Shown piece by piece: positions 1-64,000 of a DNA stretch of 64,000 bases. The stretch lies in NCBI GenBank assembly GCA_902826215.1, contig CADEDY010000001.1, positions 434,001 to 498,000 on the forward strand. The letters run 5' to 3'. The position numbers and the translations under genes were made by a program. A model generated the notes under the pieces. That model searched no databases and was not told the DNA's origin. It was given only the letters and a program-made list of their open reading frames with translations. Source of the DNA: an uncultured Bacteroidota bacterium. GTDB lineage: Bacteria; Bacteroidota; Bacteroidia; Flavobacteriales_F; PHOS-HE28. Each line of letters begins with the position of its first letter. The stretch's first letter is position 1.

Positions 1-271
1 AGTCTTGCGCGATCAGGTACGACGCAGGCTTGCGGATCAATCCGTGGTTGAAGGTGAAGCCCGTGGGTTGCTGCCCGATCAGGTTGCCATCGTGATCACT
101 GAAGTAGACATCCCCGGAGAAGTCTGCCCCGAGGAATAGGGTATCTGCATTCACGTGGATGCCCCAGAATCCTTGGTTGGTCGAGGGGTAGGGAATACTG
201 TCCACCAGGACTTGAGCGGAGACCGGGCCTTGAACAAAGGCGGCGATAAGCAAGAAGGAGAACGGTTTCAT
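1..271 (-). CDS. Secreted protein of unknown function, N-terminal fragment
   Basis: The reading frame on the minus strand is open from position 271 to the window edge, giving about 90 residues of a longer protein. It starts with a typical signal peptide (MKPFSFLLIAAF followed by a small-residue region ending VSAQ). The mature part has short beta-strand and turn segments (a FSGDVYFSDHDGNLIG-like stretch), as seen in WD/NHL-like or T9SS cargo proteins, but too little is visible to assign a family. ATG codons at 280 and 274 are also in frame; 271 puts the Lys directly before the hydrophobic core. No Shine-Dalgarno sequence is visible. It lies downstream of the methyltransferase on the same strand, with about 90 nt between them. 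Confidence 0.6.
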   Translation of the reverse strand, partial: MKPFSFLLIAAFVQGPVSAQVLVDSIPYPSTNQGFWGIHVNADTLFLGADFSGDVYFSDHDGNLIGQQPTGFTFNHGLIRKPASYLIAQD

Positions 272-362
272 CATGGCCATGGCTTGGATGGTGAAACTAC
301 AAAAGGAAGGAAACACGGGGCGGATGCACACGCGATCGGATAGAACAATAGTCTTCGGGACA

Positions 363-1043
363 TCACCCCGGCTTGATGACCTGCGCGACGAAGTACGCCC
401 CGCCGCGCATGTGCGCGACGTTCACAGGTTGGCCAAGGTCCTTCAGCAGCACGAGCGGCTCCATGTCCGGATCGCCCAGCACCGTGGATTCCAAGAACCA
501 ACGGATCGTGGGCAACACGGGTCGGACCAACGCTCGCGACGAGGGCGGTAGCTGACCATCCAGCACCACCATTCGGCCACCAGGAGCGAGCATCTCCCAC
601 GCGTGGTGCAGCATGTCCGCAGGTTGCCCGAATGAGGTGAGCGAGAAACTGAAGAGGATGGCATTGAAGGGGGCGGTGCCGCGGTACGTCAACGCATCGG
701 TTCTCAGCAGTTCGATGTTCTGCAGTCCATGTCGTTCATTCTGCCTTTGGGCGAAGTCCAGCATGCGCTGTGAAAGATCCACCCCGACCACTTGACCTTG
801 TGCGCCAACGATGCGTCCGATCTCAGGTAGAAGGGGGCCTCGGCCACATCCGATGCTCAGGACGCGGTTACCTGCTTGCAAGTTCAACTGGTCGAGCGCC
901 GATCGACGGGCACTTTTCGGGACCAGGAAAGCCGTTTCGAAAAGCGGATAGCACCACGCCACACGATCGAAGCGTGCCGCCACCCATGCAGGGTCAAGCC
1001 GCGGATTCTCTCGGGAGGGCAATATGGATAGGGTGTTGTTCAC
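363..1043 (-). CDS. Class I SAM-dependent methyltransferase
   Basis: This 226-residue cytoplasmic protein has the Rossmann-type methyltransferase fold. Motif I is VLSIGCGRG (residues 61-69), the ribose-binding acidic residue is in VVGVDLS (D89), and a later APGGRMVVLDG strand fits motif III. The layout resembles UbiE/MenG or other Methyltransf_11/25 proteins, but the substrate cannot be read from the sequence. The start is a GTG at 1043. A TAAATTTG -7 element lies only 5 nt upstream, which suggests a leaderless transcript. The gene is monocistronic or precedes the secreted-protein fragment. Confidence 0.8.
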   Translation of the reverse strand: MNNTLSILPSRENPRLDPAWVAARFDRVAWCYPLFETAFLVPKSARRSALDQLNLQAGNRVLSIGCGRGPLLPEIGRIVGAQGQVVGVDLSQRMLDFAQRQNERHGLQNIELLRTDALTYRGTAPFNAILFSFSLTSFGQPADMLHHAWEMLAPGGRMVVLDGQLPPSSRALVRPVLPTIRWFLESTVLGDPDMEPLVLLKDLGQPVNVAHMRGGAYFVAQVIKPG

Positions 1044-1048
1044 TCCAA

Positions 1049-1056
1049 CAAATTTA
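1049..1056 (-). promoter_or_regulatory. Putative -7 element (TAAATTTG) of the methyltransferase gene
   Basis: An exact match to the Bacteroidota primary sigma -7 consensus TAnnTTTG is read on the minus strand, ending 5 nt before the GTG start. No clear -33 TTTG was found. The position places the expected transcript start at or very near the start codon. Confidence 0.45.
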
Positions 1057-1129
1057 CTTCAGGCCTAGGGCCGCTTGAAGTCGATCTGCTTTTGCTGGTC
1101 GGCGGGACCATTTCTATTCGAGGCACACG

Positions 1130-1137
1130 TACATTCG
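1130..1137 (+). promoter_or_regulatory. Putative -7 element (TACATTCG)
   Basis: A TAnnTTCG element, a one-base variant of TAnnTTTG seen repeatedly in this window, lies 18 nt before the ATG at 1156. It would give a leader of roughly 12 nt. Confidence 0.35.
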
Positions 1138-1155
1138 TTCAAAGATCCAAAGACC

Positions 1156-1587
1156 ATGCGCCTCGCAACCTATTTCGCCGTCCTGTCATTCTTCTTTCTT
1201 CCGTGCATCGCTGTCGCGCAAACCGGCGCGCAGGGAGGTGCAGCGCTGTCCAACCCGCACGAGGTGTTCTTCACGGCAGGGATGACGAAATCCGACCTTG
1301 AACGGATCAAAGCCGATGAGAAGGCCCTTGGGACCGACTTGGAATACAGTGATCTAAAATGGGATGAGGCGGGGGGACTTGTAGGTCTTGGGATCAAGGT
1401 GAAAGGGGAGGGGGCCAATGGATCCGCGTCCGTGGATGCTCTGGAAGCCAACAAGCAGTTCGGTTACCACATCGACCGCAGCCCGAAGGCGGAGATGCCA
1501 TTCAGTATTGGGGTCCTGTACGTGGATGGTCAGCCAACATGGCGGCCCCGAATGGCTCCTGTGGTGCGCCCGAGCAGCGACCGATAA
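1156..1587 (+). CDS. Small secreted protein of unknown function
   Basis: This 143-residue protein has a clear signal peptide (MRLATYFAVLSFFFLPCIAVAQ), so it is exported to the periplasm or beyond. The mature part contains a 'MTKSDLERIKADEKALG' helix, then a charged segment rich in Gly and Lys, and a C-terminal strand ending in Pro/Arg-rich sequence. No known domain was recognised. An upstream in-frame start exists at 1075, but it would bury the signal peptide, so ATG 1156 is preferred. It is followed after 137 nt by the DUF5679 gene, probably a separate unit. Confidence 0.65.
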   Translation: MRLATYFAVLSFFFLPCIAVAQTGAQGGAALSNPHEVFFTAGMTKSDLERIKADEKALGTDLEYSDLKWDEAGGLVGLGIKVKGEGANGSASVDALEANKQFGYHIDRSPKAEMPFSIGVLYVDGQPTWRPRMAPVVRPSSDR

Positions 1588-1724
1588 GCCCCGTTGACCT
1601 TTTTACAGGGGTCCTGGATGTTGATAACCCTTCAGTGGATCCAGGCGGGATTCCCGATCGTGCCGATTACCTTGGCGTCACGTTCAACCCGTTCGTCGAA
1701 GGGCGAACCCTAAAATCCAAGACC

Positions 1725-1874
1725 ATGGCTGTGGAAGCATATTGTGTAAAGTGCAAGGCGAAGCGTGACATGAAGAACGCCGCTGAAGTGACCATGGCCA
1801 ATGGCCGTAAAGCAATGAAGGGTACATGCCCGACCTGCGGTACAGGCATGTTCAAGATCATGGGCAAGGCCTGA
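1725..1874 (+). CDS. DUF5679 zinc-ribbon protein, 49 aa
   Basis: The 49-residue product contains two CxxC knuckles, YCVKCKAK near the start and GTCPTCGTG near the end, separated by a Met/Ala/Lys segment with a 'KNAAEVTMANGRKAMKG' pattern. This matches the small DUF5679 family, which is common in Bacteroidota and Actinobacteria and has no known function. It probably binds one zinc. The in-frame upstream extension has no such composition, so ATG 1725 is taken as the start. A strong hairpin follows at 1897-1935. Confidence 0.8.
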   Translation: MAVEAYCVKCKAKRDMKNAAEVTMANGRKAMKGTCPTCGTGMFKIMGKA

Positions 1875-1896
1875 TCCAACTTCTCTTTTTTCGTGT

Positions 1897-1935
1897 GAAC
1901 GGATCCTTCTGGTCTTGGCCAGAACGGGTCCGTTC
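1897..1935 (+). terminator. Strong hairpin after the DUF5679 gene
   Basis: The arms GAACGGATCC-TTCTGG and CCAGAACGGGTCCGTTC pair over about 16 bp with one wobble and one bulge around a 6-nt loop. No U-tract follows, so it is either a weak intrinsic terminator or an mRNA 3'-end stabiliser. Confidence 0.45.
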
Positions 1936-2014
1936 GTCATTTGCGGGGTCGAGCTATGAACATCTGCCGTTGATAGCCGGTCCGGTTGCCGTGAAGCCAC
2001 CTATTGGAGCCGGT

Positions 2015-2022
2015 TACCTTTG
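2015..2022 (+). promoter_or_regulatory. Putative -7 element (TACCTTTG) of cysQ-gmd
   Basis: An exact TAnnTTTG element ends 6 nt before the cysQ ATG at 2029. The transcript would begin at or next to the start codon. It probably drives cysQ and the overlapping gmd. Confidence 0.45.
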
Positions 2023-2028
2023 CCGACC

Positions 2029-2865
2029 ATGACAGAAAGCCCCTTGTTCCCCTTGTTGGATAGTGCCATGGAAGCCGCCTTCGCGGGTGGCACCGCGATC
2101 ATGGACGTTTACGCCAACTCCTTCGAGGTGGAATACAAGAATGACCGTTCGCCACTGACTGAAGCAGACCGCCGGGCCCATAACGCGATCGAAGAAGTTC
2201 TTCAGCGAACAGGCCTTCCCGTCTTGAGCGAAGAAGGCGCGAAGACTCCCGTTGAAGAACGGCAGAAGTGGGAGCGATACTGGCTGGTGGATCCGCTCGA
2301 CGGCACCAAGGAATTCGTGAAGCGCAACGGAGAGTTCGCCGTTTGCATTGCCTTGATGCAGCGCGACAACGAGCCCGCTGGGCCGCTGGGCGCAACTTCG
2401 CCCATCGCTGGGGTCGTCTTCTCTCCCGTTCTGAACAAGCTCTATTTCGCTGCGCAGGGACTAGGAGCGTATTTGAGCACGGAGGCAGCAACCCACCAAG
2501 GCATATCCGCGTATGAACGCGTCGCCATGTCCACCCGATTGCCGCTCAGCGCGAAGCCGAGCACGTTCACCATCCTCGCCAGCCGATCGCACCGCAGTCC
2601 CGAAACGGATGCGTTCATCGCACAGAAGGAGCAGGAACATGGCGCCCTTGAGTTCACTTCCATGGGCAGCGCGCTCAAGTTCGGCCTCATGGCCGAAGGA
2701 GCTGCTGATGTCTATCCACGCTATGCACCCACCATGGAGTGGGACACGGCTGCCGGACAGATCATCTGCACCGAAGCAGGCAAACAACTGATAGACCTCA
2801 CCACCAACGCACCGATGCGTTACAACAAGAACGAACTGGTGAACAACTGGTTCATCGTCCAATGA
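2029..2865 (+). CDS. cysQ: 3'(2'),5'-bisphosphate nucleotidase CysQ
   Basis: CysQ removes the 3'-phosphate of PAP/PAPS, the by-product of sulfate activation. The 278-residue product has the Li-sensitive, Mg-dependent phosphatase (inositol monophosphatase) fold with all three metal-site motifs: SEEG (67-70), DPLDGT (88-93) and the C-terminal EWDTAAG (W238-D239). Length is normal for the family. A TTG at 2020 is in frame, but ATG 2029 is the better start because a promoter -7 element occupies 2015-2022. The stop overlaps the gmd start by 4 nt (ATGA), indicating translational coupling. No other sulfate-assimilation gene is nearby. Confidence 0.9.
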
Positions 2866-4046
2866 GCACCATGACAACGAAACGTAAGCCAGCACCGCGT
2901 AAGACCCCAGTGGCCGCAGCCAAGAAACCCAAGGCCGTGAAAGCCACGAAGACCGCCAAGCGCAAGGTCGCCCTGATCACGGGCGTTACCGGACAGGACG
3001 GTGCCTACTTGAGCGAACTGCTCTTGAGCAAGGGCTACGAAGTGCACGGGATCAAGCGCCGCAGTTCGTTGTTCAACACGGACCGCATCGATCACTTGTA
3101 CCATGACATGCACGAGAAGGGCCGTCCGTTCTTCCTGCACTATGGCGACCTCACCGACAGTGTCAATTGCCTGCGTTTGGTGAAGGAGATCCAGCCCGAC
3201 GAGATCTACAACCTCGCAGCGATGAGCCACGTGGCCGTGAGCTTCGAAATGCCCGAATACACAGCCAACGCCGACGGCATCGGAACGCTCCGTTTCCTGG
3301 AGGCCATCCGCATCCTGGGCATGGAGAAGAAGACCCGTTTCTACCAGGCCAGCACCAGTGAATTGTACGGTGGTGTGCTGCCCCGCGCGCAGAACGAGGA
3401 GACGCCTTTCTACCCGAAGAGCCCTTATGGTGTCGCCAAACTCTACGGATTCTGGATCACCAAGAACTACCGCGAGAGCTATAACATGTTCGCCTGCAAC
3501 GGCATCCTCTTCAACCATGAGAGCCCGTTGCGTGGGGAGACCTTCGTGACGCGGAAGATCACCCGCGCTGTGGCCAAGATCAAGCTCGGTCTGCAGGACG
3601 CGCTCTACCTCGGTAACATCGACGCCAAGCGCGATTGGGGTCATGCAAAGGATTACGTGGAAGGCATGTGGCTGATGCTCCAGGCCAAGAAGCCCGATGA
3701 TTTTGTGCTGGCAACGGGCAAGACCTACACCGTGCGCCACTTCATCGATCTGGCCTTCGGCGAAGTGGGCATCAAGCTCGAGTGGAAAGGAAAAGGCGTG
3801 AAGGAGAAAGGCGTGGACAAGAAGACCGGTAAGGTGATGGTCGCCATCGACCCGCGCTACTACCGCCCGGCCGAAGTGGATCACTTGGAAGGCGACCCCT
3901 CAAAGGCCAAGCGCGTGCTCGGTTGGAAACACAAGTACGACCTGAAGGCCTTGGTGAAGGAGATGGTCCAGAGCGATCTCGAGCTCTTCAAGCGCGACGT
4001 ATACCTGAAGAAGGGTGGCCATAAGATCCTGCACGAACAGGAATGA
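2862..4046 (+). CDS. gmd: GDP-mannose 4,6-dehydratase with a basic N-terminal tail
   Basis: Gmd converts GDP-D-mannose to GDP-4-keto-6-deoxymannose, the first step of GDP-L-fucose synthesis. The product is 394 residues. The NAD(P)-binding motif GVTGQDG is at 41-47 and the catalytic Tyr-Lys pair at Y189/K193 (SPYGVAK). The HGIKRRSS and [15 protein letters not shown] segments are also typical of Gmd. The first ~36 residues are a low-complexity Lys/Ala/Pro/Thr tail absent from ordinary Gmd (E. coli Gmd begins directly with the Rossmann strand). The start overlaps the cysQ stop. fcl follows after 66 nt. Dehydratase activity is near certain; the role of the tail is unknown. Confidence 0.95.
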
Positions 4047-4065
4047 TCACCGATCATTCCTGTTC
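4035..4065 (+). terminator. 14-bp perfect hairpin spanning the gmd stop codon
   Basis: GAACAGGAATGATC (4035-4048) and its exact reverse complement (4052-4065) flank a 3-nt ACC loop. The TGA stop of gmd lies in the left arm. There is no U-tract, so it may stabilise or attenuate the transcript between gmd and fcl. Confidence 0.5.
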
Positions 4066-4068
4066 CGT

Positions 4069-4092
4069 GTAGCGTCGACCCACTGGGTCGAC
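4069..4092. repeat. Short palindromic repeat, copy 1 (GTCGACCC...GGGTCGAC)
   Basis: A 24-nt element with arms GTCGACCC and GGGTCGAC, preceded by GTAGC, sits between gmd and fcl. A second copy differing at one base is at 16965-16988 inside the 3' end of metH1. It looks like a REP-type dispersed palindrome. Confidence 0.6.
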
Positions 4093-4112
4093 TTTCCCGA
4101 TCAATTTGAAAG

Positions 4113-5051
4113 ATGAACAAGCAAGACAAGATCTACATCGCAGGCCACCGTGGCATGGTGGGCAGTGCCATCATCCGTAAGCTGCAGGCCGAGGGCTTCA
4201 CGAACATCGTGACCCGCACCAGCAAGGAACTGGACCTGAAGGAACAGCAGGCCGTGCGTGACTTCTTCGCGCTGGAGAAGCCCGATGTGGTGGTGCTCGC
4301 AGCGGCGAAAGTGGGCGGGATCCACGCCAACAACGTGTACCGTGCGCAGTTCCTGTATGAGAACCTGATGATCGAGAGCAACGTCATACACTCCAGCCAT
4401 GAGAACGGGGTGAAGAAGCTGCTCTTCCTGGGTTCCTCGTGCATCTATCCGAAAATGGCACCGCAACCGTTGAAGGAGGACAGCCTCTTGAGCGGGATCC
4501 TGGAGCAGACCAACGAGCCGTACGCCATCGCCAAGATCGCAGGCATCAAGTTGGCCGAGAGCTACCGTCGTCAGTACGGCTGCAACTTCATCAGCGCCAT
4601 GCCCACGAACCTATATGGGCCCAACGACAACTACGACCTCAACAACAGCCATGTGCTGCCTGCGCTCATCCGCAAGATCCACACGGCCAAGGTCTCCAAT
4701 GCGGCCCATGTGGAAGTATGGGGCAGCGGCAGCCCGAGGCGCGAGTTCCTCCACGTGGACGATCTCGCCGATGCGTGCTACCACCTTTTGCAGAACTACG
4801 ACGAGGAGCTCTTCGTGAACATCGGTACCGGCGAGGACCTCACCATCAAGGAGCTTGCTGAACTGATCAAGGACGTGGTCGGCTTCACCGGTGAACTGAA
4901 GTGGAACACCGAGAAACCGGACGGCACACCGCGCAAGCTCATGGATGTCTCCCGCCTGCACAACATGGGTTGGAAACACCGCATCGGTCTGCGCGAAGGC
5001 ATCACCAGCGTTTACGCCGAATTCGCGAAGAGCGAATTGGCAAAGGCGTAA
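4113..5051 (+). CDS. fcl: GDP-L-fucose synthase (WcaG/Fcl)
   Basis: Fcl is a bifunctional 3,5-epimerase/4-reductase that turns the Gmd product into GDP-L-fucose for surface polysaccharide. The 312-residue product has the NADP-binding GHRGMVG motif (11-17), SSCIYP (Cys110, a known catalytic Cys position in the family) and the YAIAK catalytic Tyr/Lys (Y137, K141). Length is standard. It forms a functional pair with gmd upstream. A TCAATTTG element (one mismatch to TAnnTTTG) lies 4 nt before the ATG, so it may also have its own promoter. It converges on the T9SS gene with a 7-nt gap. Confidence 0.95.
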
Positions 5052-5058
5052 GTGGTCA

Positions 5059-6444
5059 TCAACGCTTCAGGAACGGCGCTCGATAACGGGCGCCGTTCGC
5101 ATTGACAACCAAGGAATACGTGCCGCTCGACAGTTCGTGTACGGGAAGTTCCACTTGGACTCCAGCACGCCTTGGTCCCTTTCGTATCGTTCTTCCAAGG
5201 GCGTCCAAGAGCATGAGTTCGAATTGTTCAACGCCTTCCGGCAGCTGAACGGTCAGCACGTCATCCACTGGGTTGGGGAATACGCGGAGTGTCATGGGGG
5301 CTATGGCTTGTTCCCCTAGACCGCTGGCAACATCGGCACAACGATCGGGTACCAGACCATCAAGTGGTAAGCGACCGATGAATTGGTTCTCAAGGCCTGG
5401 GAATCCATCTTCGATACTCTGATACAGGCTGCCATGGTAGAAGGCCATTTTCAGGGTATTCCCAGATGGGTTCGGTCCCCCGAGGGAACATAACGTATGA
5501 CCATCGTAGCGTAGTAACGTATAGGGGACATTGTCGCCCACCCATGTATGCAGCCCCGAAACATAGAGGGCTCCGTCGTGTACCTGAATATCCCATATGA
5601 AACCTTGGAATTCAACTTCCTGGAAGAAGGGTCGCCACGCTTCGCCATCGAAGAGCTGGATATGTTGGGATTGCACGTTGGGGCCATTCTGCAAATAACC
5701 ACCTGCGTAAAGTGAGTCCCCGTATCCGCAAAGTGTTGCGATGTAGTATCCGCCCACTCCATTGCCCACCCCGGCCCATTGGTCGGTACCATCGAAGGAG
5801 ACGATGCGCGGGGAACCCAATACATCGAAGAGCCCGCCGAAATAGATCCTGTCGTGCCAGTATTCAACGGCGTTCACCTGTACTTGGCTTACGAACGGCG
5901 AATTGGGCATATCGCGGAACTCGCCGCCCACCCATTCATGGATACCGGGGGCATAGGCACCATACAGCGTATCGTGTACGCCACCGCTGAACATGCGGCC
6001 TTGCGCCTCGAGGAAGTAGAATATCCCATTCGGTTGTCCGCATGGATACCATGTTCCATCCACCAACATCGTGGCAAACCGCATGTCGAAGGAATAGTGC
6101 CAATAGTTGCCCAAGTAGCTCACGAAGAGCGTGTCATTCCGGCGCACCATGGATTGGACCGGGTTGGATATCTGACCGAATTCAGAGGTATCTCCGGTTC
6201 CATTGCCCAAGCCCTCCAAACCCCACTGGGTCCCATCCCACCAAGCCAAATTGTTCGCGCGCAAGGTCCCATCCGCCACGTACGGAAAGCTGCCACCAAC
6301 GATCAACCTGTCGTTCAAACTGTCAACGAGAAAGGATCGGACCTGAAAGCTCGTTCCTCCATCGAGTGATTCCCACTGGGCGCACAGTTCCGCGGTGACA
6401 TAGAACGGAAGAAGACCCAAGGTCAGAATCTGTGCTGAAGTCAT
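5059..6444 (-). CDS. T9SS type A cargo protein with repeated beta segments
   Basis: This 461-residue secreted protein begins with a signal peptide (MTSAQILTLGLLPFYVTAELCAQ). Its C-terminus is a type A sorting domain: 'LRVFPNPVDDVLTVQLP' followed by 'SGTYSLVV' and a basic end (FLKR). The middle holds repeated segments of about 45-50 residues with W/F-rich strands (for example IVSFDGTDQWAGVGNG, IQLFDGEAWRPF, LLRYDGHTLCSLGG). These resemble the repeated 'xxFDGxxW' blades found in Bacteroidota delta-60 or Kelch-like propellers. It is probably a surface-exposed or released beta-propeller of unknown ligand. It is transcribed on its own from a TATCTTCG element. Confidence 0.85.
   Translation of the reverse strand: MTSAQILTLGLLPFYVTAELCAQWESLDGGTSFQVRSFLVDSLNDRLIVGGSFPYVADGTLRANNLAWWDGTQWGLEGLGNGTGDTSEFGQISNPVQSMVRRNDTLFVSYLGNYWHYSFDMRFATMLVDGTWYPCGQPNGIFYFLEAQGRMFSGGVHDTLYGAYAPGIHEWVGGEFRDMPNSPFVSQVQVNAVEYWHDRIYFGGLFDVLGSPRIVSFDGTDQWAGVGNGVGGYYIATLCGYGDSLYAGGYLQNGPNVQSQHIQLFDGEAWRPFFQEVEFQGFIWDIQVHDGALYVSGLHTWVGDNVPYTLLRYDGHTLCSLGGPNPSGNTLKMAFYHGSLYQSIEDGFPGLENQFIGRLPLDGLVPDRCADVASGLGEQAIAPMTLRVFPNPVDDVLTVQLPEGVEQFELMLLDALGRTIRKGPRRAGVQVELPVHELSSGTYSLVVNANGARYRAPFLKR
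5071..5098 (+). terminator. Hairpin in the convergent fcl / T9SS gene junction
   Basis: GAACGGCGC (5071-5079) pairs with GCGCCGTTC (5090-5098) around a 10-nt loop. It lies inside the 3' end of the minus-strand gene and about 20 nt after the fcl stop. There is no U-tract; it could end fcl transcription. Confidence 0.4.
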
Positions 6445-6456
6445 GCTCGGCCTATC

Positions 6457-6464
6457 CGAAGATA
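6457..6464 (-). promoter_or_regulatory. Putative -7 element (TATCTTCG) of the T9SS cargo gene
   Basis: TATCTTCG, the same octamer seen upstream of metH and the CorC-like gene, lies 12 nt before the ATG at 6444. It is embedded in a CCTATC-CGAA-GATAGG hairpin (6451-6466) that could act as an operator. Confidence 0.4.
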
Positions 6465-6565
6465 GGTACGGATCCTTCGAATGGGCCAGGATGGATCGAA
6501 TGTTCGTTTCCGAGTGCAGGCGAATTGGTGTGTGAGTGGAACATTCTGGAACGGATGCATCCTCC

Positions 6566-6573
6566 TACCTTCG
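6566..6573 (+). promoter_or_regulatory. Putative -7 element (TACCTTCG) of the first barrel gene
   Basis: A TAnnTTCG element ends 7 nt before the ATG at 6581. The spacing predicts a transcript beginning at the start codon. Confidence 0.35.
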
Positions 6574-6580
6574 GCGGGTC

Positions 6581-8167
6581 ATGTCGTTCGCCTCCGTTCG
6601 GGCCATCGCGCTCGTATCAACTCTGCTTATGGCATGGACCGTTCTCGCGCAGCAGAACGACATCCCACTGCAACGGGACGTGTACATCGATGTGGAACGC
6701 AATGCGGCCAAGCTCGATGCGCGGGTCCACACCGGTCTGAAGCCGGTCATCGAGTCACGCGCCGACCTCACCAACGTGATGGGGCATCGGATCGATAGTG
6801 CCAAGTACTACTACTGGATCACCGAGAAGCTCTTCAAGGACCACCTGCTTGAAGTGAAGGGCGAGGACTTCCACCTCACCGCCGACCTGCTCTTCCAGTT
6901 CGAGTATGGCAACGACTATGGCGACCGCACCGCCTACGTGGATACCAACCGGTATTACAGCAATGTGCGTGGGGTGTACATCACCGGCGACCTCGGCGAT
7001 CGCATCTCCTTCCAGACCATGGTGCAGGAACACCAGGCGATCGTGCCGCAATACCTCTTCCTGCAAGTGGCTGGCCAAGGGGTCATTTCTGGTCAAGGCC
7101 GCGTCAAGTTGAAATCCGCCCGGATCCTCGACTACGGCTGGTCGCAAGGGAGCGTATCGTACAAGGCGGCGAACTGGCTGAACGTTCAACTGGGGCAAGG
7201 GCGGCAGTTCGTAGGTCATGGCTATCGGTCCGTGTTGCTTAGCGATCATGCAGTTAGCGCGCCATTCCTGAAGTTCAGCGCGCTCTCCACCAACAAGCGG
7301 TTCCAGTACACCACGTGGCTGAGCAAGTTGCAGAGCGGTGTGCAGGACAGTGACCGGCTACCGACGAGCACCTCGAGCGAGTCGTTGTTCTATTGGATGC
7401 GCGGTCGGTTCAACCACTTGAGCGTGAACCTCGGTCGCGTGCAACTGGGCCTGTTCGAGAGCACGATCTTCGAGGACATCGACAGCACCGGTGTGAAGCC
7501 CTTCGATGCCTTGGAGCTGAATCCGATCATCGGGGTGAACACGTTGACGCGCGGATTCGATGGGGTGGAGAAGAGCTTGGTCGGTCTTGATCTTCGTGTG
7601 AAGATCACGGACAAGGGATACGTGTATGGCCAGTTCGCGACCGACGACCCGGCGAAGCAACGCTATGCGTATCAAGGTGGCGTACGTTGGTTCGATGTCA
7701 TTCGCAAGGACCTGCACTTGCAATTGGAGTACAACGGGGCCCAGCCTTTCACCTACATGAATGATCCGGCGAAGCTGGCCTACAAGCACGCCGGACTGCC
7801 GCTAGCGCATCCGATGGGTGCATATTTCAATGAGGCGGTTGCCATCGTGGATGTGGGTTTCGACCGGCTCATGGTGCAGGCGAAGATGGTGTTGGCCACG
7901 TACCACCGCGACCGCACGTTGGCCGAGAATTACGGCAGCGATCTCGGGAAGCCCGATATCCTGGTGACCGGCCCGGATGGAGCCAGGGTCCAGCAGCTCA
8001 CCTACATCGATGCCAACGCGAGCTACCTCTTCAATCCCAATACCAACCTGCGTGCCTACGTGGGCGTTCAGCGTCGGTCGCTGACCAATTCCTCGGACAA
8101 TGTGCAGAGCACCTTCGTGTACTTCGGCATCCGCACGTCGCTCTTCGATCGGTATTACGATATTTGA
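6581..8167 (+). CDS. Outer-membrane beta-barrel protein, RemB/Wzi-like (paralogue 1)
   Basis: This 528-residue protein has a signal peptide (MSFASVRAIALVSTLLMAWTVLAQ) followed by many amphipathic, aromatic-rich strands. The GQGRQFVGHGYRSVLLSD segment corresponds to the 'FGEGYRSLFLSD' signature of the neighbouring paralogue. This signature is typical of the Bacteroidota capsule-assembly Wzi / gliding-motility RemB-type family. A second shared motif is 'LPLAHPMG' (about residue 406). It probably sits in the outer membrane and handles surface polysaccharide or contributes to adhesion or motility. ATG 6581 is chosen because it starts the signal peptide directly; an upstream ATG at 6536 is less likely. 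The next gene begins 12 nt downstream, suggesting an operon of barrel, sugar transferase, barrel. Confidence 0.75.
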   Translation: MSFASVRAIALVSTLLMAWTVLAQQNDIPLQRDVYIDVERNAAKLDARVHTGLKPVIESRADLTNVMGHRIDSAKYYYWITEKLFKDHLLEVKGEDFHLTADLLFQFEYGNDYGDRTAYVDTNRYYSNVRGVYITGDLGDRISFQTMVQEHQAIVPQYLFLQVAGQGVISGQGRVKLKSARILDYGWSQGSVSYKAANWLNVQLGQGRQFVGHGYRSVLLSDHAVSAPFLKFSALSTNKRFQYTTWLSKLQSGVQDSDRLPTSTSSESLFYWMRGRFNHLSVNLGRVQLGLFESTIFEDIDSTGVKPFDALELNPIIGVNTLTRGFDGVEKSLVGLDLRVKITDKGYVYGQFATDDPAKQRYAYQGGVRWFDVIRKDLHLQLEYNGAQPFTYMNDPAKLAYKHAGLPLAHPMGAYFNEAVAIVDVGFDRLMVQAKMVLATYHRDRTLAENYGSDLGKPDILVTGPDGARVQQLTYIDANASYLFNPNTNLRAYVGVQRRSLTNSSDNVQSTFVYFGIRTSLFDRYYDI

Positions 8168-8179
8168 ACGCAACACCAT

Positions 8180-9295
8180 TTGAAGGAGCACGGCTACATC
8201 CTACTTCTTGGCTTCATCACCTCGTTCTTGGTGGTGCTGTTCACCATGCCCTCGCTGATCAAGGTGGCGCGCATGAAGCACTTGGTGGATGAACCCAGCG
8301 AGCAGCGGAAAGTCCATCACCGAAGCGTGCCCACCATCGGTGGCATCATCATCTTCGCCTCGGTCATCTTCAGCTATTCCTTGTGGTTCCCCGAGGCCAG
8401 GTTGGTCAGCGACAGTCTAGCTCATTACAAGTCCATGTACTTTTCGATGGGCGGGGCCTACAAGGATTTCAAGTTCCTGCTTTCAGCCATGGTGCTGTTG
8501 TTCTTCATCGGCGTGAAGGATGATATCATCGGGTTCTCTCCGGTGAAGAAACTCGTCGGGCACATGGTCGTGGGGTACATCCTCGTAATGATGGCGGACA
8601 TCCGGATCACCGATATGCATGGTCTCTTCGGGGTCTATGAACTGCCGGGCTATGTCAGCATCGCATTGTCTTTCTTCGTGTACGTGGTGTTGGTGAATGC
8701 CTTCAACCTGATCGATGGTGTGGACGGTCTGGCAGGCGGGGTGGGCTTCATCGCATCGATCGCGTATGGTTCTTGGTTGTTCCTAGCAGGGGATATCGCG
8801 CTCTCGCTATTGGCCTTCGTACTGGCGGGTTCTTTGATCGGCTTCTTGGTGTTCAATTGGCATCCGGCCCGCATCTTCATGGGCGATAGTGGTTCGCTCA
8901 TCATTGGCGCCATCATCGCGGTGCTCGCCATGAAAGTGGTGGATCACGACACCACGCGTCTTCCCCGCTATTTGGCCCAGATCCCAACGCCCATCTTCGC
9001 CATGGCCGTGATCGCGTACCCGTTGGTGGACACCTTGCGGGTCTTCGTGTACCGCATGGTGCGGGGTGTTTCTCCTTTTTCCGCGGATCGGAACCACATC
9101 CACCATCGCTTGATGGACCTGAAGATCGGCCATCGGAAGACCACGGGTTTGATCTACCTGTACTCGATCGCCATCATTGCACTCAGCCTGGTCACCCGGA
9201 AATGGCATCCGAACATCGGCCTCATGGTCTTGGGCACCTCGGCTTTTGCGCTGGCCATGCTTCCTTTCGTTTGGCCCAAGCGGAACAATGCATGA
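8180..9295 (+). CDS. WecA/TagO-like undecaprenyl-phosphate sugar-1-phosphate transferase
   Basis: This polytopic inner-membrane enzyme of 371 residues belongs to the MraY/WecA glycosyltransferase 4 family. It transfers a GlcNAc/GalNAc-type sugar-1-phosphate from a UDP-sugar to undecaprenyl phosphate to start a surface glycan. Evidence: the KVHHRSVPTIGG N-terminal motif, NAFNLIDGVDGLAGG (173-187) with the metal-binding Asp cluster, 'FMGDSGSL', and HIHH (H306-H309) in the cytoplasmic loop that marks WecA rather than MraY. About ten hydrophobic segments are visible. Translation starts at TTG 8180. The stop overlaps the start of the next barrel gene (ATGA). With gmd/fcl close by, a fucose-containing surface polysaccharide is plausible but not shown. 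Confidence 0.85.
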   Translation: MKEHGYILLLGFITSFLVVLFTMPSLIKVARMKHLVDEPSEQRKVHHRSVPTIGGIIIFASVIFSYSLWFPEARLVSDSLAHYKSMYFSMGGAYKDFKFLLSAMVLLFFIGVKDDIIGFSPVKKLVGHMVVGYILVMMADIRITDMHGLFGVYELPGYVSIALSFFVYVVLVNAFNLIDGVDGLAGGVGFIASIAYGSWLFLAGDIALSLLAFVLAGSLIGFLVFNWHPARIFMGDSGSLIIGAIIAVLAMKVVDHDTTRLPRYLAQIPTPIFAMAVIAYPLVDTLRVFVYRMVRGVSPFSADRNHIHHRLMDLKIGHRKTTGLIYLYSIAIIALSLVTRKWHPNIGLMVLGTSAFALAMLPFVWPKRNNA

Positions 9296-10890
9296 AGCGG
9301 CTCGGTAGCACCTTGGGCGCCGTCCTTCTTGTCGGAGCAGTGGTCGCGCAAACGGGCTGGGCACCATTGAGCCGGGAAGTGGAACGCCCCTATGCCCTGC
9401 GGTTACAGGCTTTCCGGTCGCAGGCGCACACAGCGATAAGGCCGTATTCTTCGGTGACACTGAAGGAAGCGACGCCGGCCGACAGCCTTTTGCCGCACGC
9501 AGCCCTCAGCGTTCTCGACAAGTGGGCAGGCCAGAACAACGGTCGCAAATTCCGCTGGGGACCGATGGCCGATGCCAGTGTTGGGTTCGATGCCGGGAAT
9601 GACCAGGGCATTCGCCACCGCGCCGGAGCTGGTTTTTGGACGGATATGGACGCGGGCAGCAAGCTCAACTTCCACTTCGATGTGCAAGGGTGGAACGAAC
9701 GCTTACCGAACTACCTCGACACCTTGTCGCGGGCTACACAGGTCACCCCGGGTGAAGGGTATGCCTATGGGGACGCCCCGAATTTCACGCACTACGATTG
9801 GAATGCGCACCTGAGTTGGGATGCCCACAAGTACATCAACGTGACGCTTGGTCGCGGAAAGAATTTCTTCGGGGAAGGCTACCGCTCGCTCTTCCTTTCT
9901 GACGAAGCCTACAGCTATCCCTATCTGAAGATCAGCACTACGGTTTGGAAGGTGAAGTACGTGAACCTCTTTTCCATGATGAACGACATCCGGGGTGCCG
10001 ATGGCGCGTCGGCGGACTATGCCCGGAAGTTCACGAGCATGCACTACCTCTCCTACAATGTCATCGATCGGATCAACATCTCCATATTCGAAGCCGTTGT
10101 CTGGTCCAATGGAGAAGAGAACTACCCGCGCGGCTTCGACTTCAACTACGTGAACCCGGTCCTGTTCTATCGACCTGCGGAATTCAAGATCGGTTCACCG
10201 GACAATGCCTTGTTGGGCTTCGGGCTCAACGTGAAAGCCGGCAAGCACGTTCTGTTCTATGGTCAAGTGATGTTGGATGAATTCCTCGCCCAAGCGGTGC
10301 GCAACGGCAACGGGTGGTACGCCAACAAGCAGGCCGGTCAATTGGGGGTGAATGCCTACGAGGCGTTCGGGGTGAAAGGATTGCAACTGCGCGCCGAATG
10401 GAACTTGATCCGGCCCTTCATGTACACGCATTCGGGCACGGTGCAGAACTATGCGCACATGGGTCAGCCATTGGCACATCCCTACGGATCGAACGTGGAA
10501 GAATTCCTGGCCCATGCCGATCTGGTGCGGGACCGGTGGGTGTTCAGTTTGCGTGCGAGCACGGCCACCATGGGCACGGACAGCGTGTTCAGCTACGGCA
10601 ACAACATCTTCCGTCCGGAGATCGACCGGCCCAACAAACCAGGCGGAGGAAAGCTCGACTTCGACTACCGCTTGGGCGACTACAAGAGCCAAACGGTCTT
10701 CTACACGGAATTGCGGGCCGGTTGGACGGTCGACCCACGTTCGGCCATGCGCATCGAGGCCTCCTATACCTATCGTTCGTTGAACCCACCGGGCTCGGAT
10801 CCAACGGTGACCCATTTCGTGCGTGTGGGCTTGGTCTGCCGCTTCAGGGAGCAGCATCCGGAGCAGGTGGTCCGCTACGTTCTTCGCTGA
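9292..10890 (+). CDS. Outer-membrane beta-barrel protein, RemB/Wzi-like (paralogue 2)
   Basis: The 532-residue product has a signal peptide (MKRLGSTLGAVLLVGAVVAQ). The family signature GRGKNFFGEGYRSLFLSD (residues ~190-207) is followed by 'YPYLKIS', then alternating aromatic/polar strands to the end. It shares a PLAHPYG motif with the protein encoded at 6581-8167. In known Bacteroidota this family is annotated as capsule assembly Wzi family or gliding motility RemB. The start overlaps the stop of the sugar transferase by 4 nt, so translation is coupled. Function in surface polysaccharide display or motility is inferred from family and neighbours. Confidence 0.8.
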   Translation: MKRLGSTLGAVLLVGAVVAQTGWAPLSREVERPYALRLQAFRSQAHTAIRPYSSVTLKEATPADSLLPHAALSVLDKWAGQNNGRKFRWGPMADASVGFDAGNDQGIRHRAGAGFWTDMDAGSKLNFHFDVQGWNERLPNYLDTLSRATQVTPGEGYAYGDAPNFTHYDWNAHLSWDAHKYINVTLGRGKNFFGEGYRSLFLSDEAYSYPYLKISTTVWKVKYVNLFSMMNDIRGADGASADYARKFTSMHYLSYNVIDRINISIFEAVVWSNGEENYPRGFDFNYVNPVLFYRPAEFKIGSPDNALLGFGLNVKAGKHVLFYGQVMLDEFLAQAVRNGNGWYANKQAGQLGVNAYEAFGVKGLQLRAEWNLIRPFMYTHSGTVQNYAHMGQPLAHPYGSNVEEFLAHADLVRDRWVFSLRASTATMGTDSVFSYGNNIFRPEIDRPNKPGGGKLDFDYRLGDYKSQTVFYTELRAGWTVDPRSAMRIEASYTYRSLNPPGSDPTVTHFVRVGLVCRFREQHPEQVVRYVLR

Positions 10891-10961
10891 CCTTGGACCG
10901 CTCCTGAGCGCAAGGTTGGAGGATTGTGCAAAGAAGGTGGTCCGCGAAACGTCTGGATCGG

Positions 10962-10969
10962 TACTTTTG
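10962..10969 (+). promoter_or_regulatory. Putative -7 element (TACTTTTG) for the oxidase accessory cluster
   Basis: An exact TAnnTTTG match lies about 49 nt before the ctaB start in the 127-nt gap after the barrel gene. It predicts a leader of about 40 nt. A convincing -33 TTTG is not visible at the right spacing. Confidence 0.4.
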
Positions 10970-11017
10970 CGGCGCCTCCGCCGAAGCCAACGAACAGGCC
11001 GATGACGGAGGGGCACT

Positions 11018-11911
11018 TTGCAACCGACAGATACGCTGGCCCATGCCCCGGTTTCGGTGAAGATCCGAAGTCTTGCGGTGCTCTTCAAGCTGCGGTTGGC
11101 CTCCTTGGTGGTTGTTAGCGCTGCCTTCGGTTACCTCTTCGGGATCCCTGCAGGAGCCTTCTCTTGGGCCGGTATCCTTGGTCTATGCGTAGCAGGAACC
11201 TTGCTCACTGGTGCTAGTAACGCGTTCAACCAAATACTGGAGGTCAAGGAAGATGGGCTGATGAAGCGGACCGGTGGCCGGCCATTGGTAAGCGGGGCCT
11301 TGAGTTCCACGGAAGCGGTCGTAGCGGCCTTCTTGGCTGCAGGGATCGCTACCCTGATGCTCTGGCTCCAGTTCGGGGCTCTCACCAGCATTCTGGGTTT
11401 CATCTCCTTGTTCATGTACGTGGCGCTTTACACGCCGCTCAAGAAACTCAGTTCATGGGCGGTCTTCGTTGGAGCCTTTCCCGGAGCCTTTCCACCGATG
11501 TTGGGCTATGTGGCTGCGACCGGTCATTTCGATCTGGGTGCTGGGTTGCTCTTCGCCATGCAGTTCATGTGGCAGTTCCCGCACTTCTGGGCGATCGCAT
11601 GGGTGCTTGATGAGGACTACGCCCGCGCTGGTTTCCGGTTGTTGCCAGGTGGTCGCACCCCCGATCGATCCGCCTCGTCGATGATCCTTTTGTACACCTT
11701 GTTCGTTATCCCGGTAGGTATGCTCCCTTGGGTGTTCGGTTTCGTAGGCCTTCCGGCGTTGATCACCGCCTTTGCAGCTGGGTTGGTGATGGTGGTGCCG
11801 GCCGTACGATTGTTCCTCACGCAGGATACACGGCATGCCCGCAAACTGATGTTCGCTAGCTTCCTCTACCTGCCTTTGGTTCAATTGGCCTACGTGCTGG
11901 ATCGCCTATGA
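11018..11911 (+). CDS. ctaB: Protoheme IX farnesyltransferase (heme O synthase)
   Basis: CtaB/CyoE adds a farnesyl group to heme b to make heme O for the terminal oxidase. The 297-residue product is a UbiA-type prenyltransferase with about nine membrane spans. The allylic-diphosphate site is in NAFNQILEVKEDGLMKRTGGRP; the usual second Asp is Glu here. YTPLKKLSSWAVFVGAFPGAFPPMLGY and the later 'HFWAIAWVLDEDYARAGFRLLP' are diagnostic of CyoE/CtaB. The start is a TTG at 11018; no in-frame ATG precedes the first membrane segment. The stop overlaps the next oxidase gene by 4 nt, making this the first gene of the cluster. Confidence 0.92.
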   Translation: MQPTDTLAHAPVSVKIRSLAVLFKLRLASLVVVSAAFGYLFGIPAGAFSWAGILGLCVAGTLLTGASNAFNQILEVKEDGLMKRTGGRPLVSGALSSTEAVVAAFLAAGIATLMLWLQFGALTSILGFISLFMYVALYTPLKKLSSWAVFVGAFPGAFPPMLGYVAATGHFDLGAGLLFAMQFMWQFPHFWAIAWVLDEDYARAGFRLLPGGRTPDRSASSMILLYTLFVIPVGMLPWVFGFVGLPALITAFAAGLVMVVPAVRLFLTQDTRHARKLMFASFLYLPLVQLAYVLDRL

Positions 11912-12636
11912 GCACGCCCTCCTTCACCGCAGACGAACTGCACACCAGGGACATCGGCACCCGGAAGCTCCTTACCCGGCTGTTGATGTTCGCGATCATC
12001 ATGTTCTTCGCAGGGCTCACCAGCGCGTACGTGGTAAGCATGAGCGGTGGATATTGGACGCGGATCACCATGCCCACGGCCTTCTATTGGAGCACGGCGT
12101 TCGTTCTTCTGGGAAGTCTGACGGTCCACATGGCCTTGGTCTCAGCTCGGCAAGGCAACGCACGGATGATCGCACCCCTTTTGGTCGCGACCTTGGCGTT
12201 GGGCATTGGCTTCGCCGGTTCGCAATTCAATGGCTGGAAGGACTTGACCAGCAAAGGCATCACGTGGAGTCCCAATAAGTTGGAAGGGCTCGGTGGTACC
12301 TACGGCGTGGATTTCACCATCACGAAGGATGGTAGAACCCTGGTTCCGCGCGATGGTCACTGGTACGCGGCAGATGATACCGCGCTCAACAAGCAATTGG
12401 ATGCGGACATCGCTGAACAGCGGGACCGCACGGGTCCATACCTCTACACACTGACCTTGGCGCACTTGGCACACCTGTTCTTTGGATTGGTGGCCATTTT
12501 GGTCATGATCGTCATGGCGCTGCAGGGGAAATACACGCCCAAGGACAATGTGGGGCTATGGGCGGGCGCCGTTTACTGGCATTTCTTGGGGGTACTATGG
12601 GTGTACCTCCTTTTGTTCTTGACCTTTGTTCACTAA
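11908..12636 (+). CDS. Heme-copper oxidase subunit III family protein (first copy)
   Basis: This 242-residue membrane protein has five recognisable hydrophobic segments, with 'TRKLLTRLLMFAIIMFFAGLTSAYVVSM' at the N-terminus and 'LTLAHLAHLFFGLVAILVMI' plus 'WHFLGVLWVYLLLFLTFVH' at the C-terminus. These match COX3 helices III and VII. It is shorter and more divergent than the following gene, and flavobacterial clusters regularly carry both. It contains a soluble insertion of about 60 residues between helices (FNGWKDLTSKG...). Overlap with ctaB and with the next gene region indicates one operon. Confidence 0.85.
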   Translation: MSTPSFTADELHTRDIGTRKLLTRLLMFAIIMFFAGLTSAYVVSMSGGYWTRITMPTAFYWSTAFVLLGSLTVHMALVSARQGNARMIAPLLVATLALGIGFAGSQFNGWKDLTSKGITWSPNKLEGLGGTYGVDFTITKDGRTLVPRDGHWYAADDTALNKQLDADIAEQRDRTGPYLYTLTLAHLAHLFFGLVAILVMIVMALQGKYTPKDNVGLWAGAVYWHFLGVLWVYLLLFLTFVH

Positions 12637-12658
12637 CATTGCGGCCGGAATACGCACC

Positions 12659-13525
12659 ATGGCAGGAGACGCAAGCAAAGTACTGAGCAACGACGTCCTT
12701 TGGGGCGGCGGCCGCTCCCCGTTCAGCATCAGCTACGGGAAGATGATGATGTGGTTCTTCCTGGTCTCCGACGCCCTGACCTTCTCGGGGTTGTTGGTCG
12801 CCTACGGATTCGTCCGCCACAGCACCACGGAAGCATGGCCCATCGGGGAAGAGGTCTTCCGCGCGCTACCGGGTCTCACAGGCAGCTATCCCCTCATCTA
12901 CGTGGCCTTGATGACGGCCATCCTCATCTTCAGCTCCGTAACGATGGTACTTGCCGTGGAGGCGGGCCACCGGATGGACAAGAAGGGGGTGATCAAGTGG
13001 TTGTTCCTTACCGTGATCGGCGGCGCCTTCTTCGTCGGCAGCCAGGCGTGGGAGTGGAGCCACTTCATCCATGGGGGCGGCGGGTACATCACCACGAATG
13101 AGGGCGTGAAGTACTGGGTACACAACGACACTCACGACACGCACGATCCTTCGAATGCAGCAGGCTTCCATTTGGTGAAGGCCATGGAGGGGCACTACCT
13201 CATCGAGGAAGAAGGTGCCCACCACCTGGATCACGCGGCATCCCTCAAGCTATGGAACGGTCGTGCCAACTACGTAGACGGTGCGAACATGGTCCACAAC
13301 GAATACGGTCCGCCCCAGTACGCGAACTTCTTCTTCTTCATCACGGGTTTCCACGGTTTCCACGTGTTCAGCGGGGTCATCATCAATCTGATCGTGCTGA
13401 TCATGGTGATCAAGGGAGTGTTCCACCGCCGTGGCCACTACGAAATGGTGGAGAAAGCCGGCTTGTATTGGCACTTCGTTGACCTGGTTTGGGTCTTCGT
13501 GTTCACCTTCTTCTACCTTCTCTGA
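12659..13525 (+). CDS. Cytochrome c oxidase subunit III
   Basis: Subunit III stabilises the catalytic core of the aa3-type oxidase in the inner membrane. The 288-residue product carries COX3 hallmarks: 'MMMWFFLVSDALTFSGLLVAYGFVR' (helix I), 'GSQAWEWSHFIHGG' (the conserved E-W region), 'FFITGFHGFHVFSGVIINLIVL' and 'GLYWHFVDLVWVFVFTFFYLL'. A His/Asp-rich loop of about 70 residues after helix V (NDTHDTHDPSN...) is expanded as in other Bacteroidota. ATG 12659 is preferred over an upstream non-ATG start at 12626 that would overlap the preceding gene. Genes for subunits I and II are not in this window. Confidence 0.93.
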   Translation: MAGDASKVLSNDVLWGGGRSPFSISYGKMMMWFFLVSDALTFSGLLVAYGFVRHSTTEAWPIGEEVFRALPGLTGSYPLIYVALMTAILIFSSVTMVLAVEAGHRMDKKGVIKWLFLTVIGGAFFVGSQAWEWSHFIHGGGGYITTNEGVKYWVHNDTHDTHDPSNAAGFHLVKAMEGHYLIEEEGAHHLDHAASLKLWNGRANYVDGANMVHNEYGPPQYANFFFFITGFHGFHVFSGVIINLIVLIMVIKGVFHRRGHYEMVEKAGLYWHFVDLVWVFVFTFFYLL

Positions 13526-13540
13526 TCATTCGCCTCGAAC

Positions 13541-13912
13541 ATGGAGCGTGACGACATCATCGAATACAGCCTGGACGCCCACCACAGCGAAGAGGAAGGC
13601 CGGAAGATCCGCAAGAAGATCTGGATGGTCACCCTGTTCTTGGCCGTGGTCACCACGATCGAGGTCACTTTGGGTGCCTATTGGAAGGACTGGTTCGACG
13701 CCAGTGCTTGGAACACCATCAAGTGGACGTACGTAGTGCTTACCCTCGTGAAGGCGACCTACATCGTCATGTCCTTCATGCACTTGGGTGATGAGCGCCG
13801 GAACATCCGTGCCATCATCCTCCTGCCATACGCCTTGTTCATCCTCTACCTGCTCTGGATCGGGTTGACGGAATCGAACTACGTGCATCACGTTTGGGAG
13901 ACCCTGCTGTGA
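13541..13912 (+). CDS. Prokaryotic cytochrome c oxidase subunit IV family protein
   Basis: The 123-residue product has three transmembrane helices, starting with 'KIWMVTLFLAVVTTIEVTLGAYW', then 'YVVLTLVKATYIVMSFMHLGDE' and a final 'IILLPYALFILYLLWIGLTE'. The ATYIVMxFMHL pattern is the signature of the small subunit IV/CtaF-like proteins that accompany bacterial COX3. The N-terminus is acidic and His-rich (YSLDAHHSEEEGRK). It lies 15 nt after COX3 and its stop overlaps the sco GTG start, so it is cotranscribed. Confidence 0.88.
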   Translation: MERDDIIEYSLDAHHSEEEGRKIRKKIWMVTLFLAVVTTIEVTLGAYWKDWFDASAWNTIKWTYVVLTLVKATYIVMSFMHLGDERRNIRAIILLPYALFILYLLWIGLTESNYVHHVWETLL

Positions 13913-14649
13913 GCGATCAGCCACGTCCGGGCAGTAAGCGGACCAAGGTGCTCGTCCTTGGCGGCATTGGTCTGTTCATCCTTTCCTTGTTCGTTTTCTT
14001 CTCGCCCATGTTGGGCTTGGTGAAGCACAACTTCACCTACCTGTCCTTCTATGGACCCAAGGAACCCGTGCTCGTTGAACGCGATGGGAAGATGGTGGTC
14101 GATACCATTTACGCCGAGATCCCACCGTTCAAATTCATCGATCGCTATGGGAAGCCGTTCACGGACAAGGACGTGAAAGGCAAGATCATCGTGGCGGATT
14201 TCTTCTTCACGCGTTGTACCACGATCTGCCCAAGGATGAGCGTGCAGATGCAACAACTGCAATTGAAGCTGGATGATGATGCCTTCGACGATGTGGTCTT
14301 CCTGAGCCATACCGTGGATCCCGAGAACGACACCCCCGAAGTGCTGGACGCTTATGCGCGCAAGCTCGAGGCGGACCCGGCGCGGTGGAAGTTCCTCACC
14401 GGCAACGCGCCCGATATCTACCGCATGGGCAACACGGGCTACTTGCTCAGTGCGATGGAGGACAGCGCCAGCGCCGAACAGTTCCTGCATGACAGTCGTT
14501 TCGTACTCGTGGACAAGGACCGGCACATTCGCGGCTACTACGAAGGCACCACCGCCACCGGCATGAACGAGCTGGCTGGCGACCTCAAGATGTTGCTGAA
14601 GGAAGAGCGCATCAAGAAGCGCGACGCGGCCGAGAAAGCCCAGCATTGA
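13909..14649 (+). CDS. SCO1/SenC copper chaperone
   Basis: SCO proteins deliver copper to the CuA site of cytochrome c oxidase and have a thioredoxin fold facing the periplasm. The 246-residue product has one N-terminal membrane anchor (VLVLGGIGLFILSLFVFFSPM). The copper-binding CxxxC is C103/C107 in FFTRCTTICPRMS and the third ligand is H194 in 'FLHDSRFVLVD'. The VDPENDTP loop is also conserved. Translation begins at GTG 13909, overlapping the subunit IV stop. It is placed correctly for oxidase assembly. Confidence 0.93.
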   Translation: MSDQPRPGSKRTKVLVLGGIGLFILSLFVFFSPMLGLVKHNFTYLSFYGPKEPVLVERDGKMVVDTIYAEIPPFKFIDRYGKPFTDKDVKGKIIVADFFFTRCTTICPRMSVQMQQLQLKLDDDAFDDVVFLSHTVDPENDTPEVLDAYARKLEADPARWKFLTGNAPDIYRMGNTGYLLSAMEDSASAEQFLHDSRFVLVDKDRHIRGYYEGTTATGMNELAGDLKMLLKEERIKKRDAAEKAQH

Positions 14650-14663
14650 TAGAGCCCATTCCG

Positions 14664-15221
14664 ATGGATTCCCGCGAAGCCTACCCGCAACGGTCGTTGA
14701 ACACGCCCGAACCTGCTGCGAAACGGTTGATCTGGGTCTTTTCCGGGATCGTTTTCCTCGCAGTGGTTGTCCTCAACCGCGTGCAGGTGCCGACCGATGG
14801 AACGTGGGATGTGCACATTTTCGCCAAGGTCAACGCTGTGATCAACAGTTTGGTGAGCGTGCTTCTGCTCTTCGGTCTGTTCACGGCCAAAGCCGGGAAG
14901 TGGGGTGCCCACCGCCGCATCATGATATCGGCGATGATCCTCTCGGTGCTCTTCCTCGTGTCCTACATCCTGCATCATCTCTTCGCTGGCGAGACCACGT
15001 TCGGAGGTGTAGGCGCTGTGAAAGTGGCCTACTACATCATACTGGCCACGCACATCATACTGGCCGCGACCTCCTTGCCATTCATTCTCATCACGGCCTT
15101 CCGCGCTCTTTCTGCGCAATACCCGGCCCACCGCAAACTGGCCAAGCGCGTATGGCCCGTTTGGTTCTACGTCAGCGTCACCGGGGTTGTGGTGTACTTC
15201 CTGATCAGCCCGTATTACTAG
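14664..15221 (+). CDS. DUF420 (CtaM-like) membrane protein
   Basis: This 185-residue protein has five hydrophobic helices, including 'FAKVNAVINSLVSVLLLFGLF', 'HRRIMISAMILSVLFLVSYILHH' and a C-terminal 'VTGVVVYFLISPYY'. That is the DUF420 pattern, related to the Bacillus oxidase assembly factor CtaM. Conserved His residues in HRRIM and ILHHLF could bind heme or copper, as proposed for the family. A TTG at 14646 in frame would overlap the sco stop; ATG 14664 is the more standard choice. It is part of the oxidase operon. Confidence 0.85.
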   Translation: MDSREAYPQRSLNTPEPAAKRLIWVFSGIVFLAVVVLNRVQVPTDGTWDVHIFAKVNAVINSLVSVLLLFGLFTAKAGKWGAHRRIMISAMILSVLFLVSYILHHLFAGETTFGGVGAVKVAYYIILATHIILAATSLPFILITAFRALSAQYPAHRKLAKRVWPVWFYVSVTGVVVYFLISPYY

Positions 15222-15357
15222 TGGCTGGTATCGCAGGAGCGGCTCGCTCGCTACGACACGGATCGCCGATACCGAGAAAGAACCTCGTCGATCGAATCTT
15301 TGAATTCGCCGCATACTCGCACCGATCGAAAACGGAGGACCTACATTTATCCTCGCA

Positions 15358-15624
15358 ATGCGCACTCGGCTTCTCCTCGCTCTTTTCACGCTCGCGCTGG
15401 TCGCGTTCCCGGAAGTACTGCATGCCCAAGGCTGCGCCATGTGCAAGGCCGTGGTCGAAAGCGGGGAAGGTTCAGGCCACATCTTCGGTGGGGAGCAATC
15501 CATCGGCAAGGGCCTCAACAACGGCATCCTCTATTTGATGGCGGTGCCCTACCTGTTGCTCTTCATGCTCTTCCGCAAGAAGATCGTGGGCTTCGTCAAG
15601 GAGTTCGCTGGGGCGCAAGGGTGA
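15358..15624 (+). CDS. Small CxxC membrane protein at the end of the oxidase cluster
   Basis: The 88-residue product has a signal peptide (MRTRLLLALFTLALVAFPEVLHAQ), then directly GCAMCKAVVESG with a CxxC pair, a Gly-rich linker and one C-terminal membrane helix (GILYLMAVPYLLLFMLF) ending in basic residues. Such proteins often follow DUF420 in Flavobacteriia and are unnamed. A metal or redox role in oxidase assembly is an inference from the CxxC and position. A TACATTTA element lies 8 nt before the ATG, so it may be transcribed separately from the oxidase genes. Confidence 0.75.
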   Translation: MRTRLLLALFTLALVAFPEVLHAQGCAMCKAVVESGEGSGHIFGGEQSIGKGLNNGILYLMAVPYLLLFMLFRKKIVGFVKEFAGAQG

Positions 15625-15725
15625 GGCCTTACGTGCTCGGATCAATAGTTGCTTTTCGTGAGGGTTCCAGCTTAGCGAGGTCATTGCCCGAAGTCGACTT
15701 ACAGGGGCTTCTAGTGTCCGCCCCC

Positions 15726-15733
15726 TATCTTCG
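15726..15733 (+). promoter_or_regulatory. Putative -7 element (TATCTTCG) of the metH operon
   Basis: A TAnnTTCG element lies 20 nt before the aptamer's P1 stem, so transcription would start near 15740, just ahead of the riboswitch. Its position supports its being genuine. Confidence 0.5.
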
Positions 15734-15753
15734 CGCCACGTTCTTTCATTTCG

Positions 15754-15860
15754 CTTATCCAGAAAGGCAGAGGGTCTTGGCCCTGTGAAGCCTTGGCAAC
15801 CACCGCACGGAAGTGTGTCAAGGTGCCAATTCCAGTCCGCCGCAAGGGGGAGAAGATGAG
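15754..15860 (+). promoter_or_regulatory. SAM-I (S-box) riboswitch aptamer
   Basis: The sequence carries the SAM-I conserved core. P1 5' strand CTTATC (15754-15759) is followed by CAGAAAGGCAGAGGG, GGCCC, TGAAGCC and GGCAACC. Further on come GGTGCCAATTCC and, finally, the P1 3' strand GATGAG (15855-15860). CTTATC and GATGAG pair over six positions with one G-U. The class senses S-adenosylmethionine and normally represses methionine genes; here it precedes the split metH. The gene-off state is expected when SAM is bound because P1 then sequesters GATGAG. Confidence 0.93.
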
Positions 15861-15899
15861 CCGTGATCAGGTACCCCACGCGTGGAAAACACGCATGCT

Positions 15900-15936
15900 G
15901 CCTCGTCCGGTCTTATCGGATGGGGCTTTTGCTTTT
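15900..15936 (+). terminator. Intrinsic terminator of the SAM-I riboswitch
   Basis: GCCTCGTCCG (15900-15909) pairs with CGGATGGGGC (15917-15926), including two wobble pairs, around a 7-nt loop, followed by TTTTGCTTTTTT. An alternative pairing of GATGAGCCG (15855-15863) with CGG-T-CTTATC (15908-15917) would break both P1 and this terminator. This gives a complete transcription-attenuation switch. Confidence 0.85.
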
Positions 15937-15968
15937 TTGGTGATCGAATGGAGGTGCTGCACAACACG

Positions 15969-16994
15969 ATGAAGACACTCGAACAGATCGCCCAAGACCG
16001 CATCCTCGTCCTCGACGGCGCCATGGGCACCATGATCCAGAAGCTCGGCCTCACCGAGGAGGACTTCCATCCCAAGGGCATGGAAGAGCACCCCATCCTG
16101 CTCAAGGGTAACAACGAACTGCTTTCCCTTTCTCGCCCGGAGGCCATCCGCACCATCCACGAGCAATACCTGGCCGCGGGTGCCGACATCGTGGAGACCA
16201 ACACCTTCAGCGCCACCACCATCGCGCAGGCCGAACACCAGTGCGAACATTTGGTGCGCGAGATCAACGTGCGCAGTGCCCAACTCGCCAAGGAAGCGTG
16301 CGCCAAGTACACCGCCATGGATCCTTCGAAACCGCGCTTCGCAGCCGGTGCCATCGGTCCCATGAACAAGACCGCATCGCTCAGCCCCGATGTCAACGAC
16401 CCCGGCTACCGCGCCGTCACCTTCGATGAACTGGTGAAAGCCTACAGCGAACAGGTCGAGGCGCTGCTGGACGGCGGCGTGGACCTCCTGCTGGTGGAGA
16501 CCATCTTCGACACCCTCAACGCCAAAGCCGCGTTCTACGCCATCGAAGAAGTGTTCGAGAAGCGCAACAGGCGTGTGCCCGTCATGTGCAGCGTCACCAT
16601 CACCGACGCCAGCGGCCGCACCCTCAGCGGGCAGACCATCGACGCCTTCCTCATCAGCATGCAGCACGTGCCGCTCTTCAGCATGGGCCTTAACTGCGCA
16701 CTGGGCGCGGCACAGATGCGGCCCTACCTCGAAGTGATCGCCGACCAAGCAACCTGTCGCACCAGCGTATACCCCAACGCCGGCCTGCCCGACCAGATGG
16801 GCGAGTACCGTGAATCACCGGAGGTCACGGCCAAGCTTGTAGGCGAGTTCATGGCCAACGGCTGGGTGAACGTAGTGGGCGGTTGTTGCGGGACCACGCC
16901 GGAGCATATTGCGGCTTTAGCAGCAGAAGCCAAGCGGCACGCACCACGCCCGATCGTTGCACCCGTAGCGTCGACCCACGGGGTCGACCGTTGA
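15969..16994 (+). CDS. Methionine synthase, homocysteine-binding part (split MetH, N-terminal gene)
   Basis: This 341-residue protein is the homocysteine S-methyltransferase (Pfam S-methyl_trans) module of cobalamin-dependent methionine synthase, encoded as a separate gene as in many Bacteroidota. It begins with ILVLDGAMGTMIQ. The zinc-binding cysteines are Cys243 (GLNCALG) and Cys306-Cys307 (VGGCCGTTPEHI). It transfers the methyl group from cobalamin on the MetH2 partner to homocysteine. ATG 15948 is also in frame; 15969 gives the usual N-terminus. The last residues (VASTHGVDR) are encoded by a palindromic repeat. Expression is controlled by the SAM-I riboswitch. Confidence 0.9.
   Translation: MKTLEQIAQDRILVLDGAMGTMIQKLGLTEEDFHPKGMEEHPILLKGNNELLSLSRPEAIRTIHEQYLAAGADIVETNTFSATTIAQAEHQCEHLVREINVRSAQLAKEACAKYTAMDPSKPRFAAGAIGPMNKTASLSPDVNDPGYRAVTFDELVKAYSEQVEALLDGGVDLLLVETIFDTLNAKAAFYAIEEVFEKRNRRVPVMCSVTITDASGRTLSGQTIDAFLISMQHVPLFSMGLNCALGAAQMRPYLEVIADQATCRTSVYPNAGLPDQMGEYRESPEVTAKLVGEFMANGWVNVVGGCCGTTPEHIAALAAEAKRHAPRPIVAPVASTHGVDR
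16965..16988. repeat. Short palindromic repeat, copy 2, overlapping the 3' end of metH1
   Basis: Same 24-nt element as at 4069-4092 with one base changed (T to G at the centre). Here it is read through as the C-terminal residues of MetH1, just before its TGA stop. Confidence 0.6.
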
Positions 16995-17024
16995 ACATGA
17001 CGATAAGCATGAGCGAGCAGGTTG

Positions 17025-17112
17025 TTGGTTATGTGGGCGTGCCCCCGTCCCAAATGCGGCCGGGGTCGCGCCTGCCTGTCCGGCAGGCAGGCTTTCCGCT
17101 GAGATCGCTCAC
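17025..17112. repeat. Intergenic GC-rich repeat-like element
   Basis: The sequence GGGCGTGCCCCCG...CGGCCGGGGTC...GCTTTCCGCT resembles a non-coding dispersed element I associate with Bacteroidota intergenic regions (GGGCGT-CCCCG / CGGGGTC-GGCTTTCCGCT). It contains a hairpin formed by GCCCCCG and CGGGGTC-type arms. A second palindrome appears to be inserted in it at 17070-17092. No other copy is in this window, so the dispersed nature rests on memory of similar sequences. Confidence 0.4.
17070..17092. repeat. Nested palindrome GCCTGCCTG / CAGGCAGGC
   Basis: A perfect 9-bp stem (17070-17078 with 17084-17092) with loop TCCGG. Removing it restores a continuous GGGGTCGCG-CTTTCCGCT sequence, suggesting insertion into the surrounding element. 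Confidence 0.5.
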
Positions 17113-17138
17113 GCGAGATGACCTAAGCCGCTGAACCC

Positions 17139-17666
17139 ATGACCTCTCGAATTGAGATATTGAAGCAGCGGTCGATCCAGTCCACGATTGGTCTAGTTCA
17201 GGATCGCCTGACAGATGATCTTGTAGCTGAGCTGATCGAAGCCTTGCCTGAGCTTAAGGAGTATTCCATTCTATCTGCCCCGGTGACAACCAAAGCCGAG
17301 CTTAAAGCGCTTGTCGATCTTGTCAAGGAATTCAAGCAGCGGCTTCCAAGTGCACTTCGGGAGGATCTTCGTGATGAATTGACAGAGATCCGGGAGGACT
17401 TGAATTGGATGCTTTCGCAGGAAGGTAAGGCGATTCTTGAACTTGAGTCGTGGGTTCAAGTTGCCAGAAGTGAATTGAACGACCTTCGGACGGTGTTCAT
17501 TGGGCGATCGTGGAAAGACCCTATGGTGCTGATCGTAAATGGTGTTGTAACGTATGAGGAGGAACGTGAGCGTGTTGTCAAACTCATCGAAGTCCTACAA
17601 CCACCGGTCAAGCCCACGTATGCGATCGAACTGGAAAGTGATGAATTGGATCGTCAATTGAACTGA
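17139..17666 (+). CDS. Helical cytoplasmic protein of unknown function inside the metH operon
   Basis: The 175-residue product has no signal peptide or membrane segment. It looks almost entirely alpha-helical and charged, with heptad-like stretches (ELKALVDLVKEFKQRLPSAL, REDLRDELTEIREDLNWML) and a C-terminal alpha/beta part (DPMVLIVNGVVTYEEERERVVKLIEVL). I do not recognise the family. Its base composition is visibly less GC-rich than metH on either side. It lies in an accessory insertion together with the Imm32-like gene 16 nt downstream. It could be a partner of that gene, but it does not resemble a known toxin. Confidence 0.7.
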   Translation: MTSRIEILKQRSIQSTIGLVQDRLTDDLVAELIEALPELKEYSILSAPVTTKAELKALVDLVKEFKQRLPSALREDLRDELTEIREDLNWMLSQEGKAILELESWVQVARSELNDLRTVFIGRSWKDPMVLIVNGVVTYEEERERVVKLIEVLQPPVKPTYAIELESDELDRQLN

Positions 17667-17674
17667 GGCGCTGG

Positions 17675-17716
17675 TCATCTGATGGAAATGAACATCCCCA
17701 CCTACTCCGACCTCGA
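17675..17716 (+). repeat. Duplicated metH2 5' end, copy A (at the start of the Imm32-like gene)
   Basis: This segment contains TCTGAT, a start codon and the codons for IPTYS-D-LE. It matches 18041-18079 except for a 3-nt in-frame indel and a few substitutions. It supplies the leader, start and first residues of the Imm32-like gene. Confidence 0.75.
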
Positions 17717-18005
17717 ATCACATCCAATAGGACCAATGCAACTCGTCATCGACCTGCCTGACTATGATCCAACCAAGGGCCTTCAGTACAAGTGGGAGCA
17801 TGGCTTTTGCATCAAGGTGCTCATGGACAATGAGGGCGTGACCATTCAAGGCAACAATGAAGGCCTTCGTTCACTCGCATATCATCTCCTGTCACTGGCG
17901 AATGAAGAAGTACCTCGGACAAGCCACATTCACCTTGACAGTGACAGCGGGCTTGAGGATGGTTCAGCCGCACTCATCATTTCCAAAGAACTCGAGTGCC
18001 CATGA
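17682..18005 (+). CDS. Imm32-like immunity protein with a metH2-derived N-terminus
   Basis: This 107-residue protein resembles the Imm32 family of polymorphic-toxin immunity proteins: a short beta region, then the family signature 'IQGNNEGLRSLAYHLLSLA', 'VPRTSHIHLD' and a final acidic strand with 'GSAALIISKE'. Its first residues (NIPTYSDLE) nearly copy the N-terminus of the MetH2 protein encoded just downstream. The nucleotide sequence around both starts is duplicated, so the ORF looks chimeric. The native Imm32 start may correspond to the Met at 17736 (MQLVIDLP). No cognate toxin is visible. Base composition is lower in GC than the flanks. Confidence 0.75.
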   Translation: MEMNIPTYSDLESHPIGPMQLVIDLPDYDPTKGLQYKWEHGFCIKVLMDNEGVTIQGNNEGLRSLAYHLLSLANEEVPRTSHIHLDSDSGLEDGSAALIISKELECP

Positions 18006-18040
18006 CGCTAGTTCCATTTTCTGATCGTCTGATTTTCTGA

Positions 18041-18079
18041 TCCTCTGATCGACATGATCCCCACCTACTCCGGCCTAGA
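18041..18079 (+). repeat. Duplicated metH2 5' end, copy B (native metH2 start)
   Basis: Leader TCTGAT, ATG and the codons for IPTYSGLE at the true metH2 start. Partner of 17675-17716, with 325 nt between the copies. Confidence 0.75.
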
Positions 18080-20786
18080 GCCGCTCCGCATATTCAAGGA
18101 GAGCAACTTCGTCAACATCGGCGAACGCACCAACGTCACGGGCAGTGCGGCCTTCCGCAAGCTGATCAAGAACGGCAACTACGATGAGGCCGTGAGCGTG
18201 GCCCGCCAGCAGGTGGAGAACGGCGCGCAGATCATCGATGTGAACATGGACGAAGGCTTGATCGATGGCGTGCAGGCCATGACCAAGTTCCTCAACCTCA
18301 TCGCCGCAGAGCCCGATATAGCGCGCGTGCCGGTGATGGTGGACAGCAGCAAGTTCAGCGTGATCGAAGCGGGCCTGAAGTGTTTGCAAGGCAAAGGCAT
18401 CGCCAACAGCATCAGCCTGAAGGAAGGGGAGGAGGAATTCCTGCGCCAGGCCAAGATCATCCGTCGCCTCGGTGCAGCAGCCGTGGTGATGTGTTTCGAC
18501 GAGCAAGGCCAGGCCGACAACTACGAGCGCCGCATCCAGATCGCGCAACGCGCCTACGACCTGCTCACGCAGAAAGCGGGTTACCCGCCGCACGACATCA
18601 TCATCGACCCGAACATCCTCACGGTGGCCACGGGCATGAGCGAGCACGATCGTTACGCCATCGACTACATCGAGGCCGTGCGCTGGATCAAGCAACACCT
18701 GCCCGGTGCCTTGGTGAGCGGTGGCGTGAGCAACGTGAGCTTCAGCTTCCGAGGCAACGAACCGGTGCGCGAAGCTATCCACACCGCCTTCCTCTTCCAC
18801 GCCATCCAGGCGGGCATGGACATGGGCATCGTCAACGCCGGGCAGATCGGTGTGTACGATGACATCCCGAAAGACCTGCTGGAACACGTGGAGGATGTGT
18901 TGCTCGCACGGCGCCCCGATGCCACCGAGCGCATGGTCACCTTCGCGGAACAGTTCAAGGGAGCGCCGAGTGCAGAGGTGGTGGCCGCGCAAGCCGCATG
19001 GCGCGAAGGCACCGTGGAAGAGCGCTTGAAACACGCGTTGGTACACGGCAACACCGAGTTCATCGAAGCCGACACAGAAGAGGCCCGTGTGAAATACCAC
19101 GAGCCCGTGCTGGTGATCGAAGGTCCCTTGATGGCCGGCATGACGGTGGTGGGTGACCTCTTCGGAGCGGGCAAGATGTTCCTGCCGCAAGTGGTGAAGA
19201 GCGCGCGCGTGATGAAACGCGCAGTGGCGTATTTGGAACCCTTCCTCGAAGCGAAGAAACAAGAGAAAGCGGCCGCCTCACCCCAACCCCTCTCCCAAGG
19301 AGAGGGGCTTTCCACCCTAGGGACTCGTCAAGAGGGTGCCAAGAAAGTCCTGCTGGCCACGGTGAAAGGCGATGTGCACGACATCGGCAAGAACATCGTG
19401 GGTGTGATCCTCGCGTGCAATGGCTGGCAAGTGATCGACCTGGGCGTGATGGTGCAGAGCGCGACGATCCTGAAGACCGCACGCGAAATGCAAGTGGACA
19501 TCATCGGCCTCAGCGGATTGATAACACCGTCGCTGGATGAGATGGTCCACGTGGCGAAGGAGATGGAACGCGAAGGCTTCGAGACACCGTTGTTGATCGG
19601 CGGTGCCACCACGAGCCGTGTGCATACCGCCGTGCGCATCGCGCCGCACTATAGCAAGCCGGTGGTGCATGTGATCGATGCTTCGCGCAGCGTGAACGTG
19701 GTGAGCAACTTGCTCAGCGACAACGAGCGCACGCGCTACGAAAGCGAGCTGAAGGACGAGTATGCCCGGGTGCGCACGCAGTATGAAGGCAACCAGCGCG
19801 AGAAGGAATACGTGCCGTTGGCCGAAGCGCGGCAGAAGAAGTTCACCATCGACTGGAACGCCGAGCATCCGATCGCGCCCAAGAGCACCGGCGTCTTCAC
19901 CTTCCGCAATTTCCCGCTGGACCAACTGGTGCCCTACATCGACTGGACGCCCTTCTTCATGGCGTGGGAACTGGCGGGCAAATTTCCGAGGATCCTCACC
20001 GACGAGGTAGTAGGTGTGGAAGCCACGCGGTTGTACAATGATGCCCGTGCGATGCTGGACCGCATCGTCAAGGAGCAATGGTTGCAGGCGCACGGCGTGG
20101 CGGCCATCTGGCCTGCGAACACCGTGGACGATGACGACATCGAACTCTACACTGATGCGTCGCGCAACAAGGTGGTCGGTCGTTTCCAGACCATGCGCCA
20201 ACAATCGAAGAAGGCGCCCGGTGTGCCTTACATCGCACTCGCCGATTTCATCGCACCAAAAGGAACTCCGGACTACGTGGGTGGTTTCGCCGTCACCACA
20301 GGCCATGGCGTGGATGAACGCGTGAAACGGTTCGAGGACAAGCAGGACGACTACAGCGCGATCCTCTTGAAAGCCCTCGCCGATCGGTTGGCCGAAGCCT
20401 TCGCCGAGAAACTGCACGAGACCATCCGCAAAGAGATCTGGGGCTACGCCGAAAAGGAAGCCCTGGACAACGACGCCTTGATCAAGGAAGCGTACGACGG
20501 CATCCGTCCCGCACCGGGTTATCCGGCCTGCCCCGATCACACCGAGAAACCCGAGCTCTTCCGCCTGCTCGATGCCACGAAGCACACGGGCATCACCCTT
20601 ACTGAAGGCTTGGCGATGTACCCGACCGCAGCGGTGAGCGGCTTCTACTTCGCGCATCCCAAGAGCAAGTACTTCGGCGTGGGTCGCTTGGGCAGGGACC
20701 AGGTCCAGGACATGGCCGGTCGCAAAGGCGAAAGCACCGAATGGATGGAGCGTTGGCTAGGTAGCAACCTGGGCTACGAACCCTGA
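18054..20786 (+). CDS. metH: Cobalamin-dependent methionine synthase, pterin/B12/activation part (split MetH, C-terminal gene)
   Basis: This 910-residue protein carries the methyltetrahydrofolate-binding domain ([14 protein letters not shown] near residue 20, then [11 protein letters not shown]), the helical cap, the B12-binding Rossmann domain and the SAM-dependent activation domain. In the B12 domain, GDVHDIGKN has His442 as the cobalt ligand. The activation domain includes [15 protein letters not shown]. With the upstream homocysteine module it reconstitutes full MetH. Residues ~406-428 between cap and B12 domain ([11 protein letters not shown]...TRQEG) have no counterpart in E. coli MetH and are encoded by a palindromic repeat. 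The start is the ATG at 18054 inside a duplicated segment. It is the distal gene of the SAM-I operon. Confidence 0.95.
19277..19313. repeat. Palindromic repeat inserted in frame in metH2
   Basis: CCCCTCTCC (19287-19295), loop CAA and GGAGAGGGG (19299-19307) form a perfect 9-bp hairpin, flanked by CTCACCCCAA and CTTT. Similar CCCCTCTCC-type palindromes are frequent between genes in environmental bacterial genomes. Here the element is translated as [10 protein letters not shown] in the linker before the B12 domain. Confidence 0.7.
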
Positions 20787-20815
20787 ACCGCCTTCCTGCG
20801 TATGCACGGGCCGAT

Positions 20816-22039
20816 ATGTTCCGCTCGTTCCTCTCCCTGCTCGCAGCATGGTCTTTCCTCCCGCTTTGGGCACAGCCCCAAGTGCAGTTCACCCAGGACA
20901 ATGGTGACTGTACCGGTGCCATTTTCATCACCGATTCGGTCTACCGGACGGATCAAGCGGTCCGTGGCTTCGGTAACAAGCTGGAGATCAAGGAGAATCC
21001 TGCCGATCACACCCAGTGGTTCGAGCGCGAGCACCATACCATCTGGTACAAGTTCAGGGTGCCGGTGAAGTGCAACCTCACCTTCGACATCGTCCCGAAC
21101 GACGTAGCTGACGACTTCGACTTCATCCTATTCGAAGGCGCGATCCCAGGCATCTGCGACAAGATCGCCAGCAAGCAGGTGCAGCCGATCCGCTCCAACA
21201 TATCCCGGAACGACCCTTCCCTTGCTTCCAAGTGTGGGTTGAGCAAGGCGTCCACCGATGATTTCGTGCGCTCCGGTGTAGGCTCGAGCTACAGCCGTTC
21301 GTTGGAAGTGGAAGAAGGTCAATTGTTCTACTTGGTGGTTGACGCGCAGGACCGTCCGCGCGGAGGCTACTCCATTCTCTTTCATTACGACCCACCACCC
21401 CCGCCGCCGCCCGTGGAGAAGGAAAAGCCCCAGCAGCACCTCGTCATCACGATCGTCGACGCCAAAACAGGCAAGCCTGTGGATGCATCCTTGACCATCG
21501 ACGGCATGCAGTTCGACAAAGTGGTGGAGGCAAATGGCAAGAGCCGGTACGAGTACGATATGGACGTGTACCGGAACATCAAGGTCGGGTGCACGCGTAA
21601 AGGCTACATGTTCACTACCGTGCGCATGAAGGGGAATACCGAACCCGAGGTCGCGGTCGATATCAAATTGGTGCCCATCAGCGCGGGCGAGAAGGTGGTG
21701 TTGGACGATATCCGATTCGTCGGGAACGAGGACAAAGTGATGCGCCAATCCGAGGCCTCCCTGCTCCTGTTGCTGCGTTTCATGCAGGAGAACCCCAAAG
21801 TGAAGATCGAAGTGCAAGGGCACGTGAACGGCCCGACCTTCAAGAACAAGAAGGAGTTCATTGACCTGAGCACCGCTCGCGCCAAGACCGTTTGCGACTT
21901 CCTTCTCGTCAACGAGATCGATCCAGAGCGCATCTCCTATCAGGGGCTCGGCAACTCCGAGATGCTCTTCCCGGAACCGAAGAACAAGGAGCAGAGCGAG
22001 GCCAATCGCCGTGTGGAAGTGAAGGTGCTGGGAATGTGA
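20816..22039 (+). CDS. OmpA-family outer-membrane/peptidoglycan protein with N-terminal beta domain
   Basis: The 407-residue product has a signal peptide (MFRSFLSLLAAWSFLPLWAQ). A beta-sandwich-like domain follows with TIWYKFRVPVKCNLTFDIVP, resembling the carbohydrate-binding-like modules that precede OmpA domains in Bacteroidota. Next come a PPPPPPPVEKEKP linker, a carboxypeptidase-regulatory-like segment (VDAKTGKPVDASLTIDG) and a C-terminal OmpA domain. The peptidoglycan-binding loop 'LSTARAKTVCDFLL' and 'EANRRVEVKV' are visible in the last domain. It probably links the outer membrane to the cell wall. It begins 29 nt after metH2 but is functionally unrelated. Confidence 0.85.
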   Translation: MFRSFLSLLAAWSFLPLWAQPQVQFTQDNGDCTGAIFITDSVYRTDQAVRGFGNKLEIKENPADHTQWFEREHHTIWYKFRVPVKCNLTFDIVPNDVADDFDFILFEGAIPGICDKIASKQVQPIRSNISRNDPSLASKCGLSKASTDDFVRSGVGSSYSRSLEVEEGQLFYLVVDAQDRPRGGYSILFHYDPPPPPPPVEKEKPQQHLVITIVDAKTGKPVDASLTIDGMQFDKVVEANGKSRYEYDMDVYRNIKVGCTRKGYMFTTVRMKGNTEPEVAVDIKLVPISAGEKVVLDDIRFVGNEDKVMRQSEASLLLLLRFMQENPKVKIEVQGHVNGPTFKNKKEFIDLSTARAKTVCDFLLVNEIDPERISYQGLGNSEMLFPEPKNKEQSEANRRVEVKVLGM

Positions 22040-22124
22040 GAACGCTCCACGGGCATCGTTACGACGATCCATTCCGGGCATTCACCATCTGCCCACGCCT
22101 TCCACCGTTCGTCATAAGCGCCGC

Positions 22125-22152
22125 TTGAAGTAGGTCAAGCGCGGTAGTTTTG
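22125..22152 (+). promoter_or_regulatory. Promoter of the tolC-like gene (TTG-N17-TAGTTTTG)
   Basis: A TTG at 22125-22127 and an exact TAnnTTTG (TAGTTTTG, 22145-22152) are 17 nt apart, the best -33/-7 pair in the window. An inverted repeat (GCTTGA-AGTAGG-TCAAGC) covers the spacer and could be an operator. The gene starts 35 nt downstream. Confidence 0.6.
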
Positions 22153-22186
22153 ATCGGTGCTCCGGCTTAACCGGGCATCGATCGCC

Positions 22187-23602
22187 ATGCGCTACCTCTC
22201 GATCCTACTCCTGCTCGCTACTTCATCATCATTCGCTCAGGGTCCGTGGACCTTGGAGCAGTGCGTGGGTCGTGCCGAGGCCAAGAACCTCGGCATCCGC
22301 AGCGCGGCGTATGACAAGGATCTCGCTCAGGTGGGTGAATGGGGCGCCAAATGGGGCTTCCTGCCCGATCTGAACGCAGCGGCTACGCACGGCTACAACT
22401 GGGGTCAGACCATCGACCGTTATACCAACACCTTCGCTACGGATCGCGTGCGCACGAACAATTTCTATTTGGGAAGTAATTGGACCTTGTTCGGTGGACT
22501 CGCTCAACAGAATCAATTCCGCAAGGCAAAACTGGACAACAGTTCTGCGGAAGAAGGCTTGGCCGCTGCGCGTGTCGACGTGCAGTCCAACGTAGTGGCC
22601 CGCTTCATGGAGATGTTGAGTGCGGAGGAGCGCATCAAGGCGGCCACGGTGAATGCGGACCGCACGCGGGAACAGATCACGTTCACGGAAGCTCTGGTAG
22701 AGGCAGGTCGCACAGCACGCGTTGAATTGTTGGACATCCGATCGCAATTGGCCCGGGAAGAATACGACATCATCACGGCGGAGAACCAGTACCAACAAGC
22801 TCGACTGCGCATGGCCCAGCTGCTGCAGCTTTCGCCGCAAGAGGCGGATGCGTTCAGCATAACCGCACCAGCGCTGCAAGCCTTCGATCCCCAGGAGCCG
22901 ACCGCGACCGTGGCTCAGGTGATGCAGCGCGTTCTGGAAACGCACCCGGCATTCAAGCAGAGCAAATTGAATGTGGAGAGCGCAGAACGTTCGGTGGAGA
23001 TCGCTCGCGCCGGTGGCATCCCTTCACTTCGGTTCAGCGCGAACGTGGCTTCGGGTTATTCGGGGCGCGACGAGGTGATCGTCGGCGAGCCCATCGTTGG
23101 CGCGCCATCCGTTGCTGGCTTCACCGAATCGGGAGAGCTGGTCTACACCCCGAACTACTCCTTCAATACGGCCACGAAGTCGTTCAACGAGCAACTGAAG
23201 GACAACATCAACTATTCGACCTCTTGGACCCTGAGCATTCCGCTGTTCAACAACATGAACACGCGCACCCAAGCCCAACAAGCGCGGATCCGCTACGAAC
23301 AAGCCCGGTTGCAGCAGACCAGCCAGGAACAGCAACTGCAACTTTCCGTGCAGCAGGCCATTGCCGATCAGCGCGCTGCGTATAGGCAGTACCGGGCTGC
23401 GGCCAATGCCTACGAGGCCTCTCGAGAATCGGTCCGCTATGCCAACGAACGCTTCGAGCAGGGTGCGGTGACCGCTTTGGAACTCAGTACGGCCAAGGCC
23501 AACCTCAACCGGTCCAATGCCGATATGATCACGGCGCGGTACAGCTACCTCATGGCGCTGAAATCGTTGGATATCCTGCAAGGTCTGCCACTGTCGCTGT
23601 AG
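22187..23602 (+). CDS. TolC-family outer-membrane efflux/secretion channel
   Basis: TolC-type proteins form trimeric outer-membrane tunnels for efflux pumps or type I secretion. The 471-residue product has a signal peptide (MRYLSILLLLATSSSFAQ). The two OEP repeats are visible: the N-terminal 'WTLEQCVGRAEAKNLGIRSA', long coiled-coil helices rich in Ala/Gln/Glu, and the second repeat 'YANERFEQGAVTALELSTAKANLNRSNADMI'. Length is typical. No inner-membrane pump or membrane-fusion gene is adjacent, so the partner is encoded elsewhere. It has its own promoter with a possible operator, suggesting regulation. Confidence 0.9.
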   Translation: MRYLSILLLLATSSSFAQGPWTLEQCVGRAEAKNLGIRSAAYDKDLAQVGEWGAKWGFLPDLNAAATHGYNWGQTIDRYTNTFATDRVRTNNFYLGSNWTLFGGLAQQNQFRKAKLDNSSAEEGLAAARVDVQSNVVARFMEMLSAEERIKAATVNADRTREQITFTEALVEAGRTARVELLDIRSQLAREEYDIITAENQYQQARLRMAQLLQLSPQEADAFSITAPALQAFDPQEPTATVAQVMQRVLETHPAFKQSKLNVESAERSVEIARAGGIPSLRFSANVASGYSGRDEVIVGEPIVGAPSVAGFTESGELVYTPNYSFNTATKSFNEQLKDNINYSTSWTLSIPLFNNMNTRTQAQQARIRYEQARLQQTSQEQQLQLSVQQAIADQRAAYRQYRAAANAYEASRESVRYANERFEQGAVTALELSTAKANLNRSNADMITARYSYLMALKSLDILQGLPLSL

Positions 23603-23645
23603 TTCACCTTGTTCTTCCGCCCGCCAAGCGGTTCCTTCGCGGCGC

Positions 23646-24335
23646 ATGCCGTTGATCCTGGCCCTGGAGACCGCCACCAAATTGTGCAGTGTTGCACTCG
23701 CGCGCGATGGTGTAGTGCTCGCCGTGAGCGAGTTGGAGCGCGATACCCATGTGCACGCGGAGAAGCTCAACGTGTTCATCGCCGAGGTGATGGAGAAGGC
23801 AGGCCATTCGTATGCGGACCTCGATGCCGTTGCGGTCGGCATCGGCCCGGGCTCCTATACTGGACTGCGCATCGGCCTGAGTGCGGCGAAGGGGCTATGC
23901 TACGCTTTGGATCGCCCCCTGATCGGGGTGAGCACCTTGGTGAGCTTGGTGGAAAGCGCGACGCAAGTTGGCCTTGGTGATGCCCAAGAACTTTGGCCCA
24001 TGATCGATGCCCGCCGTATGGAGGTGTTCACCCAACCCTACGATCGATCCGGCACGTCCACGGGGTCCGTTGCGCCGCTGATCATCACCACCGAATGGGT
24101 GGATGAAGGCACGACGACACGTGCCGTTTTCGGTGATGGATCCGACAAGGCCACCGAATTCTGGAACGGCCGACCGAACATCATCCACATTCCGGATGTG
24201 CGCCCAACGGCGACCGCGCTATTCGCTGAAGCGGAACGGCGTTTCGGAGCTGGTGACTTCGATGATCTGGCGTATCTCGTTCCGACGTATGGGAAGGAGG
24301 CGAACCTGTCCCATCCGAAGAAGTTGCGGACCTAA
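23646..24335 (+). CDS. tsaB: tRNA threonylcarbamoyladenosine biosynthesis protein TsaB
   Basis: TsaB is the inactive ASKHA-fold partner of TsaD in the t6A37 tRNA modification complex. The 229-residue product starts with 'ILALETATKLCSVAL' (phosphate-1 motif) and has 'AVGIGPGSYTGLRIGLSAAKGL' around residues 60-80, diagnostic for TsaB. Length is normal. The stop overlaps the stop of the convergent repeat-protein gene by 4 nt, so there is no room for a terminator between them. No other tsa gene is in the window. Confidence 0.93.
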   Translation: MPLILALETATKLCSVALARDGVVLAVSELERDTHVHAEKLNVFIAEVMEKAGHSYADLDAVAVGIGPGSYTGLRIGLSAAKGLCYALDRPLIGVSTLVSLVESATQVGLGDAQELWPMIDARRMEVFTQPYDRSGTSTGSVAPLIITTEWVDEGTTTRAVFGDGSDKATEFWNGRPNIIHIPDVRPTATALFAEAERRFGAGDFDDLAYLVPTYGKEANLSHPKKLRT

Positions 24336-24832
24336 AGACCCGCGAGGATCGCCATCAGCGCCACCATGGGCACTTCGCCCTCCACATGCAGGATGGCTTC
24401 GGTCTTGTTGCAGAACGGACCTTCGGCGAGGTAGACGGTGTTGCCATCGATGACGAAAGCGCCATCCGTCTTGTTGCAGAACGCGCCTTCACCCCGGAAC
24501 ACTTTCTGCTTTTCGAGGAAGAGCGCACAGGGTCCTTTGGAGCAAAAGGTGCCGCTGCAGCGGTAGAACTTGTCGCCCTCTGCAACGAATGCGCCGGGGC
24601 CTTTGCTTCCGATGGCATCGCTGCTATGGAACACCTGGGTGTCGTCGAACACGTAGATGCACGGCCCTTTAGAACCGAAGGGTCCGCAGGCCTGGTGGAT
24701 ACGACCGTTCTCAACGAAGTACGCGGCATCGCCGATGGTGCCGAAGGGTCCGTAGGCGAAGTGGATGACCGCGCGCTGGCCGTTGGCCATGGTGGCCGAA
24801 GCGAGAACAACGAGAAGCAGGAGGGTGCGCAT
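24332..24832 (-). CDS. Secreted protein built of six exact 22-residue repeats
   Basis: This 166-residue protein has a signal peptide ([18 protein letters not shown]). It is followed by six consecutive units of exactly 22 residues: the units begin GPFGTIG, GPFGSKG, DAIGSKG, GTFCSKG, GAFCNKT and GPFCNKT, and each has a central hydrophobic strand and a V-Y/F near the end. The consensus is G-x-F-(C/G)-(S/N)-K-(G/T)-x-x-A-x-x-V-x-x-x-x-V-(Y/F). This regularity suggests a small beta-solenoid or propeller, stabilised by Cys. A short hydrophobic tail (MALMAILAGL) ends it. I recognise no family. It is the last gene of an operon with the YD-like gene, whose stop it touches. Confidence 0.75.
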   Translation of the reverse strand: MRTLLLLVVLASATMANGQRAVIHFAYGPFGTIGDAAYFVENGRIHQACGPFGSKGPCIYVFDDTQVFHSSDAIGSKGPGAFVAEGDKFYRCSGTFCSKGPCALFLEKQKVFRGEGAFCNKTDGAFVIDGNTVYLAEGPFCNKTEAILHVEGEVPMVALMAILAGL

Positions 24833-25734
24833 CAGCGTCGTTCGGTGGTGAAACGCACTACATGGATCACGCCGAAGTTGAGATCCTTGGTGAGGCGCGC
24901 TTTCAGTTCCATGGTGTGTTCGTCGTAGAGGTATTCGTCGCGTTCCTGCTGACGATCATTGTGCCACAATTCCCCTTCGATCACATTGCCGGCGATATCG
25001 TAGCGCCAGACCCGCTTGACCGTATCCGGTTTGCCAAGATCCGGTTGTTCCACGCGCTCGGCCAACCGCCCTTTCTCGTCGTAGGTGAAAGTGACCTTGG
25101 ACCGTCGGTTACTGATGATGTAGCGGTCCTCGATGCTACGTAGATAGCCCAGCCCATCGGTGAGGAAAAGCTGTTCTCGGAAAGGCAGGTCGTGGTTGTT
25201 GATGTACACCTTGCGCATCACACTGTCGCTCAGGGTCTCGTAGCGGAAGTGTTCATCGCTGATCTCGGTGATCGTACCGGGGATCAACGCGTAGCGATCG
25301 GTGCCGAGGTTCTCGATCCGGGTGTACGTCTCGCGCACGATGCGTCCTTTGTCGTCGAGTTCGTTCTCATAGGCGAAGTGCCCGCTCAGGTCGTTGCGCA
25401 AACGACGCATGATCCGCCCAGCGGTATCGTACGTGTACGTGGTGCTTGCCGTGTCGCGCCCTGTGCCGGGTTGGCCGAACGAGTTGTTGGAGTACACCGG
25501 CAGTCCGGCGCTGTTGAAACGGTAGAGGTACTTCTCGTTCCGTTCGCGCATAGGTTCACCATCGCGCTTCACCATGCGTTGGCCGATGATCGCCGAAATG
25601 TTGTTGCGTTGGATGAACTTCGGATTGAAATGCAGGTCATGCACATCGCTCGGTTCCGGCACGATCAGCAACGCTTGGGCCGAGGCGAGTTGGCCAAGGC
25701 AGAGAAAGAAAAGGACGACGAACGAACGGGTCAT
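24832..25734 (-). CDS. Secreted YD-repeat-like protein
   Basis: This 300-residue protein has a signal peptide ([20 protein letters not shown]). The mature chain shows degenerate YD/RHS-type repeats: '[21 protein letters not shown]', '[16 protein letters not shown]', '[17 protein letters not shown]' and '[17 protein letters not shown]'. RHS-type repeats form a beta-sheet shell; here there are only about six to eight, with no toxin core, so it is not an Rhs toxin. Similar short YD proteins occur in Bacteroidota periplasms with unknown function. Its start overlaps the stop of the thioredoxin-domain gene by 4 nt and its stop abuts the 22-residue repeat gene: a three-gene operon. Confidence 0.7.
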
Positions 25735-27851
25735 TGGATCTGCTTCAGTGCGGCCTCAACGGTGTTCACCGGCAATTGACATGCCTTTTCCACGCATACA
25801 AAGATCGTGCTGCCTGCACTGGTCTTCTCCTTCAACAACGGAAGTTCGCTGGCGGTAGTGCTTCCCAAGAAGATCCGATTCGGCAAGTAGTGTGAAGCGA
25901 AATCCAAGCGAAGCGGAACAGCTTCCGGACCAGTGATGGCGATCTCGTAGAACGGATAGGCATGCTGCAGGGCGAGCTGGGCCCAGTTGGAATGTCCTGT
26001 GGGATACGCAGCCATGTTGTTCGGAACGGTGTTCAAAAGGCGGTTGCTGATGGCGAGGTATTCGGCGTCGTCGAAGAGTTGGCCCAATAGGAAGAGCCCT
26101 TTGGCCATGCTGCTGTTCGATGCCGGTATCACGTTGTCATGCAGCTCCGAAGGCCGTGCGATCAGGGCGGGATCCTGATCACTGGTGAAGTGGAACACGC
26201 CGGTCTCCTTGTCGAGGAAATGGCGGACCGCATGATCGGCGATGGCGCGCGCCTCGTTCAACCAGCGTTCATCGAAAGTGATCCCGTACAGAGCGACCAA
26301 GGCCTCGATGGTGAAACAATAGTCCTCCAGATAGCCGTTGATGCTCGCCTTTCCGTCCTTGTAAAGGTGCCATAGACCTCCATTGGATCGGTGGCATTTC
26401 TTCAAGAGAAGGTCCATGGAGCGGATGGCGTTCGCGCGCATCGCTGGATCACCTAGCACCTCGAAAGCATCGCAATACCCTTGGATCATCAACGCATTCC
26501 ACGAGGTGAGCGACTTGTCGTCGAGGCCGGGACGCTCGCGATGTTCGCGTGCAGCAAGCAGTTTGCTGTTGATCGATGCTATGCGCATGTGCAGGTCTTC
26601 CAGAGAGATGCCGAAGTCAGCAGCGAAAGCCGGATCGTCCTGTTGGCGCAGAAGGATGTACCGGTCGTGCTCCCAAAGCCCTTTTGCATTCACATTGTAG
26701 TAGGCCGCTGCCAGATCATATTCCGTTCCCAGCAAACCCTGCAATTCATCCTTCTCCCACACGTAGAAACGTCCTTCTTCGCCTTCGGTATCGGCATCGA
26801 GGGCGCTGTAGAAGGCCCCTTCCGGCGAGGTCATTTCACGTTCGATGAAGGCCAACGTGCGCTCCACCGTGGTCTTGTACAAGGGTTTCCCGAAAGCTTG
26901 ATAAGCCTGGCTGTACAACGAGACGAGCTGGGCATTGTCGTACAGCATCTTCTCGAAATGTGGGGCTTTCCAAAGCGCATCTGTGCTGTAGCGCGCGAAC
27001 CCACCACCCACTTGGTCGTGGATGCCGCCGAGCGCCATCTTGTCAAGCGTCAGTTCCACATGGCGCTTCAAAGCATCATCATCGGTAAGCCAGGCATAGC
27101 GCAAGAGGAATTCGTAGTTGTTCGGCATGGGGAACTTCGGCACCTTGTCCGGTCCACCGTTCACATTGTCCAACTGGTTCCGCCAAACGGCCACCATCTC
27201 CTCGAGCTCCTTCTGGTCAATGGCTTCGCCGACCTTGCCGGTCTGCACGAGGCTCTGGGCTTGCACCCCTTGGTGCAGCCGTTCGGCATATTCCGTCACG
27301 CGATCGGGATCGGTCGTCCAGGTCTTGTTCAGCTCGGTGAGCAACTGCACCCATTGTTGTTGCGGGAAGTAGGTGCCGCCATGCACCGGTCTTCCGTCGG
27401 GCAGCGCGAAGCAGTTCAGTGGCCAACCGCCACGACCGGTCATCAATTGCACTGCGCTCATGTACACCTGATCCACATCCGGGCGTTCTTCTCGGTCCAC
27501 CTTGATGCACACATACAACTCGTTCATCACCTTCGCGACGGCCTCGTTCTCGAAGCTCTCGCGCTCCATCACATGGCACCAATGGCAACTGCTGTAGCCG
27601 ATGCTCACGAGCATCAACTTGTTCTCGGACCTCGCTTTGGCGAAGGCTTCTTCACCCCACGGATACCAGTCCACCGGGTTGTGGGCGTGTTGCAACAGGT
27701 AAGGACTGCTCTCCTGTGCGAGGCGATTGGTATGTTCGGGCACGGTATCTGGCTTCGGTTGTTGACTACGCGGGTCCACCTTGGGTGCACAGCCCACGAA
27801 GGTGACCAGCGCGGCCAGCGTACCGGCCATCCGTGGTGAGATCGTGAACAT
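25731..27851 (-). CDS. YyaL/SPATA20-like thioredoxin-domain lipoprotein
   Basis: The 706-residue product combines an N-terminal thioredoxin-like domain (DUF255) with an (alpha/alpha)6-barrel of the N-acylglucosamine-epimerase/cellobiose-epimerase type. Evidence: [22 protein letters not shown], the redox-like [27 protein letters not shown], and later [16 protein letters not shown]. The N-terminus ([21 protein letters not shown]) is a lipoprotein signal with Cys21, so unlike cytosolic YyaL it should be periplasmic or outer-membrane anchored. Function of the family is unknown. ATG 27851 supplies a basic n-region and has a TTCCTTTG element 7 nt upstream; 27830 is an alternative. It is the first gene of the operon. 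Confidence 0.85.
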
Positions 27852-28422
27852 GCCCCCTCAAAGGAATAGCATCCCGCAACGCTATCGGCCGCAGCCGGGG
27901 CGCATGCATCAACAACGCGGCGTGGAAGGGCCACTTGAACAAACTTGGCCCGGCACGCTCATGGTAGCCGGGATCTTCGTAGTGGTCATCACCTTCTGGT
28001 GGGCAGGTACGCGAACGCTTACGAGCTATATGGAACTTGGCCGTTGGTTCGCCTTGTTCGCTTTCGTGGGCAATTTGCTACCGTACAAGCGCGCCGGTCT
28101 CACGTTGGGAATGGAACGCTTGGAATGGTTCCTGTTCAACTTGCTCGCCGTGGGTCCGTTGCTCTTCAGCGCAGCGCTTTGGCTCAACCTGCTCGTTCAC
28201 GGTCCGGAGAAGGCGGGCGTGGTGAACTTCTCCGGCGATATTCGAGGACTGCGTACCTATTGGACCCAGACCGATCATTTGCCCCTCTTCGTTGAAGAGG
28301 CCGATCCGGATGGCCATGCCCCTTCCATTGGTCAAGGACAACACCTGCTGGGCACGGCAACCGGACTCTTCGGCTATCCGGTGGTGGTTACCTGGGCCAA
28401 GTCCGATGGTTGGTCGGATTAG
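27850..28422 (+). CDS. Small membrane protein of unknown function
   Basis: The 190-residue product has a Pro/Gln/Arg-rich cytoplasmic N-terminus, then three hydrophobic helices ([56 protein letters not shown]). A soluble C-terminal region ends with '[19 protein letters not shown]'. No family was recognised. The ATG at 27850 overlaps the divergent lipoprotein start inside a single CATG. A later ATG at 27904 would leave room for promoters. The downstream gene is convergent, 8 nt away. Confidence 0.65.
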
Positions 28423-28430
28423 AGCGTTGA

Positions 28431-28928
28431 TCAACGGGTGATGCGCTCTTCCATCTCGAACGGAAAGCGCTTCCGGATGAACCCGGCCTTACCCACCACC
28501 GTTCCCTTTGCACCAAGTTTGAACTCGTTACCGTTCAAGACTCCGGAAAGGAGAAGCATCATTAACGAACCACCTTCCAGTTCAGTGTGCAGCGGCACGG
28601 AATGGAGTTGGGTCGAACGCTTGTCCAGGACCAAGGCGGAATCCAGGACGCCCTTCCCGATGAATTTATCGTTCAGGTAGAGGTCCACGTCCGGATCAAG
28701 GACATGGATCCGGTAACCATTCGGATTCTCGATCAACGCATTCACGCGCAAGGCGATGCCCTTGGCGTCCATCTTTTCGACGCTCACATTGGTCACATCC
28801 ACCAATTCCACCTGTTTGTAGGTTAAGCAAGAGGTCAGGAGCAGGAGGCAGGTGGCAAGGGCAGGTCGCAGGTGCAAGCGTCTCTGCCACCTGTCACCTG
28901 CCCCTGCCACCCTTCTTTCAGCGTTCAC
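28431..28928 (-). CDS. LEA14-like (type 2 late-embryogenesis-abundant) lipoprotein
   Basis: This 165-residue protein has a lipoprotein-type signal (ATCLLLLTSC) and one LEA_2/WHy domain: 'LVDVTNVSVEKMDAKGIALRVNALIENPNGYRIHVLDPDVDLYLND', a beta-sandwich common in Bacteroidota envelope proteins. Bacterial LEA14 proteins are linked to stress but the precise role is unknown. Residues ~6-26, including the basic n-region, are encoded by an imperfect palindromic repeat (28851-28911). The ATG at 28928 overlaps the 3' end of the dipeptidase gene by 11 nt, so the two are cotranscribed. Confidence 0.75.
   Translation of the reverse strand: MNAERRVAGAGDRWQRRLHLRPALATCLLLLTSCLTYKQVELVDVTNVSVEKMDAKGIALRVNALIENPNGYRIHVLDPDVDLYLNDKFIGKGVLDSALVLDKRSTQLHSVPLHTELEGGSLMMLLLSGVLNGNEFKLGAKGTVVGKAGFIRKRFPFEMEERITR
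28851..28911. repeat. Imperfect inverted repeat at the start of the LEA gene
   Basis: A left arm beginning GGTGGCAAGGGCAGGT (28851-28874) matches the reverse complement of the right arm (to 28911) at 21 of 24 positions, with about a 12-nt loop. It is read as the N-terminal coding part of the lipoprotein gene. Confidence 0.6.
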
Positions 28929-30294
28929 TTTCCTGAGCTGCGAAGTGGTGGAAGAACCGCGGAATGGTACGGATCCCTTGGAAATAGTTGAAGACGCCGT
29001 ACTTCTCGTTCGGGCTGTGGATGTTGTCGCTATCCAAGCCGAAGCCGAAGAGCACCGTTTTCAGGCCGAGTTCCTCTTCGAAGAGGGCCACGATGGGGAT
29101 ACTTCCACCACCGCGTGTAGGGATCGGCTTTTTACCGAACGTTTCTTCCATGGCCTTGCTCGCGGCTTGGTAGGCCGCCGAATCGATCGGGGTCACGGCC
29201 GCTTCTCCACCGTGGTGCGGCTTCACCACCACTTTCACCCCCGGCGGAGCGATCCTCACGAAATGGTCCTGGAACAATTTGGTGATCGCCTCACTTTTTT
29301 GGTTCGGCACCAAGCGCATGCTCAGTTTCGCGAAAGCCTTGCTCGGTAGCACCGTTTTTGCGCCTTCACCGATGTAGCCACCCCAGATCCCGTTCACGTC
29401 CAACGTCGGGCGAATGCTGCTGCGCTCTTCGGTGCTGTATCCCTTTTCGCCGCGTACGGCGTTGATATCCAAGTCTTTCATGTATGCCTCCTCGTCGAAG
29501 GGAGCTTCGGCCAAAGCCTTGCGCTCGGCATTGCTCAATTCATTCACTGTGTCGTAGAAACCGGGAATGGTCACCCGTCGGTCGGCGTCGTGTAGGCTGG
29601 CGATCATTTCGCACAGGGCATTGATCGGGTTGCTCACGGCACCGCCATAAACCCCACTGTGCAGGTCGCGGTTCGGGCCGGTGACCTCCACCTCCACATA
29701 GCTGAGTCCGCGAAGACCGGTGTTGATGCTGGGTACATCGTTGGCGATCATGGCCGTGTCGCTGATCAGGACCACATCGGCCTTCAGGCGTTCCTTGTTG
29801 GCCTTCACGAATACGCCAAGGTTCTTGCTGCCCACTTCCTCCTCGCCTTCGATCATCACCTTCACATTGCACGGTAGACCACCGCTCTTCATCATCACCT
29901 CCACGGCTTTGATGTGCATGTAGAATTGCCCTTTGTCGTCGGCGCTGCCGCGGGCGTAGATCATGCCCCCCTTGATCACAGGGTCGAAGGGGCCGCTATG
30001 CCAAAGCTCTACAGGGTCTGCCGGTTGCACGTCGTAATGACCATAGACCAGCACGGTAGGCTTCGAAGGATCAAGGATCTTTTCGCCGTAAACGATCGGG
30101 TGGCCGGCGGTGGGGCAGACCTCCACCTTCTCCAATCCAGCCTCGAGCATCCGTTTCTTCACTTCTTCGGCACACCGTACCACATCGGCTTTGTAGACAG
30201 GATCAGCGCTCACACTGGGGATGCGCAGGAGGTCCAACAGTTCGCTCAGGAAGCGGTCCCTGTTGGAGTCGATGTAGGAGTCAAGGGCTTGCAC
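28918..30294 (-). CDS. M20-family dipeptidase
   Basis: The 458-residue product is an M20 (clan MH) zinc dipeptidase of the carnosinase/PepV-like group. It contains LLRIPSVSADP, the first zinc site 'VLVYGHYDVQP' (His and the following Asp), the 'GSADDKGQFYMHIKA' metal site, 'MIEGEEEVGSKNL' (catalytic Glu pair) and the C-terminal GGGSIPIV loop. It hydrolyses small peptides in the cytoplasm; no signal peptide is seen. The GTG at 30294 gives the usual N-terminus (QALDSYIDSN). An extended start at 30378 would cross the promoter element at 30321-30328. Confidence 0.92.
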   Translation of the reverse strand: MQALDSYIDSNRDRFLSELLDLLRIPSVSADPVYKADVVRCAEEVKKRMLEAGLEKVEVCPTAGHPIVYGEKILDPSKPTVLVYGHYDVQPADPVELWHSGPFDPVIKGGMIYARGSADDKGQFYMHIKAVEVMMKSGGLPCNVKVMIEGEEEVGSKNLGVFVKANKERLKADVVLISDTAMIANDVPSINTGLRGLSYVEVEVTGPNRDLHSGVYGGAVSNPINALCEMIASLHDADRRVTIPGFYDTVNELSNAERKALAEAPFDEEAYMKDLDINAVRGEKGYSTEERSSIRPTLDVNGIWGGYIGEGAKTVLPSKAFAKLSMRLVPNQKSEAITKLFQDHFVRIAPPGVKVVVKPHHGGEAAVTPIDSAAYQAASKAMEETFGKKPIPTRGGGSIPIVALFEEELGLKTVLFGFGLDSDNIHSPNEKYGVFNYFQGIRTIPRFFHHFAAQESER

Positions 30295-30320
30295 GATCGT
30301 TGTTTTTCGGTTGAAGTCGC

Positions 30321-30328
30321 CAAAGATA
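30321..30328 (-). promoter_or_regulatory. Putative -7 element (TATCTTTG) of the dipeptidase gene
   Basis: An exact TAnnTTTG on the minus strand lies 26 nt before the GTG start, giving a leader of about 20 nt. It supports the short form of the protein. Confidence 0.5.
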
Positions 30329-30436
30329 ATCGGGCTGGATCGGCAGGAGTTCGGGTTGATTGGGCAACCAATTGGCAAAGGGCAAGGTCAATGGATCATG
30401 TCGAAAGTGTATTTTCACCACCCTTTCAGTCCGGAG

Positions 30437-33091
30437 ATGTTCAAAAAGGCAAGCTTACTGGTCATGGCCACCATGGCGTCGGTCCTCGGCCAAGCGCAAT
30501 TGGTGGTGGATGACACCCTTACCCCGTCAGAATTATTGCAGAATGTCTTGTTGGGAGGCGGTGTATCCGTCTCGAACATCACCTACAACGGGGTCGCGGT
30601 TCCGGCAACACCGCAGGAGGGAAGTGGAGCATTCACGGCGGGGGGGGACATGGGTTTGGATGCTGGTGTGATCCTCAGCACCGGTTTCGTGGCCTCGGCG
30701 GTTGGTCCGGAGTCGAATTTCTCGACCGACGATCTGGAGAACAACGGGAATGACCCGGACCTGGAGGCCATAGTGGGTGGCCCGATCACCAATTTTTCGA
30801 TACTTGAATTCGATTTCGTGCCGACGGGTGATTCGCTGAAGTTCCGGTACGTCTTCGCTTCCGAGGAGTATCCTTCGTTCGTGTGCAGCTACAACGATGC
30901 CTTCGGGTTCTTCATCAGTGGACCCGGTATTGCTGGGCCTTACAGCAACGGGGCAATGAACATCGCCGTGCTTCCTGACCTGGTCACTCCGGTCACCATC
31001 AGTAACGTGAACAGCGGACAGGGGAACGACCCGAACGACCCGTTCTGCCCTGCCGTGAATCCGGAGTACTACGTGAACAACGAGGATGGCACCACGATCT
31101 GCTTCGGCGGTTATACCACCGTTCTCACGGCCTTTGCCTTGGTGCAGTGCGGTTCCACCTACCACATCAAATTGGCTGTTGGCGATGCCGGGAATGATTT
31201 CGACAGCGATACAGCCTATGACTCAGCTGTTTTCTTGGAGGCGGGTAGCTTCACCAGTTCGGGGCAGGTGATACCGGAACTCACAACGGGTCCTGGTGTT
31301 ATCGGGAACACAATGAATGAAGGCTGTGTGCCCGTGGTGCTCACTTTCACCCGCCAAGGCGATCTTTCATTGGCCGAAACGGTGGACATTGTCGTGAGCG
31401 GCTCCTCGACTCCTGGTGTGGACTACACTCCGACCCTTCCAAGCCAGCTTTCTTTCGCAGCCGAGGATAGCACCGTGCAGTTCGTGCTGAATGTGCCTTT
31501 GGATGCGGATGGCCCAGAGGATCTGGTGATCACGATCAATCAGTTGGTGGCTTGTGCTGGAACGAATCTGGAGACCGTCTTCAACTTCGTCATCGATAGC
31601 CCCCCGCCTCTGGAGGGTGTAGCTGGCGATGCGGATGCAGTCTGCGGCGACGTGATCGTTCTTGATCCGCAGATCAGCGGTGGAGTTGGCTATTACAGCT
31701 ATTTGTGGAGCACGGGGGAGACAACACCCACGATCACCGTAAGCCCGGCGGTGACCACCACCTACGAGCTGATCATCAGCGACAGTTGTTCGGTCGAACC
31801 TCTTGAAGGCACCTTCACCATCACCCTTCCGGTCTACCCGCCGTTACTGGTAGAAGCGACGCCGGACTTGCAGATACCATGCTTGGAGGATGACGTGATC
31901 ACCGTGACCTCGGTGAGCGGTGGGAACGGCAGCTATGGTTATGCTTGGACGACCAACGGAACACCACTCGGCAACACCGCCTCGATCACGGTGCCTTCTG
32001 GATCACCCACTTGGTATACGGTCACCGTCACGGAAGGCTGCGGAGCAAGTGCTCAGGACAGTGTGCTCGTTTCGATGGCACCCTTGGATCCGATAGAGAT
32101 CACCACGAGCGGAGATGTCACGGTGATCTGCAGAGGCGATACTACGGATCTGAACATTTTGGATATCACCGGGGGGAATGGCGTGTATACGGTGGAATGG
32201 CGTGACGCTTCCGGCGCAGGGTTCAACGATACATATACCGTTGAGGTGGCGGTACCAGCGGATGCGACATACACGATCCACGTAGAGGATCAGTGCGGCA
32301 CCGTGGCGGACGAGGAGATCAGCTCCTTGATCCCTCACTACGCGCAGTTCTTGGTGAACACGAACCAGGATCACACCATTTGCTTCGGCGATAGCAGCGT
32401 TGTGCAAGTCGAGGTGCAAGGAGGCTCCGGTTACTATTTCATCGATTGGTTGGATCAGGATTGGACCGACCCGATCCTGAAGGTGTTCCCGTTCGAGGAG
32501 ACCACGTACGTTGTAAATGTGATCGACCAATGTGGCGAGGTGCTCTCGGACGAGGTCACGGTTGCCGTTGAATCCGTTGAGATCGACATCACGGTCACCA
32601 ATCGCGGGCAGGACGACTGGTATTTGCAAGCAGCAACGATCCCAACACCAAGGACCTATCTCTGGGATATGGGAGATAGCACCCGTTACCGTGGAGAAGA
32701 AGTGGTGCACAGCTATTTGGATCTGGAAGAACATTGGGTGCAACTGCGCATCACCACGGACAACGGATGTACGGCGACCGATTCCGTTTTGCTCATGCCT
32801 CCGGCGCATATCTACTTCCCCAATGCCTTCACCCCGGATGGCGATGGCATCAACGAGACCTTCGGCCCTGTTGGGCATTATATCGACACGTTCGAGATGA
32901 TGATCTTCAACCGCTGGGGCGAGTTGGTGTATTCGACGACTGCTTGGGACAAGCCTTGGCGGGGTGATGTGAATGGTAGTGATGCTGCTACCACTGGCGT
33001 CTACGTGTATAAATACCGCGCAACCGGCCATTACTTCCCAGCCACGGAAGGCTACGGACATGTTACACTTTTGAAGGGCACGCAGGATTAA
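30437..33091 (+). CDS. T9SS type B protein with choice-of-anchor L domain (tandem copy 1)
   Basis: This large secreted protein (884 residues from ATG 30437) has a signal peptide (MFKKASLLVMATMASVLGQA). It has a choice-of-anchor L domain of ~300 residues, starting 'LVVDDTLTPSELLQNVLLGGG' with 'SLKFRYVFASEEYPSFV' and 'FFISGPG'. Calx-beta-like and PKD/Ig-like repeats follow ('SGGVGYYSYLWSTGETTPTITVSP' and related). The C-terminal gliding-motility-associated (type B sorting) domain has IYFPNAFTPDGDGINETF, 'FNRWGELVY' and 'GVYVYKYRA'. It should be exported by T9SS to the surface as an adhesin or structural protein. An ATG at 30398 is an alternative start. A paralogue follows after 9 nt. Confidence 0.9.
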   Translation: MFKKASLLVMATMASVLGQAQLVVDDTLTPSELLQNVLLGGGVSVSNITYNGVAVPATPQEGSGAFTAGGDMGLDAGVILSTGFVASAVGPESNFSTDDLENNGNDPDLEAIVGGPITNFSILEFDFVPTGDSLKFRYVFASEEYPSFVCSYNDAFGFFISGPGIAGPYSNGAMNIAVLPDLVTPVTISNVNSGQGNDPNDPFCPAVNPEYYVNNEDGTTICFGGYTTVLTAFALVQCGSTYHIKLAVGDAGNDFDSDTAYDSAVFLEAGSFTSSGQVIPELTTGPGVIGNTMNEGCVPVVLTFTRQGDLSLAETVDIVVSGSSTPGVDYTPTLPSQLSFAAEDSTVQFVLNVPLDADGPEDLVITINQLVACAGTNLETVFNFVIDSPPPLEGVAGDADAVCGDVIVLDPQISGGVGYYSYLWSTGETTPTITVSPAVTTTYELIISDSCSVEPLEGTFTITLPVYPPLLVEATPDLQIPCLEDDVITVTSVSGGNGSYGYAWTTNGTPLGNTASITVPSGSPTWYTVTVTEGCGASAQDSVLVSMAPLDPIEITTSGDVTVICRGDTTDLNILDITGGNGVYTVEWRDASGAGFNDTYTVEVAVPADATYTIHVEDQCGTVADEEISSLIPHYAQFLVNTNQDHTICFGDSSVVQVEVQGGSGYYFIDWLDQDWTDPILKVFPFEETTYVVNVIDQCGEVLSDEVTVAVESVEIDITVTNRGQDDWYLQAATIPTPRTYLWDMGDSTRYRGEEVVHSYLDLEEHWVQLRITTDNGCTATDSVLLMPPAHIYFPNAFTPDGDGINETFGPVGHYIDTFEMMIFNRWGELVYSTTAWDKPWRGDVNGSDAATTGVYVYKYRATGHYFPATEGYGHVTLLKGTQD

Positions 33092-33100
33092 CAACAACGC

Positions 33101-35869
33101 ATGAAGAAGCGCTTATTACTGGGTACGGCCTTGATGGCCCTGATGTTGTCCGATGTTTCGGGGCAATTGGTGGTGAACACAGCCCTTACGCCAACACAGT
33201 TGGTGCAGGACGTGCTCTTGGGTTCGGGGATCACCGTCAGCAACGTGGAGTTCAATGGCGTTCTGGAGCCGACCACACCGCAACAAGGCACGGGTTCTTT
33301 TCTGTCCACGGGGACCAATTTGAACATTCCAGCAGGGATCATTTTGAGCTCTGGTTTCGCTGAGGGTACAGCGGCGCAGCAGTCCGGCTTCCAATCGGAC
33401 TTTCTTGTTCCGAACCTGTCCGATCCGGATCTTGAAACGATCTCCGGGCTCACGATCAACAACGCCGCTGTATTGGAATTCGATTTCATCCCCAACGGCG
33501 ACTCGGTCAAGTTCCGGTATGTGTTCGGTTCGGAGGAATATCCCGAATTCGTGTGCAATTACAACGATGCGTTCGGCTTCTTCTTGAGCGGGCCGGGCAT
33601 CAGCGGACCGTATGAATTGGGTGCCGAGAACATTGCCTTGCTGCCGGGAAGCAACAACACCCCGGTGACCATCGATAACGTCAACAATGGCTTGAACAAC
33701 AATGGAGATCCGAATAACATTTGTCCTCCAACGAATGTGCAGTACTACGTTGACAATACAGATGGGACCTCGATCGTGTACGACGGCTTCACGGTCGTCC
33801 TTGAAGCCAAGCGCTTCGTGCAGTGCGGGCAGAGCTATCACATCAAGCTTGCGATCGGTGACGCCATCGATCAGGCGTATGATTCCGGTGTATTCTTGGA
33901 AGCAGGTAGCTTCACCAGTTCGCCTTTCGTTCCTCAGTTGACCCCGGGACCGGGTATTGTTGGCAACACCGTGCTCGAAAGCTGTTTCCCCATGTCGCTC
34001 TCCTACATCCGCTTAGGAGATGCCGCAGAAGCGGATACCTTTCAAGTGGTCTACTCGGGCACATTCACCAATGGCGTGGATATCATTCCGCCATTGCCTG
34101 ATGAAGTGATCTTCCCTGCGGGAGTAACGTCGGTTCCTTTCACTTTCGGCTCGCCCATCGATGCGGATGTCGATGAGACGATCATCATCACGGTGATCAG
34201 CATTTCCGATTGTACTGGCGATTCCATCGAGAACGTGTTCGTGTTCAACATCGGCGAAGCCTCGCCGTTGGTGCCGTACCCAGAGCCCTATTCGGTCGAT
34301 TGTGGAGCTTCCGTGGATATCACCGTTCCCATGTCCGGAGGCTATGGGGCTTATGTTTACGATTGGGGATTGAGCGAACAAGTGCCGGTGATCACGGTTG
34401 CGCCACTTTCCGATACGGTGTATCCGGTCACGATCCTGGACAATTGCGGCCTCTCTGTTACTACCGAAGTTCCAGTAACGGTGATCCCAGCCCCGAATCC
34501 ATTCTCCGTTGCCTTTGCTCCAGCACCCACGGTGCAAGGGAACCAAGCTCAGGAGAGTTGCTACGAACTCAGCCTTGTCTTCACGCGATCCGGCGGCACG
34601 GCATACGCGGATACAGCCTACGTGACCACCTCAGGTACGGCAACGGTCGGAGTGGATATAACCGGGATCTTGGATCAAGTGATCTTCCCCGCTGGTGTTG
34701 CTTCTGTAAGCGTTCCAGTGGTCGTTCCTCAGGATACGGATGCCTTGGAGAGCCTGATCCTTACACTGGGCGATGTGTCCATCTGCAACGGAGGCTTCTC
34801 TCAGCTCGCATTCAACTTCACCATAACACAAGGTCCTGCTTTGTTCGCCTTGGGCGGGAACAGCTCCATTCCGTGCGGAGGAAGCGCAACACTGCAATCC
34901 ACCGTTACGGGCGGGTACGCACCGTACAGCTATGCATGGCCTGGCGGATCGCAAGGTCAGACCTTCGCGGCTTCCCCGACTGCTGCAACGAGCTACACGC
35001 TTACCGTTTCCGATGATTGTGGGACCGAAACACAAGCCCAGTTCAACGTGGACCTGTTGGCACCAGCTCCGATCAACCTATCGATCATCGGCCCTTCCTC
35101 GGTCACCGAGGCGTGTACCTCCACATCCATCAACTTGATCCGGCCTAGCGGAGTTCAAGGGGATCTCGTCGTGAACATGTCCTATGCAGGCACGGCGACC
35201 AATTCGGAGGATTATGACCAGCCGGTCACGCGCACGATCGGGGCGGGTTTGTTGAATGTGATATTCCCGTTCGATGCACTCGAGGATGGAATTCCGGATG
35301 ATCAGGAATCCGCCGTGATCACAGCCAGCTATACCGATGCTTGCGGTCGTACGGTGAGTGCCTCCGTCACCATCTCGATCCTTGATGCTCCTGTGATCAA
35401 CCTTGGAACGGAGGACTTCACCGTGGAATGCAGCTCCGATACCATCCCGCTGAGCGCTGTTGCAAGTGGAGGCTTCGGTGGTTTGGACCTGATGTGGAGC
35501 ACCGGTGACGAAGGGTCGTTGACCTACGTGCCGATCTTGAACAGCGGCACATACACCGTAACGGCAACGGATGCATGCGGACGCACGGCAACAGCGCAGG
35601 CCACGGTCACGGTGGATTGCGAGATCAACATTCCGAACGTTTTCACCCCTAATGGAGACGGAAAGAACGATCGATTCGATATCGACGGGATCCTCAGTAC
35701 GGAGAACACGGTGAAGATCTTCAACCGTTGGGGACAGGTGGTCTATGAGGCGAAGAACTATCGCAACACATGGAGCGCCACTGGAGTTCCGGACGGAACC
35801 TATTACTACGAAGTGCTGGTGTCGCGTGAACCGAAGCCGTTCACCGGCCACGTGACGATCCTGCGTTAG
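33101..35869 (+). CDS. T9SS type B protein with choice-of-anchor L domain (tandem copy 2)
   Basis: This 922-residue paralogue of the preceding gene starts with a signal peptide (MKKRLLLGTALMALMLSDVSGQ). Its anchor L domain is very similar (LTPTQLVQDVLLGSGITVSN; SVKFRYVFGSEEYPEFV; FFLSGPG). Next come two or three Calx-beta-like units ('GTATVGVDITGILDQVIFP', 'YAGTATNSEDYDQPV'), Ig-like 'GGYAPYSYAWPGG' modules and a C-terminal type B sorting domain (INIPNVFTPNGDGKNDRFD, IFNRWGQVVY, GTYYYEVL). The middle region differs from copy 1, pointing to module shuffling after tandem duplication. It is cotranscribed with copy 1 and ends at a terminator inside gpmI. Confidence 0.9.
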   Translation: MKKRLLLGTALMALMLSDVSGQLVVNTALTPTQLVQDVLLGSGITVSNVEFNGVLEPTTPQQGTGSFLSTGTNLNIPAGIILSSGFAEGTAAQQSGFQSDFLVPNLSDPDLETISGLTINNAAVLEFDFIPNGDSVKFRYVFGSEEYPEFVCNYNDAFGFFLSGPGISGPYELGAENIALLPGSNNTPVTIDNVNNGLNNNGDPNNICPPTNVQYYVDNTDGTSIVYDGFTVVLEAKRFVQCGQSYHIKLAIGDAIDQAYDSGVFLEAGSFTSSPFVPQLTPGPGIVGNTVLESCFPMSLSYIRLGDAAEADTFQVVYSGTFTNGVDIIPPLPDEVIFPAGVTSVPFTFGSPIDADVDETIIITVISISDCTGDSIENVFVFNIGEASPLVPYPEPYSVDCGASVDITVPMSGGYGAYVYDWGLSEQVPVITVAPLSDTVYPVTILDNCGLSVTTEVPVTVIPAPNPFSVAFAPAPTVQGNQAQESCYELSLVFTRSGGTAYADTAYVTTSGTATVGVDITGILDQVIFPAGVASVSVPVVVPQDTDALESLILTLGDVSICNGGFSQLAFNFTITQGPALFALGGNSSIPCGGSATLQSTVTGGYAPYSYAWPGGSQGQTFAASPTAATSYTLTVSDDCGTETQAQFNVDLLAPAPINLSIIGPSSVTEACTSTSINLIRPSGVQGDLVVNMSYAGTATNSEDYDQPVTRTIGAGLLNVIFPFDALEDGIPDDQESAVITASYTDACGRTVSASVTISILDAPVINLGTEDFTVECSSDTIPLSAVASGGFGGLDLMWSTGDEGSLTYVPILNSGTYTVTATDACGRTATAQATVTVDCEINIPNVFTPNGDGKNDRFDIDGILSTENTVKIFNRWGQVVYEAKNYRNTWSATGVPDGTYYYEVLVSREPKPFTGHVTILR

Positions 35870-35876
35870 GCCGGGA

Positions 35877-37403
35877 TCAACCCAGCAAGGAAGAGCCCGT
35901 CATTTCGGCGGGCTTTTCCATGTCCATGAGTTGCAGGATCGTTGGTGCCACATCCGCGAGGATGCCGTTGCGCAGGGTGAATTTCCTGTCGTCCAATACG
36001 ATGATCGGAACTGGATTGGTGCTGTGTGCCGTATTGGGTGTGCCGTCCGCATTGCGGGCTTTGTCGGCATTGCCATGGTCAGCGATGATCACGAAGGAGT
36101 AGCCGGCTTTTCGCCCGGTCTCCACGACCTGTCGCACACAGCGATCGGTGGTTTCAACGGCCTTCACAATAGCCTCGAAAACGCCTGTATGGCCCACCAT
36201 GTCCGGGTTGGCGAAGTTGAGGACCACCAGATCAACAGCGCCTTTGGTGAGTTCTGGGCAGATGGCATCGACGATCCCTTGTGCGCTCATTTCGGGTTGC
36301 AGATCGTAGGTCGCCACCTTCGCCGAAGGAAGCATGATGCGCTGCTCACCCTCGAACGGAGACTCACGTCCACCGCTGAAGAAGAAGGTCACGTGCGGGT
36401 ACTTTTCCGTTTCCGCGATGCGGATCTGCGTTCGGCCACTACGAGCAACCACCTCGCCCAAGGTCATGGGCAGGTCGTCCTTCCGGAACAGCACGCCCAC
36501 GTTGGTGAAGGTGGCATCGTACTCGGTCATGGTCACATAGTGCAAGGGCAGGGGTGCCATGTCCTGTTCCGGGAATGCTCGTTGTGTGAGCGCTTGTGTG
36601 ATCTCCCGGCACCGATCCGTGCGGAAGTTGAAACAGATGACCACGTCACCGGGTGCTATGCGAGCGATGGGTGCGCCAGCGTGATCAACCACGACATGGG
36701 GCTCGATGAATTCATCGGTCTTGCCTTCGTCGTAGCTCGATCGGTATGCATCCAGCGGATCCTTCACCGCAAGGCCATCACCGTTCACAAGCACGCCGTA
36801 GGCCTTCGCGATGCGTGCCCATCGATTGTCGCGGTCCATGGCGAAGTAGCGGCCCGTCACCGTGGCGATGCGGGCCCCGGTTCCCTCCAAACGAAGAAGA
36901 AATGCTTCGGCATAGCCCAGCCCGCTCCGGGGGTCGGCATCGCGACCATCGGCGAAGGCGTGAACGAACACCTGCTTCACTCCTGCGCGATCGGCCATGT
37001 GGCATAGGGCTTCAGCGTGGGTGCGCATGGCGTGCACGCCACCGTCAGAGAGCAGCCCCATCAAATGCAGTTTCTTGCCCGACTCCTTCGCGATCCGGAA
37101 GGCCTCCATCAGCACCGGGTTCTTTTCAAGTGAACCGTCCTCGATGGCCTTGTTCACGCGCATGAGGTCTTGATACACCACGCGACCAGCACCGATGTTC
37201 AGATGGCCCACTTCACTGTTCCCCATTTGACCGGGTGGCAGGCCGACATTATCGCCATCCGTAAGCAAGGTGGCGTGGGGTGCGGTACGCTGGAGTTCGT
37301 CGATGAAAGGGGTGTCGGCCTTGGAGATGGCATCGGTGCTGTCGCCAGCACCAAGACCCCATCCATCCATGATCACCAGTACGGCTTTGTGTGCGCTCAT
37401 CAA
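35877..37403 (-). CDS. gpmI: 2,3-bisphosphoglycerate-independent phosphoglycerate mutase
   Basis: GpmI interconverts 3- and 2-phosphoglycerate in glycolysis using two Mn ions and a phosphoserine. The 508-residue product has 'VLVIMDGWG' (metal Asp13), the catalytic Ser63 in 'GQMGNSEVGHLNIGAGR', 'FVHAFADGRDADPRSG', 'FNFRTDRCREI', 'VDLVVLNFANPDMVGHTG' and 'IADHGNADK'. Length is typical. The start (37403) overlaps the histidine kinase stop by 4 nt, so the two are probably coexpressed. The C-terminal coding sequence also contains the terminator of the convergent T9SS genes. Confidence 0.96.
   Translation of the reverse strand: MMSAHKAVLVIMDGWGLGAGDSTDAISKADTPFIDELQRTAPHATLLTDGDNVGLPPGQMGNSEVGHLNIGAGRVVYQDLMRVNKAIEDGSLEKNPVLMEAFRIAKESGKKLHLMGLLSDGGVHAMRTHAEALCHMADRAGVKQVFVHAFADGRDADPRSGLGYAEAFLLRLEGTGARIATVTGRYFAMDRDNRWARIAKAYGVLVNGDGLAVKDPLDAYRSSYDEGKTDEFIEPHVVVDHAGAPIARIAPGDVVICFNFRTDRCREITQALTQRAFPEQDMAPLPLHYVTMTEYDATFTNVGVLFRKDDLPMTLGEVVARSGRTQIRIAETEKYPHVTFFFSGGRESPFEGEQRIMLPSAKVATYDLQPEMSAQGIVDAICPELTKGAVDLVVLNFANPDMVGHTGVFEAIVKAVETTDRCVRQVVETGRKAGYSFVIIADHGNADKARNADGTPNTAHSTNPVPIIVLDDRKFTLRNGILADVAPTILQLMDMEKPAEMTGSSLLG
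35894..35917 (+). terminator. Terminator of the tandem T9SS genes, inside the gpmI 3' end
   Basis: AGCCCGTC (35894-35901) pairs with GGCGGGCT (35907-35914), one wobble, loop ATTTC, followed by TTT. It lies 25 nt after the stop of the upstream plus-strand gene. Confidence 0.6.
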
Positions 37404-38350
37404 CGGTCCGGGAATGAAGCTGCGAAGATAGCCCCATGCGGACGGGCCTGTTCCACAAGCACAGCGCCACCAAGCCGCTGGGCGAGGCGTTGCACGATGT
37501 ACAATCCAAGTCCGGTCCCTTTGGTCCGGCGGGTTTCCTCGCTTCCACCGCGATAGAACTTCTCGAAGATGCGCCCGTGCTCCTCGGATGGTACACCGGG
37601 TCCTTCATCCTTCACGGACATGCGCCAACCCTCCTTTCCCTTCAGTACTTCCATGAAGATGCGCGTTCCTTCCGGGGAATACTTGGCCGCGTTCTCGATC
37701 AAGTTGTCCGCGATGCTGCGCAGAGCTTGGGCATCGCTAAGCACGATGAACTGTCCAGGTCCGTTCAACACCAGTTCATGGTTCGGTGCGATCTGCACCC
37801 GGGCGCGTTCGATCACAACGCGAAGTAGTTCCATCACGTCCACCTCCTTCAGTTCCAATTCGAGCACGCCTTCTTCGGCACTGGTCGCCAAAAGCACCTT
37901 CTCCGCAAGCACGTTCAACCGATCAGCCTCGAGCAATGCCTGCCTGCGCAGTGTCTCTTTCTGTTCCACGCTCACACCTTCGCGAGCCAAGGTCTGCAAC
38001 TGCAATTTGATGGCAGCGATAGGCGTCCGCAGCTCGTGGGTGACAGCCATGAGGAAATTGCGTTGCGTCCTTGCCAACCCCAAGTCACGTCGAACGGCGC
38101 GGAAGGTGAGGAACAGCATGCCGAGCAGCAGGATCAAGAATACGGACCCCTCGCCCACGATCATGCGCAGGGCGCGTGAAGCGTCCAGAGGATGCGTCGT
38201 TGTGCCACCCAACACGCGGATCTCCCGGGCCATTTGGGCGATCTCGGTCTCCTTACGGAACAGGAGAACGGCCCACCAGCTGAACTGCAACAGGATGTAC
38301 CCCGTGAGCACCAGGAAAAGCAAACGGGTCCTTCGCTGAGTTCCGGACAT
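37400..38350 (-). CDS. Sensor histidine kinase, short two-helix sensor
   Basis: The 316-residue kinase has two membrane helices (LLFLVLTGYILLQFSWWAVLLF and a second near 70-85) enclosing only ~40 periplasmic residues. HisKA follows with His105 in 'AVTHELRTPIAAIK'. The ATPase domain has N ('IADNLIENAAKYSPEG'), G1 ('VKDEGPGVP'), F ('IFEKFYRGGSEE') and G2 ('GTGLGLYIVQ') boxes. No HAMP domain is visible and no response regulator gene is next to it. It overlaps gpmI by 4 nt. A TACATTTA element is 4 nt upstream of the ATG. The signal is unknown; with so small a sensor loop, membrane or internal sensing is likely. Confidence 0.9.
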   Translation of the reverse strand: MSGTQRRTRLLFLVLTGYILLQFSWWAVLLFRKETEIAQMAREIRVLGGTTTHPLDASRALRMIVGEGSVFLILLLGMLFLTFRAVRRDLGLARTQRNFLMAVTHELRTPIAAIKLQLQTLAREGVSVEQKETLRRQALLEADRLNVLAEKVLLATSAEEGVLELELKEVDVMELLRVVIERARVQIAPNHELVLNGPGQFIVLSDAQALRSIADNLIENAAKYSPEGTRIFMEVLKGKEGWRMSVKDEGPGVPSEEHGRIFEKFYRGGSEETRRTKGTGLGLYIVQRLAQRLGGAVLVEQARPHGAIFAASFPDR

Positions 38351-38407
38351 GGTGTAAATGTAGAGGGGCGGCTTTGCACGAGGTGTGTATCTTGTCCGCC
38401 ATAGGCA

Positions 38408-38995
38408 ATGGATCCGCAGGCAGCGCGTATATACATCCTGGCGAAACTCGAGGCGGAGTTACCCAAGGAGCGTACCTATCATTCATTGGAACACACGTTG
38501 GATGTGTACGCCAGTGTGGTCGACATTGCGGAGAAGGAGGGTGTGAAAGGGGAAGGGCTCACCTTATTGAAGGTCGCAGCGCTCTACCACGATTGCGGAT
38601 TCACCATCCAGAACCGTGATCACGAGGAGGTCGGATGCCGCTTGGTACGTGAGAAATTGCCCGAATTCGGTTTCACCGCCGAGCACGTGGAGCGCATCTG
38701 CGACATGATCATGTCCACACGTATTCCGCAAACACCGCGGAACAAACTGGCCCGGATCCTCTGCGATGCCGACCTGGATTACCTGGGTCGGGGTGATTTT
38801 CGCCGCATAGGCGCCGACCTGTTCAACGAGATGAAGCACTACGGAGTACTCAGTACGGAGCGCGAATGGAACGAATTGCAAGAGCGTTTCCTCCAGCGGC
38901 ATAAGTACTTCACGGCCACGAACAAACGGCTGCGCGAACCCGTGAAACAAGCACATCTGGCCGAAGTGAAAGCTTGGCTGAAGGAGAACGTCTGA
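38408..38995 (+). CDS. HD-domain metal-dependent phosphohydrolase
   Basis: This 195-residue cytoplasmic protein has the HD signature: H25/H29 in 'YHSLEHTLDVY', the HD doublet H61-D62 in 'ALYHDCGF', H72 in 'NRDHEEVGCRLV' and a distal Asp in 'LCDADLDYLG'. It belongs to the predicted HD superfamily hydrolases, which act on nucleotides or cyclic nucleotides; the substrate is not known. The gene stands alone, divergent from the histidine kinase. A TATCTTGT sequence at about 38390 may be part of its promoter. It is followed by the convergent tRNA-Phe. Confidence 0.85.
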   Translation: MDPQAARIYILAKLEAELPKERTYHSLEHTLDVYASVVDIAEKEGVKGEGLTLLKVAALYHDCGFTIQNRDHEEVGCRLVREKLPEFGFTAEHVERICDMIMSTRIPQTPRNKLARILCDADLDYLGRGDFRRIGADLFNEMKHYGVLSTEREWNELQERFLQRHKYFTATNKRLREPVKQAHLAEVKAWLKENV

Positions 38996-39027
38996 ACCGT
39001 TGGTTCCTGCACAAACCTTGGAAAAAG

Positions 39028-39059
39028 AAGAACCCCCCGGGAAGATCCGAGGGGGTTCT
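39028..39059 (-). terminator. Terminator of tRNA-Phe
   Basis: GAACCCCC-CGG pairs with CCG-A-GGGGGTTC (about 11 bp, one bulge, loop of 6). Read on the minus strand it is followed by TTCTTTTTCC. It could also stop the convergent HD gene. Confidence 0.7.
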
Positions 39060-39062
39060 CTG

Positions 39063-39135
39063 TGGTGCCTCCCAGAATCGAACTGGGGACACATGGATTT
39101 TCAATCCATTGCTCTACCAGCTGAGCTAAGGCACC
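39063..39135 (-). tRNA. tRNA-Phe (GAA)
   Basis: A 73-nt cloverleaf on the minus strand. The acceptor stem is GGTGCCT / AGGCACC with discriminator A, the D-arm is GCTC...GAGC with loop AGCTGGTA, the anticodon arm is ATGGA-TTGAAAA-TCCAT with anticodon GAA, and the T-arm is CCCAG-TTCGATT-CTGGG. The CCA end is not encoded. Confidence 0.96.
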
Positions 39136-39179
39136 GAACTTTGTTCACCGCAGATGCTGGAATTCGGCGAACAGGGGCG

Positions 39180-39187
39180 CAAAGATA
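39180..39187 (-). promoter_or_regulatory. Putative -7 element (TATCTTTG) of tRNA-Phe
   Basis: Exact TAnnTTTG on the minus strand, 44 nt before the tRNA 5' end. It overlaps a weaker plus-strand TAGAATTG (39186-39193) that could serve coaX. Confidence 0.45.
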
Positions 39188-39203
39188 GAATTGTCCACGA
39201 ACC

Positions 39204-40001
39204 ATGATAGCAGCACCCTTCGACCTTGTATTGGATATTGGGAATTCCCGCACCAAATGGGCCATCTTTCAACAAGGAATGGTTCAGGCTCATGGCCTTT
39301 TACCGGGCAATGATGCAGCCGCTCTGGACCGTATCCTGCTCGGGAGGGCACCCCTAGCCATCGCCGTGGGGTCCACCGCACGACCGGATGCTGGCTTGTT
39401 GGGTTCTTTGCGCGAAATAGCGCCTACCTGTGTGCTCGAAGGCACCTCGCCCTCGCCCCTGAAGTCAGCCTATGTGACGCCGAACACCCTCGGCGCGGAC
39501 AGGTTGGCCAATGCGGTGGCCGCTGTTCGGCGGTTTCCGGGTCGTGCGGTACTGGTCATCGATGCGGGAACCTGCATCACGTATGATCTGTGCGCGCCTG
39601 AAGGGATATATCTGGGAGGCGCCATTTCACCGGGTTTGCACATGCGCGCTGCTGCGATGAACGCCTACAGTGCGCGCCTTCCGCTTGTCGAGGTGCCCAT
39701 CGCGCCGCCGTTCATCGGGACCAATACCACGGAGAGCTTGGCTTCCGGCATCCACCACGGAATACGTGGCGAAATGCAAGGCTACATTCAGCGGGCGGGT
39801 ACTGAACACACTGGAATGGCCGTTGTCATCACCGGTGGCGATGCCCTTCGGTTCGCGAGAGCTTTGGAAAGTGGCATCTTTGCGCTCCCTTTACTGACAC
39901 TGGAAGGCTATCATGCACTGCTCGATCATCACCGCACGCTTCACGGGGGTATTCTTTCTCCTGATGCCGGCGCTTTTGATGGCCCAAGGGCAGCAGGGTA
40001 G
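39204..40001 (+). CDS. coaX: Type III pantothenate kinase
   Basis: CoaX phosphorylates pantothenate, the first step of CoA synthesis, and is an ASKHA-fold enzyme. The 265-residue product has the phosphate-1 motif DIGNSRTK (11-18), the substrate loop 'LGADRLANAVAA' (G97-A98-D99-R100), 'VIDAGTCITYD' (D120) and 'GGAISPGLHMRAAAM'. Length is normal. The 3' end overlaps the downstream barrel gene by 89 nt in another frame. It is the first gene of a plus-strand series running through lptC to ppiD, an order I associate with Flavobacteriia. Confidence 0.95.
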   Translation: MIAAPFDLVLDIGNSRTKWAIFQQGMVQAHGLLPGNDAAALDRILLGRAPLAIAVGSTARPDAGLLGSLREIAPTCVLEGTSPSPLKSAYVTPNTLGADRLANAVAAVRRFPGRAVLVIDAGTCITYDLCAPEGIYLGGAISPGLHMRAAAMNAYSARLPLVEVPIAPPFIGTNTTESLASGIHHGIRGEMQGYIQRAGTEHTGMAVVITGGDALRFARALESGIFALPLLTLEGYHALLDHHRTLHGGILSPDAGAFDGPRAAG

Positions 40002-41277
40002 CGGTTCGCCCTACTCGGCCTATGGACTCGGTGATCTTTCGGGCGCTTCGCAGATCTCCCAGGCGACCATGGGCGGTATCAGCATGGCTGTGGTGGACCC
40101 GGTCAGTGTGGTCTCGGCCAACCCGGCTTCATATGCTTTCCTTCAACGCACCACCTTTGAACAAGGACTGGTCTTCCGCACGAGCAAGTACGATACAGAG
40201 AGCGCCAAAGCCTTGGGCGGACGCACTGATCTATTGGGCTTGACCTTGGGTATTCCTTTCGGCAGGGGGCGTTGGGGTATGGCCCTGGGGCTCAACCCGG
40301 TGAGCAATGTGGGTTACCGGATCGACAACCTACAGCCGAATCCGACCGGAACCGGCTCGATCACCTATCGCTATACCGGTGACGGCGGTCTGAATCGTGC
40401 CTTTCTCGGAGTTGGTCATGCATTCTCCGAGAAACGCGATTCGTTGAACAACGGACACCGATTTTCGATAGGGGCCAATCTGGGCTACGTCTTCGGGCGG
40501 ATCGAAGAGGTGCGTCAGGCGATCTATCCACAAGGCACGGGTTACTATGGTTCCAATGTGTACTCCTCATTGGTTCTGCGTGATCCGATCGGGAATATCG
40601 GACTCATGTACCAAGGGGATCTGCTGCGCAGGACGACCAAGAGCGATAAACCCTTGTATTTCATGGCGGGTGCAGCGATCGAGCTGCCCTCGAACCTTGG
40701 CGCACGCCGTACCGATCTTGTCAACTCATTCGGGGTCACTTCAACAGGTGTGCAGTTCCCCGTGGATACCGCTTTGTATACCGAAGGAGCGCGGGGCACC
40801 GTGGGATTGCCTGTCGGGTTGGGTGTAGGCTTCACGGTCTTCAACCAGAAATGGACGGTATCTGCGGAGGTCAAGCAGCGCGATTGGCGAAAGTTGACCT
40901 TGAAAGTGGAGGACTACACGCTGCCTAGTCGATTGGCCACGAGCACGACTTACTCTTTGGGGGCCAGCTTCAGACCTGCTGAGGAACGCGGCGGTAACTT
41001 CTGGCAAAGGACCACATACAGGACCGGGTTCCGATACAACAACGACTATCTCGTGGTGGATGATCATCAGTTGCAAGAGATCGGCATGTCTTTTGGCTTG
41101 TCGATGCCGGTGTTGGGAAGTACCACGCGATCCCGCTTCAATTTCGGAGCAGAATTGGGTCAAAGGGGTACCACCGACAACGGATTGATCAAGGAGCGAT
41201 ACGCCTCATGGTACATAGGTTTCACGATCACTCCGGACATCAGAGAACAGTGGTTCAAAAAAAGAAGGATAGAATGA
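39913..41277 (+). CDS. Outer-membrane beta-barrel protein of unknown function
   Basis: The 454-residue product has a signal peptide (ARFTGVFFLLMPALLMAQ). The mature part starts GQQGSGSPYSAYGLGDLSGASQISQATMGGISMA, a pattern typical of Bacteroidota FadL-like or PorV-like porins, followed by alternating strands to a basic C-terminus. The ATG at 39913 is the only start leaving an intact signal sequence, which makes an unusually long (89 nt) overlap with coaX. Its stop overlaps the next ATG (ATGA). Substrate unknown; location in the outer membrane is inferred. Confidence 0.75.
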   Translation: MHCSIITARFTGVFFLLMPALLMAQGQQGSGSPYSAYGLGDLSGASQISQATMGGISMAVVDPVSVVSANPASYAFLQRTTFEQGLVFRTSKYDTESAKALGGRTDLLGLTLGIPFGRGRWGMALGLNPVSNVGYRIDNLQPNPTGTGSITYRYTGDGGLNRAFLGVGHAFSEKRDSLNNGHRFSIGANLGYVFGRIEEVRQAIYPQGTGYYGSNVYSSLVLRDPIGNIGLMYQGDLLRRTTKSDKPLYFMAGAAIELPSNLGARRTDLVNSFGVTSTGVQFPVDTALYTEGARGTVGLPVGLGVGFTVFNQKWTVSAEVKQRDWRKLTLKVEDYTLPSRLATSTTYSLGASFRPAEERGGNFWQRTTYRTGFRYNNDYLVVDDHQLQEIGMSFGLSMPVLGSTTRSRFNFGAELGQRGTTDNGLIKERYASWYIGFTITPDIREQWFKKRRIE

Positions 41278-42590
41278 AAAAGTCGATGCGCATCACAGGT
41301 CTTACAACTGCCGTGCTGCTCGTGGCCACATCTTACGGTCAAGGCAAGTACGGCGCAACACCGGAGGATAGCGCTAGTTGCATGCGCAACCTTTCTCTGT
41401 ATCAGGAAGCATTCAAGGTCGGCTCCTATGCCGATGCATACGGCCCTTGGAAAGAGGTGATGGCTACCTGCCCCGCATCGAGCAAGAAGATGTACGTGGA
41501 CGGTGGAGCCATGCTGAAGGACCTCATCAATAAGGAGAAGGATCCTGCTCGAAAGACCGTCCTCATCGATTCCTTATACCTAACGCACGATCTGCGGATC
41601 GCGAACTTCGGTGAGAAGGCCTATGTTCTGGGTCGCAAGGGGCAGGATATGCTCGCGTTCAACGCGCCCTGCAAGGCAGCTTTCGACGTCCTGAAGGAGG
41701 CCGTTGAATTGGGTGGTGACAAGAGCACCGACGTGACCTTGAGCTCCTACTACAGTGCTTTGAACTGCATGTATGCGAACAGTGAGGCCACTAAGGACCA
41801 GATGCTCACGGATTACGTGATGATCATGGGTCACATCGATGCCAACCTGGCCAAGGACTTGAAGGAAGTGGATCGTGGCTATTGGAATACTGCACGTGAT
41901 GCCGTCAATAGCATCTTCTTCAAAGTGGCTGAATGTGGTGACATCGGTCGCATTGTGGGCGACATGATCATGGCAAAGCCGGATGATATCGAGATGAAGA
42001 CCAGCCTGTTGAAGGTGATGAACGGCAAGGACTGCAGCGACGAGAAGATCTATCGGTCGTTGGCCGAGGACGTGCACCGCGCGAACCCGAGCCCGGAGAG
42101 TGCCTACAGCTTGGGCCTGCTGCTTGCGAAATCCAGCGACCTGAACGGTTCGTTGAAGTACATGAAGGAAGCCGTTGACCTCTGCACCAGTTGCCCCGAC
42201 CGGACCAAGTACCTGTTGAAGGCTGGTCAAGTCGCGAGTGCGGCCGGTAACCACAGCCAATCGCGCAGCTTTGCGAACCAAGTGCTCCAGGCCGAATCGA
42301 AGAACGGCGAGGCCCTGATCCTTATCGGTAACGCCATTGCAGCCCAAGCTGCAGGTTGTGAAGCACCGGATTCGTGGGGTGCCTACTGGTTGGCCTACGA
42401 TTACTACCAACGGGCCAAGAGCTTGGATCCAAGCGTGGCCGACAAAGCGAGTGACAAAATGGCCAAGACCGCTGGTCAGTTTCCCACGCAGGCCGAGGCC
42501 TTCTTCCACCAGCTCACCGATGGCAAGAGCGTGCAGGTCGCCTGTGGTGGCCTGAACGAAACCACTACGGTGCGCACTCGGAAACAATAG
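41274..42590 (+). CDS. Secreted helical-repeat (TPR-like) protein
   Basis: The 438-residue product has a signal peptide (MKKSMRITGLTTAVLLVATSYGQ) followed by alpha-helical repeats suggesting TPR or Sel1-like packing: 'NLSLYQEAFKVGSYADAYGPWKEVMATCP', 'PESAYSLGLLLAKSSDLNGSLKYMKEAVDLC' and 'AYDYYQRAKSLDPSVADKASDKMAK'. A 'CGGLNETTTVRTRK' tail ends it. It lies between a barrel gene and lptC, and in Flavobacteriia a TPR gene at this position is usual. It overlaps the barrel gene by 4 nt. It may be a periplasmic partner of the barrel protein. Confidence 0.75.
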   Translation: MKKSMRITGLTTAVLLVATSYGQGKYGATPEDSASCMRNLSLYQEAFKVGSYADAYGPWKEVMATCPASSKKMYVDGGAMLKDLINKEKDPARKTVLIDSLYLTHDLRIANFGEKAYVLGRKGQDMLAFNAPCKAAFDVLKEAVELGGDKSTDVTLSSYYSALNCMYANSEATKDQMLTDYVMIMGHIDANLAKDLKEVDRGYWNTARDAVNSIFFKVAECGDIGRIVGDMIMAKPDDIEMKTSLLKVMNGKDCSDEKIYRSLAEDVHRANPSPESAYSLGLLLAKSSDLNGSLKYMKEAVDLCTSCPDRTKYLLKAGQVASAAGNHSQSRSFANQVLQAESKNGEALILIGNAIAAQAAGCEAPDSWGAYWLAYDYYQRAKSLDPSVADKASDKMAKTAGQFPTQAEAFFHQLTDGKSVQVACGGLNETTTVRTRKQ

Positions 42591-42616
42591 CCGTTTTGCG
42601 GATACTTCGCACAACG

Positions 42617-43177
42617 ATGTGGAACATTCCCACCCTGATCGGGGTGGGAATGTTCGTTTCGTGCACCAACGATCTGGACAAGGTGGCCGCGATCGAAGTG
42701 GTGGGTTCATCACCGGAGAGGGTCACCCATGAGGCAGAGTACCTCTATACCGACTCCGGCGTGGTGCGCTACCGGCTGCGAGCGGGCACCATCTCCGAAT
42801 GGCCTTCGGACCCCAAGCGCACCGAACTCACGGATGGCGTTGAGCTGGTGTTCTATGGCGCGAAGGATGGAGGGGAGAGCGTGCTCACTGCGCGGCGAGG
42901 GCTCATCTTGCCGAAGGAGAAACGAATGGAGGTCTTCGAACAAGTAGTGTTCGTGAACAGTAAGGGTGAGCGGTTGGAGACCGAACAGCTCACGTGGTAC
43001 CAGGACAGCGCCCGTGTTCGAACCGACAAAGCCGTTCGCATCCAGCGCGGTCCGGACGTGATCCACGGCATGGGACTCGATGCCGCCGAGGACTTCAGCT
43101 CCTATGTGATCCATCGCATAACGGGGCAGCTGTACATGCAGGATGATACCTTAGCTGCCGATGCGCAAGGTCAATAG
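42617..43177 (+). CDS. lptC: LPS export periplasmic protein LptC
   Basis: LptC bridges LptB2FG and LptA in lipopolysaccharide transport. The 186-residue product begins with a membrane/lipoprotein segment (LIGVGMFVSC, Cys at ~16), so it may be a lipoprotein rather than an anchored form. It continues with the beta-jellyroll pattern of the LptC/OstA superfamily: 'EAEYLYTDSGVVRYRLRAGTI', 'GVELVFYGAKDG', 'LTARRGLILPKEKRMEVFEQVVFVNSKGERLETEQLTW'. A TTG at 42596 is an alternative start. It overlaps the next small gene by 17 nt. Confidence 0.85.
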   Translation: MWNIPTLIGVGMFVSCTNDLDKVAAIEVVGSSPERVTHEAEYLYTDSGVVRYRLRAGTISEWPSDPKRTELTDGVELVFYGAKDGGESVLTARRGLILPKEKRMEVFEQVVFVNSKGERLETEQLTWYQDSARVRTDKAVRIQRGPDVIHGMGLDAAEDFSSYVIHRITGQLYMQDDTLAADAQGQ

Positions 43178-43373
43178 GTTCATGGAGCATTTCTGGCTGG
43201 CGGTGTGCATCGGCACGGCGCTCGCAGCGGTATGGGTCATCGTGCAACAAGGCTTCGAGGCTGGTCGGGATTGGCTCTGGTTCCCGTTGATCGCACTGGC
43301 CATGTACTTCTTCCGCCGCTTCATGCGCGGTCGATTGGAGGCGATGGTGGACCGCGAGAACGACAAGGCCTGA
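43161..43373 (+). CDS. Small two-helix membrane protein
   Basis: This 70-residue protein has two hydrophobic helices (FWLAVCIGTALAAVWVIVQQG and WLWFPLIALAMYFF) and a basic, acidic-ended tail (RRFMRGRLEAMVDRENDKA). No family name is known. Its start overlaps the lptC stop by 17 nt, pointing to cotranslation. A small membrane ORF at this position is common between lptC and the CorC-like gene in Bacteroidota. Confidence 0.75.
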   Translation: MRKVNRFMEHFWLAVCIGTALAAVWVIVQQGFEAGRDWLWFPLIALAMYFFRRFMRGRLEAMVDRENDKA

Positions 43374-43383
43374 AGCGCTCTGC

Positions 43384-43391
43384 TATCTTCG
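43384..43391 (+). promoter_or_regulatory. Putative -7 element (TATCTTCG) of the CorC-like gene
   Basis: TATCTTCG again, 13 nt before the TTG start at 43405. The predicted leader is only about 7 nt. Confidence 0.4.
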
Positions 43392-43404
43392 TCCCCAAGC
43401 GGCT

Positions 43405-44703
43405 TTGACCGCTACTGTTTTGCCGATCAACGGAACCGACCTCATTCTACTTGTCACCGCAGTTGCTGTTTCGGCCATCTGCTCGGGCTTGGAGATCGCT
43501 TTTGTGAGCAGCAACAAGCTGTACATCGAATTGGAGCGCAAGCGCGGCGCAATCTGGGCACGCTTGGTCTCAGGTCTCCTGAAACGGCCCGCTCGCGTCA
43601 TCGGGGCGCTGCTAGTGGGCAACAACATCGCTCTTGTGCTCTACGGCATCGTCATGGCGCAATTGCTGGAACCGTGGTTGCTCACCTTCGGCCTAGGCAA
43701 TGCCTTCGTGCTCATCGCGCAGACCACCATCAGCACGCTGGTGATCCTCGTCTTTGCCGAGTTCCTGCCGAAGGTGCTGTTCCGGATCGATCCCAATGCC
43801 TCGTTGGGCTTCTTTGCTATTCCGTTGCAGATCCTGTTCATCGTCCTCTGGTTGCCCATGATGGTGATGACCAGCATCAGCGAACTGATCCTGCGTTTGT
43901 TCGGTGTGGCGCACAAACCCGGGCAGGTCGCCTTCGGGCGGATCGACCTTGACGATTTCCTGAAGGACGTTGGCAACGATCAATCGAGTTCCACCACCAT
44001 GGATGCCGAGGTCGAGTACTTCCGCAACACCTTGGAGTTGAGCAGCACCAAGGTGCGTGAATTGATGATCCCGCGGGCCGAGATCGAGGCGGTGGAAGTG
44101 GACGAGCCCGTAGAGGTCCTTCGGCAGCGCTTCATCGATAGCGGCATGAGCAAATTGCTCATCTACAAGGAGAATTTGGACAACATCATTGGCTACGTGC
44201 ACGGCTACGAGCTTTTCCGGAGTCCCCGTACCATTCGGGCTGTCATGCGCACGGTGAACTTCATTCCCGGAACCATGCCGGCGGACGAGGTGCTGCAGAT
44301 GTTCATCAAGCAGCGCACCCACGTGGCGGTGGTGGTCGACGAGTTCGGTGGTACCGCAGGCATGCTCACGATGGAGGATGTGGTGGAGACCATCGTCGGC
44401 GACATCGAGGACGAGCACGACACATTGGAGGAGGTGGAGGAGCGCTTGAGTGCGAACGAATTCGTCTTCAGCGCGCGTGTGGACGTGGCCCATTTGATCG
44501 AGGCCTATCGCCTGGCGATACCGGAAAGCGAAGAGTACGACACTCTGGCCGGTTACATCATGCATACCACAGGGACCATTCCCGATCAAGGAGAGGTGGT
44601 GGAACTCCCACCATTCCGGTTCACGATCGCCCAAGTGGTCCACGGTCGCATGGATCTGGTCCGCATGGAGGTCACCGACCCTGAGCAGGGGTTCTTGGAG
44701 TGA
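43405..44703 (+). CDS. CNNM/CorC-type hemolysin-family protein
   Basis: The 432-residue product has the DUF21/CNNM membrane domain (helices near 10-28, 60-85, 90-115 and 125-150, with SGLEIAFVSSNKLYIELERKRG). A CBS-pair domain follows ('ELMIPRAEIEAVEVDEPVEVLRQRFIDSGMSKLLIYKENLDNIIGYVHGYELF' and 'VDEFGGTAGMLTMEDVVETIVGDIEDEHD'), then a CorC_HlyC domain. This family is tied to Mg/Co export and is not a true hemolysin. Translation starts at TTG 43405. It precedes ppiD after 151 nt. Confidence 0.9.
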   Translation: MTATVLPINGTDLILLVTAVAVSAICSGLEIAFVSSNKLYIELERKRGAIWARLVSGLLKRPARVIGALLVGNNIALVLYGIVMAQLLEPWLLTFGLGNAFVLIAQTTISTLVILVFAEFLPKVLFRIDPNASLGFFAIPLQILFIVLWLPMMVMTSISELILRLFGVAHKPGQVAFGRIDLDDFLKDVGNDQSSSTTMDAEVEYFRNTLELSSTKVRELMIPRAEIEAVEVDEPVEVLRQRFIDSGMSKLLIYKENLDNIIGYVHGYELFRSPRTIRAVMRTVNFIPGTMPADEVLQMFIKQRTHVAVVVDEFGGTAGMLTMEDVVETIVGDIEDEHDTLEEVEERLSANEFVFSARVDVAHLIEAYRLAIPESEEYDTLAGYIMHTTGTIPDQGEVVELPPFRFTIAQVVHGRMDLVRMEVTDPEQGFLE

Positions 44704-44724
44704 CCGATGTGCATCCTGTGTTCG

Positions 44725-44747
44725 CCGTGAGGGGCTGAGCCCTACGG
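44725..44747. repeat. Imperfect palindrome between the CorC-like gene and ppiD
   Basis: CCGTGAGGGGCT and AGCCCTACGG form an imperfect hairpin. It looks like a REP-type element or a weak terminator; only one copy was found. Confidence 0.35.
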
Positions 44748-44825
44748 ATCACGGTCATTCCATATGCTCCAACCGCCTCATGATCAAGCAGATGGACAAG
44801 ATCAGCCCCGTACACTCCAGCCGCC

Positions 44826-44833
44826 TATATTTG
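44826..44833 (+). promoter_or_regulatory. Putative -7 element (TATATTTG) of ppiD
   Basis: Exact TAnnTTTG 21 nt before the ppiD ATG. No clear -33 was found. Confidence 0.45.
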
Positions 44834-44854
44834 CACCCCTATTCCTAGAAGGCA

Positions 44855-46939
44855 ATGGCCATTATCGGTAAGATCCGCGAGCGAAGCGGTTTGTTGTTGG
44901 TGTTGGTGGGTGGAGCCATGGCGGCATTCATCCTCACGGATCTGTTCAGCGGTCGCGGAGGCGGTCGGCAGGATCAGGTCCTCGGCACCGTTGGTGATCA
45001 GGAGATAAGCGCGGTCGATTTCGAGCGTCGTGTGAACGATGAGATCGAAAGCTATCGACGCGACTTCGGTCAGCAGGTGAATGCCCAAATGACCGAGCAG
45101 GTCCGCAACAGCGTGTGGCAGGAGATGCTGAAGGAAAAGGTGATGCTGACGCAGGTGGAGGACGCCGGCTTCGCCCTGACCAAGGGCGAGTATGACGACA
45201 TCCGTTTCGGCCAGAACATCCTGCCTGAATTCAAGAACCAACCCAACTTCCAAGGGGAAGATGGCCAACCAAGTCCGGAGAAGCTGCAGCAGTATTTCAG
45301 CAGCGTGCAATTGAACGCTCCGGTCTATCACGAGATCCAGAAGCGTCGTGTAACTGAGAACCGGTTGTATGCCAAGTACACCACCTTGGTAAAGAAGAGC
45401 GTGTTCGTGAACAGCGCCCAAGCGAAGGACGATTACTTGGCGAAGAACACCAAGGCCACGTTCAACTTCGTTGCGAAGCGCTATGACAGCGAGCCCGACA
45501 GCTTGTATGCCGTGGATGACAAGAGCTTGCGTCGCTATTACGACCAGCACAAGAGCGACAAGAAGTACAAGCAGCAGGAGTCGCGGAAGTTCGAATACGC
45601 ACTGTTCCCTGTAGCAGCTTCGGAGGCTGATCGTGCCGCCACGATGGCCGAATTGAACGAATTGCGTGTGGCCTTTGAGAACAGTACGGATGATAGCCTC
45701 TTCGTAGCGAGCAACAGCGAATCGCGCGCTTACAACAAGGCACCATACACCGAAGGAACGGCCGACAAGCTCAACGATTCGTTGATCGTGAATGCATCGG
45801 TGGGTACGGTAGTGGGGCCTTTCCGCGAAGGCGAACAATGGAAACTAGTGAAGGTGGAAGAACTCGCTGACGTGCCTGAAGCGCGCGTGCGTCACATCCT
45901 CCTCAGCACCCAAGGTGGTAAGAGCGAAGATGTGCAGAAGGCCCTTGCTGATAGCATTCTTTCCGTTGTGAAGCGCGACAAGAGCAAGTTCGAGGACCTC
46001 GTGGTGAAGTTCAGCGAGGATCCAGGAAGCAACACCAAGGAGAAAGGTGGGGTGTACGACTGGTTCGACAAGAAGCAGATGGTACCTGAGTTCACTGCGG
46101 CCAGCTTCGATGAGAAAGTGGGTGCCATCACCATCGCGAAGACGGACTATGGCTTCCACATCGTCGAGGTGCTTGGTCAGCGCTCCCGTCAGGAGCGTCG
46201 GGTGGCATCCATCACGCGCGACATGAAGCCTTCGCCTGCGACATTCAAGGAAGTGTACAAGAAGGCGAATGAATTCAGCCTGCGGAATACCGACCTCGAC
46301 GCTTTCAAGAAGGCGGCTGAGGAGCAAGGCCTGCAGGTAACACCGGTTGAAGAGCTGCGCAGCGACATGCGTTTCGTCCCCGGCTTGCAGGATGCGAACA
46401 GCACCATCACCTGGGTGAACCGCGCCGAGATAGGAAAGTTGAGCGAGCCGATCCAAAGCGGCGATAGCTACGTGGTCGCCATCCTCACGGGGATACGCGA
46501 GGCAGGTATACCGAAGTTGGAAGATGTGCGCGATGTCTTCACGAAAGAAGTGGTGAAGGAGAAGAAGGCGGAAGCTTGGGTAGAGAAAATGAAAGGCAAG
46601 ACCGACCTGAACGCGTTGGCCACGGAACTGAGCGTTTCGCAGCAGACAGCGACGGAGTTGACCTACAACAGCTTCAACATCCCCGGTGGTTTCAACGAAT
46701 TCGGCGTGGTCGGCAAGGTGTTCGCCTTGGATAACGGCCAGACGAGTGTTCCTTTGACCGGAGAGACCGGCGTCTTCGTGGTGAGCATGACCAACAAGAT
46801 CGCGGCACCTGAACCGGAGGACCTGAACGTGGACAAAGCCAGCTTGGTACAACGCGCACAGTCCCGCGTGGATGGTGGCTTGTTCAACGCCATGAAAGAG
46901 GCCGTTGGCGTCACCGACGACCGTTACAAGTACTACTGA
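44855..46939 (+). CDS. ppiD: Peptidyl-prolyl isomerase PpiD (SurA N-terminal domain)
   Basis: PpiD is an inner-membrane-anchored periplasmic chaperone that helps outer-membrane proteins exit the Sec translocon. The 694-residue product has one N-terminal membrane helix (SGLLLVLVGGAMAAFILTDLF) and a SurA-N-like helical domain (residues ~45-200). A parvulin PPIase domain lies at ~345-445 ('ARVRHILLSTQGGKSE', 'FSEDPGSNTKEKGGVYDWF', 'TDYGFHIVEVLGQ'), followed by a helical C-terminal region. The start is the first Met of the anchor. It is followed by a strong terminator. Confidence 0.93.
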   Translation: MAIIGKIRERSGLLLVLVGGAMAAFILTDLFSGRGGGRQDQVLGTVGDQEISAVDFERRVNDEIESYRRDFGQQVNAQMTEQVRNSVWQEMLKEKVMLTQVEDAGFALTKGEYDDIRFGQNILPEFKNQPNFQGEDGQPSPEKLQQYFSSVQLNAPVYHEIQKRRVTENRLYAKYTTLVKKSVFVNSAQAKDDYLAKNTKATFNFVAKRYDSEPDSLYAVDDKSLRRYYDQHKSDKKYKQQESRKFEYALFPVAASEADRAATMAELNELRVAFENSTDDSLFVASNSESRAYNKAPYTEGTADKLNDSLIVNASVGTVVGPFREGEQWKLVKVEELADVPEARVRHILLSTQGGKSEDVQKALADSILSVVKRDKSKFEDLVVKFSEDPGSNTKEKGGVYDWFDKKQMVPEFTAASFDEKVGAITIAKTDYGFHIVEVLGQRSRQERRVASITRDMKPSPATFKEVYKKANEFSLRNTDLDAFKKAAEEQGLQVTPVEELRSDMRFVPGLQDANSTITWVNRAEIGKLSEPIQSGDSYVVAILTGIREAGIPKLEDVRDVFTKEVVKEKKAEAWVEKMKGKTDLNALATELSVSQQTATELTYNSFNIPGGFNEFGVVGKVFALDNGQTSVPLTGETGVFVVSMTNKIAAPEPEDLNVDKASLVQRAQSRVDGGLFNAMKEAVGVTDDRYKYY

Positions 46940-46952
46940 GCACTATTCGCTC

Positions 46953-46989
46953 AACGAAGAACGCCGGGTCTTGCCCGGCGTTCTTCGTT
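46953..46989. terminator. Bidirectional terminator between ppiD and rodA
   Basis: A perfect 16-bp hairpin: AACGAAGAACGCCGGG (46953-46968), loop TCTTG, CCCGGCGTTCTTCGTT (46974-46989). It lies 14 nt after the ppiD stop; the rest of the 202-nt gap to rodA shows nothing. Confidence 0.75.
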
Positions 46990-47141
46990 ATGAACCACCC
47001 TTCCATTTCCACTGGACATGAACGAAAGGATCCTTGTTCATGATCGAACGATGCGCTGTACTTGTCTGATCATTTCCAGCTCGTATGGATCTATGATCGT
47101 CAGAGCCTGGTCGTAAGTCAACCATCAACTACCGATCCCTA

Positions 47142-48464
47142 TCACCGCAACTGGCTCAACCGCTCGGCATCCAACCTCAGCAGTATGCCGAGCAGTATCG
47201 TGAAGGAGATCATGCTGCTGCCGCCATAGCTGAAGAAGGGCAGGGGTATGCCGATCACAGGGGCGAGGCCGATGGTCATGCCGACGTTGATCATCAGGTG
47301 CAGAAAGAAGATGCACGCCACGCAATAGGCATAGATCCGTGTGAATCGCGATCGCTGTCGGTCACTGATCTGGATGATGCGTAGGATCAATGTGGTCAAG
47401 AGGATCACTACGAAAGCGGTGCCCACGAAGCCCCATTCTTCGCCCACTGTGCAGAAGATGAAGTCGGTGCTTTGCATAGGCACGTATTTGAACTTGGTGA
47501 GCGTTCCATCCAAATAGCCTTTGCCTGCGAAGCCACCCGAGCCGATCGCCGTTTGGCTCTGCTTTACGTTGTAGCCAAGACCTTGTGGGTCTTCCTTCTG
47601 ACCCAACATCACGAGGATCCGGTCGCGTTGGTGCGTTGCCAGCACTTTCTCGAAGGCGTAATCCACGCTGCCGATGAAGGCCGCTGAACTGATGAAGCCC
47701 ACTACGATGAGACCATAGAATCGTTTACGTTCGCGTTTCACCACGACGTTGCGTACCACCCACCAGCCCAGCACGGTGAACACGGTGATCAAAGCGAGCA
47801 GGAAGTACTGACCGGTAAGCACCTTGTCCGTGAACGGTAGGTCGAAGGAGGATTCCTTGAGGATCAGGGAAAGCACGGAGAGGACGGCCGCCAGAATACC
47901 GAGCAGGAGCACGTTGCCCGATAGTCCTTCGCGGTATAGCACCAGAATGAACGCACCGGAGACGAGTGCGGTTCCTGTATCGGGCTGCAACATGATCAGT
48001 GCCACGGGGAACAGGATGATCGCTGTGCTGATGACGCGGGAGCGGGTGTCGACCAAGGCTTTCAAACCACTGAGGTACCTGGACAGTGCAAGTGCGGTGG
48101 CGAACTTGGCGAACTCGGCGGGTTGGATACCGAAGCCACCGATCGAGAACCAAGCCTTTGCACCATTCACCTCTTTACCGAATAGGAGTACGGCCACGAG
48201 CAACAGGATCACAAAGCCGTAGACCCCGAATGCCATTTCGCGGAACAACTCTCCACGGATCAACAGGATCCCCGCGCCTAGCGTGAGGCTCACAGCCATC
48301 CACACCGCTTGCTTACCGTACTCCTTGCTCTGGTCGAAGATGCTAGCATGCTCCGGGTCGTAGGCCGCGGAATAGATGTTGGCCCAGCCCATGAACATGA
48401 GCAGCAGATACATGATCAGTATCGGCCGATCGAAATTGGCAGCAACGTTCTCGCGACCGCTCAT
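47142..48464 (-). CDS. rodA: Rod-shape peptidoglycan polymerase RodA
   Basis: RodA is the SEDS-family glycosyltransferase that polymerises peptidoglycan for cell elongation together with PBP2. The 440-residue polytopic protein has ten or so helices and the SEDS signatures 'WFSIGGFGIQPAEFAKFATALALSRYL', 'LIMLQPDTGTALV' (with the catalytic Asp) and 'GMTIGLAPVIGIPLPFFSYGGSSM'. Length is slightly above typical (370-420) owing to a cytoplasmic loop. The start overlaps the mrdA stop by 4 nt. It is the last gene of the purH-mre-rod operon. Confidence 0.95.
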   Translation of the reverse strand: MSGRENVAANFDRPILIMYLLLMFMGWANIYSAAYDPEHASIFDQSKEYGKQAVWMAVSLTLGAGILLIRGELFREMAFGVYGFVILLLVAVLLFGKEVNGAKAWFSIGGFGIQPAEFAKFATALALSRYLSGLKALVDTRSRVISTAIILFPVALIMLQPDTGTALVSGAFILVLYREGLSGNVLLLGILAAVLSVLSLILKESSFDLPFTDKVLTGQYFLLALITVFTVLGWWVVRNVVVKRERKRFYGLIVVGFISSAAFIGSVDYAFEKVLATHQRDRILVMLGQKEDPQGLGYNVKQSQTAIGSGGFAGKGYLDGTLTKFKYVPMQSTDFIFCTVGEEWGFVGTAFVVILLTTLILRIIQISDRQRSRFTRIYAYCVACIFFLHLMINVGMTIGLAPVIGIPLPFFSYGGSSMISFTILLGILLRLDAERLSQLR

Positions 48465-50314
48465 CGCCGTTTCCTGTTCGGTTTCACCTTCTTCACGAAG
48501 GTCGCTTCCTTGGCGATGAGGTCGGCTTCCACCATCTTCTTCACCACCTCAGGTCGTGTAATGGTGTCGGTGAGGTATTGCTCGATCAACAAGCTGGCGA
48601 TCGGTGCGGCCCACGTCCCCCCGAAACCGGAGTTCTCCACATACACCGCCATCGCGATCTTCGGGTTCTCCATCGGCGCGAAGCAAACGAACACCGCGTG
48701 ATCCTGTCCGTGTGGATTCTCCGCAGTACCGGTTTTTCCACAGATGGTGATGTCCTTCATGCGCGCACTTTTCGCGGTACCTCCAGGCTCGTTCACCACG
48801 CGTCGCATACCTTCTTGGATCGGATCGTACCACTTTGAATCCACACCCGTCTTGCGCTTGGTGAGATACTTCTGCTGCAAGCTATCAGGATGTCCCACGG
48901 CGCGCACCACGTGTGGATCATAGTACCAGCCCTTATTGGCGAATATCGCAGCGAGGTTGGCCATTTGCAGCGGGGCTACCAGAACCTCGCCTTGCCCTAT
49001 GCTCACGCTGTAGATGGTGCTGAAGGCCCATCCCTCCTTGCCATACTTCCGATCGTAATACGCTACGTCAGGGATGTTGCCACCCTTGGCCGACGGCAGG
49101 TCGATCGGGAGGCGTTGACCCAGACCGAATGTGAGCATATAGGTGTGCCATTCCTCCAGGCCGATCGCGGCATCCTTGAAGCGGTTGGGGTTCTTGTCCT
49201 GCTCCACCAGCCGTTTGAAGACCATGTAGAAGTAAGGGTTGCACGACATCTGGATGGCCTGCTCGATGGTGCCGGCACTCGGATGATTATGGCAACCGAC
49301 CAAGCTCTTATTGCATGGGAAACCCGTGTTCACGGTGATCACCCCTTCATCCAAGGCGATGAGCGATTGCACGATCTTGAAGATCGAACCCGGTGGGTAT
49401 TGTGCCTGTAGAGCGCGGTCGAAGAGCGGCTTGATCGGATCGCGTTGCAGCACACCGTAGTTCGTGTTCCGCACCCGGCCGACCAAGAGTTCAGGGTCGT
49501 AGCTCGGGCTCGAGACCAAGCAGAGCACCTCACCGGTCTTGGGGTCCAGAGCGACGATGCTGCCTTTCTTGTTCACCATCAGCTTCTCACCCAAGCGCTG
49601 CATGTCGAGGTCAAGACCGGTGAAGAGATCCTTGCCTTCCACCGCAAGCGTATCGTATTGGCCGTCCTTGAATGAGCCCTTCTGGTTGTTGTGGACATCC
49701 ACCAGTACATAGCTGACGCCGCGGCGACCGCGCATGTCCTTCTCGTAGTAGGATTCCAGGCCGCCCACGCCGATCACGTCACCGGACTTGTAGTAGGGGT
49801 CCTGCTCCACTTTGCGCGCATCCACTTCGCTGAGGTAGCCGAGCAGATGAGCGGCCACGTGGGGCGGGTAGGTGCGCAGCGTTCGCGATTGTCCGAAGAA
49901 GCCTGAGTACTTGTGCAAGTGAACGCTGATCGCCGCGAACTGATCGGCGGGGATCTGCTTCTCGATCACGCTGGGCTTGTACTTGGAGTACTTCGTTGCG
50001 GTGGCCAATCGTTCGCGGAACTCGAGTTCTTGAACACCGATCAGCCGACAGAGTGCGACGGTGTCGAAGGGCTCCACTTCCTTGGGGACCACCATCAGGT
50101 CGTATACGGGTGTGTTCGCAACGAGCAACCGTTCCTTGCGATCATAGATCAACCCACGGGACGGATAGACCGTGACCTTGCGCTCGGCCATGTTCGCAGC
50201 CTCAGCTTTCCATTTTCCATCCACCACCTGGATCCAGAAAAGCCGCATGAGGAACACACTGCTGATGAAGAGCACCGCAGCAATGAGCACGTATTTCCGG
50301 GACTCGGTATTCAT
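48461..50314 (-). CDS. mrdA: Penicillin-binding protein 2 (elongation transpeptidase)
   Basis: PBP2 cross-links peptidoglycan during elongation. The 617-residue product has an N-terminal anchor (YVLIAAVLFISSVFLMRLFWIQVV), a dimerisation/pedestal domain (RGLIYDRKERLLVANTPVYDLMVVP), and the transpeptidase domain. Ser310 and Lys313 form the SxxK in 'PPGSIFK', SCN is the SxN motif, and 'ICGKTGTAENP' is the KTG motif. Length is normal. It overlaps mreD upstream and rodA downstream by 4 nt each, a tightly coupled elongasome operon. Confidence 0.95.
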   Translation of the reverse strand: MNTESRKYVLIAAVLFISSVFLMRLFWIQVVDGKWKAEAANMAERKVTVYPSRGLIYDRKERLLVANTPVYDLMVVPKEVEPFDTVALCRLIGVQELEFRERLATATKYSKYKPSVIEKQIPADQFAAISVHLHKYSGFFGQSRTLRTYPPHVAAHLLGYLSEVDARKVEQDPYYKSGDVIGVGGLESYYEKDMRGRRGVSYVLVDVHNNQKGSFKDGQYDTLAVEGKDLFTGLDLDMQRLGEKLMVNKKGSIVALDPKTGEVLCLVSSPSYDPELLVGRVRNTNYGVLQRDPIKPLFDRALQAQYPPGSIFKIVQSLIALDEGVITVNTGFPCNKSLVGCHNHPSAGTIEQAIQMSCNPYFYMVFKRLVEQDKNPNRFKDAAIGLEEWHTYMLTFGLGQRLPIDLPSAKGGNIPDVAYYDRKYGKEGWAFSTIYSVSIGQGEVLVAPLQMANLAAIFANKGWYYDPHVVRAVGHPDSLQQKYLTKRKTGVDSKWYDPIQEGMRRVVNEPGGTAKSARMKDITICGKTGTAENPHGQDHAVFVCFAPMENPKIAMAVYVENSGFGGTWAAPIASLLIEQYLTDTITRPEVVKKMVEADLIAKEATFVKKVKPNRKRR

Positions 50315-50835
50315 CTGCGGCCTTGCTCAGGGCGGGAGGTGAGGAATTGTGCGAGAAGGCACAGTGCGAGTGTGAAGACCCCGCTGAAAATGGCACGGAA
50401 GAACGTCCCGAAGAAATGATCGAAGCGGTGGATCTCGATGAAGAAAAGCCATAGGTGATGGATCAGGATCAGCAGGCTTGCGTAAGTGACGAACCAAGCG
50501 AGACCCATCCGCGGGACCGTGGGTCGTGTGCCGAATTCATAGCCTTCACGCGGTGCCAACAATCGCAATAGGTTCAGGCGCGCATACATCATCACAACGC
50601 AGGCGCTCATGTGCATACCAGGCGTATTGCTGAATAGATCCATGACCAGACCTGTGATCGCTCCGCTGGTGAGCTGGGCCCAAGCAGGAAGTTCGAAGGG
50701 CAGCATCAACAAGAAAAGCACGTACAGGTATGGCACCATATAGCCGTTGGCCACATCCAAATGATCGAGCACCAGCACCTGGATCAGGATGAGCAGGACG
50801 AAGCGTGATAGGTTGGCGAAGACGGTACCGATCAT
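50311..50835 (-). CDS. mreD: Rod shape-determining protein MreD
   Basis: MreD is a small inner-membrane component of the elongasome. The 174-residue product has about five hydrophobic helices, with 'QVLVLDHLDVANGYMVPYLYVLFLLMLPFELP' and 'GAITGLVMDLFSNTPGMHMSACVVMMYARL' matching the family. It overlaps mreC and mrdA by 4 nt on each side, which, with its size, makes the assignment safe. Confidence 0.9.
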   Translation of the reverse strand: MIGTVFANLSRFVLLILIQVLVLDHLDVANGYMVPYLYVLFLLMLPFELPAWAQLTSGAITGLVMDLFSNTPGMHMSACVVMMYARLNLLRLLAPREGYEFGTRPTVPRMGLAWFVTYASLLILIHHLWLFFIEIHRFDHFFGTFFRAIFSGVFTLALCLLAQFLTSRPEQGRR

Positions 50836-51662
50836 GGTCGCTCGTTCGCTTTTTGTAAGGTGTCACGCTCGGCACGTCGGAGGTCCTCCACAACGTAAAC
50901 GAATCCGCTGCGGGTCATGTCCTCCGTCAATCGGATCGTGATCCCGTGGTAGTTGCTCCCAGGCGCATCCACGACCTCCTCCACTAGTCCAACTGGAATG
51001 CCCGCTGGGAATATGCCATCGCCGCCGCGCGTCTCGACGGTATCGCCCACGGCCACGCGTGCATGCTTCGCGATGTCAATGACCGATGCGGTCCGCGGGT
51101 CGTTGGTGTCCCAATAGAGCAGACCGAAATGACCGGTTCGTCGGAGTTGGACACTGGTCTTGATATCCGGGCTGAGCACGCTGATCACGGAGGCGAAATC
51201 GTCGTTCACATCGCTCACAACGCCGACGATGCCTTCGGTACCGATCACGCCCATGTCCCCGTGCAGGCCGGCTCTGCTTCCCTTGTCCAAAGTGAGGTAA
51301 TTCTTGGGTTTGTGCCACGTGCTGTTCACCACCTTGGCAGTAATCACCGTGTATTGCTGCAGGCGAATGGTATCCTGGATGCGAACGAAGCGACTTTCCA
51401 CCGTGGAGTAGGTGCTGATATGGCGGTTGCGCCACATCGCGTTCTCCTGGGCCAGCTTGCGGTTCACCTCCTTCAGGCCCGTGTAATCGGTGATCTCCTT
51501 GCGCCACGTATAGATGGTTCCCACAACGGAATTGCTCGAACTGATCGCCTGGGCTCGGTGATGTGCGTTGCCGTTGTACAACAGGACGAGTGAGATCACC
51601 AACAGCGCGAGGAAGATCAGCGTGCTGCGGATCCGATGGAGAAAGCGGAATAGATCCCTCAT
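50832..51662 (-). CDS. mreC: Rod shape-determining protein MreC
   Basis: MreC is a periplasmic scaffold linking MreB to PBP2. The 276-residue product has an N-terminal helix (STLIFLALLVISLVLLYNG), a coiled-coil section (TGLKEVNRKLAQENAMWRNR) and beta-barrel domains with 'NYLTLDKGSRAGLHGDMGVIGTEGIVGVV' and 'VETRGGDGIFPAGIPVGLV', all typical. Length is normal. It is 54 nt from mreB, the only gap in the mre operon. Confidence 0.95.
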   Translation of the reverse strand: MRDLFRFLHRIRSTLIFLALLVISLVLLYNGNAHHRAQAISSSNSVVGTIYTWRKEITDYTGLKEVNRKLAQENAMWRNRHISTYSTVESRFVRIQDTIRLQQYTVITAKVVNSTWHKPKNYLTLDKGSRAGLHGDMGVIGTEGIVGVVSDVNDDFASVISVLSPDIKTSVQLRRTGHFGLLYWDTNDPRTASVIDIAKHARVAVGDTVETRGGDGIFPAGIPVGLVEEVVDAPGSNYHGITIRLTEDMTRSGFVYVVEDLRRAERDTLQKANERP

Positions 51663-51716
51663 CGTTCGTTCTTGCTAAGCAAGAGTGAGCGTATACGAGC
51701 GCGAGATATCGCGCCC

Positions 51717-52742
51717 TTATTCGCGCATCAAGAACTGGAAGCGGTCGATGTTCTTCAATGCGATGCCGGTGCCACGTGCCACGGCGCGCAGTGGATCCTC
51801 ACTCACGTGAACGGGCAACTTCGTCTTGATGCTGATACGCTTGTCCAGTCCGCGCAGGAGGGCCCCTCCACCAGCGAGGTAGATGCCGGTCTTGTAGATG
51901 TCGGCGCTCAGCTCGGGCGGTGTGGCTTCCAACGCACTAAGGATCGCTTCTTCGATCTTACTGATCGACTTATCCAAGGCTTGTGCGATCTCGCTATAGG
52001 TCACCGTGATCTCTTTGGGGATCCCGGTCATGAGGTCACGGCCGCGCACCGCGTAGTCGGGCGGTGGGTTGTCCAGTTCGGTCATGGCCGCGCCCACCTC
52101 GATCTTGATCGTTTCCGCTGTGCGCTCACCCACGAGGATGTTGTGCTGGCGGCGCATGTATTCCTCGATATCGTTGGTGAATTCATCGCCGGCCACGCGG
52201 ATGTTCTTGTCGCACACGATACCGCCAAGCGCGATCACCGCGATCTCGCTGGTACCACCACCGATATCGATGATCATGTTGCCCATGGGCTCCTCCACGT
52301 CGATGCCGATTCCGATGGCAGCCGCCATGGGTTCGTGGATCAGGTACACTTCCTTCGCTCCGGCGTGTTCACTGCTGTCCTTCACGGCACGTTTCTCCAC
52401 TTCGGTGATGCCGCTGGGAATGCAGATCACCATGCGCAGGTTGGGCGTGAAGAGCTGTCGACCGGGTTTGATCATCTTGATCATGCCCTTGATCATGTCC
52501 TCGGCCGCTTTGAAGTCGGCGATCACCCCATCGCGAAGCGGTCGGATGGTCTTGATGTTCTCGTGGGTCTTGCCATGCATCTGCTGGGCTTGTCGGCCCA
52601 CAGCGATGACCTTGCCGGTGGTGCGGTCGATGGCCACGATGCTCGGTTCGTCCACCACGACCTTGTCGTTGTGGATGATGAGGGTGTTCGCGGTACCGAG
52701 GTCGATCGCGATCTCTTGGGTGAAGAAGTTGAACCAGCTCAT
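51717..52742 (-). CDS. mreB: Rod shape-determining actin homologue MreB
   Basis: MreB forms membrane-bound filaments that direct elongation. The 341-residue product has 'IDLGTANTLI' (phosphate-1), 'GNMIIDIGGGTSEIAVI' (phosphate-2), 'AGGGALLRGLDKRISIKTKLPV' (adenosine motif) and 'EDPLRAVARGTG'. Length is normal. The N-terminal MSWFNFFTQE is hydrophobic, consistent with membrane binding. The gene starts 9 nt after the purH stop. Confidence 0.97.
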   Translation of the reverse strand: MSWFNFFTQEIAIDLGTANTLIIHNDKVVVDEPSIVAIDRTTGKVIAVGRQAQQMHGKTHENIKTIRPLRDGVIADFKAAEDMIKGMIKMIKPGRQLFTPNLRMVICIPSGITEVEKRAVKDSSEHAGAKEVYLIHEPMAAAIGIGIDVEEPMGNMIIDIGGGTSEIAVIALGGIVCDKNIRVAGDEFTNDIEEYMRRQHNILVGERTAETIKIEVGAAMTELDNPPPDYAVRGRDLMTGIPKEITVTYSEIAQALDKSISKIEEAILSALEATPPELSADIYKTGIYLAGGGALLRGLDKRISIKTKLPVHVSEDPLRAVARGTGIALKNIDRFQFLMRE

Positions 52743-52751
52743 GGTCCGGGC

Positions 52752-54281
52752 TCAGTGTTTGAAATGACGTGTACCGGTGATGGCCATTGCCATACCGTGG
52801 GAGTTGCAGAAATCGATACTGTCCTGATCACGAATACTTCCACCGGGATGCACCACCGCGGTGATGCCGGCCTTGTGAGCGATCTCCACGCAATCAGGGA
52901 ACGGGAAGAACGCATCGCTGGCCATGACGGCCCCATGCAGGTCGAAGTTGAATTTCGCCGCCTTGGCGATGGCTTGTTCCAATGCATCCACACGGCTGGT
53001 CTGCCCCGTTCCGCTGGCCAGCAGTTGGTTGTCTTTCGCAAGGACGATGGCGTTGCTTTTGGTGTGTTTCACCAGCATGTTCGCGAACACCATGGCAGTC
53101 GTTTCGTCAGCGTTGGGAGCCTTGGTTGTCGCAGTGCGCAGGCTCGCGGCGTTCGCAACCACCGTGTCCGCATCTTCCGAGAGGTAGCCGTTGAGGGCCG
53201 TGCGCATTTTTACTGTGGGTCGGGCGGAAGGCTTGCGCAATAGGATCATGCGGTTCTTCTTCTTCTTCAGCACCTCCAAGGCGTCATCGTCATAGGCAGG
53301 TGCCGCGACGATCTCGAAGAAGATGGTGTCGATGGCCTCCGCCGTGGCCTTGTCTAACCGTGCCGTTGTGATCAGCACGCCCCCGAAAGCGCTTACCGGA
53401 TCACCGGCCAACGCAGCGTCCCATGCCTCCTTCACCGTTGGTCGGACGGCTGCGCCGCATGCATTGTTGTGCTTCAGGATCGCGAAAGGCACGCCCTCGA
53501 TCGTATCCAGATCGTCGATCAATTCCACGGCTGCATCCAGGTCCAGCAGGTTGTTGTAGCTGAGTTCCTTGCCGTTCAGTTGCTCAAAAAGTCCGGTCAG
53601 GTCGCCATGGAAGGCCCCTTTTTGATGGGGGTTCTCGCCGTAGCGCAGAACGTGAGTGGGGCCTGCTGACAGCCGAAGGTCACCGTGGCCTTGGGTGAAC
53701 CAATTGTGGATGGCACCGTCGTAATGCGAACTCACCGCAAAGGCCGACGCGGCAAGGCTCTTCCGTTGCGCAAGGGACGTGCTGCCGTTCTGTTCCTTCA
53801 GGATCCGGAGCAAGGCCTCATAGTGTTGCTGAGCAGGGACGATCACCACATCATTGTGGTTCTTGGCCGCCGCGCGGATCAGGCTGATCCCGCCGATGTC
53901 GATCTTCTCGATGATGGCCTCCTCGCTGCTGCCACTAGCGACAGTGGCTTCGAAAGGGTACAGGTCCACGATCACCAGGTCGATGGGCGGGATGTCGTAT
54001 TCCTCCAACTGGGCCACATCGCTTTCCAGATCGCGACGTCCGAGGATGCCGCCGAAGACCTTCGGATGTAGGGTCTTCACGCGTCCACCTAAGATGCTGG
54101 GATAGGTCGTCAGGTCCTCGACCGGCGTGACCTTCACCCCGAGGCTTTCGATGAACTCCTGGGTGCCGCCAGTGGAATACAGGTGTACGCCAAGTCGATC
54201 CAGTTCCAGGATGATGGGCGCCAGTCCGTCCTTGTGGAAAACGGATATCAGCGCGCTATGGATGCGTTTTTGCCCGTCCAA
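52752..54281 (-). CDS. purH: Bifunctional purine biosynthesis protein PurH
   Basis: PurH carries out the last two steps of IMP synthesis, AICAR formylation and IMP cyclisation, in the cytoplasm. The 509-residue product has the N-terminal cyclohydrolase domain ('ALISVFHKDGLAPIILELDRLGVHLYSTGGT' and 'GGRVKTLHPKVFGGILGRR') and a transformylase domain ('LRYGENPHQKGAFHG', 'KHNNACGAA', 'SDAFFPFPDCVEIAHKAGITAVVHPGGSIRDQDSI'). Length is typical (~510-530). The start appears to be TTG at 54281. A TAAACTTG sequence (54319-54326, one mismatch) may be its promoter. It heads the mre-rod operon. Confidence 0.96.
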   Translation of the reverse strand: MDGQKRIHSALISVFHKDGLAPIILELDRLGVHLYSTGGTQEFIESLGVKVTPVEDLTTYPSILGGRVKTLHPKVFGGILGRRDLESDVAQLEEYDIPPIDLVIVDLYPFEATVASGSSEEAIIEKIDIGGISLIRAAAKNHNDVVIVPAQQHYEALLRILKEQNGSTSLAQRKSLAASAFAVSSHYDGAIHNWFTQGHGDLRLSAGPTHVLRYGENPHQKGAFHGDLTGLFEQLNGKELSYNNLLDLDAAVELIDDLDTIEGVPFAILKHNNACGAAVRPTVKEAWDAALAGDPVSAFGGVLITTARLDKATAEAIDTIFFEIVAAPAYDDDALEVLKKKKNRMILLRKPSARPTVKMRTALNGYLSEDADTVVANAASLRTATTKAPNADETTAMVFANMLVKHTKSNAIVLAKDNQLLASGTGQTSRVDALEQAIAKAAKFNFDLHGAVMASDAFFPFPDCVEIAHKAGITAVVHPGGSIRDQDSIDFCNSHGMAMAITGTRHFKH

Positions 54282-54407
54282 TGTGGCGTGCAGGCGATCT
54301 GTTCCTGCTTCAATGGGGCAAGTTTACGCTCAAAAGCAGCGGATCTCCGAGGCTGTTGCCTTGCGTTACGCAAAGGTTACCAACACCCGGTAGGGTGACA
54401 ACGGAAA

Positions 54408-55100
54408 CTAGAAGCGCAGGCCAACGCCGACCTGGATGTTCAGGGCGTCGGTCCGGCTATTGAGTTTTTCGTACGTCACGGTACCGTCGTTGGCGATAGC
54501 GATGGTGCGTGGATCCACATAATCCACCTTTCCGCTGAAGAGACGTTCCACGCGGCCTTCCACATAGAACTGGCGACTGAGCGACACCATGAGCCCAACC
54601 GCCCATCCGGTGCTGGGCACGAAGGAGGCATCCCGTTCATCATCGGTCACCCCGCCCGCAGTGGTCACGGTGGATCGGGTTACGAAGTGTCGGCCGCCGA
54701 GCATCACATCACCGTAAGGTCGTATCGCCCCGCGCAGTGGGTTCAAACGCAGAAAGCCGTGGTGGTTGTAAACGTTGCTCCGCACCTCCACTTGCTGACC
54801 CGTCCTTGGGGCCAAGATGTTGCCGGGTGCCTGCTGAACGCTGTAGTCGCTGCCCATGCGTCCCCAACCGAAGTCGTATCCGAATTCAAGAGGGAGTACC
54901 CTGAACGGCAGCGCGATATTGGCCGAAAGACCGGTGGTGGTCTCACCCCACGTGAATGCGTATTCGCCCAGAGGAATGCCGAATTCCAGCCCGCCGCTGA
55001 GGGTGGAGGATCGGCCTTGCCAGACAAGGTCCTTGTTGTCTTGGGCCATGCTGGCAGACGTGAGGAGAACGCACATGGCGATCGGTAGGTAGCGGAACAT
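54408..55100 (-). CDS. Outer-membrane beta-barrel protein of unknown function
   Basis: This 230-residue protein has a signal peptide (MFRYLPIAMCVLLTSASMAQ) and strands of alternating residues ending with 'ALNIQVGVGLRF', the aromatic C-terminus typical of Bam-inserted barrels. About eight strands can be guessed, as in small OmpA/OmpX-like barrels (outer membrane protein beta-barrel superfamily). No specific function can be assigned. It is monocistronic: 126 nt to purH on the same strand, divergent from yqaA. The 126-nt gap holds nothing obvious. Confidence 0.75.
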   Translation of the reverse strand: MFRYLPIAMCVLLTSASMAQDNKDLVWQGRSSTLSGGLEFGIPLGEYAFTWGETTTGLSANIALPFRVLPLEFGYDFGWGRMGSDYSVQQAPGNILAPRTGQQVEVRSNVYNHHGFLRLNPLRGAIRPYGDVMLGGRHFVTRSTVTTAGGVTDDERDASFVPSTGWAVGLMVSLSRQFYVEGRVERLFSGKVDYVDPRTIAIANDGTVTYEKLNSRTDALNIQVGVGLRF

Positions 55101-55184
55101 GATGCGAAGGTCAGGACAAAGTCCATGCCGAGGCCACGCTAACTTGCCCGCTCGCCCATGCCATACAGGCTTCGGCGAAAGAGC

Positions 55185-55640
55185 ATGGAAATGGGGGCAG
55201 GGTGGGCAGAATGGGGGCTGGCGGGTCTTTTCCTTGCGTCTTTTCTGGCGGCGACCATCCTGCCATTCAGTTCGGAGGCTGTTGCCGTGGCCATGGCTGC
55301 CGGCGGCTTTTCCTTGGTCGATGTTTTCGTCGTTGCATCCGTCGGAAACACCTTGGGAGGACTCACGAACTATGGCATCGGCAGGTGGCTGCCCGAGGAT
55401 CGGCTGGTGCGGTGGTTACGGATCGATACCGCAAAGGCCAAACGTTGGCGTGCGCTGGTCCAGAAGCGCGGCGCGTGGGCGGCTTTGGTGTGTTGGCTGC
55501 CGATCATCGGAGACCCGATCGCGGTCGCGCTGGGTCTTTTTCGTGCACCCTTCTGGACGAGTGCCTTGCTGATGTTCGTCGGCAAGGCTGCGCGGTACGC
55601 CGTTCTGCTTGCAGCTGTGCGGCCATTGCTGCCGGGCTGA
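55185..55640 (+). CDS. YqaA-family (DedA/SNARE-associated) membrane protein
   Basis: The 151-residue product has four hydrophobic stretches and the family's features: 'FLAATILPFSSEAVAVAMAAGG' near the start, 'VGNTLGGLTNYGIGRWLPED' with the loop 'G-x-x-x-N-Y', and a C-terminal helix after 'VCWLPIIGDPIAVALGLFR'. YqaA is a short relative of DedA proteins that move lipid carriers across the membrane. ATG 55158 upstream is in frame, but ATG 55185 gives the shorter cytoplasmic tail. It converges on the lipoprotein gene with a terminator between them. Confidence 0.85.
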   Translation: MEMGAGWAEWGLAGLFLASFLAATILPFSSEAVAVAMAAGGFSLVDVFVVASVGNTLGGLTNYGIGRWLPEDRLVRWLRIDTAKAKRWRALVQKRGAWAALVCWLPIIGDPIAVALGLFRAPFWTSALLMFVGKAARYAVLLAAVRPLLPG

Positions 55641-55645
55641 ACGCA

Positions 55646-55671
55646 CGAAAGGCCCCAGAAGGAGCCTTTCG
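55646..55671. terminator. Bidirectional terminator between the YqaA-like and lipoprotein genes
   Basis: CGAAAGGC-C-CC pairs with GG-A-GCCTTTCG around loop AGAA (55646-55671), one mismatch. It sits in the 58-nt gap between the convergent stops. Confidence 0.55.
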
Positions 55672-55698
55672 CGATGGACCGAAGGTCCGAAGTCGTTC

Positions 55699-57138
55699 TT
55701 AGTAAGCCGTGTTCTGCGGATCCCAGTTGGCCCAGCCGCTGGTCCAATCCGTGGAACCGAATGCTCCGCGGAAGGTCACGCTCTCGAAGAAGCTGTCCAT
55801 CAATGGGCTCCAACTGAAGTCAGCACCGCTCAACAAGGGGCTTCCACCCATAGGCATGAAGTTCGGGCTGGTCAGGTTGAAGCCGTCCGTTACCTGCAGG
55901 TCGCTGTTGTTGGTGTATATGGTGTTGTTCCAGCCGCTCGTGTTGAACCAGTCGGTAGCGGCTGTTGCATCCCAGGTCTGATCCGCAGGTACGCCCACGG
56001 CCGTGGACATCCCGGACAGGACATTCCCACGGAACATCAGATCGCCGTTCGTTGCGTTCGCTTGGGTGCTGTTGCCATCGATGTAGAGGCCGGTAGGGTA
56101 CCCTGCGAAGAGGCTGTTGAACACACGCGTCTGCGTGTTTCGGCGCAGGTGCAAGGCGCGCTTGTACTGATCGTTGAAGGTGGTACCACCGTCGGCTTTT
56201 GGGCCGAAGATGCTCACGTTGCTCCAGGTGCCTTGTGAGTATGGCGAAGCAGCGTTACCAGCAGCGTCATTATCGCACTCGAAACCGTTGCTGCTGCTCT
56301 GGTCGGCCACGTTAGGGTCACGCAGGCTCACAGCGAACTGGGCCTTGCCCTGCCAGCCGAAGTCCTGGTCGAAATCATCGTCCCAGCCGCGGAAAGCGAT
56401 CAGGTGCTTGGCATTCACCGTGCCTCCGAACCACTCGTAGCTATCATCGCCGGAGTAGCTGATCTGGATATTGTCCAGTGTTGTGCCACGACCGACACCG
56501 CCCATCGTGAGGCCGTTGATCTCTTGGTTCGGTTGGAAAGCAATGCCGCAGAATTCAATGCGCACATAACGGAGGATACCGCTGTTGTCGTTGGCATCGG
56601 ATCCGCCGTATTGCGCATCAGGACCGCCTTCGATCACCGGGTCGCTCGGCTGGTTGTGTGGTGCACGTCCGCACAGGATGATGCCACCCCAATCGCCGTA
56701 ATCGCGGCTTCCGGCTGGCTGGTTGCTGGTGAATACAATGGGCTGGCTCGCTGTGCCGTCGGCGATCAACTTTCCACCGCGGCGTACGATCAACGTGCCT
56801 TTGGTCGGCTTGTCGCCTTTTACGATGGTGCCGGGCTGAACGGTCAATGTAGCGCCTGCGTCAACATATACGAAACCCTTCAGCACCCACTTCTTGTCGC
56901 TCGTGAAGGTGAAATTCTCGGCGGTCGTGCCTTCCACCTGATTGGTGTTGGCATCCAGAGCAGAAACGGTGAATGAAGCAATCGAGGCATACTCGCAGCA
57001 GCAGTCCTTATCCGCGTCGGCATCGTAGTTCGTTGCGGTGGGGTCGGTGCATCCTTCTTTCTTCTTGCAGGAGGGTAGAGCAACAGCAACGGCGCCGAGC
57101 ACCAGTAGGCTGAGGAGAGGCTTCTTGATCAGGTCCAT
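55699..57138 (-). CDS. Surface lipoprotein with right-handed beta repeats, paired with a TonB receptor
   Basis: This 479-residue lipoprotein has its signal (MDLIKKPLLSLLVLGAVAVALPSC) followed by a thrombospondin-3-like EGCTDPTATNYDADAD segment and a CCCEY Cys cluster. The large domain, with 'GFVYVDAGATLTVQPGTIVKGD', 'GTLIVRRGGKLIADG' and 'YGDWGGIILCGRAP', is characteristic of beta-helix surface proteins found next to TonB receptors in Bacteroidota. ATG 57138 begins the lipoprotein signal; a longer frame to 57231 lacks one. It lies 157 nt downstream of the receptor, same strand. The substrate is not known. Confidence 0.85.
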   Translation of the reverse strand: MDLIKKPLLSLLVLGAVAVALPSCKKKEGCTDPTATNYDADADKDCCCEYASIASFTVSALDANTNQVEGTTAENFTFTSDKKWVLKGFVYVDAGATLTVQPGTIVKGDKPTKGTLIVRRGGKLIADGTASQPIVFTSNQPAGSRDYGDWGGIILCGRAPHNQPSDPVIEGGPDAQYGGSDANDNSGILRYVRIEFCGIAFQPNQEINGLTMGGVGRGTTLDNIQISYSGDDSYEWFGGTVNAKHLIAFRGWDDDFDQDFGWQGKAQFAVSLRDPNVADQSSSNGFECDNDAAGNAASPYSQGTWSNVSIFGPKADGGTTFNDQYKRALHLRRNTQTRVFNSLFAGYPTGLYIDGNSTQANATNGDLMFRGNVLSGMSTAVGVPADQTWDATAATDWFNTSGWNNTIYTNNSDLQVTDGFNLTSPNFMPMGGSPLLSGADFSWSPLMDSFFESVTFRGAFGSTDWTSGWANWDPQNTAY

Positions 57139-57295
57139 TTTCGTTCGTTCGTTTTGTTGCCGCAAAGTGACATCAACCATGTTACGTGCGGATCTTGATG
57201 ATCTTATCGTATCGTTACGACCGGTGAACATTGCGTTAAGTTCTGAACGAGGAACGCCCCGAGTTCATCGAGGCGCTCCTGTCGGTTCGAAGTGA

Positions 57296-60106
57296 TCAAA
57301 GCCGGATGCCGATGCCCGCTGAGAAATAGGCACCGCGACGGAAGATCATGATGTCCTCGTCCTTGCTGTCGATGTGGCCGTTGTCGTTAGAGTCCTGCAC
57401 CAAACGGGTGCGCTGATTCAGGATGTCCTGTGCACTCAGCTTCACTTCGAAGCGTTTGCCCAAGCCCTTGGTGACCGTGAAGTCCACCACGTTGCGTGGC
57501 ATCTCGTAGATGTCCGGCGTGCCGTAAGTGCCAACGGCGAATAGGCGGGGTCCGATCACGTTGTAGAGCAGGTTGTATTGAAGCTTGTGATCAGTGTCCT
57601 GGTAGTACAGACCGGCATTCACGATGTACGGCGACTGACCCATGAGCGGACGTTTCTGCGCTTGACCTGCAGCACGGTCGCCGAGTTGCACTTCGGTGAC
57701 CACATACGCAGCGTTGAACATCACACCCACCTTGCTGAGATAACCCTTGGTGAACACTTGGTTGAGCGAACGACGAACCTCCACTTCGGCTCCCACGCTT
57801 TGCGCGCTCACCGCATTTCCGAAGGTGAAGTTGCGTGTTCCGCCGCTGCCAGCGCCTGGGAGGAAGAACATTTCGATGGGGTTGTTGAAGTGCTTGTAGA
57901 ACACACCGAAGCTGATGATCTCGCCAGAAGAAGGGTAGAACTCGTAGCGCGCATCCACGTTCTGGATGGTGGCCACTTGCAAGCTGTCGTTGCCGCGCAG
58001 CACGTTGTTGAAGCTGAAATCGTAGAACGCGAAGGGCGCCAACTCACGGAATTCCGGACGATTCACCGTGGAGGAATAGGCCAAACGAAGCTGGGCACGT
58101 TCGGTCAATGTTCGGGAGAGATTCACCGAGGGAAGGATGCTGAGGACAGGGTTGTTCACCAGCACGCGCCGACCACCGAAGGTCTTGCTCGTGAGCTCTT
58201 GCGTGTTGTGCTCCGCACGCACACCCACACTGATCACCGTGGTCTTGGCGAGTTCCAACGTGGCGCCTGCATAGCCTGCGTAGAGCGTGTTCGCGGCCGT
58301 GTAGCGGTCGCTCGGGTTGGTGCCTTCCTCTAATTTGAAGCCGTTGGTGCTGTTGATGTTCTGGGCACTGAAGACCTGGTCCAAGGGTGCGTACAGCAGA
58401 CTCTGGTCGAATTGCGAAGTGCTTGCCGCCTTGAAGCTCATCCAGCGTGCTTCGAAGGTCCGGTCCTTCATTTCGGTGTAAGCTCCTACGCGAAGTTTCA
58501 GCGTGTGGTTCTCGCCGGTGAGCTTGTGTTCATAGTCCAACTTTCCAGTGATCACGCTCTCGCTCATGTCGCTGAAGAAACGACCCGCGTCCAAGGTGGT
58601 GGCACCCGGCGGAATGATCGTTTGGAACGGCGTGCTCGCATCGGTGGTATTGATGTCGCGCACTGTGCGAAGGCGACGGAAGTCGGGCTCCTTGCTCCAA
58701 GCCAGACCGTATCCACCGGTCCAGCTCAGTTTGCTCACGTCGCGCTTCAGTTCGTGTTCCCCGTGCAACTGACCGCTGTAGATGGTGCGCTGCTGGTAAC
58801 GGAAGGCGTAGTTCTTCACTTCGAACTGCTCCTCGAAATTGCGACCTGTGCGCAAGGTCGTCTGCTCGGTGCCCTGCTGCGTAAAGAGGTTGCGGAACTC
58901 GATCTTGGTCTTTGTTCCCACCAGCAGGCTGAAGTTGCTCAATGCACTGATCCGGACCTGATGGATGTTCTCATTGTCCGTGTAGTAATAGATGCTGTCA
59001 CTGCGACCCGCTTCCGGGTTGAACACGTTGTAGCTGTAGTTCTTCGCGGTGTAGTTCAGCTTGGTGTTGCTGTAGCTCAAGCTGGTGATGTTTCCGCCGG
59101 TCATTGAACCTCCGGCTTTCCCGAACCGACGCGCAAGTAGGACGTTGAAGCGTTGGTCAGGAGCGGCGGTGCTCTGCTGCGCTGTCCAGTTGTTCTGCAA
59201 GGACTGACCAGCACTGGTCAACCGCGAGGCGGGTGCAGTTGCGAGGTTCCCTGGAAAACTTGTCGGCAATTGACGGAAACCGTTATCGAACCCCAGAGCG
59301 TCCGTGGGACTTCCCTGGCTCGAATTGAACGTATTGAAGGTGGTGCCGGGGCGGAAGGAAGTGGAGTAGTCGATGCGTGTTTGGTTCTCCGAAGGCACGT
59401 TCACTGTATACAGTTTGATCACACCACCAGCGAACTCGCCGGGCAGTTCAGGTGCGCCGGTCTTGTACACCATCACGCGATCAAGTGCCCCGCTTGGCAG
59501 GATGTCGAAGCTGAATGCACGCTTGTCCGGTTCCAGGCTTGGTGCGATCACATCGTTCAGCATCACGGTGTTGTATCGGTCCGCCAAGCCACGGATCATT
59601 ACGAAGCGGTCACCGACCATGGTAACACCGGGGATCCGTTTCACCACATCACCAGCGGTGCGGTCCTGACCTTTGCTGATCTGTTCGCGGCTCATGCCGT
59701 TCACCACTTGCTCGCTTTGGCGCGTCTCCATCACGACGCTGCCTTCCGTTTCTGTGCGGCGTGTGGTCACCACTTCCACGGTCTTCATCTCGATGGCTTG
59801 GCTCTTCAGCTCCACATCGGCCAAGGTGCGCCCGTCGGCGGTAACGGTCACGGGTTTCTCAACGCCTTCGTAGCCTACGAAACTCACGAGTAGAACGTAG
59901 TTGCCGGGGTCTGCAGTGAAACTGAATTTACCATCCAGGTCGGTCGTAGCACCGGTATTGGTTCCTTTGAGCACTACGTTCACGAAAGGCATGGGTTGCA
60001 CCTTGCCCGCTTCGTTGGCGGTGATGGTGCCTGCCACGGTACCCTTCTGTGCGACAGCGGAGAAGGCCAATAAAAAGGAGAGGATGATGGATAGGTTCCG
60101 GAACAT
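57296..60106 (-). CDS. TonB-dependent receptor with carboxypeptidase-like N-terminal domain
   Basis: The 936-residue outer-membrane transporter has a signal peptide (MFRNLSIILSFLLAFSAVAQ) and a CarboxypepD_reg-like domain ('AGTITANEAGKVQPMPFVNVVLKGTNTGATTDLDGKFSF'). The plug follows ('VVTTRRTETEGSVVMETRQSEQVVNGMSREQISKGQDRTAGDVVKRIPGVTMVGDRFVMIRGLADRYNTVMLNDV'), then the 22-stranded barrel ending 'GAYFSAGIGIRL'. The SusC-specific N-terminal features are absent, and so is a SusD partner. The downstream partner is a beta-helix lipoprotein instead. ATG 60106 starts the signal peptide. A hairpin (AAGTGCC/GGCACTT, about 60116-60134) sits in the 5' region. Confidence 0.93.
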   Translation of the reverse strand: MFRNLSIILSFLLAFSAVAQKGTVAGTITANEAGKVQPMPFVNVVLKGTNTGATTDLDGKFSFTADPGNYVLLVSFVGYEGVEKPVTVTADGRTLADVELKSQAIEMKTVEVVTTRRTETEGSVVMETRQSEQVVNGMSREQISKGQDRTAGDVVKRIPGVTMVGDRFVMIRGLADRYNTVMLNDVIAPSLEPDKRAFSFDILPSGALDRVMVYKTGAPELPGEFAGGVIKLYTVNVPSENQTRIDYSTSFRPGTTFNTFNSSQGSPTDALGFDNGFRQLPTSFPGNLATAPASRLTSAGQSLQNNWTAQQSTAAPDQRFNVLLARRFGKAGGSMTGGNITSLSYSNTKLNYTAKNYSYNVFNPEAGRSDSIYYYTDNENIHQVRISALSNFSLLVGTKTKIEFRNLFTQQGTEQTTLRTGRNFEEQFEVKNYAFRYQQRTIYSGQLHGEHELKRDVSKLSWTGGYGLAWSKEPDFRRLRTVRDINTTDASTPFQTIIPPGATTLDAGRFFSDMSESVITGKLDYEHKLTGENHTLKLRVGAYTEMKDRTFEARWMSFKAASTSQFDQSLLYAPLDQVFSAQNINSTNGFKLEEGTNPSDRYTAANTLYAGYAGATLELAKTTVISVGVRAEHNTQELTSKTFGGRRVLVNNPVLSILPSVNLSRTLTERAQLRLAYSSTVNRPEFRELAPFAFYDFSFNNVLRGNDSLQVATIQNVDARYEFYPSSGEIISFGVFYKHFNNPIEMFFLPGAGSGGTRNFTFGNAVSAQSVGAEVEVRRSLNQVFTKGYLSKVGVMFNAAYVVTEVQLGDRAAGQAQKRPLMGQSPYIVNAGLYYQDTDHKLQYNLLYNVIGPRLFAVGTYGTPDIYEMPRNVVDFTVTKGLGKRFEVKLSAQDILNQRTRLVQDSNDNGHIDSKDEDIMIFRRGAYFSAGIGIRL

Positions 60107-60195
60107 CGCGAACGCGAAGTGCCTGTATGGCACTTTCGCGCTGCAAAAGTCCTGTTGGCCTGTTACGTGGTCCTTGATCCCGCGTTAAGGCTCTG

Positions 60196-60975
60196 TTAGC
60201 TGGGTCGGCCTTTGCTTAACCTACTGTTAACACGGTCCTCCAAGAACCACCACTTCGGGCTGTCCTTTCGTCGCTTCGCTTCCTGCCACATCGCCACCAA
60301 GCGGTCCTGCAGTAGTGTGGTGGCTTCTTCCACGGAATCTGCAACGAACACGAACTTCAGTTCTTCCTTGCCGATGGTTCCTTCGGCGATCATGCGATCG
60401 ATCTGCTGCAGCATGGGGGCCCAATACTCCTTGCCATAGAGCAGGATCGGGAAGTTCTTCACCTTTCCGGTCTGGATCAGAGTAACGGTCTCGAAGAGCT
60501 CATCAAGTGTTCCCGCTCCACCTGGCATCACCACGAAGCAGATGCTGTATTTCAGCAAGAGTACTTTCCGAACGAAGAAGCGTTCGAAGGTCAGGCTCAC
60601 ATCGAGGTACGGATTGGCATACTGTTCATGGGGCAGCACGATGTTGCATCCAACGCTGCGTGCGCCCACATCACGTGCGCCCCGGTTAGCGGCCTCCATG
60701 ATGCCGGGTCCGCCGCCGGTCATGATGGTGAAGCCAACACGACCTACACGTTGTGCGAGCTCGTGCGCGGCCTTGTAATAGGGATGGTCTTCCGTGAAGC
60801 GCGCACTGCCGAAGAAGGTGACACAGGGGCCGACGAAATGCAGCTTGCGGAAGCCGTGGATGAATTCCTTGAATATCCCCAGTGCCGATCGGAGCTCCGT
60901 CCACCGCGTGCGCGGACCGGCGAGGAAGCGCAGGTCGATGTGACGGCTCCTTTCATTCTCTATGGGATCAGACAT
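60196..60975 (-). CDS. LOG-family protein (nucleotide 5'-monophosphate phosphoribohydrolase type)
   Basis: LOG-family enzymes cleave the N-glycosidic bond of purine 5'-monophosphates (cytokinin nucleotides in plants; broader in bacteria). The 259-residue product has the Rossmann-like fold with 'FFGSARF', 'TIMTGGGPGIMEAANRGA' (84-100) and the diagnostic PGGAGTLDE (151-159). Length fits the longer TIGR00730 group. It probably acts in nucleotide turnover. A TAGCTTCG element lies 4 nt before the ATG. It is close to mfd (16-nt gap), which is transcribed toward it. Confidence 0.9.
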   Translation of the reverse strand: MSDPIENERSRHIDLRFLAGPRTRWTELRSALGIFKEFIHGFRKLHFVGPCVTFFGSARFTEDHPYYKAAHELAQRVGRVGFTIMTGGGPGIMEAANRGARDVGARSVGCNIVLPHEQYANPYLDVSLTFERFFVRKVLLLKYSICFVVMPGGAGTLDELFETVTLIQTGKVKNFPILLYGKEYWAPMLQQIDRMIAEGTIGKEELKFVFVADSVEEATTLLQDRLVAMWQEAKRRKDSPKWWFLEDRVNSRLSKGRPS

Positions 60976-60979
60976 GGTG

Positions 60980-60987
60980 CGAAGCTA
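60980..60987 (-). promoter_or_regulatory. Putative -7 element (TAGCTTCG) of the LOG-family gene
   Basis: TAnnTTCG on the minus strand, ending 4 nt before the ATG at 60975, in the 16-nt gap after the mfd stop. It would yield a leaderless transcript separate from mfd read-through. Confidence 0.4.
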
Positions 60988-60991
60988 TCGA

Positions 60992-63900
60992 TCAGTGCAC
61001 CGGCAATCCCACCACCCCCTCCAACGCCTCTTTCGCCACCTGCACGTTCTTTACATCCTGCACGCTGATGCGCAAGGTTCCCGCCTTCTCGTACACTTTG
61101 AATCTTCTCGGCTGAGCCTGCACAGCGCGCAAAACCGCGTTGAAGGTATCCCCGGCGAAGAACGGATGCTTCTGATCCGCGATGAAGGTGCCGATGAGCG
61201 TGCCCTTCTTCAGCACCATCTTCTCCAATCCCATCTGCTGGCCGAGCCAACGCAAGCGGATCGCCTCCATCAGCTCCGTCACCTGTTGCGGGATCGGACC
61301 GAAGCGATCCGTGACTTCCGTCGAGAACTTCTGTAGCTCCGGCTCGTCCTTGATGTCGTCGAGCTTGCGGTAGATCGCGAGGCGTTCGGCGGTCTCGCTC
61401 ACGTAGCTGTTCGGGATCAGCATGGTGAGGTCGGTCTCGATGATGCAGTCGTCGCTCTGGTCGCGTGTGCCACCGCGTGCCAGCTGACGGTCCTCGAAGA
61501 GTTCGGCGAAGTGTTCGGATTTCAGTTCGCGCACGGCTTCCTCGAGGATCTTGTGGTAGGTCTCGAAGCCGATGTCGTTGATGAAGCCGCTCTGCTCCGC
61601 GCCGAGCAGGTCGCCGGCACCACGTATGTCGAGGTCCTTCATGGCGATGTGGATGCCGCTGCCCAGATCGCTGAACTGCTCGATCGCTTGCAGGCGCTTG
61701 CGCGATAGGTCGGGGAGGAGATGCGGGCTCGGAGCAAGCAGATAACAGTAAGCCTTCTTGTTGCTACGGCCCACACGACCACGCAGTTGGTGCAGATCGC
61801 TGAGGCCGAAGTTCTGGGCCTCGTTCACGATGATCGTGTTCGCATTCGGGATGTCCAGGCCGTTCTCCACGATGGTGGTGCACACCAGCACGTCGGTATT
61901 GCCTTCAATGAAGTCGAGCATCACCTCTTCCAGCTTGTGGCCTTCGAGCTGGCCGTGACCAACACCCACACGCGCACCGGGCACGAGCTTGCGGATCATG
62001 CCGGCGATGAACTCGATGTTCTTCACCTTGTCGTGTAGGAAGTACACCTGGCCGCCGCGTGAGAGTTCGTACTCGATCGCGCCGCGGATCGTCACCTCAT
62101 CGTACGGCTGCAACATGGTGCTCACCGGGTAGCGGTTCGGCGGCGGCGTGCTGATGATGCTCAGATCTCGTGCGCCCATCAAGCTGAACTGCAATGTGCG
62201 TGGGATCGGTGTGGCGGTGAGCGTGAGCGTGTCCACCGTGGCGCGCAACGTCTTCAACTTGTCCTTCACGTTCACGCCGAACTTCTGCTCTTCGTCGATG
62301 ATCAGCAGTCCGAGGTCCTTGTAAACGACGTCCTTGCTCACCAGGCGGTGCGTGCCGATGATGATGTCGATCTTCCCTTCCTTCAGATCTTTCAGGATCT
62401 GCGTTTGCTCGGCGCTGCTGCGGAAGCGGTTGATGTAATCGACGCGCACCGGCAGGTCCTTCATCCGCGCCTTGAAGCTCTTGGAGTGTTGCAGCGCGAG
62501 GATGGTGGTGGGCACCAAAACTGCAGCCTGCTTGCCGTCGCACACTGCTTTGAACGCCGCGCGGATCGCGACTTCCGTCTTCCCGAAGCCCACATCGCCG
62601 CAGACCAGTCGATCCATCGGCGTGGCCTTTTCCATGTCGCGTTTCACGTCCTGCGTGGCCTTCAACTGGTCGGGCGTGTCCTCGTAGATGAAGCTCGCCT
62701 CCAGTTCGTGCTGCAGGTAATTGTCCGGCTGGAACGCGAAGCCCGGCTTGCTCTTGCGTTGCGCGTAGAGCTTGATCAGATCGAACGCGAGCGCCTTCAC
62801 TTTTGCCTTCGTGCGCTCCTTCAAATTCTTCCACGCAGGACTGCCGAGCTTGCTCACGTTGGGCGCGGCGCCCGCTTCCTCGCCACTGAATTTGCTCACG
62901 CGATGCAGGCTGTGGATGCCCACGTACAGGATGTCGTTGTCGCGGTAGATCAGGCGGATCGCTTCCTGCATACTTCCGCCCGCGTCGATCTTCTCCAGTC
63001 CGCTGAACACGCCCACACCGTGGTCGATGTGTACCACCAAGTCGCCGGGTTTCAGTTGCGTCAGCTCCTTCAGCGTGAGCGCCTGCGAGTTCTTTCTAAA
63101 ACCTTCCTTCAGCCGGAAGCGGTGGTAGCGCTCGAAGATCTGGTGGTCGGTGTAGAGCGCCAGCTTCAGCTCGGGGTCGATGAAGCCCTCGTGCAGGTCG
63201 AGCACCAGCGGCGTGAAGGCCACCTCGTGCTCCATGTCGTTGAAGATGGAGTAGAGCCGTTCGCTCTGCTTCGCGCTGTTGCACGCGATCAGGTTCGTAT
63301 AGCCCGCGTTCTGTTTGTTGTGCAGGTCGCCGCTGAGGACCTTGAACTCCTTGGCGAAGGTGGGTTGGGGACGTTGTTGGAAGTCGACGGAATGCGCCAC
63401 TTGCCGTTGGCTGCTGGCTTCTGGCCCGTCGGTGGTCGGGCCAGAAGCCAGTGGCAAGTGGCCAGCAGCCCAGAACACTTTCCTGAATCCCAACGTCCCC
63501 TTGATCAACGCACCGTCCGTCGCGAGCAACTCACTTGGCGTAGCGTGTTTGTCCTTGTCCGGCAACCGTTCGTACGTTTCGCTAAGCAGCTTCAATTGCT
63601 TCTTGGCCGCATCACCGATCGCTTGCAGGTCGCGTAACCAGATGGTCGCGTTCTCCGGTAATTGCGCGAAGAAGAGTTGTTGGCGCGCGGCATCCTCATC
63701 CTGTAGGTCGGGCACGATCACGGCTTCGGCCAAACGTTCCACGGTGAGCTGGTCCTGCGGATCGAAGCGGCGTACGCTCTCCACGGTATCGCCGTAGAGT
63801 TCGATACGGTAGGGCTTGTCGCTGCCGTAGCTGAACACGTCCACGATGCCGCCGCGGATGCTGAACTGCCCCGGCTCATAAACGAACTCCACCCGCGCGA

Positions 63901-64000
63901 AGCCGGTCTCCAGCAGCCATTCCTCCAGCGTGTCGATCGGCAGCTCCTCGTTGCGCTTGATCGTCAGCGTGTTCTTCTGCATCGTCTCCTTGCCCACCAC
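60992..64000 (-). CDS. mfd: Transcription-repair coupling factor Mfd (partial, N-terminus outside the window)
   Basis: Mfd removes stalled RNA polymerase from DNA lesions and recruits UvrA. The visible 1002 residues comprise the end of the UvrB-like module ('[24 protein letters not shown]'), the CarD-like RNAP-interacting domain ('[20 protein letters not shown]'), the SF2 translocase with '[18 protein letters not shown]' (Walker A), DEEQ ('[11 protein letters not shown]') and '[10 protein letters not shown]', and the TRCF C-terminal domain. The frame is open to the window edge, so the start is missing. Residues just before '[13 protein letters not shown]' include about 25 residues encoded by a palindromic repeat (63396-63470). 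Confidence 0.95.
63396..63470. repeat. Palindromic repeat inserted in frame in mfd
   Basis: A 75-nt element: inner stem TGGCTTCTGGCCCG (63415-63428) with its exact complement (63437-63450), loop of 8, and outer stem GCCACTTGCC (63396-63405) with GGCAAGTGGC (63453-63462). It is translated as roughly [17 protein letters not shown]...RQVA between UvrB-like module and RNAP-interacting domain. Confidence 0.7.

Follow-up and report, generated by a model that had tools for sequence, protein, structure and literature searches.

A SAM-I leader with competing terminator and antiterminator pairings precedes a split metH in an uncultured Bacteroidota bacterium

The leader of a split metH gene in the window, a 64,000-nucleotide stretch of DNA from an uncultured Bacteroidota bacterium, is very probably a SAM-I (S-box) OFF switch acting through transcription attenuation. 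Judged from its sequence, it is an ordinary and well-preserved transcription switch of the known S-box OFF type and brings no new ligand, fold or mechanism. The aptamer family, the terminator, the competing pairings, their conservation and the predicted energies were computed directly, and the leader provides a clean, testable SAM-I terminator switch outside Firmicutes.

A covariance-model search placed the SAM-I aptamer (RF00162) at 15752-15862 of the window's forward (+) strand, on which all features given below also lie. The match covers model positions 1-108 of 108 and shows the four-helix structure, and its 74.8 bits (E 1.1e-15) lie well above the gathering score of 44.4, bearing out the SAM-I aptamer called by the initial annotation; we infer that it binds SAM. 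A whole-genome search identified it as the sole RF00162 copy in the window's genome, and it precedes a methionine/SAM pathway gene, the metH halves. P1 is a short stem with one G-U pair, formed by CTTATC (15754-15759; placed by sequence, with P1 present when the aptamer alone is folded to its lowest energy) and GATGAG (15855-15860; placed by sequence, the RF00162 match and predicted folds). These positions, as well as those of CCG (to 15863), CGG (15908-15910), T (15911) and the second CTTATC (15912-15917), were all as first annotated. The switching role had been given to CTTATC; as the SAM-I literature uses the term, the switching strand is the one sequestered by P1 from the antiterminator (PMC3656099, available portion), which here is GATGAG, the strand common to P1 and the antiterminator. 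In predicted folding the whole leader was more stable than its shuffles (z -2.29), with 3 of 200 shuffles equally good.

Between the aptamer and the gene lies an intrinsic terminator (15900-15938) with a conserved stem. It consists of a hairpin with ten or more pairs at 15900-15926, found by terminator scan, sister alignment and predicted fold and carrying the second CTTATC in its loop, and of the U tract TTTTGCTTTTTT (15927-15938; sequence and terminator scan), which is broken by GC. The scan returned one site, this hairpin followed by TTTTGCTTTTTT, and is weak taken alone because shuffles averaged 0.8 sites. The antiterminator joins the 5' strand GATGAGCCGTGATCAGG (15855-15871) to the terminator 5' arm and loop, including the second CTTATC (15901-15917), both strands being supported by the sister alignment, pair counts and the predicted fold. 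It draws on the P1 3' strand and precludes both P1 and the terminator, with weak covariation. In the lowest-energy ligand-free fold, 15855-15863 pairs with 15908-15917 and then 15865-15871 with 15901-15907, and the terminator 5' arm and loop are wholly occupied. The competition for GATGAG between P1 and an antiterminator, as originally proposed, is thus recovered, both pairings being possible and present in predicted folds. The nine pairs of GATGAGCCG with CGG-T-CTTATC named at that time are real and all standard; the antiterminator they described was incomplete, as 15865-15871 and 15901-15907 also pair. A small hairpin, GCGTG-GAAAA-CACGC (15880-15894), is predicted within the antiterminator loop, in a linker whose sequence is variable among the aligned relatives. 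The predicted ON fold additionally has the released P1 5' strand paired with the terminator 3' arm, an interaction that we do not claim as part of the mechanism.

According to the proposed mechanism, RNA polymerase would start shortly upstream of the aptamer, which would fold first and form P1 from 15754-15759 and 15855-15860. With SAM bound, GATGAG would be held in P1 and hairpin 15900-15926 could therefore form at the U tract and stop transcription. With SAM absent, GATGAGCCG-u-GAUcAGG would pair with CCUcGUC-CGG-u-CUUAUC as the latter emerges (at about 15917), and the antiterminator would already occupy the terminator 5' arm and loop when the 3' arm (15918-15926) is transcribed, allowing the polymerase to enter metH. 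Use of the promoter and termination in the cell are here what we infer for the window leader. Competition between P1 and an antiterminator is the textbook S-box mechanism (PMC3656099, in the part available).

Among the relatives searched, RF00162 was present in 46 of 58 (35 congeneric, the others from the same class), and a metH N-terminal homologue follows 25 of the 30 genus leaders, another gene following the other 5; one leader with its aptamer cut at a contig end (L050) was omitted from all counts. The genus alignment contained 32 distinct metH-type leaders from the P1 3' strand to the U tract. Identical copies and five leaders of a second type were left out, together with L033/L071 and L054 (P1 or the GCAAC motif missed by the filter, and no clear terminator either), L051/L057 (with an insert longer than the filter allowed) and L061 (at the edge of a contig). 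Terminator pairs were formed in 98.9% across the 32 leaders, the base G-C pair being swapped for A-U in 12 rows. For the antiterminator, 95.7% of cells were paired (13 pairs, 32 distinct leaders), compared with 20-44% when a strand was slid. The pattern used to pick the rows demanded GATGAG and GATC, leaving antiterminator columns 1-14 unable to vary. The antiterminator covariation, one pair changed on both sides in 2 cells, is at a level reached by 98 of 500 shuffles, and its weakness comes partly from the row selection, which fixes the P1 3' strand. P1, antiterminator and terminator were kept together in the sister leaders. Two relatives, L033 (1-2110) and L054 (near 2790-3000), retain the aptamer and a CTTATC-bearing stretch with no clear hairpin and U tract before metH, and their control may differ. 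An insert ahead of the P1 3' strand cuts the covariance-model match short in L045, L047, L048, L051 and L052, where the true GATGAGCCG is located 20-50 nt farther downstream.

When both states were folded, P1 formed first, the antiterminator was preferred by about 3 kcal/mol once complete, and the two were near balance at the end, which is the order expected. Folding growing window transcripts stepwise from 15745, we found the P1 state lowest up to 15915 and the antiterminator taking over once 15917 had emerged, enforcing P1 costing 3.0 kcal/mol at 15918; with the terminator complete the states were near level (P1 cost 1.3 kcal/mol at 15937). The 32 sister leaders were folded with 10 nt of native 5' context each. 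P1 was cost-free in all 32 with the aptamer alone, and the completed antiterminator appeared in the lowest fold of 25 leaders and not in 7 (median P1 cost 3.1 kcal/mol). With the terminator complete the median P1 cost was 0.2 kcal/mol, near balance, the antiterminator still being lowest in 8 leaders; in the P1 state the terminator was formed in 31. On predicted energies, which describe secondary structure only, the folding order thus permits a choice during transcription in 25 of the 32 leaders and not in 7. The energies depend strongly on the 5' end, the final P1 cost in the window being 1.6 kcal/mol with a start 10 nt earlier and 7.1 kcal/mol with a start at CTTATC. Because P1 came out too weak in folding from CTTATC, we adopted the 10 nt of native 5' context in its place; both are reported. 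The predicted pattern suits a decision made during transcription, for which SAM may need to hold P1 just briefly.

To place the leader within its class, we searched 109 Bacteroidia genomes that were at least 90% complete and found RF00162 in 78. The class set comprised 101 leaders outside the genus, drawn from this search and from that of the 58 relatives, two RF00162 matches below the cut-off (G098 and G081:C32) being left out. Under a strict rule requiring a terminator within 100 nt of the aptamer, one was present in 53 class leaders (49 of 73 genomes) and in 7 of 505 shuffles; the same rule gave 23 of 30 leaders in the genus. A looser scan, accepting a hairpin within 220 nt, picked up 29 of the 30 genus leaders and 68 of the 101 class leaders and was dropped in favor of the strict one because it also found 93 of 303 shuffles. 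A MetH N-terminal homologue follows 64 of the class leaders, 39 of them with a strict terminator; the 48 class leaders that lack one may act otherwise. Pairing of the P1 3' region with its own terminator arm and loop averaged -10.8 kcal/mol, compared with -7.8 kcal/mol for those of other genomes (P value 1.4e-7), and the mean rank of own pairs was 0.27 and not 0 because related platforms cross-pair.

The initial annotation regarded this architecture as mostly described in Firmicutes. That agrees with the 2007 survey, whose available text gives transcription attenuation as dominant in Firmicutes and translation attenuation as commonest elsewhere (PMC2258182), but terminator-type SAM-I leaders are common across Bacteroidia. 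We favor, with modest confidence, the joint reading that termination is the usual SAM-I mode in Bacteroidia, above all before metH, and that the genus leader is a kinetic switch whose complete terminator and antiterminator states are nearly equal in energy. If true, the usual termination in Bacteroidia contrasts with the picture of mostly translational riboswitches outside Firmicutes. The count of 53 in 101 suggests that the 2007 generalization on translation control needs rechecking for SAM-I in Bacteroidota, and the commonness of such leaders is the mildly useful part of our results.

The duplicated CTTATC had been put forward as the key feature of the switch, and the model given with it, an antiterminator made only of GATGAGCCG with CGG-T-CTTATC in which the duplicate is essential, is unlikely to hold exactly. 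Its nine pairs do occur in the window's predicted ON fold, but that fold also contains GAUcAGG/CCUcGUC, as does the conserved alignment, and the exact loop CTTATC is present in one of the 32 aligned leaders, that of the window alone. As most rows have nCATC in the loop, the CTTATC copy is one of several partners and not a signature, and on the leaders compared it is private to the window's genome; what is conserved as partner is the terminator 5' arm with an nCATC-type loop. The hexamer is not rare in the window (12 copies vs. 13.4 expected on both strands of the 64 kb), and by our own arithmetic a second copy within about 60 nt on the same strand has a chance below 1%. In 10 of 131 collected leaders, the window's included, the P1 5' hexamer recurs exactly within the following 110 nt, some of the repeats lying outside any terminator. 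The repeat was ruled out as a conserved signature by the alignment count, and as a chance hexamer by the terminator and antiterminator pairing: the same pairing is conserved in sister genomes, which puts the architecture beyond chance. Any such switch needs its terminator to contain a near-copy of the P1 5' strand.

Two further readings keep the aptamer sequence but not the proposed attenuation. Control could be mainly translational, with a real aptamer, a weak terminator and a SAM-dependent structure hiding the metH start region, as the general finding of the 2007 survey for bacteria outside Firmicutes (PMC2258182, as far as available), the interrupted U tract of the window and the class leaders without a strict terminator would suggest. 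We consider this very unlikely: the sisters conserve the terminator stem and U tract, though the spacer leading from the terminator to metH is variable in both length and content, and neither possible metH start (15948 or 15969) lies inside the terminator or the antiterminator. The short P1 with its G-U pair could also be taken as the mark of an aptamer that has decayed and lost SAM binding, leaving a constitutive terminator or a readthrough leader. Such decay is extremely improbable given a full-length RF00162 match well above the cut-off and a leader that is kept before metH in most of the genus matches (25 of 30), with P1, antiterminator and terminator retained jointly. Transcription attenuation in response to SAM thus stays our preferred explanation for the leader.

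SAM-I leaders of Bacillus subtilis (e.g., yitJ) share with the window leader the aptamer family, the mutual exclusion of P1, antiterminator and terminator, the P1 3' strand common to P1 and the antiterminator, and the terminator in the bound state (PMC3656099, available sections). The window leader differs from them in its uncultured, Flavobacteriales-like host, its split metH target and its Bacteroidota-type promoter. In other Bacteroidia SAM-I leaders, mostly before metH, a terminator likewise lies 20-45 nt past the aptamer and pairs through its 5' arm and loop with the P1 3' region, whereas expression-platform sequences vary from family to family. A second SAM-I leader type occurs in the same genus (L010, L014, L017, L021 and L026), in which the GATAAG of P1 can similarly pair with a CTTATC (or CTTGTC) carried by a hairpin downstream. 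It has its own expression platform, GATAAGaCGAT with ATCGgCTTATC-like sequence, and precedes a gene read from sequence as a candidate Cys/Met-metabolism PLP enzyme; the whole-genome RF00162 search found no leader of this type in the window's genome. Older S-box work is reportedly that of Grundy and Henkin. Reports of SAM-I in Bacteroidetes date from 2007 (PMC2258182 and PMC2211319, parts available), and a 2025 RNA-seq study describes, in its available part, many transcription-terminating cobalamin riboswitches in Gram-negatives (PMC12121620). Our literature search, with most subscription papers outside its scope, returned no paper on SAM-I terminators in Bacteroidota specifically or on a SAM-I riboswitch with Flavobacteria.

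A sigma-70 scan found no promoter in the leader region of the window, as is expected in Bacteroidota, and we therefore used the TAnnTTTG element instead. A putative -7-like element with one mismatch, TATCTTCG (15726-15733), lies 18 nt upstream of the aptamer. Allowing up to one mismatch, TAnnTTTG was present 10-70 nt upstream of the aptamer in all 29 genus leaders tested, compared with 25% of shuffles, and exact copies were present in 12 of the 29, compared with 1.4% of shuffles. The elements are mostly located 17-23 nt before the aptamer in the genus leaders. The consensus is that of Bacteroidota promoters as quoted in PMC7366714 (available portion).

The leader is followed by the MetH N-terminal half with the homocysteine S-methyltransferase domain (15969-16994, with an alternative in-frame ATG at 15948; PF02574, E 4.5e-96, and the N-terminal part of NCBIfam methionine synthase models). 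The C-terminal half (18054-20786), with pterin-binding, B12-binding and activation domains (PF00809, PF02607, PF02310 and PF02965; TIGR02082 above cut-off), is probably in the same operon, and metH as target fits the SAM pathway. Among named relatives, the nearest are metagenome assemblies of Flavobacteriales, the MetH N-terminal half being 85-92% identical in the closest. Two small genes lie between the halves (17139-18005); the product of one, 175 aa long, matched nothing in Pfam or NCBIfam, and that of the other, 107 aa long, contains an Imm32 domain (PF15566). Across the 24 named relative loci with both halves placed, the gap ranges from 6 to 2838 nt and none contains the window's two genes; the gap looks like an insertion hotspot.
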